This document shows positions 1 through 41,111 of a DNA stretch of 41,111 nt, one piece after another. The stretch comes from Arthrobacter sp. Marseille-P9274 (GTDB lineage Bacteria > Actinomycetota > Actinomycetes > Actinomycetales > Micrococcaceae). The notes beneath the pieces are model-generated. The model was not told the origin of the DNA and searched no databases. It worked only from the letters and a program-made list of their open reading frames with translations. Numbering within the stretch: position 1 is the stretch's first letter; each line of letters starts with the position of its first letter. A program made the translations under genes and the position numbers. Location of the stretch: contig NZ_CAMPOV010000006.1 of assembly GCF_946892675.1 (NCBI RefSeq), positions 1 to 41,111 on the forward strand. Direction: 5' to 3'.

Positions 1-2190
1 CGCCCCCCGGCGGGCCTCAAGCCCCGCCCCGAACTCGGCGAACCCGCCCATCCGCCGGTCGAGCCCAGGGTCCAGGCTCAGCCTAGACCGTCCTAGGTAG
101 CGACCGGTCACCGCGGGCGACACTCGCCAGGACCCTGCATCGATCGAATGTCGCATCTCGAAGTGGCCGGATACGTCAGGTACAACAGGAAGGCGCGGGT
201 CACGCTCCAAATCTGCACCATCAATGCCGCGAACCAGCCGGGCGCGCTGGCCGGAGGCGCCCGCAACAAAGGACCATGCCGGTGTCGGCCGCCACCGAAC
301 GGTCAGTTCGCCGCCCAGGATATTCGCGTCGCCAGCGTTACGCGTCGCCACAAGGCCGGAATTAAGAAGATAGTCCGACTGAACGTCCGACCAGATGGAG
401 CTGAACGCGCCAACTTCAACCTGAAGCCTGCCGCCGTCCGAAGTGCGTCGAAATCCAGCCTCGAAGGCGACCAACTGATCGGCATCGTAGCGGCGGGTTT
501 CCACGTTGGTTGGATCGAGGCCACCGGGCCGAAATGCGGACGCAACGCGAAAGTAGGCCAACGAGGTGGAGGAGGGCAACCATGACAACGTCGCGCTGGG
601 CGATACACCCCATAAAGACTTGGACCGAACTTCGGTTCCGACATCGTCGTCGCGGTCCTCCTTGACGGTTGAGCGGAAAACGCGGACGCCAAGGCCGAGA
701 CGAAGACCATCGACAAGCGGTCGGCTACCCTCGGCAAACATGGCCGTTTCGGTGACGCTTCTTGACGCATCCAGCAAATCTGCGATCATCGGGCCGATTT
801 CCGATGCTCGGCCGCGAGCGCCGCTACGGGATGAGAGATAGGAAACGCCCAAAGCCCAAGGCGTTCGGCCGCTTTTGTTCGCAAGGCGGATTTCCTGGTC
901 GAATACCTGATATGTGCGGGTTTCGGCATACCGCAGCGGCGCGGTCAGACCGAGGGACGAGGCCGCGCTGCTCGCGTCGTCAACCTTCAGCGTCCTCTGC
1001 GTTGCTAGGCTTGTAGAGACGGTCAGGGCATAAGGCCCAAGCTCACCTTGCAGGACGCCCGAGGTGAGCCAGACATTATTCGACCGTGGCTCCGGCGTCC
1101 GGTCTGCGCGTGTCAGCTCTTCCTTGTCGCGATCCACATATTGGCTGTCGAGCGCGCGGATGTTCTGACCGGCGCCAATGAGGTCAAAAGTCCACCCCTC
1201 GCTTGGGACAACGCGAAGCGACGCTCTGGTGCCGCGCACGACCGTTCGGTTGACGCCCGAGCGACCTCCAGCGTTGTTGATCCAGCCTGGCGCGACATCG
1301 ACGTAGCCCACCAACCGCAAGGCGGCCTGATCCTGGCGCACGGGTAAGTTGACGACGCCCTCGACCGACGCGCCGACACCGTGACCCGGGAGGCCGGCGA
1401 TACGCTGACGGGAGCGACCGGCAAATTGGCCCAAATCGGGCGCAATGGTCATCACGCGATAGACGCCGCCCAGTGCTCCTGTACCGTAAAGCGGACCCTG
1501 CGGTCCCTTCAGCACTTCGACCCGATCTACATCAACCATTCGGAAGTCGGGATCGGGCGCGTCGTAAGTGATCCGGGCCTCGTTCAGGTACACACTCACC
1601 GGGGACTGTCCGAAGCCGATAAACGGACTGTCGGCTATGCCCCGCAAGAACAATCGGCTCGCACCTGGCCCGCCATTCGTAGCAATCAATCCCTGAACCT
1701 GGGTCGCCACCGCCGACGTGCCAGCGTCCGAGCCCGCGGCGGCGCTTCCATCCAGTACATGGACCGTGACCGGTCCCGGCACTTGCGAAAGCAACTCGCG
1801 CATCTTCCTGGCGGTGACGATGATGTCCGATGAAACGGTTGGATCTGCGCTGGCGGCTGTCGGGCCGGCGTTCGGGGCGGCGGGGGCAGCCGATATCCGA
1901 AAGGTCGCCGGTCCGACGCGGTGGGCCGAGAGGCCGGTGCCTGCCAAGAGTCGCGCGTAAGCGGCATCAACCGTCATCCGGCCTCGCAACGCGATCGCCC
2001 GGCGCTGTGGAAGCGGAGCATCGAGCGCGAACGATGTCTTCGTCTGAGTGGCGAGCGCGGCGAGCATCGTCTCAAGCGTACCAGCGGGGACGTCGATCGA
2101 AAGGACACGCTCCTGAGCCGCTGCCGGTCCGGCAACGCTAGTCGCCAGCGCCGCGGACGAGACGCACAGTGCTTCCTTCCACTCTCGCAT
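1..2190 (-). CDS. TonB-dependent receptor with STN signalling domain (3' end outside window)
   Basis: Outer-membrane transporter/signal transducer. The frame is open from an ATG at 2190 to the window edge (730 codons, no stop), so the C-terminal barrel end is missing. In order it shows a signal peptide ending near AAAQE, an STN domain (about residues 27-75, beginning SIDVPAGTLETMLAALA), a TonB box DIIVTARK, a plug with VYLNEARITYD and VEVLKGPQGPLYGTGALGG, and barrel strands. STN domains contact an inner-membrane FecR protein, so this receptor should report substrate binding as well as import. It overlaps the end of the upstream FecR-type gene by 53 bp, which suggests one operon with translational coupling. 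The substrate cannot be read from the sequence; ferric siderophores are usual for sigma/FecR/receptor triplets. Confidence in the family is high. Confidence 0.93.
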   Translation of the reverse strand, partial: MREWKEALCVSSAALATSVAGPAAAQERVLSIDVPAGTLETMLAALATQTKTSFALDAPLPQRRAIALRGRMTVDAAYARLLAGTGLSAHRVGPATFRISAAPAAPNAGPTAASADPTVSSDIIVTARKMRELLSQVPGPVTVHVLDGSAAAGSDAGTSAVATQVQGLIATNGGPGASRLFLRGIADSPFIGFGQSPVSVYLNEARITYDAPDPDFRMVDVDRVEVLKGPQGPLYGTGALGGVYRVMTIAPDLGQFAGRSRQRIAGLPGHGVGASVEGVVNLPVRQDQAALRLVGYVDVAPGWINNAGGRSGVNRTVVRGTRASLRVVPSEGWTFDLIGAGQNIRALDSQYVDRDKEELTRADRTPEPRSNNVWLTSGVLQGELGPYALTVSTSLATQRTLKVDDASSAASSLGLTAPLRYAETRTYQVFDQEIRLANKSGRTPWALGVSYLSSRSGARGRASEIGPMIADLLDASRSVTETAMFAEGSRPLVDGLRLGLGVRVFRSTVKEDRDDDVGTEVRSKSLWGVSPSATLSWLPSSTSLAYFRVASAFRPGGLDPTNVETRRYDADQLVAFEAGFRRTSDGGRLQVEVGAFSSIWSDVQSDYLLNSGLVATRNAGDANILGGELTVRWRPTPAWSFVAGASGQRARLVRGIDGADLERDPRLPVVPDVSGHFEMRHSIDAGSWRVSPAVTGRYLGRSRLSLDPGLDRRMGGFAEFGAGLEARRGA

Positions 2191-3076
2191 CCAACCCCGT
2201 CAACTGCTTAAGCGTGTCGATGGCTGACGCGCCCGGTTCGATCGTGATGACGCCCGAGAAGCGCCTGTTGGCCAGGTCGCGGCCGATCTCCACCCGCCGT
2301 CCTGCGTAGCGCGACACATCAGCGACGACCAGCCCGAGCGGCGCGCGGTTATACACGAGCCGACCCCGCCGCCAGCTCCCGACGGCCTCGGTCGCCTGGG
2401 CAGTGATCTCCACCACACCGCGTCCCGGGTCTGCGAAAAGCGCCTTGCCCGCGTCTAGCACGACGGGCTGAGCGAACCGAACCGAGCTCACCGACACAGT
2501 CCCGGCCTGAACCGCCACCCTGAGAATACCGTTCTCCAGAGAGACATCGAACCGGGTGCCGACATCTTTGACGAGGAAGTCGGCCGCCTCGACAGTGAAG
2601 GGCGAAGCAGGATCGTGGCGCACGTCAAAGAACGCGGTCCCGGTCAGCCGCACGTGACGGGCATTGTCGACATTGGCAACCAATGTCGACCCAGGCGCAA
2701 GTGTCGCTTTCGCGCCGCTTGGCAGCGTGACGGACCTCATTTCGCTAGCGGCAGTGCGATAGACCGGCGAGGCGGTCGGCGCGTCAAAGCGCAGAAGCGG
2801 CAGTGATACGATGGCCACGGCCGAGGCTGCAACGGCGCCCGCGACGATGCGCCAGCGCAGCCATTTGCGTGCGCCTTTGTTTTTGACCGCGCGCGGAAGA
2901 AGAGCGGGCCGTAGGCGATCGATCTCTTCATCAAGCAGCGCAATCTCGTTATAACACGCACGATGCTCAGAATTCGCAGCTAGCCAGCGAGTAAAGCCAT
3001 CCCAGTCAAAGTCGTCGCGATGCTGTCCCTGATGCCACAGCGCGGCCTGCTCGTAGATGTCCTCTGTCGTGGTCAT
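2138..3076 (-). CDS. FecR-type anti-sigma/sigma regulator
   Basis: Inner-membrane regulator that links an STN-type TonB receptor to an ECF sigma factor. The N-terminus has the cytoplasmic FecR-N (DUF4880-like) features IYEQAALWHQG and FTRWLAANSEHRACYNEI. One membrane segment follows (WRIVAGAVAASAVAIVSLPLL). The periplasmic FecR domain contains SVTLPSGAKATLAPGSTLV and ends in an STN-like tail (GVITIEPGASAIDTLKQLTGLDARV). I place the start at the ATG at 3076 because residue 1 then precedes the conserved region. A TTG at 3139 would add 21 residues and sit just after the sigma gene stop. It lies between the sigma factor and the receptor, the canonical fecIRA order. Confidence 0.9.
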   Translation of the reverse strand: MTTTEDIYEQAALWHQGQHRDDFDWDGFTRWLAANSEHRACYNEIALLDEEIDRLRPALLPRAVKNKGARKWLRWRIVAGAVAASAVAIVSLPLLRFDAPTASPVYRTAASEMRSVTLPSGAKATLAPGSTLVANVDNARHVRLTGTAFFDVRHDPASPFTVEAADFLVKDVGTRFDVSLENGILRVAVQAGTVSVSSVRFAQPVVLDAGKALFADPGRGVVEITAQATEAVGSWRRGRLVYNRAPLGLVVADVSRYAGRRVEIGRDLANRRFSGVITIEPGASAIDTLKQLTGLDARVEGSTVRLVRGAGD

Positions 3077-3150
3077 TTCGCATCGCCGCCGACGGAGCAC
3101 GCCGGCAGTCTCCTGGTTCGAACGTAAGACGCCGAGCAAGCCATCCCGCC

Positions 3151-3717
3151 TCAGTCCCTCAGCGATCGCCGAAGAAAAGTCATCGCGGTTGCCATGTGCT
3201 TCTCCACGCCGCTGCGCGTAATGCCGAGCTCTCGAGCCACATCCGCGTGCGGCAACCCATCGAGCTTGTGAAGCCGGAACACTCGGCCGGCTGCGGGCGG
3301 CAGCGCCGCGATGGCGGTCGCCAGACGTGCCGAGCGCTGTTGGTCCTCCATCGCCTGTTCGGCGCCCGGGCGCGGATCGGCTGTTTCGCCTGGGCTGGCG
3401 GCACCATATTCCGCAACCGACCAGTCACGGTCGCGCGTTGAGCGGCGGCGTCTTTCCCGCATCCGATCCAATACAAGGTTCTGTGCCGCGCGATAGAGAT
3501 ACGCGCGGCCATTTGCGACGGGGCTGCCGCCGGCCGCATGAACTCGCAGCCAGAGTTCCTGAAGCACGTCTTCCGCTTCGGCCGGATCGCCTGTGCGCGT
3601 GATCAGAAAGCGGAGAAGCTCCGGACGGTACGCTGCGTACAAGGCGGCAAGACCGGATTGCGGGGCGTGGACGAGCTTCTCCCGTTTACCTTTTTCTCCA
3701 GGGGCGTTCGGAGGCAA
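3151..3717 (-). CDS. ECF sigma factor, FecI-like
   Basis: RNA polymerase sigma factor of the extracytoplasmic-function type, 188 residues. Region 2 reads RPELLRFLITRTGDPAEAEDVLQELWLRV and region 4 carries the helix-turn-helix ADVARELGITRSGVEKHMATAM; the VEKHM signature is typical of FecI-like factors. The frame opens with a TTG at 3717 and no ATG lies upstream in frame, so the start is provisional. It heads the operon with the FecR-type gene and the STN receptor, whose transcription it should drive once released by FecR. Its 5' region faces the divergent MlaA-like gene. Confidence 0.88.
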   Translation of the reverse strand: MPPNAPGEKGKREKLVHAPQSGLAALYAAYRPELLRFLITRTGDPAEAEDVLQELWLRVHAAGGSPVANGRAYLYRAAQNLVLDRMRERRRRSTRDRDWSVAEYGAASPGETADPRPGAEQAMEDQQRSARLATAIAALPPAAGRVFRLHKLDGLPHADVARELGITRSGVEKHMATAMTFLRRSLRD

Positions 3718-3843
3718 AAAATCCGTCCCGGCTTTTCGGCAGGTGCGGTTGCGTCCTGCGGCGGCGTCTCATTCGCAGAGGATGGCCCAAAGGCGGTGGA
3801 CTTGCAACGCCCAGGTGAGCTCTTCCTGTCGAAAGGTTATGAG

Positions 3844-4791
3844 TTGGGCACTGCTATCGTGGCTGCGGCACTGTTTCTGCCTCCTCCAGTAATGCTGGAT
3901 CAGATGGCGATCGTGCCGGTGCTTTTTCAAGAAACGGCACCTGTCGGCCATGTGCCGCAAGAGGTACCGGCTATAGGCTCCGAAGGCGAAGCAACGTCGG
4001 CAAACCCCGTTGAGGCTCCAACGCCACCGTCGTCACCGGAGGAAGGTTTGCCGATAGATATTGGCGCCGAGCAGCAGACGGTCGAACACAATGACATTGT
4101 GGTCACTGCTCGACCGGGTCATGCGCCGGGAGATCCGTTGCAAGCTGTCAACGCACAGGCATTTGCCATCACCCAGACCGTTGACAAGGCGGTCGTCGCG
4201 CCGGTGGCGATGACCTATCAACGCGCCTTGCCTGGTTCGGTTCGTGGGGCAATCCGCAATTTCTTCAATAATCTGGCTGAACCGGTTGCATTCCTCAATT
4301 TCCTCGTTCAGCTCAAACCCGGCAAGGCGGCCGAGACGGCCGGACGGTTTGCGATCAACACAACGGTCGGCGTCGCCGGGATGATCGATGTCGCCCGGAA
4401 AAAACCGTTCAAACTACCTCGTAGATCGAACGGCTTTGCCAACACACTGGGCTATTACGGCGTAAAGCCCGGCCCCTTTCTGTTCCTTCCGCTGATCGGC
4501 CCTACGACCGTCAGAGACCTCATCGGCCTTGGTATCGACCGAATGGTTCTTCCGTCGGCGTTCGGCCAGCCGTTCAACCAGCCCACCTACACGGTTCCAG
4601 CAAGCATCGTTGGGTCGCTTGATTACCGGGTCCAGTTCGACTCACAACTTCGCGAGTTGAAAGACACGCCGGACCCGTATGCTGCTTCGCGCAGGAACTA
4701 TCTGGAAGGCCGCCAGGCGGAGATTGACGCTCTGCATGGGCGAACGTCACCGCAACCGATCACGCGCCGTACGCTCCCGGTTTTCCCATGA
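3844..4791 (+). CDS. MlaA/VacJ-family phospholipid transport protein
   Basis: MlaA proteins sit at the outer membrane and extract phospholipids from its outer leaflet for retrograde transport. The family core is clear: GDPLQAVNAQAF, VRGAIRNFFNNLAEPV, ETAGRFAINTTVGVAGMIDVA, LGYYGVKPGPFLFLPLIGP and TTVRDLIG. Upstream codons continue open into the sigma gene region; I chose the TTG at 3844, preceded by GAAAGG, because it yields a short hydrophobic leader (IVAAALFLPPPV). No lipobox cysteine is present, unlike classical MlaA lipoproteins. Before the domain stands NDIVVTARP, which resembles a sphingomonad TonB box. The stop overlaps the start of the next gene (ATGA), indicating coupling. The start is uncertain, the family is not. 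Confidence 0.85.
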   Translation: MGTAIVAAALFLPPPVMLDQMAIVPVLFQETAPVGHVPQEVPAIGSEGEATSANPVEAPTPPSSPEEGLPIDIGAEQQTVEHNDIVVTARPGHAPGDPLQAVNAQAFAITQTVDKAVVAPVAMTYQRALPGSVRGAIRNFFNNLAEPVAFLNFLVQLKPGKAAETAGRFAINTTVGVAGMIDVARKKPFKLPRRSNGFANTLGYYGVKPGPFLFLPLIGPTTVRDLIGLGIDRMVLPSAFGQPFNQPTYTVPASIVGSLDYRVQFDSQLRELKDTPDPYAASRRNYLEGRQAEIDALHGRTSPQPITRRTLPVFP

Positions 4792-5474
4792 TGCATGGCT
4801 CTCCTGCTCGTTCCGAACTACGCCGCATACAAGAGAATTGGCTTGCCAAGAGCGAACGACGGGTTCTCCAATGGCTTTGCGCCCGAATGCCTGCTTCCAT
4901 CACGCCGGATCGCCTGACCGCCATCGGCATGATTGGAGCCACAATGGTTTTTGGCGGCTACATTGCGAGCAATCTTGGCCACCTTTGGTTACTTTTGTCC
5001 CTCGCCGGCTATGTCGTTCAATGGTTTGGGGACTCAATGGACGGAAGCCTCGCGCGGTATCGTAAGATCGAGCGCCCCTCCTACGGATACTTCATCGATC
5101 ACAGTTGTGACGGGATGGCAAATCTGCTGATCGTGGCCAGGATCGGCCTTTCCCCGTACGTGACCATGAACATCGCCATGGTCGCGCTGGCCGGTTACCT
5201 CTTGATGTCGGTTCACACATTCCTCGCGGCGCGAGTGATGGGCGAATTGCGACTGTCCTATCTCGCAATGGGTCCTACCGAGCTTCGCCTTTTCCTGATC
5301 CTGTTGACGATTGCGATGATGGCAATCGAGCCCGGCGGAGACCGTATCTGGACGATACCGGCACTAGACGCTCTGGTAGGATTCATCGGCGCCGCGCTGA
5401 TTTGCCTATTTATAGTGCAAACCTTGCTAGTGGCTAGAACACTTGCTCGTGTCGATTCAAATGCGGATCGTTGA
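4788..5474 (+). CDS. CDP-alcohol phosphatidyltransferase family membrane protein
   Basis: Integral membrane enzyme that transfers a phosphatidyl group from a CDP-linked donor to an alcohol. The family motif is seen at about residues 83-107: DSMDGSLAR, then G, then FIDHSCD, giving the aspartates that bind the metals (D-x2-DG-x2-AR, G-x3-D-x3-D). About six hydrophobic segments follow the usual pattern. The alcohol acceptor is not predictable. It overlaps the MlaA-like gene by 4 bp and the following glycosyltransferase by 14 bp, so the three are almost certainly co-transcribed. The context suggests synthesis or modification of an envelope lipid. Confidence 0.88.
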   Translation: MMHGSPARSELRRIQENWLAKSERRVLQWLCARMPASITPDRLTAIGMIGATMVFGGYIASNLGHLWLLLSLAGYVVQWFGDSMDGSLARYRKIERPSYGYFIDHSCDGMANLLIVARIGLSPYVTMNIAMVALAGYLLMSVHTFLAARVMGELRLSYLAMGPTELRLFLILLTIAMMAIEPGGDRIWTIPALDALVGFIGAALICLFIVQTLLVARTLARVDSNADR

Positions 5475-6633
5475 TGTCAATGAGTACTACTGCCCGACAG
5501 GAGGTGGGGTTCGAACGTACATCGACCGGAAAATGCGACTCCTGGCTGATCTTGGTCACGAACTTATTGTCATCGCACCCGGCCATGAGAATCGTCTCGA
5601 ACACCGCCCCGGCGGGGGGCGCGTTTTCTGGGTAGCCGCACCCCGCCTTCCGTTCGACCGAAGCTACGGGATGTTCTGGGATGGGGCTCCGGTAACGGCA
5701 CTGCTCGATGAACTAAATCCCGACGTCGTCGAGACAAGCTCGCCGTTTCGCCCCGCATGGATCGTCGCCAACTGGAGAGCGCCCGCGGCTAAAGTCTTCT
5801 TCGCACACAATGACCATATGACTGCCTACGCGCAGCGTTGGGTGGGACGACTGGCCTCGCGGCAAAAAGTTGAGAGTTGGTTTGGGTGGTACACCCGCTA
5901 CCTTGCTCACTTCCTCGACAGGTTCGATGCCTTTGTCACGAATGGCAGGACGCTCGACCGTTGGTATTCCGGCCGCGGACTTCAGGTCGATGCACCGCTT
6001 CCGCTCGGCGTGGAAGGCGGCGTTTTCGCCCCGCATCTTCGAGATGAACAACTACGGGCAGCGCTACTGGGCGAGTGCCACCTTCCACCTTGTGCGCATT
6101 TACTTATCGGGGTCGGGAGGCATCACCCGGAGAAGCGCTGGCCGATGGTTATTGATGCGGTTGAACAAGCCGGCCAATCGGCACCTATTGGGCTCATCCT
6201 CCTTGGCGACGGCGTCGATCGACCCAAAATCTTCAGCCGCGTCGCTGGCAATCCCCACATCCGGCTGTTTAAGCCGATCTTCGAGCGTGAGCGATTTGCA
6301 TCCGTGTTGGCCAGCGCAGATGCGCTCGTGCACGGATCGGATACCGAACCTTTTGGTCTCGTTGCCTTAGAAGCCATCGCGTCAGGGCTGCCGTTGATTG
6401 TTCCTAACGAGGGAGGGTCAGCGGAATTTGCAGCACCAAGCCATTCCGAATCCTATAATGCGCGTGACGCGAAATCCTGCGCAGCGGCGATCCTGCGCCT
6501 GTTGGCGCGGGATTCCGTACAGTTACGTTCGGCAACCCTGGATGCAGCAGGAAGAGTTCGTACGGATCTCGATCACCTAATTGATCTACTGGATTATTAT
6601 AATCAGCTACTCTTACGACGATCGATTTCATGA
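5461..6633 (+). CDS. GT4-type glycosyltransferase
   Basis: Cytosolic or membrane-associated retaining glycosyltransferase of GT-B fold. The N-terminal domain begins MRIVDVNEYYCPTGGGVRTY with the glycine-rich acceptor loop. The C-terminal donor domain has LIGVGRHHPEKRW, LILLGDG and the nucleotide-sugar E-x7-E motif in EPFGLVALEAIASGLPLIV. I chose the ATG at 5461, overlapping the upstream stop; a TTG at 5443 is possible. Placed with an MlaA-like protein and a CDP-alcohol transferase, it may glycosylate a lipid such as diacylglycerol or phosphatidylinositol. That role is inference. Confidence 0.87.
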   Translation: MRIVDVNEYYCPTGGGVRTYIDRKMRLLADLGHELIVIAPGHENRLEHRPGGGRVFWVAAPRLPFDRSYGMFWDGAPVTALLDELNPDVVETSSPFRPAWIVANWRAPAAKVFFAHNDHMTAYAQRWVGRLASRQKVESWFGWYTRYLAHFLDRFDAFVTNGRTLDRWYSGRGLQVDAPLPLGVEGGVFAPHLRDEQLRAALLGECHLPPCAHLLIGVGRHHPEKRWPMVIDAVEQAGQSAPIGLILLGDGVDRPKIFSRVAGNPHIRLFKPIFERERFASVLASADALVHGSDTEPFGLVALEAIASGLPLIVPNEGGSAEFAAPSHSESYNARDAKSCAAAILRLLARDSVQLRSATLDAAGRVRTDLDHLIDLLDYYNQLLLRRSIS

Positions 6634-6672
6634 TAAATTTCGCGAAAAAAAATGAAGCAAGGGTTGTAGTCA

Positions 6673-7146
6673 TTGACGTATCTTACGGAAAACATTCCCT
6701 GGTGGCTTGATATAGCGCGCATCCTACTGGCAGGGTTGCTGGGTGCCATAATTGGCTGGCAACGTGAGCACCACGGCAGGGAAGCCGGAATCCGAACCTA
6801 CATGGCTGCTTCGCTAGGAGCCTGCGCCTTCGGACTTGTGTCGAACGCCATCGGGGACCAAGGTCGCATCTCTGCGGGAATTGTTACTGGAGTAGGATTC
6901 ATTGGCGCCGGCATCATCCTGCGCGACGCTGGGCGCGTGACGGGGCTCACAACGGCAGCTACGCTCTGGGCGTCTGCAGCGGTCGGGTTAAGCGCCGCGT
7001 ACGGGATCTATCATCTGGCTGTCATAACCGCTCTGATGCTTCTTTTGATCCTTGAGCTGCCTCGCATGCCTGGGTGGACGCGGGTTTCGCACCGAGCCCG
7101 CTTGCATGTACACCATTCGGATTCCGACGACGAACCTACTCGATGA
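6673..7146 (+). CDS. MgtC/SapB family membrane protein
   Basis: Small inner-membrane protein, 157 residues, with four to five hydrophobic segments and the MgtC/SapB signatures RILLAGLLGAIIGWQRE, AGIRTYMAASLGA, GRISAGIVTGVGFIGAG and LTTAATLWASAAVGLS. Family members are tied to Mg limitation and virulence in other bacteria; the biochemical role is unsettled. The start is a TTG at 6673 with no in-frame ATG nearby. It follows the glycosyltransferase by 39 bp and could be the fourth gene of the same operon. Confidence 0.85.
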   Translation: MTYLTENIPWWLDIARILLAGLLGAIIGWQREHHGREAGIRTYMAASLGACAFGLVSNAIGDQGRISAGIVTGVGFIGAGIILRDAGRVTGLTTAATLWASAAVGLSAAYGIYHLAVITALMLLLILELPRMPGWTRVSHRARLHVHHSDSDDEPTR

Positions 7147-7312
7147 ACATCACCTTGCACGCCGAAGCAGGCCAATCGGCTCGGAATCTAGCGCCGTGGA
7201 AGTTGGAATTGACGTCCCTTTCTCGGGATTTTCGCTTCGATGCAGCTTTTGAACGGCCAAATGAGCCTGCGGCTCAATCCGTGCTATGATACGCTTGTAC
7301 TGGGGATGTTCG

Positions 7313-7708
7313 ATGCGCTCGCTAAGCCTCGCTGTTTGCGGCCTTCTTCTCGCGGGGCCTGGCTTTGCTCAATCGCCGAACTGGTTGAACGCCCGGACGA
7401 TCGAAATCGACATGAAGAATTTCGCTTTCGTTCCAGCCACGATCACGCTTCAACGCGGTGTTCCCTACCGCTTGCGCTTTGTTAACACGGCAGGGGGCGG
7501 CCACAATTTTGTCGCCAAGGCCTTTTTCGAGCAAGCCAGTATTGCCCCTGCCAGCCGGTCGACGATCAACAAGGGTGAGGTCGATCTGGGAGGCGGAGAA
7601 AGCGGGGACGTGCGCCTGGTTGTCAACCGGATCGGAACCTACGACGTGCATTGTTCGCACTTCATGCACTCGATTTTCGGCATGAAAGGCAAGATCGTCG
7701 TCCGGTGA
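7313..7708 (+). CDS. Secreted cupredoxin-domain protein
   Basis: Small periplasmic type-1 copper protein, 131 residues. A signal peptide MRSLSLAVCGLLLAGPGFAQ is followed by a beta-sandwich with KNFAFVPATITLQRGVPYRL. Candidate copper ligands are the His of GGHNF and a C-terminal cluster CSHFMHSIFGM, which satisfies C-x4-H-x4-M. I chose the ATG at 7313 over the upstream frame start because of the SD-like TGGGGA at 7301-7306 and because it gives a clean signal peptide. It probably carries electrons or binds copper. It precedes a TonB receptor gene by 247 bp; whether they act together is unknown. Confidence 0.85.
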   Translation: MRSLSLAVCGLLLAGPGFAQSPNWLNARTIEIDMKNFAFVPATITLQRGVPYRLRFVNTAGGGHNFVAKAFFEQASIAPASRSTINKGEVDLGGGESGDVRLVVNRIGTYDVHCSHFMHSIFGMKGKIVVR

Positions 7709-7955
7709 GCGTCACTGGCTCGGCTCTCTTCCATGTCATGGCTGAGGACGTTCGGCGTAATGCAACGGCAAAGCCAACTCAGGCTCTGATAAGTGATCTC
7801 GTCGGGCTTCGTAACATTGCCGTAGTCCGTTTCGCTGGCCTCATATTTTAGAGAGCAAGTCAACGGGCCCGACAGCGACCACCCCGAAGGGCTATTGCGA
7901 CGCACTCTCAAATCACCTATTGCGTTGGTGAGAGAGATTCGCAAAAGGGTCAACG
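7709..7955. other. Intergenic region between cupredoxin and TonB receptor
   Basis: This 247-bp spacer holds no convincing gene. An imperfect inverted repeat (CTCTC near 7902 against GAGAG near 7930, enclosing CACC and GGTG) lies about 25 bp upstream of the receptor start and could be an operator. I could not recognise a Fur box with confidence. Confidence 0.4.
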
Positions 7956-10100
7956 GTGAGAAATCTTGGTATTGGAACTGCACTCGGCTTCGGGCTGCTC
8001 ACCGTCCCGGCAATGGCTCAAGACCAGTTCCTGCCGGGACCCGGCAGCACCTCGCAAACGATCATCGTGACCGGCGTCCGCGACGGCTATCAGATCGATG
8101 CGACCAGCACCGCCACGCGCACACCGACCGAGCTCAACGATGTCCCCCAAGCGGTCTCGATCATCACGGAAACGCAGATCGACGACCAGGCGATGCGCTC
8201 TATTGCCGATGTACTACGCTATGTCCCCGGCGCCGTAATCTCTCAAGGTGAGGGACACCGCGATCAGATCATCCTGCGCGGGAACAGCAGCACCGCAGAC
8301 TTCTTCGTCGATGGCTTGCGGGACGACGTGCAATATTATCGCGGCCTCTACAATGCAGAGAGGATCGAGGTTCTGAAAGGTCCCAACGCGATGATCTTCG
8401 GGCGCGGCGGCGGCGGGGGCGTAATCAACCGCGTCACCAAGCGCCCTGTCGCCAACGCCTTCATCAGCGGCAGCGGTTCGGCGGACACATATGGCGCATG
8501 GTATGTCGACGCCGACATCAGTCAGCCACTCAGCGAGTCCGTCTCCACCCGGATGAACGCCGTTTACGAGGAGTTCCGAAACAATCGCGACTTCTATGAC
8601 GGGCGCCGGGTTGCGATCAACCCGACCGTCGCGCTCTCGCTCGGCGGTGCGACTCGGATCGATCTGGGCTTCGAATATAACAGCGACAAGCGAACGATCG
8701 ACCGAGGCGTCCCCTCGGCCGTTCAGGGCTCGCTGACGAGCCCGTCACGCCCGCTCACCGGCGCCCGCGACACCTTCTTCGGTGTGCCGGGATTCAACGT
8801 CAGCGATTTCGAGGCCAAGGTCCTGAATGGGCGCGTCGAGCACCGCTTCAGCGACAATCTGACCCTGACCAGTCGGGTCCTGTATGGTGATTACGACAAG
8901 CTCTATCGGAACGCCTTTCCGGTCACCCCGGTCACGTCGCGCGGCGGCGTCCAGAGCGTCGGCCTCGAAGCGTATAGCGATCCCACGACACGCAAGAACC
9001 TGCTCAACCAGAACGACCTTGTTTGGAGGGTCACCACTGGACCCGTCCGCCACGTGCTGCTCGCTGGCTTCGAAATTAGCGACCAGCGCACGCGCAACCA
9101 GCGGATCAACGGCTTTTTCGGGGGTGGTGATATCGTCAACGGGGGGCGGCGCGTCTTTGTCGGGTTGGCCGACCCGATCACGGTGCCGCCGGTCACGCTG
9201 CGCACCACTCCCAATACCGGCTACCGGTCAATCCGCACGAACGCCGACGCCGCCGCCTTCTATGTGCAGGACCAGATCTCGATCGGCGACCATGTCGATC
9301 TGATCGGCGGCGTTCGCCGCGACCGCTTCACGCTTAACGTCGACGACCTGGTTGCCGGGCAGAGCTATCGCCGGACCGACACGCTTTGGTCTCCCCGCCT
9401 GGGCGTGGTGCTCAAGCCGGTGCAACCTGTCTCGATATACGCCAGCTATAGCCGGTCCTTCCTGCCGCAGTCGGGGGATCAATTCTCATCGCTCGATGTC
9501 ACCAGCGCCGCGCTGGAGCCGGAGAGGTTCGACAATTACGAGCTTGGCCTCAAATGGGATATCCGCCCGACGCTGAACCTGACCGCCGCCATCTACCAGC
9601 TTGACCGCACCAACACCCGCGCGGCCGACCCCAATGACCCCGCACGGACGGTGCTCACGGGCGCGCAGCGCAGCAAAGGGCTCGAACTCGGCCTTAGCGG
9701 CGCGATCACACCCCAGTGGCAGATCAGCGCGGGCTATGCGCTGCAGGACGCGACAATTCGCAAAACGACGAGTGCCGCCCCGGCCGGGCGCGAGGTTCCG
9801 CTGGTTCCAAAACAGCAGGCTTCGCTCTGGACGCGTTACGACCTCACCCCACGCTTGGGGGCCGGCGCCGGTGTCTACCACCAGTCGAAAAGCTTCACGT
9901 CCATCAGCAACACCGCCATCCTGCCCGCCTTCACCCGCGTCGATGCCGCCGCATTCTTCAAGCTCACCCCCCAGATCGAGGCGCAAATCAACGTCGAGAA
10001 TCTGCTTAACAGCGATTATTTCTCGTCCGCCTACAACGACAACAACATCATGCCCGGCGCGCCGACGACGGTGCGCGCAACGGTTAGAATGAGATTATAA
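7956..10100 (+). CDS. TonB-dependent siderophore receptor (Fiu/catecholate type)
   Basis: Outer-membrane receptor, 714 residues, energised by TonB-ExbB-ExbD to import a ferric siderophore. It starts at a GTG preceded by AAAAGGG and has a signal peptide ending in AMAQ. The TonB box is IIVTG. The plug carries ELNDVPQAVSIITETQI, DVLRYVPGA, DQIILRGNS, DFFVDGLRDDVQYYRG and IEVLKGPNAMIFGRGGGGGV, which is typical of the catecholate group. Barrel strands run to the C-terminus (TTVRATVRMRL); the final residue is Leu rather than the common Phe. It lacks an STN domain, so it is a plain transporter. The exact ligand is not predictable. Confidence 0.92.
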   Translation: MRNLGIGTALGFGLLTVPAMAQDQFLPGPGSTSQTIIVTGVRDGYQIDATSTATRTPTELNDVPQAVSIITETQIDDQAMRSIADVLRYVPGAVISQGEGHRDQIILRGNSSTADFFVDGLRDDVQYYRGLYNAERIEVLKGPNAMIFGRGGGGGVINRVTKRPVANAFISGSGSADTYGAWYVDADISQPLSESVSTRMNAVYEEFRNNRDFYDGRRVAINPTVALSLGGATRIDLGFEYNSDKRTIDRGVPSAVQGSLTSPSRPLTGARDTFFGVPGFNVSDFEAKVLNGRVEHRFSDNLTLTSRVLYGDYDKLYRNAFPVTPVTSRGGVQSVGLEAYSDPTTRKNLLNQNDLVWRVTTGPVRHVLLAGFEISDQRTRNQRINGFFGGGDIVNGGRRVFVGLADPITVPPVTLRTTPNTGYRSIRTNADAAAFYVQDQISIGDHVDLIGGVRRDRFTLNVDDLVAGQSYRRTDTLWSPRLGVVLKPVQPVSIYASYSRSFLPQSGDQFSSLDVTSAALEPERFDNYELGLKWDIRPTLNLTAAIYQLDRTNTRAADPNDPARTVLTGAQRSKGLELGLSGAITPQWQISAGYALQDATIRKTTSAAPAGREVPLVPKQQASLWTRYDLTPRLGAGAGVYHQSKSFTSISNTAILPAFTRVDAAAFFKLTPQIEAQINVENLLNSDYFSSAYNDNNIMPGAPTTVRATVRMRL

Positions 10101-10172
10101 CGGTGTTGGCCAACTTGGTCGGGTGCGGATCAAGCCGCCCTCGCAAAAGTCGGTGAGACGCCGCTGGCCGGT

Positions 10173-10628
10173 TTAGAAACCAGTCTTCGCCGATGGATCA
10201 CAGGACTGGCGCATGAACTCCAGGGCATCACCGACGCGGCGCACCGCGTCGTTGTCCCCGACGAATATATCGAGACCCTCGTAGGGCTGCGCGCCCCCTT
10301 TGATCTCCACCGACGCCTGGGGCGCGTTGGCCGAGTAAAGCGGTCGGATCGCAACCACCTGATCTAGTTTCACGCTGAGGGCGCTTTTGTCGGCGAGCGT
10401 GAGCGTAACGAGGCAACCACCTTTCACTCCTACGCTCGTGATCCTGCTGTTCCGCACGAAACCCGGCCAAGGCTTTGCGACGGCTGTGCCGCGGGTCAGC
10501 ATGTCCTGGACGAACTTCGACGCACCCGCGGCGGTTCGTGGTTTGGCGGGCACCACCTGCTGAGCCGCCACGGGCGCTGCGCTTCCGAGCGAAAGTGCGT
10601 AGATCAATAGGTCAGGACGATGGGGCAT
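10173..10628 (-). CDS. Hypothetical secreted protein
   Basis: A 151-residue protein, not recognised. The N-terminus is a plausible signal peptide (LLIYALSLGSAAPVAA). The mature part contains RNSRITSVGVKGGCLVTLTL, a pattern of alternating hydrophobic residues suggesting beta strands, and two cysteines (KGGC and RQSC) that might pair. It is the downstream member of a minus-strand pair with the small lipoprotein gene at 10648-10911, only 19 bp away, so the two are probably co-transcribed. Confidence 0.7.
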   Translation of the reverse strand: MPHRPDLLIYALSLGSAAPVAAQQVVPAKPRTAAGASKFVQDMLTRGTAVAKPWPGFVRNSRITSVGVKGGCLVTLTLADKSALSVKLDQVVAIRPLYSANAPQASVEIKGGAQPYEGLDIFVGDNDAVRRVGDALEFMRQSCDPSAKTGF

Positions 10629-10647
10629 CAGTGAACTTTAGCCGACC

Positions 10648-10911
10648 TTAGTCCTGCGTGGCGATAGGCGGAGGCGGCGCGGGCGCCTGATGCCGGGCGG
10701 GAAACAACGGCACGCCACCCCTATGATGGCCGTAGCCGTAATCACCTACGTCGAGCTGGAGAAGGCAATTCGCATAGCTCTCCGTTCCAGGCTGGAAGCC
10801 GTAGCTCGCACACGCCGCCCGATGGCGAGCGGCCATTTCTCGCGGACTGACGCAGCCAGAAAGCACGAGCGACGTCGAGATGGCGAGAAGCTTGAAAGCG
10901 TCACGCACCAT
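10648..10911 (-). CDS. Small predicted lipoprotein
   Basis: An 87-residue protein with a lipoprotein signal peptide: MVRDAFKLLAISTSLVLSGC, where LSGC is the lipobox. The mature part is short, Tyr/His-rich (DVGDYGYGHH) and ends in a proline run. I start it at the ATG at 10911 rather than ten codons upstream because this gives a standard lipoprotein signal. Function unknown; it heads a two-gene unit with the secreted protein at 10173-10628. Confidence 0.68.
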   Translation of the reverse strand: MVRDAFKLLAISTSLVLSGCVSPREMAARHRAACASYGFQPGTESYANCLLQLDVGDYGYGHHRGGVPLFPARHQAPAPPPPIATQD

Positions 10912-11099
10912 TGTCCTGGTCCAAACAAGGGCGGAACCCAAGGGGAAGAGCGCCGCGCTGGACGCAGAATGAACCAGTCCTCGTCAAAAGCCAAATGCCA
11001 TTGTGGCCGGGACTCGCGATGGGAAAGCGGTCGACGACAACGCCACATTAACCTTCTTCCTTCACGGTGGAAGCCGGACCAACCCCGACGCGAGCGTGC

Positions 11100-11774
11100 A
11101 TGTCGCTTTTCCTCGATCAAACGTTTGCGAGCACCGGGTTAGCTGCGATCCTATTCGGGGCTGTTGGTCTCGGCTGCGTGGTGAGCTGGCCGCTCCTACC
11201 CTCGCGCCGGGGAGCGCTCATGGTGCAGGGCGCGGGCGCGGGCGCATTCGCGCTTCACTTCGCGCTGATCGGCGCGCCTACCGCTTCGGCCGCATGCCTT
11301 CTTTCCCTGATGCAGCTCACCGTCGCGCTGGTGGTTCGTGACCGGGTTGCCAAGCTCGCGCTCGACGGCGCGACGTTGCTCGCGCTGCTGTTGCTCACCG
11401 TGGCGACCTGGCATGGAATCCTGTCCGGCCTTGCCGCTTGCGGCGGTGCATCTTCTTTCATTGCGCGGACCCAGCGATCAACGACGCGGATGAAGATCGT
11501 CTTTCTCGTGGCCGCGCCCTTCTGGCTGGCCCACAATCTTCTCATTGGCGCACCGTTCGCCTTGGCCGTTGATCTTGTATCGGTCGCGGGGAATCTGCTC
11601 GGGCTTTTTGCCTTTTGGAAGCGGGAACAGCGTCAAGCGGACGGGCCGCGCAGCCTCAGCTATCCGGCGCGGCTTTCCCCACGTCACGCTTTCCGCTCTG
11701 GTCACCTTTCCCTCGGCAAACTCGCGATCTCAAAGCGCGCGCGCGCGTTACAGGGAGTCCAGATCCTCACATGA
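11100..11774 (+). CDS. YgjV-like inner-membrane protein
   Basis: A 224-residue membrane protein with about six hydrophobic segments (for example GLAAILFGAVGLGCVVSWPLL and GATLLALLLLTVATW). The pattern, including the closing AVDLVSVAGNLLGLFAFWK, resembles the YgjV family of uncharacterised inner-membrane proteins. The start is the ATG at 11100. The last ~45 residues (after FWKREQRQ) are hydrophilic and irregular. The stop at 11772-11774 is 10 bp from the end of the mobile element at 11784, so the native C-terminus may have been altered by that insertion. Confidence 0.6.
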   Translation: MSLFLDQTFASTGLAAILFGAVGLGCVVSWPLLPSRRGALMVQGAGAGAFALHFALIGAPTASAACLLSLMQLTVALVVRDRVAKLALDGATLLALLLLTVATWHGILSGLAACGGASSFIARTQRSTTRMKIVFLVAAPFWLAHNLLIGAPFALAVDLVSVAGNLLGLFAFWKREQRQADGPRSLSYPARLSPRHAFRSGHLSLGKLAISKRARALQGVQILT

Positions 11775-11783
11775 CACAGGTAA

Positions 11784-11946
11784 TTGTAGGTGCTTGCAAT
11801 CGTAGCGGCGTTTGCTTGCAAACAGAGCCTTTTTTTGCTCGGATTATCTGACAACCGGCTCGGCGATCTGCTCGCGCTATCTGCCAATGTGCTCGACATC
11901 ATCCTGCGCTGCTCGCAATCATAAAGGTCTGCTCACATCCCCTGCC
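11784..11946 (+). repeat. Left arrayed terminal inverted repeat of the mini-element
   Basis: Boxes begin at 11791 (TGCTTGCAATC), 11813 (TGCTTGCAAAC), 11836 (TGCTCGGATT), 11869 (TGCTCGCGCTATCTGCCA), 11890 (TGCTCGACATC), 11910 (TGCTCGCAATC) and 11930 (TGCTCACATC). The mostly 20-23 bp spacing puts them on one face of the helix. Confidence 0.7.
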
Positions 11947-11960
11947 AGCGAAACAGGGCG

Positions 11961-12221
11961 TCAGCGCGGCACCCGGATGGAACCTTCCGCGATCCCCTCG
12001 GCGACATTGGAGAGCATGACGGCGTAGCGATGCAAACCGGGGAAGCGACCAGCGTTCTTGTCGATTTCACCGCCGTATCCGGCGTCGAGCAACGCCTTGA
12101 AGTCGGGCATCACGTCGAACATGCCGCCGAGCAGATCGATATCGGAGGCCCCGGTAAGCAACAGGGCGTTCGCATGGGCGTCGAGACGCTTCATCGTTTC
12201 CAGCATTTCGGTCCTGGTCAT
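11961..12221 (-). CDS. Hypothetical passenger protein of the mini-element
   Basis: An 86-residue protein, not recognised. It reads MTRTEMLETMKRLDAHANAL at the start and contains DLLGGMFDVMPDFKALLDAG and HRYAVMLSNVAEGIAEG, mostly helical in appearance, with no signal peptide or membrane segment. I place the start at the ATG at 12221; a longer frame to 12317 adds an Arg-rich leader that looks non-coding. It is the only gene inside the element and its stop is about 15 bp inside the left repeat, so it is likely cargo. It could be a regulator or an inhibitor, but nothing in the sequence decides this. Confidence 0.6.
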   Translation of the reverse strand: MTRTEMLETMKRLDAHANALLLTGASDIDLLGGMFDVMPDFKALLDAGYGGEIDKNAGRFPGLHRYAVMLSNVAEGIAEGSIRVPR

Positions 12222-12423
12222 CGCATCCTGTCCGCTTGCGGGGTTCCATCGCCTAGCACGACGCGCCGGCCCTGTTCGCGAAAACCTTCCTTTCTGACGA
12301 CCTCGCGGGCGGGCCATGACGACAACGCATTTCTGCGGCCCGCCGCTTGTCAGAACTGTTCTGGAAACCTGCTTCGCAAAAGCGCTTGCCGGCTACGGGT
12401 TTGGAGAGCCCATTGGCACGGAG

Positions 12424-12578
12424 CGTGAGCACAACGCCCCGTTTGCAAGCAGCGCCGGATGATGGCGAGCACACTGGCAGATAATTCGAGCAGGACGCTC
12501 CCCGCCAGTGGCAGAAAGCGTGAGCAGGAAATCAGGCTGTTTGCGAGCACACGCCGCTATGATTGCAAGCGCCTACAA
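12424..12578 (-). repeat. Right arrayed terminal inverted repeat of the mini-element
   Basis: Read on the minus strand from 12578 inward, boxes start at offsets 7 (CGCTTGCAATC), 29 (TGCTCGCAAAC), 52 (TGCTCACGCT), 86 (TGCTCGAATTATCTGCCA), 107 (TGCTCGCCATC), 127 (TGCTTGCAAAC) and 147 (TGCTCACGCT). The spacing equals that of the left end, including the 34-bp gap between the third and fourth box. Confidence 0.7.
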
Positions 12579-12962
12579 GTAGGCCTCGCCCCAGGCGTTC
12601 AGAACCTCATCGGTTGCCGCCTCGCCCAATATGTCGCGGATCGCCGGCAACAGCGCATTGGCGACCGCAGGATAATGTTCGGGCTTGATATGGGTCTCGA
12701 CATGGCGCGCGGCGATGCGTTCGATCGCGGGTTTCAGCACGTCGAGCTTGTCGACGTTCTGCGCGAAGGCGAGGATCGCGGCCGCTAGCCGCTTAGGCTG
12801 CGCGCCGGATTCGTGCGCGGCCATGTCAAACAGCGCCTTGATCTCCGGATCGACGAACAGGCGCTGATACATGCGCGTGGTAATCTCCACGCCGTGCTGC
12901 TGGAGCGCAGGCGCCGTAGCTTTCACCAAAGCCATTGTTTCGGGGGAGAGCGGTTTGGACAT
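12573..12962 (-). pseudogene. Bacterial hemoglobin, 3' end replaced by a mobile element
   Basis: Single-domain globin of the Vitreoscilla/flavohemoglobin type, which binds oxygen or detoxifies nitric oxide. It has MYQRLFVDPEIKALFDMAAH (B/C helices), SGAQPKRLA (E helix with Gln at E7) and IAARHVETHIKPEHY (F helix with the proximal His). The frame stops after VLNAWGEAY plus one residue (TTG TAG). In relatives the G-E-A-Y stretch is followed by about 15-20 more H-helix residues. Here the last native codon is at 12579 and the stop lies in the tip of the element at 11784-12578. The product (129 residues) may still fold but is shortened. The missing tail is not found on the far side of the element. 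Confidence 0.8.
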
Positions 12963-13108
12963 ACAGACGTGCTCCGGATTTCAGACCCTGATAAAAGAGA
13001 CGATCAAAGTGGCGAGAGGGACCCGATCCAGCAAGGAGCGTGGGCCGGAGAGACAGGCATGCGCGATGAACCAAGGCTTAGCGGCGGGGTATCCTGTATC
13101 CGGATCGA

Positions 13109-13711
13109 TCATAGCTCGACCGCAGCCAGAGGAGCGAGCAAGGTCCACACGACGCCCGAGGCGGGAAACTCCATCTCGGCACGGCCGCGCAAGCTGCGGC
13201 TCACGGCCGTGCATATCAGCCGCGACCCAAAGCCCCGCCGCTCGGGCCTGACGACTGGCGGGCCACCCCGTTCGGCCCATTGCATCCAAAGCTCGGCTTC
13301 GGTGCCCGAATCCAGCACCTTCCATGTCAGCTCGATCGTGCCCGCCTCATTGGACAGGGCCCCATATTTGATCGCGTTCGTCGCCAGCTCGTGAAAGGCG
13401 AGGGTCAACGTCATCGCCGCCCTGGGGCCGATCGTGACCGTGGGGCCGTCGAGGCGAAGCCGCTCCGCGTAGAGGGTGAAGTGGCCCAGCGCATTTTCCG
13501 CCAGCGCGGGCAGGGGCGCCGCCTGCCAGTTGTGGGATAGAAGCTGCTCGGTCGCGTTGCCCAGCGCCTCCAATCGCTCGTCAATGGTCGATCGGGCGTC
13601 TTCGATCGAATCGGCCGCCTGCAAGCTCTGGCTGACAAGGGAACGAACGACAGTGAGAATGTTCCTGAACCGATGCTCAAGCTCACGAATCCGGGTTTCA
13701 GTATCGACCAT
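13109..13711 (-). CDS. HWE-family sensor histidine kinase without input domain
   Basis: Cytosolic signal-transduction kinase, 200 residues. The HWE/HisKA_2 features are complete: an H-box ELEHRFRNILTVV with phospho-acceptor His at about residue 13, an N-box FHELATNAIKYGALS, the diagnostic WAERGGPP and a G-box RRGFGSRLI. Nothing precedes the H-box, so it must be controlled by a partner. It is divergent from a single-domain response regulator gene 141 bp away, its likely phosphotransfer partner. In alphaproteobacteria such kinases often feed the PhyR-EcfG general stress response; that link here is inference. Confidence 0.88.
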   Translation of the reverse strand: MVDTETRIRELEHRFRNILTVVRSLVSQSLQAADSIEDARSTIDERLEALGNATEQLLSHNWQAAPLPALAENALGHFTLYAERLRLDGPTVTIGPRAAMTLTLAFHELATNAIKYGALSNEAGTIELTWKVLDSGTEAELWMQWAERGGPPVVRPERRGFGSRLICTAVSRSLRGRAEMEFPASGVVWTLLAPLAAVEL

Positions 13712-13852
13712 AACTCTACGTGCCCCCTACCCGGCTACTTAGAGCAATCGGGAGCCCAGGACGAACATTTTGCACGTTCGCGTGGAGCACAGAGCCAGAC
13801 GGCGCGTTGCTGCGCTGATCGGTGGAACGGCTGCGTAAATGCTTGGTGCGGC

Positions 13853-14221
13853 ATGACTAAACAAGACGGGATCAGCGGCCTTCGCGTGCTGGTTGTCGAA
13901 GATGATTATTGGGTCGCGGCTACGCTGGTTGAGATAATATCTGAAGCCGGCGCGGAAATCGTCGGCCCTGTCGATTGCGTGCGGGATGCCCTCGCGGCGC
14001 TGGACTCGTCGCCTCATGTCGCCAGCCTCGATGTGCAACTTGGCTCCGAAACCTCGTTCCCGATCGCGGACGAACTGGACCGTCGCGGCGTGCCCTTCAT
14101 CTTCGCCACGGGTGCGGCCAGCATGATCCCGGCTGCCCACGCCTCACGCCCGACCTTCCACAAGCCCGCTTCGCGCGAGCTGCTGATCGGGGCGCTTTCT
14201 GGCGCGCTCAACCCTGCCTAA
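13853..14221 (+). CDS. Single-domain response regulator (FATGUY-like)
   Basis: A stand-alone receiver domain of 122 residues with no output domain. It has the acidic pair in LVVEDDY, the phospho-acceptor Asp in ASLDVQLG, the Thr in PFIFATGA and the Lys in FHKPA. The FATG motif matches FATGUY regulators, such as SdrG-type proteins that modulate the general stress response in sphingomonads. The start is the ATG at 13853; the longer open frame upstream overlaps the divergent kinase gene and is not coding. It is probably phosphorylated by the neighbouring HWE kinase. Confidence 0.85.
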   Translation: MTKQDGISGLRVLVVEDDYWVAATLVEIISEAGAEIVGPVDCVRDALAALDSSPHVASLDVQLGSETSFPIADELDRRGVPFIFATGAASMIPAAHASRPTFHKPASRELLIGALSGALNPA

Positions 14222-14231
14222 CAGGGCTGCT

Positions 14232-14438
14232 TCACTGACGCGATGCAAGAGGCTCAAAAGGAAACGCCCCCTCGTCGTCCAGCAGCTCGCCGGGTTGCAT
14301 CGGGCCGGCTCCGGTCGCGGCGTCGATCGCGGCTTGCAAATGGACGGCGGTGGCCGTCGCGCCTCGGCCGCTCCGATCCAGTTGGGCCAATGCCATCCTC
14401 ATAAGCGAGAGGGCTGTGTCGTCATTCGTCATAGACAT
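14232..14438 (-). CDS. Small hypothetical protein
   Basis: A 68-residue protein, not recognised. It contains LSLMRMALAQLDRSG and ATAVHLQAAIDAATGAGPM, a likely helical hairpin that looks like a small soluble regulator, followed by an acidic tail. Its start overlaps the end of the diguanylate cyclase gene by 10 bp on the same strand, so it should be translated from the same transcript. Confidence 0.6.
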   Translation of the reverse strand: MSMTNDDTALSLMRMALAQLDRSGRGATATAVHLQAAIDAATGAGPMQPGELLDDEGAFPFEPLASRQ

Positions 14439-15352
14439 GCCTCGATGGGAACCCGGAGCCTTGACGGAACAGGGGTGTCCGGGGCTCGATCTGTCGCCGC
14501 GCGACCGATCTCCACGGCGTTCTTCCCAGCGCGCTTGACCGCGTACATGAGCTGATCGACCGCGTGCATCAACGAGGGTTCGTCACGCGGGGTCTCGGGC
14601 TGAATCAGCAGCGCGCCCATGCTGCACGTCACCGGATGAGGCGTGCCGGCCAGAACCGATGACAGGCGCTTGTGAAGCGAGCGAGCGAAATACACCGCTT
14701 CCTCGGCCGAATGGACGGGAAGCAGAAAGGCGAACTCGTCGCCGCCGATTCGGCCGAAATCATCCTCACGCCGGATGATCCCCCGCGCGCCCTGTGCGAA
14801 GGTGCGCAGCACCTCGTCGCCCGCAACATGGCCGTGGCGGTTATTGAGGCCCTTGAAGTCGTCGAGATCAAGGATCGCGAGCAGGAAGGATTGTCGGGCA
14901 GGCACCGCTAGATCGAGACGATGGATCACGCGCTCGCGGAACGTCTCCTTGTTGAGCGCATCGGTCATGCGGTCGCGTGCCGCCAGGTGGTGCTCTCGGT
15001 CGAAGGACCGGCGGAAGCTGAGAACAATGGCGGCGACGAAAACATAGGTGACGGCGCGCACGGCCATCCTTGCCCCGAGCAGGGCGGGGGAGAGCCCTGG
15101 AAGTTCGGCGAGATGCGGCACGACGGCGAGGACCGCCGCAACGATCGCCACCAGATAGCCAGCACGGCTTCCCAACGCCCAGCAGGCGGCGCAGACGATC
15201 GGGATATAGAGCGGCGCGAGACCCATCCGGGAAAAATGTGCGTCCGCCAGCGCCAGCGCCGTGACGCTGAGGAGGATCGCGAACCAGGCGCGCTCACGCG
15301 GCAGGGAATGAAGGCGATCGGCGAGGCGGCCGACAGGCAGATGACTATTCAC
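14429..15352 (-). CDS. Membrane-bound diguanylate cyclase (GGDEF)
   Basis: Makes the second messenger cyclic di-GMP from two GTP. The N-terminal ~115 residues hold four to five membrane segments (for example AWFAILLSVTALALADAHF and AGYLVAIVAAVLAVVPHL). The C-terminal domain has ILDLDDFKGLNNRHGHVAGD and an intact catalytic motif RIGGDEFAFLLP. An RxxD inhibitory site (RRED) lies five residues before GGDEF, so product inhibition is expected. The upstream intergenic DNA is strongly structured. It sits with an HWE kinase, a receiver and an ECF sigma factor, suggesting a local signalling island. Confidence 0.92.
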   Translation of the reverse strand: MNSHLPVGRLADRLHSLPRERAWFAILLSVTALALADAHFSRMGLAPLYIPIVCAACWALGSRAGYLVAIVAAVLAVVPHLAELPGLSPALLGARMAVRAVTYVFVAAIVLSFRRSFDREHHLAARDRMTDALNKETFRERVIHRLDLAVPARQSFLLAILDLDDFKGLNNRHGHVAGDEVLRTFAQGARGIIRREDDFGRIGGDEFAFLLPVHSAEEAVYFARSLHKRLSSVLAGTPHPVTCSMGALLIQPETPRDEPSLMHAVDQLMYAVKRAGKNAVEIGRAATDRAPDTPVPSRLRVPIEACL

Positions 15353-15658
15353 GCATGTCCTACTCGGTCAAAAGGTTCTCCAAGCTCATTCCCGCCCCAA
15401 GTGTTCCTGTTCAGCCGGCGGCACGCCCCATTTCGGAGACGTGCCGGCCACTGAACCGGGTGTTGGAAACCTGAAACACGTCAGGCGCGGACGCCTTTGG
15501 CCGGGTGGCTTGGACATGCGCGCCCGCCACCCGGTCGATGAAGCTCGACCGGCTCGTGTTTCAGGAGGTTTCCACGCCTCCACCCGCGTCTCCGCAGGTG
15601 CGCGCACGCTACCGGCAAACCGTTAAGAAAAGCAACAAGCCGACAGGCACACCGGGGA
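15353..15658. other. Structured intergenic region, candidate noncoding RNA
   Basis: No gene is seen in this 306-bp gap. From 15409 to 15456 there is a hairpin (GTTCAG/CTGAAC and GGCACG/CGTGCC arms). From about 15459 to 15577 a long bulged stem (GGAAACC and TGAAACACG against CGTGTTTCA and GGTTTCC) encloses three inner hairpins: AGGCG/CGCCT, CCGGGTGGC/GCCACCCGG and GGTCGA/TCGACC. This would fold as a multi-branched junction. It lies downstream of the sigma gene and upstream of the diguanylate cyclase, both on the minus strand, so it could be a 5' leader or a separate RNA. Confidence 0.5.
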
Positions 15659-16291
15659 TCAGCCGATCTTGACGCCCCGCCAGTCCCGCCTTTTCCGCAG
15701 GTGGATGGGCCGCTTGGCCGCTGACGGGAGCGTATCGCGGCCGGTCCTGTCGGCCAGCAGCGGCGTCGATCGCTCCTCGATGAGGGCGCGCAGCCGAGTC
15801 CGCCCGCGTGCGATGCGGCTCTTGAATGTGCCTGGGGCAATGCCGAGCTGCGCCGCGCCATCCTCGATGGACACGCCTTGGCTCGCCAGCAGCACCGCCT
15901 CGCGTTGGTGGATCGGGAGTTCGCTGAGCGCCCAATCCGTATCCCGCAGCCAGACGGCGAGGCTCTGGGTCTCGTCCACCCGTAGCATGCGGTCGCGCGC
16001 CTCTTCGGGCAGGTCGGCATGAAAGCGGGCGCGGCGGCGACCGGTGAGAAAGCTGTTCTTCATCACGGTCCGCGCCCAGGCGGCGAGGCTTGTTCCCGCC
16101 GCGAAGCTGGCGCGCGCGGTCCAGCACCTGAGCATGGTGTCCTGCAGAAGGTCGTCGGCATCGGCACCCCCTCCAGTCAGTCGCCGCGCATAGGCGCTTA
16201 GCGCCGCCGCCTGCTCGATCAGCGCTGCTCCGAACGCATCATCGGGCATGGCGATCGGCAAGGGAACACGGGCAGGCACATCGGGCGGCAT
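15659..16291 (-). CDS. ECF sigma factor
   Basis: RNA polymerase sigma subunit, 210 residues. Region 2 reads FGAALIEQAAALSAYARRL and DADDLLQDTMLRCW, and region 4 has LPIHQREAVLLASQGVSIED followed by a helix-turn-helix with GIAPGTFKSRIARGRTRL. The GTFKSRIARGR end resembles the EcfG-like general-stress group, but there is no anti-sigma NepR or phyR beside it, so I do not assign it. I place the start at the ATG at 16291, preceded by GGAGAATGAG; a start at 16324 is possible. An inverted repeat (16302-16308/16314-16320) directly precedes the SD. Confidence 0.85.
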   Translation of the reverse strand: MPPDVPARVPLPIAMPDDAFGAALIEQAAALSAYARRLTGGGADADDLLQDTMLRCWTARASFAAGTSLAAWARTVMKNSFLTGRRRARFHADLPEEARDRMLRVDETQSLAVWLRDTDWALSELPIHQREAVLLASQGVSIEDGAAQLGIAPGTFKSRIARGRTRLRALIEERSTPLLADRTGRDTLPSAAKRPIHLRKRRDWRGVKIG

Positions 16292-16301
16292 CTCATTCTC
16301 C

Positions 16302-16320
16302 GGGCAGGGCTCTCCTGCCC
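16302..16320 (-). promoter_or_regulatory. Hairpin just upstream of the ECF sigma SD
   Basis: GGGCAGG and CCTGCCC form a 7-bp stem with a 5-nt loop. On the minus strand it ends one to two bases before the GGAG that serves the ATG at 16291, so it could limit ribosome access. If translation began at 16324 it would be inside the coding sequence. Confidence 0.35.
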
Positions 16321-16451
16321 TCAAGCGATATAGGGGGTGCGAGCCGCCGATGTTGCCGGCCAGACCGCTTCAAGGCCCGCTTCGTCCCGTATCGGTCGAT
16401 CGGGGCTGCGCGCGTGCTATGGGGCTTCCATATCGCAATCGGAGAGAGACG

Positions 16452-16745
16452 ATGGAGCGCCTGTTTCCGCGCGCCTTGATAGCGTGCATTCGTGAGGCTC
16501 GGCCGCCGACGTCGCAGGAGCTTGCATCGATGGCCGAGAAGATCTGGCGCGAGGCTTTTCCAGAGCGTCCATTTCGACGCGAGCGCGCCATGACCATCGC
16601 CGCCGTAGCGCTCACAGGCGAACGCCAGACGTGCAAGGGACCGCCGACATCCTGTCCCGCTGAACCATTTCCGGCTAGAATGCGGAGCGCTACGGTCGGT
16701 CGATGGTCGCCAGGGCTGTCGTCCAGGAGAGGATGCGCCGCTTGA
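16452..16745 (+). CDS. Small hypothetical protein
   Basis: A 97-residue frame that starts at an ATG with a strong SD (GGAGAGAGACG). The first half looks protein-like: MERLFPRALIACIREARPP, then ELASMAEKIWREAFPERPF and AVALTGE. The second half is Arg/Pro/Ser-rich and may be less ordered. Not recognised. It is divergent from the sigma gene. The good SD and helix-like N-terminus argue that it is real. Confidence 0.5.
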   Translation: MERLFPRALIACIREARPPTSQELASMAEKIWREAFPERPFRRERAMTIAAVALTGERQTCKGPPTSCPAEPFPARMRSATVGRWSPGLSSRRGCAA

Positions 16746-16809
16746 GCCGGCAACATGCTGGCCGTAGCACCGGCCGGTTTCTTCAAGCAGCCGGCTTGAC
16801 GGTGGCGGC

Positions 16810-17094
16810 TCAAACCTCGGTAGGCACCGGCTCGTAAGGTACCCCGATCCGGGTTTCGGCCGTGCCGCGCCGCCGCAGGGTCGCGGCAATGTGGCGGTCG
16901 GCCGCCGCGCGATCGGCGAAGGCGTGCCGCTGGGCTTGGCCGTGTGCGCCGATCCGGCCCCAGCGGGTTTCTACAACGATCATGCCGAAAAGATCGAGGC
17001 TTGCGGTGATGCTGTAACGCCGGCGGATGTTGCGCGCCGGGTCGATCGCCACCAGTTCGATCGGCTCGGGCAGGGACAGGTTCGCGCCATTCAT
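16810..17094 (-). CDS. WGR-domain protein
   Basis: A 94-residue protein made almost entirely of a WGR domain: LVAIDPARNIRRRYSITASL, then DLFGMIVVETRWGRIGAHGQ and AADRHIAATLRRR. WGR domains bind DNA or nucleic acid in PARPs and in bacterial MolR-like proteins; stand-alone copies have no settled role. The start is the ATG at 17094, which gives the usual short protein; a longer frame to 17154 exists. Confidence 0.78.
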   Translation of the reverse strand: MNGANLSLPEPIELVAIDPARNIRRRYSITASLDLFGMIVVETRWGRIGAHGQAQRHAFADRAAADRHIAATLRRRGTAETRIGVPYEPVPTEV

Positions 17095-17190
17095 GGCGCG
17101 GAGCCTACGAAATAAGCCTCTCCAAGTCAGGCGACTTTCCTGAATCAATGGCAAGCCGGTGATTCAGGAAATCGATGGTTCCTCGAAGCG

Positions 17191-17724
17191 TTACCGCGTC
17201 TGCGGGCTTGCGCGATGCTTCTGGCGCTGTTCGAGCCAGGGGGTGAACGCCGACTGGGTGCAAACGTCCAAGGGTTCATAGGTGCCCGGCGCAACACGCC
17301 GAAACAGCATGGGGCCGGTCCGAACGGCGCTTCGGCTGAGAGAAACCTGGCAGCTATTCCCGGTCATCCCGCACCGGCCACCTATGTTCATCACCGGACT
17401 GGTGCGGATGCTGATTGGTCCCGAGACGCGGCCCTTCGTAGCGCTGATAACGCGCGCGGGGCGGCTCTGCTCGATCTTCTGCCCAGGCCTGAACCATAGT
17501 CGCGCTCGTCCGTCCGACCCGCACCAGAAACTGCGCGCCGCTGCCACCGGCGCGCGCCCTATCTCCAACTCACCAACAAGGTCGGCTTTCGCGAACGCCG
17601 CGCGCGCCGCTGCCTCGATATTGTCGGGCAGGATGCATGAGCACGCCAGGGCGGGCGTGGACGCGCTAAATGCCGCACCAGCGAGGGCGGCGGCGGTCGT
17701 CCGCGATGATGACAGCATCGTCAT
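17191..17724 (-). CDS. Hypothetical secreted cysteine-rich protein
   Basis: A 177-residue protein with a signal peptide (AAALAGAAFSASTPALA) directly followed by CSCILPDN. Four further cysteines (WCGSDG, GGRCGMTGNSC and DVCTQ) suggest disulfide bonding in the periplasm or outside. A Cys right after signal cleavage with a CxC pattern is reminiscent of NTR/TIMP-like folds, but I do not assign that. Function unknown. The next minus-strand gene upstream is a lipoprotein at 17780. Confidence 0.65.
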   Translation of the reverse strand: MTMLSSSRTTAAALAGAAFSASTPALACSCILPDNIEAAARAAFAKADLVGELEIGRAPVAAARSFWCGSDGRARLWFRPGQKIEQSRPARVISATKGRVSGPISIRTSPVMNIGGRCGMTGNSCQVSLSRSAVRTGPMLFRRVAPGTYEPLDVCTQSAFTPWLEQRQKHRASPQTR

Positions 17725-17779
17725 CCCAAGAGACTATGGCCGCACGGCTGAACGAAACATGGCCTGCGCGCCTATACAG

Positions 17780-18286
17780 TCATTGGATCATTACCCGAGG
17801 ATCATGAGCGATCAGGGTCTGGGCTGTCTCACCAAACTGCCGCCGATCAACCCCGCTCAAGGTCACGCGATTGCGTGGAATGTCGATCGTCAGAATGTTG
17901 AAGCGCCACTTCCGGCTCGACAACAATTCCGCAACCGCCTGCTCCGTGGCCTGTAATTCCCTCAAGGAGTAGCGGACCTGTCGAGCGACATAGCGCGGGT
18001 CGCCGGACAGGCGGCGCAGGCGGGCCTCAGCGTTGTCAGTGAACTGCACGATCACCGCGCCGCCGTCGACGAAGCTTCCAGCATAGGAAGGGTCGCCCGC
18101 TGCAAGCCCGTTGATCGCCGAAACAAGAATTGCGAGCGGTGTCGATTGCGCCGATTGGGCCTCAGGCGTGGGCGGCGCGGGAAGCGCCGAACCGGGTTGG
18201 GGTGTTGAACAGCCCAACAATAGCTCGCACGCCGCCGTGCAGACGATCACTCGCAGTAGCAGCGATGTTCGCAAGCTGGTCCGCAT
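17780..18286 (-). CDS. Predicted lipoprotein
   Basis: A 168-residue protein with lipoprotein signal RVIVCTAACELLLGC (lipobox LLGC) and a Pro/Ala-rich linker. The mature part has GGAVIVQFTDNAEARLRRLS and ELLSSRKWRFNILTIDIPRN, an alpha/beta-looking domain of unknown family. I place the start at the ATG at 18286; in-frame ATGs at 18298 and 18334 are possible. It is divergent from the lipoprotein gene at 18342. Confidence 0.65.
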   Translation of the reverse strand: MRTSLRTSLLLRVIVCTAACELLLGCSTPQPGSALPAPPTPEAQSAQSTPLAILVSAINGLAAGDPSYAGSFVDGGAVIVQFTDNAEARLRRLSGDPRYVARQVRYSLRELQATEQAVAELLSSRKWRFNILTIDIPRNRVTLSGVDRRQFGETAQTLIAHDPRVMIQ

Positions 18287-18341
18287 ATGGCCGTTCATCC
18301 CAATGCAAGGATATCCGGAAGAGACTAAATTCATTGTGAGG

Positions 18342-19250
18342 ATGATTCTATCCCTATTTGCCCTTTGCATGGCATGTTCGCCCGCAGTTGAGCATGGGGA
18401 CGAGGGTGGCCCGCAATCAACAAGCACCTTCAGAACCCAGACGAAAGCGCCCTCCCCTAACTATCGTATACTACTCAATCAGCCGGCAGCGGGCGGACAC
18501 GGGGCGTTGCGACAGGAAGCGACGTCGCCTCTCCCGCGCGATGCCAAGGCCATCGGCGATGCCTGGATCGCCCGTCTCAAAAAGCGGGGAGCGTTACTCG
18601 GCTACGGCCTCGCGGGAAAGGGTTCCGCCGGCCCGGTCGAGATGATCGACACGGGGTTGACCCAGCAGGAATTCGACAATTGGGCAAAGGAGAACGGTTG
18701 GCGCGTGCCTGGCCACATCAGCTGGAGCTTTGTACCTAAGATGAGCATTCCTCCGGTGAGTGAGGCCGCGAAAGGCGCGATCCGCGTCTGGCCCGCTTCC
18801 AAGGCGCGGACGGGCCTTCAACATCAGGCACTTTACCACGGCCGGGTCGAACTACGTGACGGCTGCTTTTTCGTCGGCCTCTCGGGCCAGCCTGTCGACA
18901 AGTTGGCATGGTTCCACTCGGAAATGGGGCTCGACATTGACCAGTCCGGCTACTTCATTCTGCGCGAAAGGGTCGGCGGAAAAACGCTCGCCCGCTTGGG
19001 CGAGGATATGAACTGGGGCGGCCCCGCGACTGCGGACATCGACAAGGAAACCGCACAAGCCTTGCAAGATGCATGCGGACCCGGCGAGCTATATGTCGTC
19101 GGTTCGCCCGAAGCGAGCGAGCGCTTCTTGACCCAGTATCCGCATCTCCGCGAGCCATCGGTTCCCCCGCCGGCACCCCCGAACAAGATTGAGATCGGCC
19201 GGTGCTGGACAGCTCCCGCGAAGCCACCTCATCGCGAGCAACTCGCTTAG
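18342..19250 (+). CDS. Predicted lipoprotein of unknown function
   Basis: A 302-residue protein starting MILSLFALCMACSPAVEHGD, a very short lipoprotein signal with lipobox MAC. The ATG at 18342 is preceded by GTGAGG. It contains DAWIARLKKRGALLGYGLAG, then HGRVELRDGCFFVGLSGQP, and a proline-rich C-terminus. The segment H-G-R-V-x-L-R-D-G-C-F resembles a motif in the lipoproteins at 33012, 33715 and 34159 (G-x-L/V-x(4-6)-GC-h-x-h). Not recognised otherwise. It is convergent with the serpin gene. Confidence 0.68.
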   Translation: MILSLFALCMACSPAVEHGDEGGPQSTSTFRTQTKAPSPNYRILLNQPAAGGHGALRQEATSPLPRDAKAIGDAWIARLKKRGALLGYGLAGKGSAGPVEMIDTGLTQQEFDNWAKENGWRVPGHISWSFVPKMSIPPVSEAAKGAIRVWPASKARTGLQHQALYHGRVELRDGCFFVGLSGQPVDKLAWFHSEMGLDIDQSGYFILRERVGGKTLARLGEDMNWGGPATADIDKETAQALQDACGPGELYVVGSPEASERFLTQYPHLREPSVPPPAPPNKIEIGRCWTAPAKPPHREQLA

Positions 19251-19317
19251 ACCGAACCCAATCGGGTTGTCGAAGGGCTGATCTGGCGGTTGCCCCTCGC
19301 CACGCACTTCATGCTAC
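19251..19317. terminator. Possible bidirectional terminator between convergent genes
   Basis: The short gap between two convergent stops contains AACCC-AATC-GGGTT (near 19256-19269), a 5-bp stem with a small loop but no U tract. The placement fits a terminator; the stem is weak. Confidence 0.25.
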
Positions 19318-20616
19318 CTAGTTGCTGATCGAGGTTGGATCGGCGATGCGCCCGAAAAACAGCACCGCGCCGCTCTTTCGGTCTCGCAGGGTGGCAAGGA
19401 AAGGACGATCGACCACCATCTCCGGTACCTGAGGCGCTATCCGCGCACTGGTGACGACGACCTTGATCGCAGTTGCCGCCGCTGCCTCGGTGCCCTCCTC
19501 ATCGACGCGCAGGAAGGTCGCGTGCGCCACATCATCGATCGCCAAGCGCGCACCACGGGCAATCCCCGACAGGTCCGCGCGCTGGTGGTCGAAGGCGCTC
19601 GGCATACCCGCTGCGATGAGCGCTGCCTTCACGCTCTCATCGAACCTGGCTTCAAAGCGGGGCAGAACGATCCGCACCGCGCGTTCCTGCTCCGCTGACA
19701 GGTCGAAACGATCATTGCCGCCCTGCTCGCCGGCGAAGAAATCGACACCCTTCAGCTCGCGCTCCCAGCGGCGCAGGGTCGCCGCGTCACGCGGCAGGAA
19801 GATTTCCATCACGAAGCTGCCATCGCCGCGATAAGGCAGCGCGATCGCCTGCCCTTCCCGGGTCTCGCGATAGTCGAACCAGCCAATCCGCTTCATCATC
19901 GTGATCGGGATGCGCGTGCCGTCGCCACGCGTGAAGGACCGCGTTTCCGTCTCCTCGAACGGCACCTGCCACTTCGCCTTGAAGTAAAGCGCGTTGGTCA
20001 GCACAGCGGCGGTGTCATCCCCGAAGCCGCTCGGAGAGACGATCTCCGAAATCCTGCCCTTCGTCTCGCGCGAAACCCAGCCATTGATCCGCTCGGCCGC
20101 TCCGGTGGGATCACCAGCATAATCGACGGTTTCCGGAGCCGCTCCGAAGCCGGCATGCGCCTCGGCGACATACTCGTCCCGGACCGGCAATCCCTTCGCC
20201 AGCCACAGCGCGTTCGCGATGCCGAGCGCGGTATCGGCATCGCCGGTGTCGTTAAGCTGGGCATTGTAGGATTTGATGAGCGCAGGGACGTTGCGGGACG
20301 AATCCCAACCAAGCACGCGGCCAATCTCCTCGCGCGTGGCGCCCCGCGCGCCAAGGTAGGCGAGCCCCAGGCCCTGCGACAAGCTGACCGGGGAGATGAA
20401 CAGATTGGCGTTTGCATCGGCCTTCGCTGCCAGGTGCGGGTAGACCTTGACGGTCATTAACGCCGCGCCATAGGTCAGGTCATGCGGCAAAGCCTCGGCG
20501 TCGGGCCGGGACAGGCTTGTAGGAAGCGAGCCGGGACTCGGTGCCGGGTCGCGCGTCGCACAGCCACCAAGCGCGAGGATGGCAAGAAGCGGGTATGACA
20601 AGGCTGTTTTAGGCAT
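19318..20616 (-). CDS. Serpin-family lipoprotein (serine protease inhibitor)
   Basis: Serpin of 432 residues with a lipoprotein signal (LLAILALGGC), so it is anchored in the envelope. Family landmarks are NLFISPVSLSQGLGLAYLGA, NALWLAKGLPVRDEY, TNALYFKAKWQVPFEE, ATFLRVDEEGTEAAAATA and DRPFLATLRDRKSGAVLFFG. The reactive-centre loop hinge (about residues 373-382, EEGTEAAAAT) fits the inhibitory consensus, so it should trap a protease by loop insertion. Counting from the hinge, P1 falls near Thr-Ser of VVVTSAR, suggesting an elastase- or subtilisin-like target; this is an estimate. Serpins are rare in alphaproteobacteria and unexpected on a plasmid. Confidence 0.92.
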   Translation of the reverse strand: MPKTALSYPLLAILALGGCATRDPAPSPGSLPTSLSRPDAEALPHDLTYGAALMTVKVYPHLAAKADANANLFISPVSLSQGLGLAYLGARGATREEIGRVLGWDSSRNVPALIKSYNAQLNDTGDADTALGIANALWLAKGLPVRDEYVAEAHAGFGAAPETVDYAGDPTGAAERINGWVSRETKGRISEIVSPSGFGDDTAAVLTNALYFKAKWQVPFEETETRSFTRGDGTRIPITMMKRIGWFDYRETREGQAIALPYRGDGSFVMEIFLPRDAATLRRWERELKGVDFFAGEQGGNDRFDLSAEQERAVRIVLPRFEARFDESVKAALIAAGMPSAFDHQRADLSGIARGARLAIDDVAHATFLRVDEEGTEAAAATAIKVVVTSARIAPQVPEMVVDRPFLATLRDRKSGAVLFFGRIADPTSISN

Positions 20617-20624
20617 GGCTCTCC

Positions 20625-20894
20625 CTAAAGGCTTGGCTGCTGATCGTAGAAATCGACCTGCATCCGCATGGCTCCGAGCGGTTCCACGAAATGCGGCTGT
20701 TCGGGCAAGATCAGCCCTGGCCGGTCAGGTGTAAGGACCACCTCCGAGGCCGGGTCGAGATAGGTGAGCTTCAATCTCCCTTCGATGACCCGGATCACGC
20801 CCCACACACCGGCCTTGGTGCGATGTTCGGAGCGCAGGGCAGCGGGCAATGTCGCCTCATCGAATATGGGCGTCGAGCGGTAGGGAATCACCAT
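20625..20894 (-). CDS. DUF1971 (YeaR/TehB-like) small protein
   Basis: An 89-residue cupin-like protein: PYRSTPIFDEATLPAALRSE, HRTKAGVWGVIRVIEGRLKL, then PGLILPEQPHFVEPLG and MRMQVDFYD. This is the DUF1971 signature, found alone (YeaR, nitrate/NO-induced in enteric bacteria) or fused in tellurite-resistance proteins. The start is the ATG at 20894, which overlaps the stop of the DUF6118-like gene (TAATG), so the two are translationally coupled. Confidence 0.85.
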   Translation of the reverse strand: MVIPYRSTPIFDEATLPAALRSEHRTKAGVWGVIRVIEGRLKLTYLDPASEVVLTPDRPGLILPEQPHFVEPLGAMRMQVDFYDQQPSL

Positions 20895-21631
20895 TATCTC
20901 TTCACTCCCACCTGGATCGTGCATCGCACCGGCTGATCCGCCTTCCTTGCCGCTTGCCGGCATCCTTCGATCTTTTCACGATTGTCGCGCAGCAACCTGT
21001 CGGCCGCGACGATCGCCTCCCAGCTCGCCGGTGACGCGCTCGCCATCAAATGCTGCCCGGCATCCCACGGTGTCGCCTCGGCAAGAGCCCGCGTCGCCAT
21101 GCGTTCGGGCCATTGCCAGCTCGCCGGCGCGATCTCGCGCGCGACCATACCGGGAAGGAAGGACCAGAGGAGGATGCCGATAAGCAACCCGCTCAACCCG
21201 AACCATAGTTGACGGTCCTTCTGATCCCGCGCCGTCAGCGCCGATTGAACGACGGTGCGCAGCTCGCGCCCCTGCTGCTTCATCTCGTCGGTGGCGGTCG
21301 CGAGGGCGGCATGGTCGGCGCTGCGAAGGTCGGCCGCCGCTCGATTGATCTGCGCCGAAACCTGCGCCGGCGTCATCGCCAACGCCGGCGACTTCACGAT
21401 GGCCGTCGTAACCTGGTCCAGGCGTCCGTTGATGCCGTCCAGCCCCTGGACGACATGCCCCAGCGTCTCGGAATAATCCGGCACGTCGATGCTGGCGCGC
21501 TCGGCCGCCAGTCCCTCGATGGCGCGGCGCATCAACGCTAGTTCGCCGCGCTGCTGCTCGACCGCAACGCGCACCTGCTCGAACGCTTCCGCCGCCGCGT
21601 CGCCGCCTTCCTCCCATTCCTCGTCCGCCAT
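20894..21631 (-). CDS. DUF6118-like plasmid protein
   Basis: A 245-residue protein with a predicted N-terminal coiled coil (AEAFEQVRVAVEQQRGELAL and onward), one central membrane segment (LWFGLSGLLIGILLWSFLPG) and a soluble C-terminal tail. It resembles DUF6118 proteins, which I recall beside relaxase genes on sphingomonad plasmids. It follows traA by 9 bp on the same strand and so belongs to that operon. It may help transfer or anchor a complex to the membrane; no function is established. Family assignment is from memory. Confidence 0.65.
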   Translation of the reverse strand: MADEEWEEGGDAAAEAFEQVRVAVEQQRGELALMRRAIEGLAAERASIDVPDYSETLGHVVQGLDGINGRLDQVTTAIVKSPALAMTPAQVSAQINRAAADLRSADHAALATATDEMKQQGRELRTVVQSALTARDQKDRQLWFGLSGLLIGILLWSFLPGMVAREIAPASWQWPERMATRALAEATPWDAGQHLMASASPASWEAIVAADRLLRDNREKIEGCRQAARKADQPVRCTIQVGVKR

Positions 21632-21640
21632 TGCCTCTCC

Positions 21641-24574
21641 TTATCGGCTCAACCCTCGATCGCGGCCGATTTCCAGCGAACGGGTCAATTCCTGGCTGAT
21701 CGGGCGATCCCGGCCCATTTCCAGCCCCAGCTCGGGCGCGCGCCGCCGCAAGACGGATTCGAGTTGGGGATCGCGGTGCAGCGTTCCGGCCAGGCTCTCC
21801 ATCTTCTTGCCGGTGCGCTGCGCGGCCTCACGATCGCCGCTGCGCGTAAGCTCGGCCCGCTCGCGCGCCATGCCCTGCCAGCGCTCCACGAACCGATCGG
21901 CGCGAAGCTCGGGATTGGTGCGGACCTGGGCCTCGTGCGCCATCGCCCGCGCCGCGCCGCCGGCCTTGCCCTCGGCCGCTTCGCGCACCAGCACCGGGTT
22001 GCGCTCGAACGCGGACGCCAAATCGCGGGCGGCATGGGGCCGCACCTGGTCGAGCGCGTCGCCCGCCTTCGCCAGCGCCTGCTTCTGATGCGGGAGCACG
22101 GGCAAGCCCTTCTCCCGCATTCGGTCCATATCGGCCTGCGCGCGCGCATAGCGCTCGATCGCCCTGGCCTGGCTCGGCGCTGCCGGTGCCCGCTCGGGGG
22201 TGGTGTTAATCGGACCCCCTTTGCCGTCGCGCGCCAGCTCGGGCGAGGACGATTTCGGCTTGAACCCGGCGAACATACCCCTCGCCTTGTCACGCACCTT
22301 CCCGGCGATCTCGCGCGCGAGTTCCGGGAAGCGGATCTCGCGCCGCTCGGCGAACGCGCGGGCCTGGGCCTGCCCGTCACGGGCGGCGGCATAATCGCCC
22401 GCCATGTCCTTGCCCCGGTCGCGCGACAGGGTGCGGGTGAGCTGGCGCTGATCTGTGAAATCGTCGCGACCATAGTGGAGCTGCACGCTGTCGCGGTGCC
22501 GCGACAGGCCGACATAGGCCGAGTGCCGATCCATGCCCGGTGTCGCCAGCACATGCGCCTGATCGACCGTCACGCCCTGCGACTTGTGGAAGGTGGCGGC
22601 ATAGCCGTGATCGACATGGGCATAGTCCTTGAGGTCGAACGCGACCTTCCGGCCATCGTCCATCTTCACCGCCATGCCCTCGGCGCTGACGCGCTCCAGC
22701 GTGCCCAGCGATCCGTTCTTCACGCCAAGGCCGCGATCGTTGCGGAAGAACATGATCCGATCACCGGTCGCGAAATCGCGCCTGCCGCGCTCCACCGATA
22801 GCCCCACCTCCTCACCCAGCTCGCCGGCGGCGCGCATACGGCTGCGGGCTTCGCTGTTCAGCTCCTGCACCTCGGCATTGGTATGGGTGAGGATGATGCG
22901 GCTCTTGTCCGGATCGGCCTGCCGGTCGCTCTCCCATCCGTTCATCAGTTCGACCCGCGCCGCCTCGCGCGTGTCGGCAGCGCGCACCATGCCTTGCCTC
23001 TCATAGGCGTGCAGCGCCTCTCCGGTCCGGCCTGTGGCGAGCGCGCGCGTCGCGTCCTTCTGCCAGTCCTCATGCTGCCGGCGAATTTCGGTGATCTCGG
23101 CCGCGCCATGACGCTCGGCAAGGCTGCGGAACGCCGCCCCGGCCTCGATCGCCTGCAACTGCTCGGGATCGCCGACAAGAACGACCTTCGCGCCGGCACG
23201 TTCGGCCTCCGACAGCACCCGCTCCATCTGGCGCGAGCCGATCATGCCCGCCTCGTCGATAACGAGCACATCACGCGGGCCTAGCTGCTCGCGCCCCTGC
23301 CCCCATGCGTGCTCGAGACTGGCGATCGTCCTCGAGGCGATGCCGGAACCACCCTCAAGATTTTCGGCGGCAATGCCCGACAGGGCCGCGCCGCGCACCT
23401 GATAGCCTTCGCGCTCCCACGCCTCGCGCGCGACCCCCAGCATGGCCGACTTGCCGGTGCCCGCATAGCCGACGACGATGGCAAGATCGCCACTCGTCCC
23501 TATATGCTCCAAAGCGGCCCGCTGATCTTCACCGAGTGTCAGCCCGCCACTCCCGGCGGCGTTCAGCCCCCCTTGTAGCGACGCCGCCGGGAGACCATGC
23601 CCCACCCTGTCGGCAAGCCGACCGGCAGCGCGCTCTAGCCGCTCCTCCACCGCGATCATCTCGCGGCTCGTGAACCGCTCCTGGTCGCGTCCGTCCTTCC
23701 CCAGCGCCACCAGCTCGGGCGAGGACCGCACCGCGCTCATGGCCTGGTCGAACTGCTCCTTGCCGTCGCTGTGCCGGTGGACGAACATCGCCAGGTCGCG
23801 GGTGGTGAACGTCGCCTGTTGCCGCGTGATCGCATCCAACGCGATTTCCGGCTTGGCGATAATCTTCTCGCCGTTCTCGCGCGCGATCCGCACATGATCG
23901 TCGGCGTTGCGGTGCGGCTGTCCCTCAAGCTCGTGCCGTTTCCCCATCGGCCCGATCTTGTGCTGGGGCTCAAGCTCGATCCCCTGCGCCTCGTAGGAGC
24001 GATGGTCGATCCGCCCTTCCAGCCCCAGCTCCGCCATGCGTTCGTTGACGTGGGCGGCCCATGCCTCTCGCCACTCCTTCAACAGCTCGGTTGAGTTCCA
24101 GGCGCGGACCTTCTTGCCGAACCCCTCAGGTCCAACCTCACGCATCGACAACATGACATGCGCGTGCGGCTTCGGGGTGCCGTCCTTTGCCTTGTCCCAA
24201 TGCACATTAAGGTCCGCGACCATCCCGCGTTCGACGAACTGCTTGTCCACAAAATCGCGGGCGAGGCTAACGCCCTGTTTCTCGCTCATCTCGCGCGGGA
24301 TCGAGAACTCCACCTCGCGCGCGAGCTGCGCGTCCTTGCGTTTCTCCCCGGCCTCCACCTCGTTCCACAGGGTCGCGCGATCGTTTAAACGCTCCGGCGC
24401 ACCTTCGGGAGCCAAGATTTCCGAATGGACGACGCCGGCCTTGTTCGAGAAGTCATGGTCGCGCCCCAGCCGGTCATCGTGCAGCCGTTCCGCCGCACGA
24501 TAGGCCGCACTGGCAACGGCGCTCGATCCGTTGGCACGGCTGATAACCTTGGCCGAGAAATGGTAGATCGCCAT
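21641..24574 (-). CDS. traA: Ti-type conjugative relaxase/helicase TraA (MOBQ)
   Basis: Nicks oriT, stays covalently on the 5' end and unwinds the plasmid for transfer; 977 residues. The N-terminal MobA/MobL relaxase domain (about 1-220) has the likely catalytic Tyr25 in SAAYRAAERL and a metal-binding HxH in KPHAHVMLSM (His137 and His139). A RecD-like helicase follows: Walker A GYAGTGKS (369-376), VLVIDEAGMIGSRQM, VGDPEQLQAIEAG and DHGYAATFHKSQGVTVDQ. A charged helical tail closes the protein. The start is the ATG at 24574, giving the conserved MAIYHFSAKVISR; the upstream extension crosses oriT. It is divergent from the traC/traD-like genes, as in Ti plasmids. Confidence 0.95.
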   Translation of the reverse strand: MAIYHFSAKVISRANGSSAVASAAYRAAERLHDDRLGRDHDFSNKAGVVHSEILAPEGAPERLNDRATLWNEVEAGEKRKDAQLAREVEFSIPREMSEKQGVSLARDFVDKQFVERGMVADLNVHWDKAKDGTPKPHAHVMLSMREVGPEGFGKKVRAWNSTELLKEWREAWAAHVNERMAELGLEGRIDHRSYEAQGIELEPQHKIGPMGKRHELEGQPHRNADDHVRIARENGEKIIAKPEIALDAITRQQATFTTRDLAMFVHRHSDGKEQFDQAMSAVRSSPELVALGKDGRDQERFTSREMIAVEERLERAAGRLADRVGHGLPAASLQGGLNAAGSGGLTLGEDQRAALEHIGTSGDLAIVVGYAGTGKSAMLGVAREAWEREGYQVRGAALSGIAAENLEGGSGIASRTIASLEHAWGQGREQLGPRDVLVIDEAGMIGSRQMERVLSEAERAGAKVVLVGDPEQLQAIEAGAAFRSLAERHGAAEITEIRRQHEDWQKDATRALATGRTGEALHAYERQGMVRAADTREAARVELMNGWESDRQADPDKSRIILTHTNAEVQELNSEARSRMRAAGELGEEVGLSVERGRRDFATGDRIMFFRNDRGLGVKNGSLGTLERVSAEGMAVKMDDGRKVAFDLKDYAHVDHGYAATFHKSQGVTVDQAHVLATPGMDRHSAYVGLSRHRDSVQLHYGRDDFTDQRQLTRTLSRDRGKDMAGDYAAARDGQAQARAFAERREIRFPELAREIAGKVRDKARGMFAGFKPKSSSPELARDGKGGPINTTPERAPAAPSQARAIERYARAQADMDRMREKGLPVLPHQKQALAKAGDALDQVRPHAARDLASAFERNPVLVREAAEGKAGGAARAMAHEAQVRTNPELRADRFVERWQGMARERAELTRSGDREAAQRTGKKMESLAGTLHRDPQLESVLRRRAPELGLEMGRDRPISQELTRSLEIGRDRGLSR

Positions 24575-24747
24575 GACAACCGCTATACTGCCCTTCTTAG
24601 CGCACGTCGGCAACGACGTATAAGCGCGCACTCACACTCTCTGCCGTTCGCATGATTGACTTCGCCGCATTTTTGTTCGCAACCGCTGTCCTGCATCCGT
24701 GATCGTGCTACGCTGCCTCTCCCGATCATGGGCGCGAGGGAGAGAAT
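24575..24747. other. Candidate origin of transfer (oriT)
   Basis: The gap between divergent traA and traC/D-like genes is where Ti-type plasmids carry oriT. It contains an inverted repeat ACGTCG-GCAA-CGACGT (24604-24619) directly followed by ATAAGCGCGCACT (24620-24632). This resembles MOBQ nic regions, which have a short inverted repeat followed by TAA-x-TGCGCCCT-like sequence. The match to the nic core is partial. Confidence 0.55.
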
Positions 24748-25056
24748 ATGCGCAAGGTCCGCGACTATGACGCCGAGTTGAAGGCGCTGGGCGACAAGGC
24801 CCGCGCGCTCAAGGCGAAGAAGGTCCAGCAGCTAGGCGAACTGGTCACGTCCACCGGGGCCGATACGCTTGATGCCGACGTGTTGGCCGGTGCGCTGCTC
24901 CATATCGTCGCCGAAGCACAGGCTGAAGGAAACCGGGAGGCGTGGCGCTCCGATGGCGCGGCTTTCTTTCAAGGGCGCGGGCGCAAGACTGGCCGACGTG
25001 CTGGCGGCAGCGCGGAAGGCGGAAGCGAAGCTGGCGCAGGCGAGGCACAGGCTTGA
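24748..25056 (+). CDS. Small conjugal transfer protein (TraC/TraD-like)
   Basis: A 102-residue basic protein beginning MRKVRDYDAELKALGDKARA, then LKAKKVQQLGELVTSTGAD. It looks like the small accessory DNA-binding proteins encoded beside oriT on Ti-type plasmids (TraC/TraD), which aid relaxosome assembly. The Gly/Ala/Arg-rich C-terminus overlaps the next gene by about 100 bp in another frame. It is the first gene of the rightward transfer operon. Confidence 0.68.
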   Translation: MRKVRDYDAELKALGDKARALKAKKVQQLGELVTSTGADTLDADVLAGALLHIVAEAQAEGNREAWRSDGAAFFQGRGRKTGRRAGGSAEGGSEAGAGEAQA

Positions 25057-25303
25057 TGCCGCCGCGCGCCGCATCGATACGAGAGGATGGGTCGTGGCCC
25101 GACGCGAGCGCACCCGCCATCTCATAGAGCTGGGCGGCCTGGTTCAGAAAGCCGGCCTGGTCGAACTGGCCGACGACGATCGCGCCACCCTCTACGGCGC
25201 GCTGCTCGAACTTGCCGCGAAGGCGCGTGAGGATGGCAACGCGCTCTCGCTCTGGAAGCGGCGCGGCAAACGCGCGTTCGACGCGGAAGCTGACGATGGC
25301 TGA
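24953..25303 (+). CDS. traD: Conjugal transfer protein TraD-like
   Basis: A 116-residue protein with a coiled-coil-like start (LADVLAAARKAEAKLAQARH) and the TraD-family core RRERTRHLIELGGLVQKAGL. It is thought to assist the relaxosome or coupling protein. I choose the ATG at 24953, which lies inside the upstream gene (+2 relative frame). The 104-bp overlap is long; either the upstream C-terminus is dispensable or this protein starts later. Its stop overlaps the ATP-binding protein gene. Confidence 0.68.
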   Translation: MARLSFKGAGARLADVLAAARKAEAKLAQARHRLDAAARRIDTRGWVVARRERTRHLIELGGLVQKAGLVELADDDRATLYGALLELAAKAREDGNALSLWKRRGKRAFDAEADDG

Positions 25304-25850
25304 CCGGCCCGATTTTCATATCATCACTGGTGGTCCCGGTTCGGGTAAAACCACATTGATCGACGCCCTGGCGGCGCAAGGCTTCCACCATATGCCCGAA
25401 GCCGGTCGCGCCATCATTCGCGATCAGATCGCCATTGGCGGCGGCGCCCTGCCATGGGCCGATCGCGGGGCCTTCGCTGAACTGATGCTGAGCTGGGAAT
25501 TACGATCCTGGCATGAAGCGCATGACCGAAAAGGCCCGGTGATCTTCGATCGCGGCGTTCCTGATGTGTCGGGCTATCTGCGCCTGTGCGGCTTGCCCGT
25601 TCCTTCCCATGTCGAGCGCGCGGCCGAGATGTTCCGCTACCAGCGCCGGGTATTCATCGCCCCGCCCTGGCGCGAGATTTTCGGGCAGGACACGGAGAGG
25701 AAGCAGGATTTTGCAGAGGCGCAAGCGACCTATGAGGCGATGGTCACGGTCTATGCCGATCTCGGCTATGAGCTTGTGTCCCTGCCTCTCGCCCCGGTTG
25801 CTGAAAGAGTGCGCTTTGTGCGCGCACGGATGTGGAGGGTAGATGACTGA
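25296..25850 (+). CDS. AAA_28-type ATP-binding protein
   Basis: A 184-residue P-loop NTPase with Walker A TGGPGSGKTTLIDAL at residues 10-24 and VIFDRGVPDVSGYL. It resembles AAA_28 or kinase-like ATPases found as cargo on plasmids. The start is the ATG at 25296, overlapping the traD-like stop by 8 bp; it overlaps the next gene too, so translation is coupled throughout. The role in transfer is unknown; a small-molecule kinase is equally possible. Confidence 0.75.
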   Translation: MADRPDFHIITGGPGSGKTTLIDALAAQGFHHMPEAGRAIIRDQIAIGGGALPWADRGAFAELMLSWELRSWHEAHDRKGPVIFDRGVPDVSGYLRLCGLPVPSHVERAAEMFRYQRRVFIAPPWREIFGQDTERKQDFAEAQATYEAMVTVYADLGYELVSLPLAPVAERVRFVRARMWRVDD

Positions 25851-26106
25851 CCGCGTTCCCCGCTCATGGCAGCTCCTGATGGTCGGGTCAGGCGTACATC
25901 GGATCTCGCCCGATCTTTGCGACCGGCTTGTGCGCCTGCTCGATCTCTCGCCGCAAACCCGGCTAATCGAAATCGAAACCGATCAGGGCGGCGTCAGCGT
26001 CTCACGGGACTGGCCCAGCGACAAGATGGAGGAGGTCTCGGCGATCGAAGCCGAAATCCAATCCACCCCCGGCATCATCCGCATGACCATGTTCCAGGCG
26101 AGTTGA
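25843..26106 (+). CDS. Hypothetical protein in the transfer operon
   Basis: An 87-residue protein, not recognised: PRSWQLLMVGSGVHRISPDL and LDLSPQTRLIEIETDQGGVS. It looks like a small soluble alpha/beta protein. It overlaps the upstream stop by 8 bp and ends 2 bp before the traG ATG, so it is firmly inside the tra operon. Confidence 0.7.
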   Translation: MTDRVPRSWQLLMVGSGVHRISPDLCDRLVRLLDLSPQTRLIEIETDQGGVSVSRDWPSDKMEEVSAIEAEIQSTPGIIRMTMFQAS

Positions 26107-26108
26107 CG

Positions 26109-27767
26109 ATGGAGTGGTTCCGCCAGCTCGGCCGCGCGATCCGCAACCTGTCCCGCATCGCGCGCCAGAATCCCATATGGGCGATCACCGCGCTGGTGGT
26201 CAGCCCAATCCGGCTGATCCGCCATCTGTTCGCCGTCCTGATCCTGTTTCTGGCCGCCGGCATCGTGCTGGGCCTTGGGATGCCGCTCATCCTGGGCAAA
26301 CTGCTCGGCCTCCCGCATGATTCCAACCTCTATCAAATCATCATGATGCTGACGGTGATCGTCGTCATCCTCATTGGCCTGCGCGCGCTCTTCCAGCCCC
26401 TGATCCTTGCTTATGGCGGCCCTGCCGCCGACGACACCCACGGCTCGGCCCGCTTCGCCACCGACGCCGAAAACCGCGCCTATGCCGGTGATAGCGGCCT
26501 GCTGATCGGCCGCGATCGCAAGACGGGCAGGCCGCTGCGCTATGCCGGTCCAGCCCATCTGCTGACGATCGCGCCGACGCGCACCGGCAAGGGCGTGGGC
26601 ACGATCATCCCCAATCTGCTCGACTATGCCGGCCCGGTCGTCTGCATCGACCCCAAGGGCGAAAATGCCCGCATCACCGCCCGCCATCGCGGCAACTTCG
26701 GCCCGGTCCATGTCCTCGATCCGTTCGGGGTGACGGGCCTTCCCGGCGCGGCCTTCAACCCGCTCGATCGCATCGACCCTGCTGGCCTCGATCTCGCCGA
26801 CGACTGCATGACGCTGGCCGATGCGCTGGTCTATGACGCCCCCGGCGAAGCCGGCGAGGCGCACTGGAACGAGGAAGCCAAGGCGCTAATCGCCGGCATC
26901 ATCCTCGCGATCGTCACCAGCGAGCCGCCGGCGACCCGCACCCTTGCCACGCTACGCGATCGCCTCACCCTTGCGCCGCAAGCCTTCGCTGCCATGCTCG
27001 AAGCGATGCAGGCGCAAGGCGGCCTCGCTGCCCGCGCCGCCAACCGGCACCTCGGCAAGTCCGATCGCGAAGGCGCCGGCGTCCTGTCGGCCGCCCAGCG
27101 CCACACCCATTTTCTCGACAGCCCACGCATGACAGCGGTGCTGGGGCATTCCGATTTTACGTTCGCCGATGTGAAGGCGCAGCCTACCAGCGTCTACCTG
27201 GTGCTGCCGCCCGATAGGCTCGCCACTTATGCCCGCTGGCTGCGCCTGATGCTTGCCCAAGGGCTGACCGATCTGGCGCGCGCACCGGCCTCCCCTACCC
27301 GCTCTGTCCTGTTCCTGCTCGATGAGTTCGCCGCCCTCGGCCGCCTCGAACCCGTCGAGCGCGCCATGGGCCTGATGGCCGGCTACGGCATCCAGCTCTG
27401 GCCGATCCTGCAGGACGTTCACCAGCTCCGCGCGCTCTACGAGCGCCGCGCCGGCACCTTCCTGTCCAACGCCGGCGTCCTGCAGGTGTTCGGGGTCAAC
27501 GATCACGACAGCGCCAAGCTCGTCTCCGATCTGCTCGGCCAGGAGACGGTAGTGTTCGAGACCATGAGCCGCGCAATCGACGCGGAGGAAACCGGCATCT
27601 CGTTCGGCGCGCAGCATGTCGGCCGCCCGCTGCTCACCCCCGATGAGGTCCGCACGCTGCGCGAGGATTTGCAACTCGTGTTCCTCGCGGGGCAACGGCC
27701 GATCGTCGCCGCCAAGCTCAAATATTACGCAGATCGCGAGTTCGCCGGCCGCTTCGACAAAGCGTGA
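26109..27767 (+). CDS. traG: Type IV coupling protein TraG/VirD4
   Basis: A 552-residue inner-membrane ATPase that brings the relaxase-DNA complex to the mating channel. Two N-terminal membrane segments (about 36-62 and 76-98) precede the TraG domain DDTHGSARFATDAENRAYAG. The Walker A is APTRTGKGVG (155-164), followed by VVCIDPKGENARITARHR, and the Walker B is VLFLLDEFAALGRLEP. I start it at the ATG at 26109, 2 bp after the previous stop; the long upstream extension overlaps two genes. It is the last gene before the replication origin. No trb/virB channel genes appear in the window. Confidence 0.94.
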   Translation: MEWFRQLGRAIRNLSRIARQNPIWAITALVVSPIRLIRHLFAVLILFLAAGIVLGLGMPLILGKLLGLPHDSNLYQIIMMLTVIVVILIGLRALFQPLILAYGGPAADDTHGSARFATDAENRAYAGDSGLLIGRDRKTGRPLRYAGPAHLLTIAPTRTGKGVGTIIPNLLDYAGPVVCIDPKGENARITARHRGNFGPVHVLDPFGVTGLPGAAFNPLDRIDPAGLDLADDCMTLADALVYDAPGEAGEAHWNEEAKALIAGIILAIVTSEPPATRTLATLRDRLTLAPQAFAAMLEAMQAQGGLAARAANRHLGKSDREGAGVLSAAQRHTHFLDSPRMTAVLGHSDFTFADVKAQPTSVYLVLPPDRLATYARWLRLMLAQGLTDLARAPASPTRSVLFLLDEFAALGRLEPVERAMGLMAGYGIQLWPILQDVHQLRALYERRAGTFLSNAGVLQVFGVNDHDSAKLVSDLLGQETVVFETMSRAIDAEETGISFGAQHVGRPLLTPDEVRTLREDLQLVFLAGQRPIVAAKLKYYADREFAGRFDKA

Positions 27768-28243
27768 GGTCGTTTAAACGGCATGCCTGTCAAAGCGCCA
27801 TCGTTCCGATATACAGGCAATATCGAAGTAACGGCGTTCCGCCGCACATTATGCCGCGTCGAAATCGCCCAAAAGCGCGGAAAATCGCGCTTTGGCGTGC
27901 GAAAGGTGAGTTTTGGGGTATCAGCTCACCGTTCGCCTTTCGCGCGGCGGTAGGTGATACTCCTAAGGGTCGTGGATCTCGCGCCGGAAAAATCGGCCGT
28001 CCGGGAAGCCCTTAGAGCACCGTGGGCAGTTGCGACGCCCGAAACCCTGTCCAGGAGACGGAATCGCGCTGGGTGGCCCGGAAAACGCCCCTGCCGGGAC
28101 GTTTCCACCCTCCCTGCCCTCTCGATCGGAGCGCCCACATATCCGCTTGGCTTTTCTGGAAAGCCATTTTCCACGGCTGGTCTAGGCAGTGTGCTGGCGA
28201 TAGGGCGTGACGGTTGGGCGATATTCCAAATCAACAAAAGCGT

Positions 28244-28338
28244 GCCGGCGAAGCCGGCTCATTGTGGGGATGCCGGGTGGGAGGATCGCGTAGCGATCCG
28301 GGGCGGCCGAAGGCCGCGAGCCGGCGGGGCGAAGCCCC
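28244..28338. repeat. Four consecutive triloop hairpins
   Basis: Perfect stems with 3-nt loops: GCCGGC-GAA-GCCGGC (28244-28258), GGATCGC-GTA-GCGATCC (28283-28299), GCGGCC-GAA-GGCCGC (28303-28317) and GGGGC-GAA-GCCCC (28326-28338). Stem sequences differ but the loop design is kept. Confidence 0.6.
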
Positions 28339-28391
28339 AAGAGGCGGTGCTTTTCTTCTCCTTTGGGCATGTCGGTGCCGCCGGCGCAGAG

Positions 28392-28400
28392 TTATCCACA
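28392..28400 (+). promoter_or_regulatory. DnaA box
   Basis: TTATCCACA matches the consensus DnaA binding site. It lies 10 bp from an inverted iteron and upstream of the iteron array. Confidence 0.75.
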
Positions 28401-28512
28401 GGCAAGGCTACCCTAAAACTCACCGTTCGCCTTCTGATTCAAAGATTCTTCTTAGATTCAAGATTCAGGGTGCCTCAAACCCGCAGAAAACTTGGAAAAA
28501 TGACCTCAAAAA

Positions 28513-28678
28513 GTGAGTTTTGGGGTCGAGTCGCGTGAGCTTTGGGGTAGCCTTCGGTGAGTTTTGGGGTCGGTAAAAGTGAGTATTGGGGTCGAGTCCG
28601 GTGAGCTTTGGGGTATCCGCCAAATCGACGGTGAGTTTTGGGGTATCCTCCCCTGATCGCGATCGGCGAGCTTTAGGA
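28513..28678 (+). repeat. RepA-binding iterons
   Basis: Copies of GTGAGTTTTGGGGT, allowing C or A at the seventh or eighth base, start at 28513, 28535, 28557, 28579, 28601 and 28631, with a degenerate copy at 28666. The first five are exactly 22 bp apart, two helical turns, as expected for cooperative initiator binding. An inverted copy at 29632-29645 just past repA may serve copy control by handcuffing. Confidence 0.88.
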
Positions 28679-28713
28679 TTTGCCTAGCTCACCGCTGCTG
28701 TTAAGGTGAGGGC

Positions 28714-29625
28714 ATGGCTTTAGCAAACTCACCAGTGAAGGACGCGAAGGCAAAGACTGCCTCGGGCGACGAAACCGCCCTCACCCTCGCCCAAAAGGGA
28801 CGCGGAAACCCGTTCGATCCCGCCAATTACGGGGAAATCGTCAAACCCGGCGAGCTGGTCGATATTGTCGAGCTGTCGCCCCTCACCCTCGCCGATCGGC
28901 GAATCTACAATCTGCTGATCGCGAACGCCTGGGACCGGATCGGCGAGCCGGTCATTCACCGCATCGCCAAATCCGCGCTCAAGGGCACGCACCAGGGCAA
29001 CGAGCGCATAGAAAGTTCGCTGCTGCGTCTGATGGGCACGATCGCGATCGTCACCATCCGCAAGGCCGGCAAGAGCTACAAGCGCCGCGTCCAGCTTCTC
29101 GGCCCCAGCGACGAAAGCCTCGAAAAAGACGGCTTCCTCCATTACCGGATTCCCGAAGAGCTGATCGAGATATTGCGTAACAGCGAGGTCTATGCCCGCC
29201 TCAAGACGCAAGTGATGTATTGCTTCGAGTCGAAATACGCGCTGTGCCTCTATGAAATGATCGAACGGCGGATCGGCCTCGAATACAAGCAAAGCGAAGA
29301 GTTCACGATTGCGGAGCTGCGCGGGCTGCTCAACGTGCCGGAAGGTAAGTTGGAACGCTTCGCCGATTTCAACAAATACTGCCTCAAGGTCGCGCAGGAC
29401 GAAATCAACAAGCTCTGCCCCTTCTGGGTCGAGTTCACCCCGATCAAGAAAGGCCGCAAGGTCGAGCGGGTTTCGATGATGTGGCTCCCGAAAACCATGA
29501 GCGGCCGGCGCGACGCGCAAAACCTGATCGACCAGCATAGCATCGTGCGGCGCGCCAAGCTGCGCGGCGACATACCCGAAATGCCGGTGCTGGTGGATTT
29601 CAGCGCGCCAGCGGCCGAACGGTGA
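28714..29625 (+). CDS. repA: Plasmid replication initiator RepA
   Basis: A 303-residue initiator that binds the upstream iterons and opens oriV. Features are ELSPLTLADRRIYNLLIANA, KRRVQLLGPSDESL, then YRIPEELIEILRNSEVYARL and the second winged-helix stretch YALCLYEMIERRIG with FTIAELRGLLNVPEGKLERF. This is the two-winged-helix Rep design of iteron plasmids. The ATG at 28714 is preceded by AAGGTGAGGGC, itself iteron-like, so RepA may repress its own translation or transcription. Homologues occur on many sphingomonad plasmids. Confidence 0.92.
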   Translation: MALANSPVKDAKAKTASGDETALTLAQKGRGNPFDPANYGEIVKPGELVDIVELSPLTLADRRIYNLLIANAWDRIGEPVIHRIAKSALKGTHQGNERIESSLLRLMGTIAIVTIRKAGKSYKRRVQLLGPSDESLEKDGFLHYRIPEELIEILRNSEVYARLKTQVMYCFESKYALCLYEMIERRIGLEYKQSEEFTIAELRGLLNVPEGKLERFADFNKYCLKVAQDEINKLCPFWVEFTPIKKGRKVERVSMMWLPKTMSGRRDAQNLIDQHSIVRRAKLRGDIPEMPVLVDFSAPAAER

Positions 29626-29631
29626 GGGCCT

Positions 29632-29645
29632 ACCCCAAAACTCAC
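29632..29645 (-). repeat. Inverted iteron downstream of repA
   Basis: ACCCCAAAACTCAC is the exact reverse complement of the origin iteron. It follows the repA stop by 6 bp. Confidence 0.75.
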
Positions 29646-29695
29646 CTTTCGCGCGCTAGGACCGCCTAGCCTTCGCCAGCTCAGCCCGCGCCGCC

Positions 29696-29977
29696 CTAAC
29701 CCTCGCCGGCATCGAGCGCGCGGCTCACCGTGAACTGAATCCACGCGCTCCGGCTGATCCCGCGCCGCTTGGCTGCCGCATCGACCTTGGCGAGAAGCGC
29801 GCGATCGAAACGCAGCATCACCGGCGACTTGCGCGGCTCGGCCCCCTGCCCCGCCTCGTCGGCCTCGACCGCGATCGGCGCGGCATCCGGCTTCGCCGCG
29901 CCGGCAATGAAGGCATCGGCGGCCGCCTCGTCAATCGCCGGCTTGGGCTTGCTGTTCGGTTTACGAGCGATAGCCAT
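29696..29977 (-). CDS. Ribbon-helix-helix partition partner of ParA
   Basis: A 93-residue protein with a disordered Pro/Ala/Glu-rich N-terminus and a C-terminal RHH-type DNA-binding domain: VMLRFDRALLAKVDAAAKRR followed by GISRSAWIQFTVSRALD. In type Ib partition loci a small RHH protein (ParG-like) binds the centromere and represses the operon. The ATG at 29977 follows the ParA stop (29995) by 17 bp on the same strand. The site GATATACA lies between the two genes. Confidence 0.8.
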   Translation of the reverse strand: MAIARKPNSKPKPAIDEAAADAFIAGAAKPDAAPIAVEADEAGQGAEPRKSPVMLRFDRALLAKVDAAAKRRGISRSAWIQFTVSRALDAGEG

Positions 29978-29994
29978 TAACACGCACTCCGATA

Positions 29995-30636
29995 TTATCT
30001 TGATATACAAACCGCGCCGATCAGCGCCGTCAATTCGTCTATCGCCTTGGGGTCGCGCGGGCTTTGCTCGATAACCGCCCTGCCCTCGGCCGCCGCGTTC
30101 GGGAACGCCTTGCGCCGCACGATCGACGTGGGCAGCACTTCGATACCGTCGATATCGCCGATCATCTCCAAGGCGGCCTCATTGTCGGCCCCCTGCGCGT
30201 CCGCGCCGTTCAGCACGGCCACGGCGCGCAAGCCCTCGTTGATCTCGCGCGCCTCGGCGACCAGCGCCGAAACCTGATCGAGCGCCCACACGTCGAAGCT
30301 GCGCGGCTGCACCGGCACCAGGAGCGTGTCGGCGACGGTGAGCGCGGCGCGCAGCGATCCGGTATCGCGTCCGCCCACGTCGATGATGATATCGTCATAT
30401 TTGCTGGCGAGCTGGCGGACCTGGCTGCGCAGCGCCGCGCCGGTGAGGGCGACGGCGGTATAGCCGGCCTCCCCAAGCCGCTCGGCGCGAAGCTGGGTGA
30501 AGGTGAGGGCGGTGCCCTGCTCGTCCCCGTCCACCAGCAAGAGGTCGCGGCCGGCGAGCGCCAGCGCGACCGCGAGATTGACGGCGAGGGTGGTCTTGCC
30601 AACGCCGCCTTTCGTGTTTCCGACTGCCAATATCAT
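29995..30636 (-). CDS. parA: ParA-type partition ATPase
   Basis: A 213-residue ATPase that positions plasmid copies at division. The deviant Walker A KGGVGKTT is at residues 9-16, followed by LLLVDGDEQGTALTF, DIIIDVGGRDTGSLRAAL and LVPVQPRSFDVWAL. The short length without an N-terminal helix-turn-helix puts it in the type Ib group. It pairs with the RHH gene downstream. The upstream region (30637-30791) holds GATATACA and several GCTATCG/CGATAG repeats, a likely operator or parS. Confidence 0.93.
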   Translation of the reverse strand: MILAVGNTKGGVGKTTLAVNLAVALALAGRDLLLVDGDEQGTALTFTQLRAERLGEAGYTAVALTGAALRSQVRQLASKYDDIIIDVGGRDTGSLRAALTVADTLLVPVQPRSFDVWALDQVSALVAEAREINEGLRAVAVLNGADAQGADNEAALEMIGDIDGIEVLPTSIVRRKAFPNAAAEGRAVIEQSPRDPKAIDELTALIGAVCISR

Positions 30637-30791
30637 AATGCCCTCACTCTGCGAGCTATCGTTAGTCGATTTGCCATGAACTGTCTATCGCTATGATATA
30701 CAGATGATGCTTACCTATTGGTGTTAAGCCATCGGAGCGTCATTGAAATGGCGATAGGACGGGTCTTGAATCCGAAATGACGATAACGCCC
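30637..30791. promoter_or_regulatory. parA operator / candidate parS
   Basis: This gap upstream of parA holds GATATACA (30695-30702), also present at 30002-30009 between parA and its partner and at 27808-27815 near oriV. It also holds CTATCG or its complement in several copies (near 30655, 30686 and 30752). It also lies downstream of the stop of the gene at 30792. Confidence 0.45.
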
Positions 30792-31424
30792 TCATTCCTC
30801 CGGTTCGGGATCGTCATCGTCCAGCGGCTCATGGCTCATCTGGCCGTGATCCTCGATCGGGCAAAGCGGCGCTCCGGCCTGCTCAAGCCATTTGCGCGCG
30901 GTCCTCACGGTATAGCCGCACGTCGCGCACTCGCATTTGAGCATCCGGGCTTTCTGCTTCTTGGGCGCGGTCGACTCTCCGTCCGTATCAAGGCGGGCAT
31001 GGGGGAGGGGGCCGACGCTCTCCAAGATCGGCGCGATGGCCGCAAGGAACGCCTCGCCGGGGGTGGTGGCGCGCATCGGCCCGACTAGGCCCAGCCCAAG
31101 GGCGACCCGTTTAAACGCCTTCCCATGCCCTGCCGGGATGCCAACGGCGGCATGGACCAGTTCATGCGCGAGAATGGCCGCGATCTGCGCCGGCATCGCA
31201 TCGGGCGCGTGCGCCAGGTCGGGCCGGATGAAGATTTCAAAATGCCCGTCCGCGCTCAACCGATTATCCCAGCACTCGCCGATCGCCTTGCCCTTCGCGC
31301 CTCTGCTGGTGAAGCCGATCGCCACGCGCACGCGGTCGGGCAGGGGGGCGTCCAGCGCCTCGAACAGCGGAGCCATGCCCAGCGCCACGGCATTGAGCCA
31401 GCTTTCGCGGGTTTGGTGGGTCAT
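30792..31424 (-). CDS. SprT-like putative zinc metalloprotease
   Basis: A 210-residue protein with an HExxH motif in AAILAHELVHAAVGIPAGHG, the SprT-like signature in which a third ligand follows the helix. A Cys-x-Cys-x2-Cys group (KCECATCGYTV), with LCPIEDHG further on, looks like a zinc ribbon. The acidic tail is DDDDPEPEE. I start it at the ATG at 31424, giving MTHQTRESWLNAVAL. SprT-like proteins cut DNA-protein crosslinks in eukaryotes; plasmid versions are uncharacterised, and one could imagine a role in clearing relaxase adducts. That role is speculation. Confidence 0.8.
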   Translation of the reverse strand: MTHQTRESWLNAVALGMAPLFEALDAPLPDRVRVAIGFTSRGAKGKAIGECWDNRLSADGHFEIFIRPDLAHAPDAMPAQIAAILAHELVHAAVGIPAGHGKAFKRVALGLGLVGPMRATTPGEAFLAAIAPILESVGPLPHARLDTDGESTAPKKQKARMLKCECATCGYTVRTARKWLEQAGAPLCPIEDHGQMSHEPLDDDDPEPEE

Positions 31425-31842
31425 CGTCCTTACTCCTCCCTTCAAATCGCCTGTCCGGCGATGGCCATGCCATCGGCCGGAACACGGACGCCCAAGAACG
31501 CCGGCGAGAGAGGGGGGCAGCGGGATTCGATGGGGGTGGTGCGGCCGCAGCGCAGCGAGGCACGGCCCCATCTAATCCCGTTGCGGGGGAGAGACGGCCG
31601 GGACCGCCTTTCCCCCTTGAACGAACATCGACGCCGGCGCACGCCGGCACCATGAAGCGAGATCCGCTTGCGATCTCGCCCCCGCCATGTGGGTCGTCAC
31701 CTTGGGCCAAGACCGCTTGCGGGCTTGGGGAGCGAAGCGAGTAGGGCCACGGTGCCGCGCCAGCGGCAGGCGCATGTCCCCTGCCTGGATTGAAATTGTT
31801 GCTCAAATGAGCTACATTGTCGGCTTGACCAAGGAGGTTCCA
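31425..31842. other. Hairpin-rich intergenic region and TA promoter
   Basis: No gene is seen in these 418 bp. There is a 19-bp imperfect inverted repeat (31517-31535 against 31566-31584, 17 of 19 matching). Hairpins follow: GCGAGATC/GATCTCGC (about 31657-31679), CCAAG-a-CCGC/GCGG-g-CTTGG (about 31707-31728) and TGCCGC-GCCA-GCGGCA (about 31753-31768). A promoter for the toxin-antitoxin operon closes the region. Confidence 0.55.
31790..31818 (+). promoter_or_regulatory. Promoter of the RelB/YafQ-type operon
   Basis: TTGAAA (31790-31795), a 17-bp spacer and TACATT (31813-31818) form a near-consensus sigma-70-type promoter 25 bp before the antitoxin ATG. The SD AAGGAGG lies at about 31831-31837. 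Confidence 0.65.
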
Positions 31843-32124
31843 ATGGCCGCTACCGCTTTCGTGCGCGCGCGCATCGACGAAACATTGAAGGATGAAGCCG
31901 CCGCCGTGCTGGCCGAGCTGGGGCTGACCGTCTCGGATGTGGTCCGCATGACCCTCACGCGGGTTGCCAAGGATCATGCGTTGCCGTTCGAGCTGAAGGT
32001 GCCGAACGCCGAGACGCGCGCCGCGATCGAGGCGTCCCGCGCGACGATGAAGGCCCACCGCGCCCGTTTCACCGATGCCCAGGAAATGTTCGATGCCCTC
32101 GACCAAGAAGCCCACCAGCAGTAA
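31843..32124 (+). CDS. RelB/DinJ-family antitoxin
   Basis: A 93-residue antitoxin: an N-terminal RHH DNA-binding domain (FVRARIDETLKDEAAAVLAE, then LGLTVSDVVRMTLTRVA) followed by a helical toxin-binding tail (ASRATMKAHRARFTDAQEMF). It should neutralise the toxin encoded next and repress the operon. The start at 31843 is fixed by a strong SD AAGGAGG; an upstream in-frame ATG at 31807 lacks one and falls within the promoter. The toxin gene starts 32 bp before this stop. Confidence 0.9.
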   Translation: MAATAFVRARIDETLKDEAAAVLAELGLTVSDVVRMTLTRVAKDHALPFELKVPNAETRAAIEASRATMKAHRARFTDAQEMFDALDQEAHQQ

Positions 32125-32413
32125 GCGGGCTTCGTTCCCAAGAGAGGCGTCCTACGAAAAAAGGTTCGTCAAGGATTGGGAGCGACTGTCGCGCAGCGGG
32201 CGCTACAACATGAAACAGCTCAAGGAGGCGATGATGATGCTCATCGCCAACGACGCGCCGTTAGGCCCGGAATGGCTGGATCATCCGCTGAAAGGCGATT
32301 GGAGCGATCATCGCGAGTGCCATATCGGCGGCGATTTCCTGCTGATCTATACGATTGAGGGGAATCTGGTGAACTTCGTGCGCGCCGGCACTCATGCGGA
32401 ACTGTTTGAATAG
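32093..32413 (+). CDS. YafQ-family mRNA interferase toxin
   Basis: A 106-residue RelE-superfamily toxin that cleaves mRNA on the ribosome. YafQ landmarks are WLDHPLKGDWSDHRECHIGG, DFLLIYTIEGNLVNFVRAG and THAELF; the histidines of DHPL, ECHIGG and GTHAEL match the catalytic set. The equivalent of YafQ Asp67-Trp68 reads DF, a conservative change. The start ATG at 32093 overlaps the antitoxin gene by 32 bp in another frame, the usual coupling. The pair probably stabilises the plasmid. Confidence 0.9.
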   Translation: MPSTKKPTSSKRASFPREASYEKRFVKDWERLSRSGRYNMKQLKEAMMMLIANDAPLGPEWLDHPLKGDWSDHRECHIGGDFLLIYTIEGNLVNFVRAGTHAELFE

Positions 32414-32415
32414 CC

Positions 32416-33036
32416 ATGCGCGTAATCTTCATCCGTCACGGCGAATCCACCGGCAATGCCGGCGTGCCGTGCCACGATCTCGCGACGATCGAGCTGACGG
32501 AGCGCGGCCACGAACAGGCGAGGGCGGTCGCGGCGAGCTGGACGCAAGCGCCCGCGCTCATCGTCACGTCCCCCTATACCCGCACGCAGCAGACGGCCGC
32601 GCCGACGATCGCGCGCTTTCCCGGTGTGCCGGTCGAAGTGTGGCCGATCGAAGAGTTCACCTATCTGCAACCGGCGCGCTGGAACGGCACGCGCAGCGCC
32701 GAGAGGATGCCGCACCTCGAACGCTATTGGCAGGACGCGGACCCGGACTATTGCGACGGGGAGGGGGCAGAGAGCTTCGCCACGCTGCTCCGGCGCTGCG
32801 AGACGGCGCTAGACCGCCTCGCCGCCATGCCCACGGACTCGCTGGCCTATGTGTTCGGGCATGGGCAGTTCATCCAGGCCGCGCGCGCGATCGTCGCCGA
32901 TGCCCATATGGATGACCGCGCCAAGATGCGAGCGTTCTGGCGCAAGGGCGAGCCGCCCGCGATCGGCAACGCGGAAAGGATCGGGTTCAGGTGGACTGAG
33001 GATCGCTGGGAATGTTCACTGGCACTCGACGCATAA
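32416..33036 (+). CDS. Histidine phosphatase family protein
   Basis: A 206-residue phosphoglycerate-mutase-like phosphatase. The catalytic RHG motif is at residues 7-9 (IFIRHGESTGN), with the second Arg in SPYTRTQQTA and the second His in VFGHGQFIQAA. The substrate is unknown. It starts 2 bp after the toxin stop, so it is probably read from the toxin-antitoxin operon, an unusual third member. Its end overlaps the following lipoprotein gene by 25 bp. Confidence 0.85.
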   Translation: MRVIFIRHGESTGNAGVPCHDLATIELTERGHEQARAVAASWTQAPALIVTSPYTRTQQTAAPTIARFPGVPVEVWPIEEFTYLQPARWNGTRSAERMPHLERYWQDADPDYCDGEGAESFATLLRRCETALDRLAAMPTDSLAYVFGHGQFIQAARAIVADAHMDDRAKMRAFWRKGEPPAIGNAERIGFRWTEDRWECSLALDA

Positions 33037-33713
33037 CCCCTCTCTTGGCGGCGATCCTGCTGGCCTCCTGCGCCAACACGCCGGAGCCTCCTACCAACAG
33101 CCATGTTGGGGCGCATCCATACTCGGCCGCCGAGCTAGAGCGCGCTTTTACGAATAGCCGATCCGCCTTGCCGCGCGATCTCTACGGGCCACTAGGAATA
33201 GTCATCGATGCCAGGCGCGGCGCGATCGTCATCAGCACCGCTTACGAACTGACCACGGCAGCACCGGATTTTTCGTGCGCGGCGCTGCGACCGTTACCCC
33301 CGCGCGATCTTGCGACCACTGTTCCCCTGATCGATGAGCGGGATTGCCAGACAATTCCGGCGAAATATTCCAAAGCACGGCCATTTATCGTGACCTACGA
33401 TGCCGCGACCTTCCCGCCATCGGCTATGCAGGAAGCGCGCGGAATGCTCGCGGTGGAGAGGGGATGTGTCGTGCTCCGCGAAGCCAATGGTTCACGCCTG
33501 TTGGTCTGGCGACAGCCCGCGCAAATTACGCAGACGCAGGATGGATATCGCATCGAGCAGTTGGGCGCGTCCGCCGCGATCGGCGCGCCGGTCGCGCTGA
33601 CAGGCACCGGCGGAAACACCGTCTCGCCTGCATTTGCACGACAACATGCCATTCCCTCCGACTGCCGCACATTCCCGACCTTCGCGGTTAACGGCATTTT
33701 GCCAGGAGAGTGA
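33012..33713 (+). CDS. Predicted lipoprotein of unknown function
   Basis: A 233-residue protein with signal RRITPLLAAILLASC (lipobox LASC). The mature part contains DLYGPLGIVIDARRGAIVIS and then a segment MLAVERGCVVLREANGSRLL with VWRQPAQITQ and IGAPVALTGTGG. That last segment resembles parts of the lipoproteins at 33715 and 34159. The gene overlaps the phosphatase gene by 25 bp and the next lipoprotein is adjacent. Not recognised. Confidence 0.72.
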   Translation: MFTGTRRITPLLAAILLASCANTPEPPTNSHVGAHPYSAAELERAFTNSRSALPRDLYGPLGIVIDARRGAIVISTAYELTTAAPDFSCAALRPLPPRDLATTVPLIDERDCQTIPAKYSKARPFIVTYDAATFPPSAMQEARGMLAVERGCVVLREANGSRLLVWRQPAQITQTQDGYRIEQLGASAAIGAPVALTGTGGNTVSPAFARQHAIPSDCRTFPTFAVNGILPGE

Positions 33714-33714
33714 T

Positions 33715-34158
33715 GTGAGGGTGGCCGCACTGTGCCTGTTCCTGCTGGTGAGCGCGTGCGGCCTGGGAGAGACCTCGCCATCGGTGGTCGAACAGACCCA
33801 GGATGGCGTCACCGCGCTCGTCCGAAACGATGTGCAGGAATCAGAAGACGGCCTGGTCGTGTCTGACGCGATTGAACGGCATGGCTTCGTGCGGCGGCAA
33901 GGATCGTGCCTTGTCGTGGACTACAGCGGCCAAGAATATTCGCCGGTATTCCGCACGCCAGCGACCTTTGACGCTACCCTGCAATCTGCAACCGCGAAGC
34001 CCTCCGCCCCGCTTCAATTGCTCGGCGGCCCTCTCTCCAAGGTGCGACGTGGATTCAGCGAAGAACTGGCCGAATTTTGCGGACGGCCCCTGTTCCTGCT
34101 GGTCGGGATCACGCCTTCGGTATTTCATAACCCCGTCGTGCCCGGTAAGGCGCGATAG
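33715..34158 (+). CDS. Predicted small lipoprotein
   Basis: A 147-residue protein starting at a GTG one base after the previous stop, with signal VRVAALCLFLLVSAC (lipobox VSAC). The mature part has ERHGFVRRQGSCLVVDYSGQ and APLQLLGGPLSKVRRG. The pattern G-x-V-x4-G-x-C-L-V-V matches the neighbouring lipoproteins. It ends exactly where the convergent lipoprotein gene ends (34159), leaving no gap for a terminator. Confidence 0.7.
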   Translation: MRVAALCLFLLVSACGLGETSPSVVEQTQDGVTALVRNDVQESEDGLVVSDAIERHGFVRRQGSCLVVDYSGQEYSPVFRTPATFDATLQSATAKPSAPLQLLGGPLSKVRRGFSEELAEFCGRPLFLLVGITPSVFHNPVVPGKAR

Positions 34159-34581
34159 TCAGTTGGCGCTGAAATAGGGGCCGGCACATTGCGAGGGCAG
34201 GGGAGTGGAAAGGGCCTCGGGAGGTATGCTCTCGCCGACGCCCCCGCCAAGTTGAATGCGTGGGCCGATCGGCACGCGCTGCCCGCTGTTGCCCAATATA
34301 ACGGCAGCTCCGCGTCCCTCGGTCACGATCCGGGAGCCCTTGGGCCAAATGACAAGCGCCCTCGTTTTGCCCGCTCTGCCGACAAGCCGCAGACAGCCAT
34401 CACGGGCAACGAGCCGGCCGGACGCTAGCGCCGTCAATGCTATCTCGGGATCGAACGATAGTGTTGGTAGCGCGATTCCTGACATGGGAGGCTCGCTCGT
34501 CGTAGCGCAGCCCTCAAGTCCCATCGCGGTTAAAAGCAAAGATGGCAAGAACGTGCTATACCGGCGCACTGATCGCCTCAT
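34159..34581 (-). CDS. Predicted small lipoprotein
   Basis: A 140-residue protein with signal STFLPSLLLTAMGLEGC (lipobox LEGC). The mature core reads ASGRLVARDGCLRLVGRAGK, then TRALVIWPKGSRIVTEGRGA and RVPIGPRIQLGGG. This is the clearest copy of the motif shared with the lipoproteins at 18342, 33012 and 33715. Its start overlaps the stop of the upstream lipoprotein gene by 4 bp, so the two minus-strand genes are coupled. Confidence 0.7.
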   Translation of the reverse strand: MRRSVRRYSTFLPSLLLTAMGLEGCATTSEPPMSGIALPTLSFDPEIALTALASGRLVARDGCLRLVGRAGKTRALVIWPKGSRIVTEGRGAAVILGNSGQRVPIGPRIQLGGGVGESIPPEALSTPLPSQCAGPYFSAN

Positions 34582-35198
34582 GACAACACCGATAATCCGG
34601 TAGGCTCAGGCACCCAGCGTCCAGCTTGGCGGATAAGGCGGAATTGCATTCCATGCGCTCCGAGATTGCCGAATACGGCTGTCGCCCAAAAAGTCAGCAC
34701 ACCTTTCCGATCGCGAGATTCGACCCTCACCGTGTAGAGGATCGCTTCGGCCTTGGTCGCGGTGACGAACGGAGTGGCATCGGCCCTGCATTGGGAGGCG
34801 GGGAAGGCGGGCAAGCGCAGTAGCTCGGCCAATCGCCTGATCGTTCTTTCCGGGGCATCCTTAACAGCGCCATCGGCGAGGCCCTGCAGCCCGACACAAA
34901 TCGCTTGCTTGCCTTCCCCCGGTCGCGCCCGCGCGACCGCCTCGTCGAACATCACGTCGATCTGCGCATCATCGAGGCCGCTAATGTCGGGAGCGCCAGG
35001 AACCGCGATGGCACTCCCGTTACCATGATAATTGGGGCCGGGCACTGGCGGGGGAGGGGGCGGCGGCAATTCCGACGAACTTGCTCGTTGGGGTGGTCCC
35101 TCCGCCACCGCCGGTTCTTTCGCCGGACTACATCCTGCGAGACTGATGGCCAGACTGACGACGATGGCGGCACCAGGCCATTGCAGCCCCGTCATCAT
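34578..35198 (-). CDS. Predicted lipoprotein
   Basis: A 206-residue protein with signal AAIVVSLAISLAGC (lipobox LAGC), a proline-rich linker (ELPPPPPPPVPGPNYHG) and a domain containing QAICVGLQGLADGAVKDAPE and RTIRRLAELLRLPAFP, ending in a beta-rich stretch with SRDRKGVLTFWATAVFG. Not recognised. The ATG lies about 3 bp inside the end of the resolvase gene on the same strand, so it may be read through from it. Confidence 0.68.
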   Translation of the reverse strand: MMTGLQWPGAAIVVSLAISLAGCSPAKEPAVAEGPPQRASSSELPPPPPPPVPGPNYHGNGSAIAVPGAPDISGLDDAQIDVMFDEAVARARPGEGKQAICVGLQGLADGAVKDAPERTIRRLAELLRLPAFPASQCRADATPFVTATKAEAILYTVRVESRDRKGVLTFWATAVFGNLGAHGMQFRLIRQAGRWVPEPTGLSVLS

Positions 35199-35746
35199 GG
35201 CCGTTCCTGTAACCGCGAAATCGTCGCCTGGCTGACGTTGAACAGCGCCGCGACGGAACGCTGAGTGTCGCCGGCGTCGAGCTTGCGCCGTGCCTCGGCC
35301 TGCTGGTGGGGGGTGAGGGCGCTTTTGCGGCCGAACTTGACCCCGCGCGCCTTGGCCTGGGCGCGGCCGGCGCTGGTGCGCTCGACGATCCGCTGGCGCT
35401 CCCAGCTCGCCGCGACGCCCAGCACCGCGATCACGACCTCGGCGAGCTGCGATGTCGTGTCCAGCATCGGCTCGGCGATCGAGCGGAAGCCGGCGCCGGT
35501 CTCCTTGACCGCGTGCAGGATGTTGAGCAGGTCACGCGTGTTGCGGGCGAGGCGATCGGTCGCCGTCACCATCAGCACGTCGCCGGGATCGAGCGCGCCG
35601 ATCGCGCGCTTGAGCTGAGGCCGCTCGGCCGACGCGCCGCTGATCTTCTCGCGGTAGATCTTCGTGCAGCCGGCCGCCTCAAGCTGGGCGAGCTGCTGGG
35701 CCAGGTCCTGGCCGTTGGTCGAGACGCGCGCATAGCCGTAAATCAT
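35195..35746 (-). CDS. Serine resolvase/invertase
   Basis: A 183-residue small serine recombinase. The catalytic Ser is in IYGYARVSTNGQDL, with conserved GDVLMVTATDRLARNTRDLL and SWERQRIVERTSAGRAQAKA. A C-terminal helix-turn-helix is DTQRSVAALFNVSQATISRL. The start is the ATG at 35746, giving the family N-terminus; the five extra residues upstream are not conserved. It probably resolves plasmid multimers or cointegrates. Its own upstream region, where a res site would lie, is interrupted after 44 bp by the transposon starting at 35791. Confidence 0.9.
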   Translation of the reverse strand: MIYGYARVSTNGQDLAQQLAQLEAAGCTKIYREKISGASAERPQLKRAIGALDPGDVLMVTATDRLARNTRDLLNILHAVKETGAGFRSIAEPMLDTTSQLAEVVIAVLGVAASWERQRIVERTSAGRAQAKARGVKFGRKSALTPHQQAEARRKLDAGDTQRSVAALFNVSQATISRLQERP

Positions 35747-35790
35747 GCCGCGATTCTGCATCAGATTTTTGCATCAGGGAAGGGCGCGGA

Positions 35791-35806
35791 TGTAAACGCT
35801 CGCGCT
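35791..35806 (+). repeat. Left terminal inverted repeat, outer part
   Basis: TGTAAACGCTCGCGCT is the outer 16 bp of the transposon end. The IS200-type element follows directly. The repeat resumes near 36395 with AAATGGCGGCGTTCTG and continues to 36425. Confidence 0.82.
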
Positions 35807-35835
35807 GAATGACTGACCGGCTGACGCCGGTAGGT

Positions 35836-36255
35836 TCATGGCGAAGGGCTGAAGCCTTGCTTGTGGGTATGGCGGTCGAGATAGCGCATGATGATATCGT
35901 CGGTGATGTTTCCGGACGTGGTTGAGAAGTAGCCACGCTGCCAGAAGCGCTGGCCCCAGTAGCGCTTGCGGATATGCTCGAACTCCTGCTGGATCTTGCG
36001 CGAGGACCGCCCCTTGACCCGGCGCACGAAGTCGCTGACCGAGATATGCGGTGGGATTTCAACGAACATATGGACGTGATCGCGTGAAAGCGCGCCATTG
36101 ACGATCGTCACGCCCATTTCGACACAGACCTGCTTGATGATCTCGCGCACCCTGAGGCGGACCTCGCCGTGCAACACCTTGAAACGGTATTTGGGCGCCC
36201 AGACGATATGATAGCGATGATGAAAGGTCGTGTGGCAACCACTCGAATAGCCCAT
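35836..36255 (-). CDS. tnpA: IS200-type Y1 transposase TnpA
   Basis: A 139-residue HUH transposase that moves single-stranded DNA. It shows YHIVWAPKYRFKVLHGEVRL near the start, the HUH motif in SRDHVHMFVEIPPH, and the nucleophile Tyr region in KRYWGQRFWQRGYFSTTSGN. The length matches the family, so it is probably intact. Its start codon and SD lie in the arm of a perfect 28-bp palindrome (36254-36326), a known IS200-type way to keep expression low. Confidence 0.93.
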   Translation of the reverse strand: MGYSSGCHTTFHHRYHIVWAPKYRFKVLHGEVRLRVREIIKQVCVEMGVTIVNGALSRDHVHMFVEIPPHISVSDFVRRVKGRSSRKIQQEFEHIRKRYWGQRFWQRGYFSTTSGNITDDIIMRYLDRHTHKQGFSPSP

Positions 36256-36326
36256 AGCAGGTATCCTCGGGAAAGTGAGACTTCACGCCTTTCAGGCGGT
36301 CTCACTTTCCCGAGGATACCTGCTAT
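36254..36326 (-). promoter_or_regulatory. Perfect 28-bp palindrome over the tnpA start
   Basis: Arms 36254-36281 and 36299-36326 are perfect reverse complements. The 17-nt loop carries a CGCC/GGCG mini-stem. The SD (GAGGAT) and ATG of tnpA fall in one arm, so folding of a read-through transcript would hide them and could also stop polymerase. Confidence 0.8.
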
Positions 36327-36423
36327 TATGCGAGTCTATGGCTGAAGCCAGTATCCGACTGAAGTCGGAGGGGTTGCTCCCAAAGCGTGACGCTAAATGG
36401 CGGCGTTCTGATCGCGCTATTTG

Positions 36424-37302
36424 TCAGTTGCCGGGTCCGATGACGAGGCAATCGCGCGCGGCCTGAACGATGTCAGCGGTGACCTCCTCGACGCGGTTGA
36501 GGGTCATGATCCGCCGCATCTGCGCGAACAGGCGCTCCATGAGCCGGAAGTTGCCGCGCGTGATGCGGATCACGGCTGCCTGCGCTTCGATCGCGTCGAG
36601 TTGGGCCGGGTCGAAGCTGATCCCGAAATCGCCGGCGTGGGTCGCGAGCAGCAGCCGCATTTCGGTCTCGGTAAGCGGTTTGAACTCGTGGACGAAGCCG
36701 ATCCGCGAGTAGAGCTGGGCATAGCGGGCGAGGCGCTTCTCCAAGCCCGGCATACCCATCAGGATCAGCCCGAAGCCGTGGCGATCGGCCATGTCGCGGA
36801 GATGTTCGAGCGACTTTATGGTCAGGCGGTCGGCCTCGTCGACGATGACGAGGGGGCAGGCGATGCGGGCGGCGTCATGGGTGATTTCGTCCTGCGAGCC
36901 GCCCGCGACCGTCAGCCGGGCATAGCCCAGCTTAATGAGGTTGAGGCCCAACACCGCGTCGATCGTCTTGGGCGTGTTGCTGACCGACACGGTGTAGAAG
37001 ACGGCGCGGCAGCGAGCGACCTTTTCGCCAAGGAGCGCGGCAATGGGACGGAGCGCGGCATATCCCCCCAGGTCGGGGAAGCTGGAAAACTCGCGCGCCG
37101 ATCGCGTCTTTCCGACGCCCGGCCGGCCATGACACACGCCGATATAGCGGTAGTGCGCGCAGGCTTCGGCAAACTCGACGAACCGGGCATGTTCGCGGGT
37201 CGCCAGGAACGGCTGCTCGACCAGGAACTCAATCGTCAGCGGCGTAGAGCCGGAGCCCTCGGTAGGTGGTGGGCCGGGAAGCCGTATCCTCTTGGTCGCC
37301 AT
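36424..37302 (-). CDS. tniB: TniB-type transposition ATPase
   Basis: A 292-residue AAA+ ATPase that selects the target and activates the transposase, related to MuB and TniB. Walker A is CHGRPGVGKTRSA and Walker B is CPLVIVDEADRLTIKSLEHL, with a sensor-like LILMGMPGLEKRLAR. The start is the ATG at 37302 with SD GGAG; it overlaps the end of tniA by 74 bp on the same strand. Its stop at 36424-36426 lies at the inner edge of the left terminal repeat, so it is the last gene of the element. Confidence 0.88.
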   Translation of the reverse strand: MATKRIRLPGPPPTEGSGSTPLTIEFLVEQPFLATREHARFVEFAEACAHYRYIGVCHGRPGVGKTRSAREFSSFPDLGGYAALRPIAALLGEKVARCRAVFYTVSVSNTPKTIDAVLGLNLIKLGYARLTVAGGSQDEITHDAARIACPLVIVDEADRLTIKSLEHLRDMADRHGFGLILMGMPGLEKRLARYAQLYSRIGFVHEFKPLTETEMRLLLATHAGDFGISFDPAQLDAIEAQAAVIRITRGNFRLMERLFAQMRRIMTLNRVEEVTADIVQAARDCLVIGPGN

Positions 37303-37935
37303 CGAAGGTCTCCGTGGGGGCAGGCACCTGCTTGTCGCGCTCCTTCGCGCCGCGCCGGGCGCGCTGGATCGCGCGCAACGACGGGTGCCCAGCGTGCTCG
37401 GAGCTGAGCGCACGGCAGACGAACCGGCCCTGGTGGTAGACGTGGATCTCGGTCAGGTCGCGGGGGTCATAGACCGCCTCGACCTGCTCGCCGACGAAGG
37501 CCGCGAGCGTGGGTTCGACATAGCGCCTGCCCATCAGACGGATGCCGTCGCGCAGCACTTTACGGGGCTTGGGCACGTGCACGAGCAGCATGTCGAGCTG
37601 TTCAAGGCTGTCGGGCATTGCGGGCAGGAACCCGCCCTTCTGCCAGCGCGTGATCGGCGGTTCGCCGGTGCTGCCATGCGGGCGACGATGATAGACGCCG
37701 CACACGAACGCCTCGAAGCGGGCGCGCAGCTCGTCGAGCGTGAGCACTGGCGCCGACAGCGGCTTGCCCGCGATCAGGTGGCCGGGCAGGTCGGGCAGGA
37801 ACATGTCGTTGATGGTGCGGAACAGCCGCTCGATCTTGCCGCGCCCGCGAGGACGCCCCGGCAGCGAATGGATGAGGCGGATTTTGAGGGCGATGCACGC
37901 CTGCTCGATATGCTCGGAGATGAAATCCGAGCCGT
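37229..37935 (-). pseudogene. tniA: tniA transposase, C-terminal fragment
   Basis: The 3' 235 codons (including the stop) of the DDE transposase, cut off by the IS110 element. It begins GSDFISEHIEQACIALK and includes the third catalytic residue, Glu, in GRPRGRGKIERLFRTI, then the Mu-transposase C-terminal beta-barrel (LMGRRYVEPTLAAFVGEQVE) and a charged tail. A frame exists upstream into the IS, but its sequence there is not family-like. Joined to the fragment at 39593-40366 it restores a continuous protein. Confidence 0.85.
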
Positions 37936-38086
37936 AGCACATTGGGAAGCTGCCCCTCGAAGGCAGCATTCGCCTTGATGGAGACAAGGGCGCGTAGCGC
38001 CCGACGGCTTCATCAAGGCGGCCATGACCGGCCAGCAGGTCACTAAAGTGAAGTTGTCGACTCAACACTTTGGAGACTGACCGACC
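37936..38086 (+). ncRNA. Candidate bridge RNA region of the IS110 element
   Basis: The leader folds into GCTGCC/GGCAGC (37949-37967) and an outer stem CGCCTTGATG/CATCAAGGCG (37971-38020) enclosing GGGCGC-GTA-GCGCCC (37988-38002), then GGCC/GGCC (38020-38033). IS110-group elements encode a structured guide RNA here. GTTGTCGAC at 38053-38061 repeats the core plus right target flank (39593-39601). Confidence 0.5.
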
Positions 38087-39379
38087 ATGACCAAGCGCAG
38101 TTCTACTCCGGCCGATGCCGTGCTGGTAGCCATCGATATGTCCAAGCACCGCCAGGAAGTGCTGATCGAACGCCCGGAGGGCGGACGACGTCGCCGCATG
38201 ACAGTCATGGCTACCAAGGCTGATTACGACCGCCTCGCGGACGATCTGGCAGCCATCGGCAGACCTATCGTCGTTGGCTTTGAGGCCACCGGCAACTACC
38301 ACCGTACGCTGGCGCACCGACTGCTAGCTGCGGGTTTCGAGCTGCGCCTGATTTCGTCGGTCGCCTTGGCACGGACGCGTGAGGCGTTGCATAATGGCTG
38401 GGACAAGAACGATTCCAAAGACGCCCAGGTAATTCTGCACATGCTCCAGATCGGCGCCACTCAGCGCTACGTCGACCCGCTGGCCGCCGGCATCAACGAC
38501 CTGCAGGAGATGTCGAAGACGCACGAGGCCATTTCCAAGGCGAAGACGCAGACCTGGCACCGCATCCTGACCCATTACCTGCCTTTGTATTTTCCCGAGA
38601 TCGAACGTTTTGCGGGCAACAGCCGGTCCGACTGGTTCCTGGCTCTGCTCGAACGGTTTCCGACACCGGCCAGCATGACGACGCTCGGTCAGGAGGCCTT
38701 CACGCGCGAGGCCTGGTCACTGGTCGGCCGCAAGGTCTCCAAGGCCCGCTTAATCAACGATATCTACGAGACGGCCTGCGCCTCGGTTGCACTGCCGGTC
38801 GACGAGGAATCCGTCGCGGTCGCCATGTTCCGCATGGTCATCGCACAAGCCCGCAGCCTGATCCGGCAACGCGATGAGATCGAGCGGACCGCCAATGCCA
38901 TGCTCAGCGAGAACCGCGACTATCAGCTCCTGCGCATGATCCCCGGGATCGGCCCGATCAACGCGCTGACGATCCTCGCCGAGGCTGGCGATCTTCGGCG
39001 CTTCAACCATCATCGCCAGTTCCTGAAGTTTTGCGGGCTCGACCTGGCCACCTGTCAGTCAGGCACCTTCCGAGGCCGAACCAAGCTCTCGAAGTACGGC
39101 AATGCCCGGCTACGCCGCACCTTCTGGATGGCGACCCAGGTCGCCATTCGCCAGCGCGACAACAGTTTCCGCGACAAGCTTGGTCGCTATGTGGCCGGCC
39201 ACGGCAACGACCCTGATCGCCGCCGCAAGGCGATGACCGCACTCACCGCCAAGATGGCGCGCGTCGCGCACGCCGTCATCAAGACGGGAACCGAGTACCG
39301 TCCGTTCGTCGAACGGACGGACACCAGATGGAAGGACCCCTCTCTGTGGAGCCGTGAGGGCGCAGCCGCGACCCTGTAG
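38087..39379 (+). CDS. IS110-family transposase
   Basis: A 430-residue DEDD recombinase. The RuvC-like N-terminal part has the first Asp in VLVAIDMSKHRQEV, the Glu in VVGFEATGNYHRTL and the paired Asp in WDKNDSKDAQVILHML. The C-terminal Transposase_20 domain has LLRMIPGIGPINALTILAEA and LATCQSGTFRGRTKLSKYGN, where the Ser is the likely nucleophile. All expected catalytic residues are present and the length is typical, so it looks functional. It lies opposite to the tniA it interrupts. Confidence 0.93.
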   Translation: MTKRSSTPADAVLVAIDMSKHRQEVLIERPEGGRRRRMTVMATKADYDRLADDLAAIGRPIVVGFEATGNYHRTLAHRLLAAGFELRLISSVALARTREALHNGWDKNDSKDAQVILHMLQIGATQRYVDPLAAGINDLQEMSKTHEAISKAKTQTWHRILTHYLPLYFPEIERFAGNSRSDWFLALLERFPTPASMTTLGQEAFTREAWSLVGRKVSKARLINDIYETACASVALPVDEESVAVAMFRMVIAQARSLIRQRDEIERTANAMLSENRDYQLLRMIPGIGPINALTILAEAGDLRRFNHHRQFLKFCGLDLATCQSGTFRGRTKLSKYGNARLRRTFWMATQVAIRQRDNSFRDKLGRYVAGHGNDPDRRRKAMTALTAKMARVAHAVIKTGTEYRPFVERTDTRWKDPSLWSREGAAATL

Positions 39380-39592
39380 ATAATGTTCGGGCCTTCCATC
39401 TGGCATCCGCATCTCATTTTAAGGACGGTGAGGACCACGACCGGTGCGGTCGCTGGATCCTGTGTTTGCTATGGCCGAGAGCGCATTCCTTGACGATGGA
39501 AGCCATCTGGATCAAAAAGTCATCAGCGCCGATCACGCTCGGCGCAACGAGACCTGCTGGCCTTTTCCCGCCGCTGCTTCCCAACCTAGGAC

Positions 39593-40366
39593 GTTGTCGA
39601 CGTAAAGCTGTTCGGGAATGCCGCTGACGATCCATTCGGGATTGGGCTTGCGCCAGATCGCCTGCCGCAAGGCGAGCGCCGTGTTGAGGGCACTGGGGGC
39701 ATCGAGGCTGAGGAAGTAACCGGCGATGGCTCGGCTGTGATCGTCAACGATGACGGTCAGCCAAGGACGCACCGGGGTTCCGGCATCATCGAGCACGAGA
39801 ATGTCGAGAACGGTATGATCGGCCTGCCACATCTCGTTCGAGGTCGCGGCTTCGCGCCGATGCACTAGCTCGTGCTGGTCGCGGTAGACGGCCGGATCGG
39901 AGGCTGCGGCGATCTGGCTTGCCGGTATCGCCCTGACGACACGCGCGACGGCCGCATAGCTGGGGGTTCGGTGTCCATGCGCGATGGCGAGTTCCTGCAC
40001 CTTTCGGTGAATGGCGGCGACCGGGGGTCGCGGGCGCTTGGTGGCGAGAGTGCGGGTCAGTTCGACCAGATGTTCCGGCAGGTGCAGCCTGCCCCGATCG
40101 TTGCGCGGCAGACGCGCGAGACCGGCAAGTCCTTCGGCACGGTAGCGCCCGAGCCAGCGCTGCAACGTCCGCTCGCTCAGCGTGCCGGTGCGGGCGAGGT
40201 CCGCGAGCGGGATGCCATCGGCGAGGTGCGGTTCAAGGACGCGGTAGCGCTCGATCGCCAGCGGCGGGACAAGCGCCGGATGCGTCACCGCCGACGGTCC
40301 GTGTCGCAGGTAAGGAAAACGGAGATTTGCCTGCCCATCGCCATGCGAGTCCGCTCGCGTTGCCAA
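39593..40366 (-). pseudogene. tniA: tniA transposase, N-terminal fragment
   Basis: The first 258 codons of the DDE transposase. It has helix-turn-helix domains (GIPLADLARTGTLSERTLQR and onward) and the first two catalytic aspartates in NEMWQADHTVLDI and LYVDN. The frame continues into the IS110 end to a stop at 39533, adding about 19 foreign residues. With the fragment at 37229-37933 it gives a 492-residue protein of the TniA/Tn552 type. As interrupted it lacks the catalytic Glu. Confidence 0.86.
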
Positions 40367-40479
40367 ACCGGCCTGTTCGACGTAAATCTACCCGGTAAAG
40401 AAAACTAGGGCAACATAGACCTGCCGATGACGACTTTCTTCCCAAACCGCGCCCGATCGGGGCGCCACCGGCCCTACGC
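40367..40479. promoter_or_regulatory. Divergent promoter and probable res site of the transposon
   Basis: The 113 bp between tniA and the divergent resolvase gene is where Tn552-type elements place res. I see no clean inverted repeats beyond CGCCCGATCGGGGCG-like symmetry near 40449-40463, so this is assigned mainly by position. Confidence 0.4.
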
Positions 40480-41052
40480 ATGAAAATCGGTTACGCCCGC
40501 GTATCGACCGCCGAGCAGAACCTGGACCTCCAGCGTGATGCGCTGAAGGCTGCCGGCTGCGAGAAGGTCATCACCGACAAGGCCTCCGGGGCGACTGCCG
40601 CTCGCCCTGGATTGGAAAAGGTGAAGGAGCTGCTTCGCGCCGGCGACACACTGGTGGTCTGGCGCCTCGACAGGCTCGGCCGCTCGCTCCGTGATCTGAT
40701 CGGATGGATGACCTACCTCGACGAGGAAAAGGTCGGGCTGCTGAGCCTGCACGAGGCGATCGACACGACCACCACGTCGGGCAAGCTTACCTTCCACCTG
40801 TTCGGGGCATTGGCGGAGTTCGAGCGCAACCTGATCCGCGAGCGGACCCAGGCCGGTCTCACCGCAGCCCGCGCTCGCGGCAAGAAGGGTGGCCGGCCGG
40901 CCGCACTCGGCAAGGACAAGCGCGACCTGGCCGTCAGGCTCTACCACGAGAACACGATGCCGATCGCCAAGATTTGCTCGATGCTCGGCATCTCCAAGCC
41001 AACACTCTACGCCTATGTGCGATCGGCCGAGACCAAGCCGGTAGCCGCGTAG
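40480..41052 (+). CDS. Serine resolvase of the transposon
   Basis: A 190-residue small serine recombinase that should resolve cointegrates formed by TniA/TniB. Features are the catalytic Ser in IGYARVSTAEQNLDLQ, GDTLVVWRLDRLGRSLRDLI, FHLFGALAEFERNLIRERTQ and a C-terminal helix-turn-helix MPIAKICSMLGISKPTLYAY. It differs clearly from the resolvase at 35195-35746, so the two belong to different units. The stop lies 11 bp from the inner end of the right terminal repeat. Confidence 0.92.
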   Translation: MKIGYARVSTAEQNLDLQRDALKAAGCEKVITDKASGATAARPGLEKVKELLRAGDTLVVWRLDRLGRSLRDLIGWMTYLDEEKVGLLSLHEAIDTTTTSGKLTFHLFGALAEFERNLIRERTQAGLTAARARGKKGGRPAALGKDKRDLAVRLYHENTMPIAKICSMLGISKPTLYAYVRSAETKPVAA

Positions 41053-41063
41053 CGACGCTCGCC

Positions 41064-41110
41064 GACAAATAGCGCGATCAGAATGCCGCCACTTAGCGCG
41101 AGCGTTTACA
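41064..41110 (-). repeat. Right 47-bp terminal inverted repeat of the transposon
   Basis: Read inward on the minus strand it starts TGTAAACGCTCGCGCTAAGT and ends CGCGCTATTTGTC. It matches the reassembled left end at 45 of 47 positions. CGCGCTA occurs twice inside it, a likely pair of TniA-binding sites. Confidence 0.85.
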
Positions 41111-41111
41111 C

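What the first reader, a model, noticed from the sequence alone, without database searches (positions are those of the whole stretch)
11784..12578. Non-autonomous element with seven-box arrays at both ends
Both ends carry seven TGCTYGCAA-like boxes at the same offsets, including one 34-bp gap, in inverted orientation. The ends occupy about 40% of the 795-bp element and one gene of unknown function lies between. Arrays like this are known for Tn7/Tn5053-type transposases, yet no such transposase is inside. The tip (TGTA-N2-CGCT-N-GC, then GCGGCG) resembles the tip of the TniA/TniB transposon at 35791, so an enzyme of that type may mobilise it. I know of no described mini-element with this design.
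Basis: partly seen in the sequence, partly recalled or inferred. Interest (0 to 1): 0.82.

Follow-up and report, generated by a model that had tools for sequence, protein, structure and literature searches.

The report
Mini-transposon carrying two seven-box ends
A 793-bp stretch of this bacterium's DNA is a stripped-down jumping element that kept its two long ends, a likely recombination site and one small gene but lost its own transposase, and here it sits exactly where two different plasmid segments are joined.

Summary
Window 11785-12577 (793 bp, TGTAGG...CCTACA) has two 161-bp inverted ends, each with seven TGCTYGCAA-like boxes at matching offsets. It is a mobile, non-autonomous element: near-copies occur in other sphingomonad replicons at different sites, some with 6-bp duplications, and one clean empty/filled pair exists.

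The same seven-box ends bound plasmid transposons carrying a resolvase, a DDE transposase (labelled IS481 family) and an AAA ATPase. The element is an internal deletion of such a transposon. It kept both ends, a res-like site and an 86-codon gene under purifying selection (dN/dS 0.08).

Targets are NNTANN: 49 of 50 distinct flanks. Here the two flanks are halves of two different targets, each intact in other plasmids. So this copy marks a replicon fusion or deletion joint.

The closest known concept is TIMEs (Tn3-derived miniature elements). This is the analogue from a non-Tn3 lineage. In 2 of 6 contexts opened, the small protein's homologue directly follows tnpR of a Tn3-family transposon. 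Its function is unknown.

The parts
11785..12577 (.). whole mini-element, 793 bp
   Evidence: full-length matches elsewhere begin and end here
11785..11945 (+). left end with seven boxes (starts 11791, 11813, 11836, 11869, 11890, 11910, 11930)
12417..12577 (-). right end with seven boxes (minus-strand starts 12571, 12549, 12526, 12492, 12471, 12451, 12431)
11961..12221 (-). 86-codon gene; public records call it 'arylsulfatase regulator' or hypothetical; purifying selection; helical model with mean pLDDT 92
12281..12408 (+). res-like region: conserved blocks 12281-12300, 12347-12368, 12373-12408, matching the region just upstream of the resolvase gene in autonomous relatives; not tested biochemically
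12408..12414 (.). deletion scar: the res-like region runs straight into the right end; resolvase, transposase and ATPase genes are absent
11779..11784 (+). half-target GGTAAT just downstream of a YgjV gene; same site intact in a Sphingobium yanoikuyae plasmid (L048, 100% over 700 bp)
12578..12583 (+). half-target AGTAGG inside a globin gene cut near its 3' end; intact in L047, L050, L051 (95-96%)

Best explanation
The element is an internally deleted, non-autonomous derivative of a plasmid transposon family that encodes a serine resolvase, a ~550-aa DDE transposase and a ~325-aa AAA ATPase. It kept what must act in cis: both seven-box ends (inferred transposase-binding sites) and a res-like site. 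It also kept one small gene. A transposase/ATPase supplied by a relative in the same cell (inferred) joins the ends to a 6-bp target with a central TA (NNTANN; shown by flanks). The resolvase and res-like site in the parent family imply replicative transposition through cointegrates (inferred). Resolution at the res-like site, or by recombination between copies, gives a simple insertion with a 6-bp repeat. Unresolved or intramolecular events, or recombination between copies, give joints with two different half-targets. The window copy is such a joint (shown: both targets exist uncut elsewhere; which of the three routes made it is not shown). The small protein is under selection and perhaps serves the transposition or resolution module rather than the host (weakly supported).
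For: Ends of the same design bound transposons with resolvase, DDE and AAA genes. Alignment to the Sphingopyxis sp. MG transposon runs through left end, gene and res-like region, then the mini-element jumps to the right end. Different sites with duplications: 8 of 22 distinct full elements have 5-6 bp repeats, 6 of the 17 under 1 kb. 49 of 50 distinct flanks have TA at -4/-3. Empty/filled pair pUT1 versus pISP3. Half-targets of the window copy intact elsewhere. An Erwinia mini-element (888 bp, duplication AATAGG), by its sequence a separate product, also kept ends plus res-like region plus a resolvase fragment. dN/dS 0.08 between two mini lineages that share the same deletion scar.
Against: No transposase of this family in the window's own genome (0 matches; the tool warns that an empty answer alone shows nothing), and only 3 of 16 genomes holding the gene have one (one of the three is only 54% identical, one has an internal stop). 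In the plasmid records no transposase-bearing relative has a left end closer than 80.5% (60 of 63 records listed). 11 of 17 elements under 1 kb lack a duplication, and so do 3 of 4 autonomous ones. The strict res motif is missing in 1 of 16 genome loci, L028. Transposition in trans, replicative mode and res function are not shown by any experiment.
Confidence: 0.83

Rival explanations
1. The element no longer transposes; it spreads only with plasmids and moves between replicons by homologous recombination between copies.
For: Hybrid copies exist: C9:5901-6693 has one end of each type beside a fused small-plasmid backbone; 11 of 17 small copies lack duplications; no helper in 13 of 16 genomes.
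Against: Duplications at different sites in copies 86-100% identical to the window copy; clean empty site; a hybrid type in L032 has a duplication. These show past transposition of the mini-element, not that it is active now.
Confidence: 0.1
2. The Tn552-like transposon at 35.2-41.1 kb of the window mobilises it.
Against: Its transposase gene is split by an IS110-type ORF; no seven-box array; only short chance-level matches (E 0.05 or worse) between the element's ends and the window downstream of 12600.
Confidence: 0.03
3. The small gene is an ordinary passenger with a host or plasmid benefit (maintenance, stress), and selection on it has nothing to do with transposition.
For: Some homologues lie apart from resolvases: beside a MobQ relaxase gene in P. 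cerasi (L039, nearest resolvase 2.4 kb away) and in a cluster with no annotated transposase or resolvase within 6 kb in Teredinibacter (L041). No fold or family match.
Against: In Sphingopyxis it abuts the res-like region; in Vibrio and E. coli Tn3-family transposons the homologue directly follows tnpR with a 4- or 8-bp overlap; in Robbsia it is the start of a longer gene directly after a Tn3 transposase gene.
Confidence: 0.45
4. The box arrays are iterons or regulatory repeats of a plasmid, not transposon ends.
For: Many copies are on plasmids; arrays of short repeats occur in origins (recalled).
Against: Inverted arrays end exactly at insertion boundaries, with duplications and an empty site, and bound transposase genes.
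Confidence: 0.01

Closest known systems
[quoted passage not shown] PMC4133298 and PMC13367494, passages seen)
   Same: Non-autonomous, on plasmids, mobilised in trans, some with a res site, fuse replicons, often without direct repeats (in PMC4133298 four of 18 complete TIMEs are flanked by repeats).
   Different: Tn3 38-bp ends and Tn3 transposases there; here 161-bp seven-box ends, an unrelated DDE/AAA system, NNTANN target, and a conserved small gene in the element.
Resolvase / 'IS481 family' DDE / ExeA-like AAA plasmid transposons (one record names the transposase ISAzs36)
   Same: Same kind of ends, res-like region and target as the element.
   Different: The element lacks all three enzymes.
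Tn552, Tn402/Tn5053
   Same: Distantly related transposase (hhalign probability 95 on small alignments of 7 and 2 sequences), AAA protein and resolvase in the full-length kin; multi-site ends are known there (recalled).
   Different: No TniQ match, no significant TniA or TniB BLAST hit, TA-centred target, seven boxes.
Toxin-antitoxin pairs abutting res in Tn3-family transposons (PMC7157771, passages seen)
   Same: A small gene next to res in the transposition module.
   Different: A single gene with no toxin or antitoxin family match.
Prokaryotic MITEs that carry ORFs (review PMC10969869, passages seen)
   Same: Short non-autonomous elements; the review says that MITEs often encode ORFs of unknown function.
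   Different: Here the ORF has homologues in other transposons and shows purifying selection.

Membership tests
Non-autonomous derivative of the resolvase/DDE/AAA plasmid transposons | Shared ends with the autonomous kin | tested here: met
   same seven boxes and spacing; left end 72-79% identical to the ends of four autonomous elements, right end 70-77% where the match is long; one L016 end matches the right end only in two short pieces
Non-autonomous derivative of the resolvase/DDE/AAA plasmid transposons | Shared internal sequence with one deletion | tested here: met
   aligned to L009 through gene and res-like region, then right end
Non-autonomous derivative of the resolvase/DDE/AAA plasmid transposons | Same target and duplication | tested here: met
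   NNTANN in both; 6-bp duplication in L016 (autonomous) and in minis, but 3 of 4 autonomous copies lack a duplication
Non-autonomous derivative of the resolvase/DDE/AAA plasmid transposons | Moves when the kin's transposase is supplied | not testable with these tools
   bench test needed
TIME (Tn3-derived miniature element) | Tn3-type 38-bp inverted repeats and Tn3-family helper | tested here: not met
   the seven-box ends are those of transposons whose transposase has rve/Mu-type matches; Tn3 repeats were not aligned directly
TIME (Tn3-derived miniature element) | res site kept (some TIMEs) | tested here: inconclusive
   three conserved blocks in the res position; function not tested
Tn402/Tn5053 family | tniA, tniB, tniQ, tniR genes in the full-length kin | tested here: not met
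   no TniA, TniB or TniQ match in four autonomous elements at E 1e-2; resolvase 46-50% to TniR
Tn552 family | p480-like transposase | tested here: inconclusive
   21-24% identity, E 1e-7 to 1e-10: kin at superfamily level only
MITE in the broad sense | short, inverted ends, no transposase, multiple sites, duplications | tested here: met

The most novel reading that the evidence does not exclude
The mini-element is a cis-complete parasite that brings its own control protein. The 86-aa protein, kept under strong selection after the three enzymes were lost, belongs to an unnamed family of resolvase-linked accessory factors shared by two unrelated replicative transposon lineages. It would steer borrowed transposase or resolvase, for example by favouring or blocking cointegrate resolution, and so make the element a driver of sphingomonad plasmid fusion.
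Probability: 0.2. Interest if true: 0.75.

Novelty: new variant of a known kind. Interest (0 to 1): 0.52.

Why it matters
It suggests that the miniature, res-carrying, replicon-fusing life style described for Tn3 derivatives also arose from an unrelated DDE/AAA transposon family, apparently at least twice (sphingomonads, Erwinia). Copies leave readable half-targets, so plasmid fusions and deletions in sphingomonad plasmids can be traced. It also points to an unnamed small protein found next to resolvase genes in two transposon lineages, which can be tested.

Tried and rejected
Rejected: (1) helper at 35.2-41.1 kb. (2) The pISP3 copy L011 8001-12595 as the autonomous parent: it is the mini-element interrupted by a Tn3-family transposon with a 5-bp repeat CAAAA. 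(3) A clean empty site for the window copy: the two flanks come from different targets. The S. koreensis plasmid holds segments matching both sides of the window far apart, but the YgjV gene is not annotated next to its TonB block, so I draw no deletion size from it. (4) The reciprocal joint in the own genome: not found. (5) Function of the small protein by family or fold: nothing significant in Pfam, NCBIfam, PHROGs, PADLOC, PDB or BFVD. (6) A wider survey of the small gene in 396 Pseudomonadota genomes at E 1e-5: only the own genome (at most 13 candidates scored in the rows shown); viral contigs: none of 69 pattern matches confirmed. (7) Prevalence in 395 family genomes: 3 had a match, full-length only in the own genome, but the tool scored only 2 candidates per genome in the rows shown. 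(8) Literature: searches gave no description of this element in their listings; the library is open-licence PMC papers only, and of the listed papers I saw passages of four.

Full report
What is there. Window 11785-12577 is a 793-bp element. Both ends (161 bp, about 77% identical to each other over 138 bp) carry seven boxes at nearly the same offsets. Shuffles and a scan of the whole window show that the arrays are not chance. The window's own genome holds a second full copy on contig C9 (96%) and a partial one. Outside it, 68 of 72,556 plasmid records match the element, 5 with one place covering at least 80% of it, and 16 loci in the species-genome collection encode the inner gene (173 stretches matched a pattern, 16 were confirmed).

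Ends and targets. For 54 element ends with 50 distinct 30-base flanks, T is at -4 in 49 of 50 and A at -3 in 49 of 50 (duplicate loci were left out beforehand). Read from both sides this is NNTANN with a central TA. Of 22 distinct elements with both ends in hand, 8 have repeats of 5-6 bp; of the 17 under 1 kb, 6 do. In pISP3 of strain MM-1 the filled site, and in pUT1 of strain UT26 the empty site, differ by the element and a 5-bp ATTAG repeat. So the element inserts.

The family. Elements with the same seven-box spacing carry a resolvase, a ~550-aa DDE protein and a ~325-aa AAA ATPase in Sphingopyxis (L009), Agrobacterium (L013, with phosphonate-related genes), Serratia (L015) and Novosphingobium (L016, where the resolvase is seen only as two tblastn pieces and may be frameshifted). 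In 72,556 plasmid records the DDE protein has relatives in 785 at E 1e-10, including a Salmonella plasmid with spv genes and an Azospirillum plasmid, where the record's name is ISAzs36. Pfam finds weak rve and Mu-transposase C-terminal matches, below the curated cut-offs. BLAST gives at best E 0.095 with Tn402 TniA and 21% identity with Tn552 p480 (E 2e-8). A profile comparison with TniA plus p480 gives probability 95 and E 2e-8 (alignments of 7 and 2 sequences). I read it as a separate branch of the wider Tn552/Tn402-like transposases; no tree was built. No TniQ match was found in four full elements.

How the mini-element arose. Against the Sphingopyxis transposon it aligns through the left end, the small gene and the region upstream of the resolvase, then passes into the right end. 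That upstream region has three blocks shared by the Sphingopyxis, Agrobacterium, Serratia and Sinorhizobium elements in an alignment, and by eye in Novosphingobium. I read it as a res site by position and pattern; it is not proved. A strict motif for the middle block occurs in 15 of the 16 genome loci with the small gene (not L028) and in the other complete elements fetched by then. The copies listed whose scar is visible share it, so one founder deletion is likely for the sphingomonad lineage. An Erwinia element of 888 bp, whose ends and inner sequence resemble the Serratia transposon, looks like a separate product: it kept ends, res-like region and a resolvase fragment, flanked by AATAGG repeats.

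The small gene. The conserved frame is 86 codons. Two mini lineages that share the scar differ by dN/dS 0.08, and the comparison of the window copy with Sphingopyxis gives 0.16, so the protein is kept. AlphaFold gives five helices with mean pLDDT 92. No database of families or folds names it. More distant relatives (below 60% identity; 30-43% in the rows listed) occur in 140 plasmid records with one query and 147 with another. Of six such contexts that I opened, the gene directly follows tnpR in two Tn3-family transposons (Vibrio L073, E. coli L074; overlaps of 4 and 8 bp), is the start of a longer gene directly after a Tn3 transposase gene in Robbsia (L040), has a Tn3 transposase and a resolvase gene within 5 kb in Vibrio pJM1 (L042), lies 2.4 kb from a resolvase gene and next to mobQ in P. 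cerasi (L039), and has none annotated within 6 kb in Teredinibacter (L041). The contexts were chosen by me, not sampled.

The window copy as a joint. The left flank ends in GGTAAT. The same sequence runs on uncut in a S. yanoikuyae plasmid (100% over 700 bp). The right flank starts with AGTAGG inside a globin gene that is complete in three other plasmids (95-96%). Two different targets thus meet at this copy. That is the shape of one side of a cointegrate, of an intramolecular deletion, or of recombination between two copies. I cannot tell these apart. The reciprocal joint was not found in the assembly. Other copies fit: L025-left is uncut in L048, L026-left (in a recombinase gene by the match) in L047, L050 and L058, and L031-right and L033-left are the two halves of one site AATAGC that is uncut in L034, L030 and L049. 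On C9 the element joins a 5319-bp stretch, equal in length to the backbone of the 6108-bp plasmid pDE7 and matching it over 500 bp at both element flanks, to other DNA through a hybrid copy.

Mechanism. Shown: inserted element, target, scar, selection on the gene, joint. Inferred: transposase binding at boxes, action in trans, replicative transposition and resolution at res. The parent family's resolvase and res-like site make the replicative reading natural. The scarcity of helpers (none found in the own genome; 3 of 16 carrier genomes) suggests that many present copies are silent passengers of plasmids until a helper arrives.

Comparison. TIMEs from Tn3 transposons are the nearest known kind: short, mobilised in trans, sometimes with res (IS101, TIME244), fusing replicons, often without repeats (PMC4133298 and PMC13367494, passages seen). 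This element works like a TIME but is not one: ends, helper and target differ. PMC7157771 (passages) describes toxin-antitoxin genes abutting res in Tn3 transposons; the small gene here sits in a like place but matches no such family. A review (PMC10969869, passages) says that prokaryotic MITEs often carry ORFs, so a gene in a mini-element is not in itself new. I found no paper on this element in nine searches of an open-licence library, judged from listings.

Noticed in passing
window 35195-41052: A Tn552-like transposon whose transposase gene is in two pieces (39545-40258 and 37307-37951) on either side of an IS110-type ORF (38087-39379), with an IS200-like gene at 35836-36255 and two resolvase genes.
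   Followed up: partly
L018 (own genome C9) 1-6693: Contig C9 contains a stretch of pDE7-backbone length between two mini-element copies; one copy is cut by what looks like an IS6100 end (recalled from its sequence), the other is a hybrid of two element types.
   Followed up: partly
L008 3096-3983: Erwinia tasmaniensis pET49 carries a mini-element with six boxes per end (one 20-bp box unit missing in both ends), a res-like region and a resolvase fragment.
   Followed up: partly
L011 7818-12595: In pISP3 the mini-element sits about 180 bp inside the end of a related transposon, so kin ends do not exclude it; a Tn3-family transposon sits inside the mini-element.
   Followed up: partly
L009 9922-10191: The Sphingopyxis transposon carries an HU-family gene next to its right end.
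   Followed up: no
L013 9001-17892: The Agrobacterium relative carries phosphonate transport and phosphonate dehydrogenase genes as cargo.
   Followed up: no
L049 2645-3414: The S. hankookensis copy lacks its right tip and runs into a GNAT gene.
   Followed up: no
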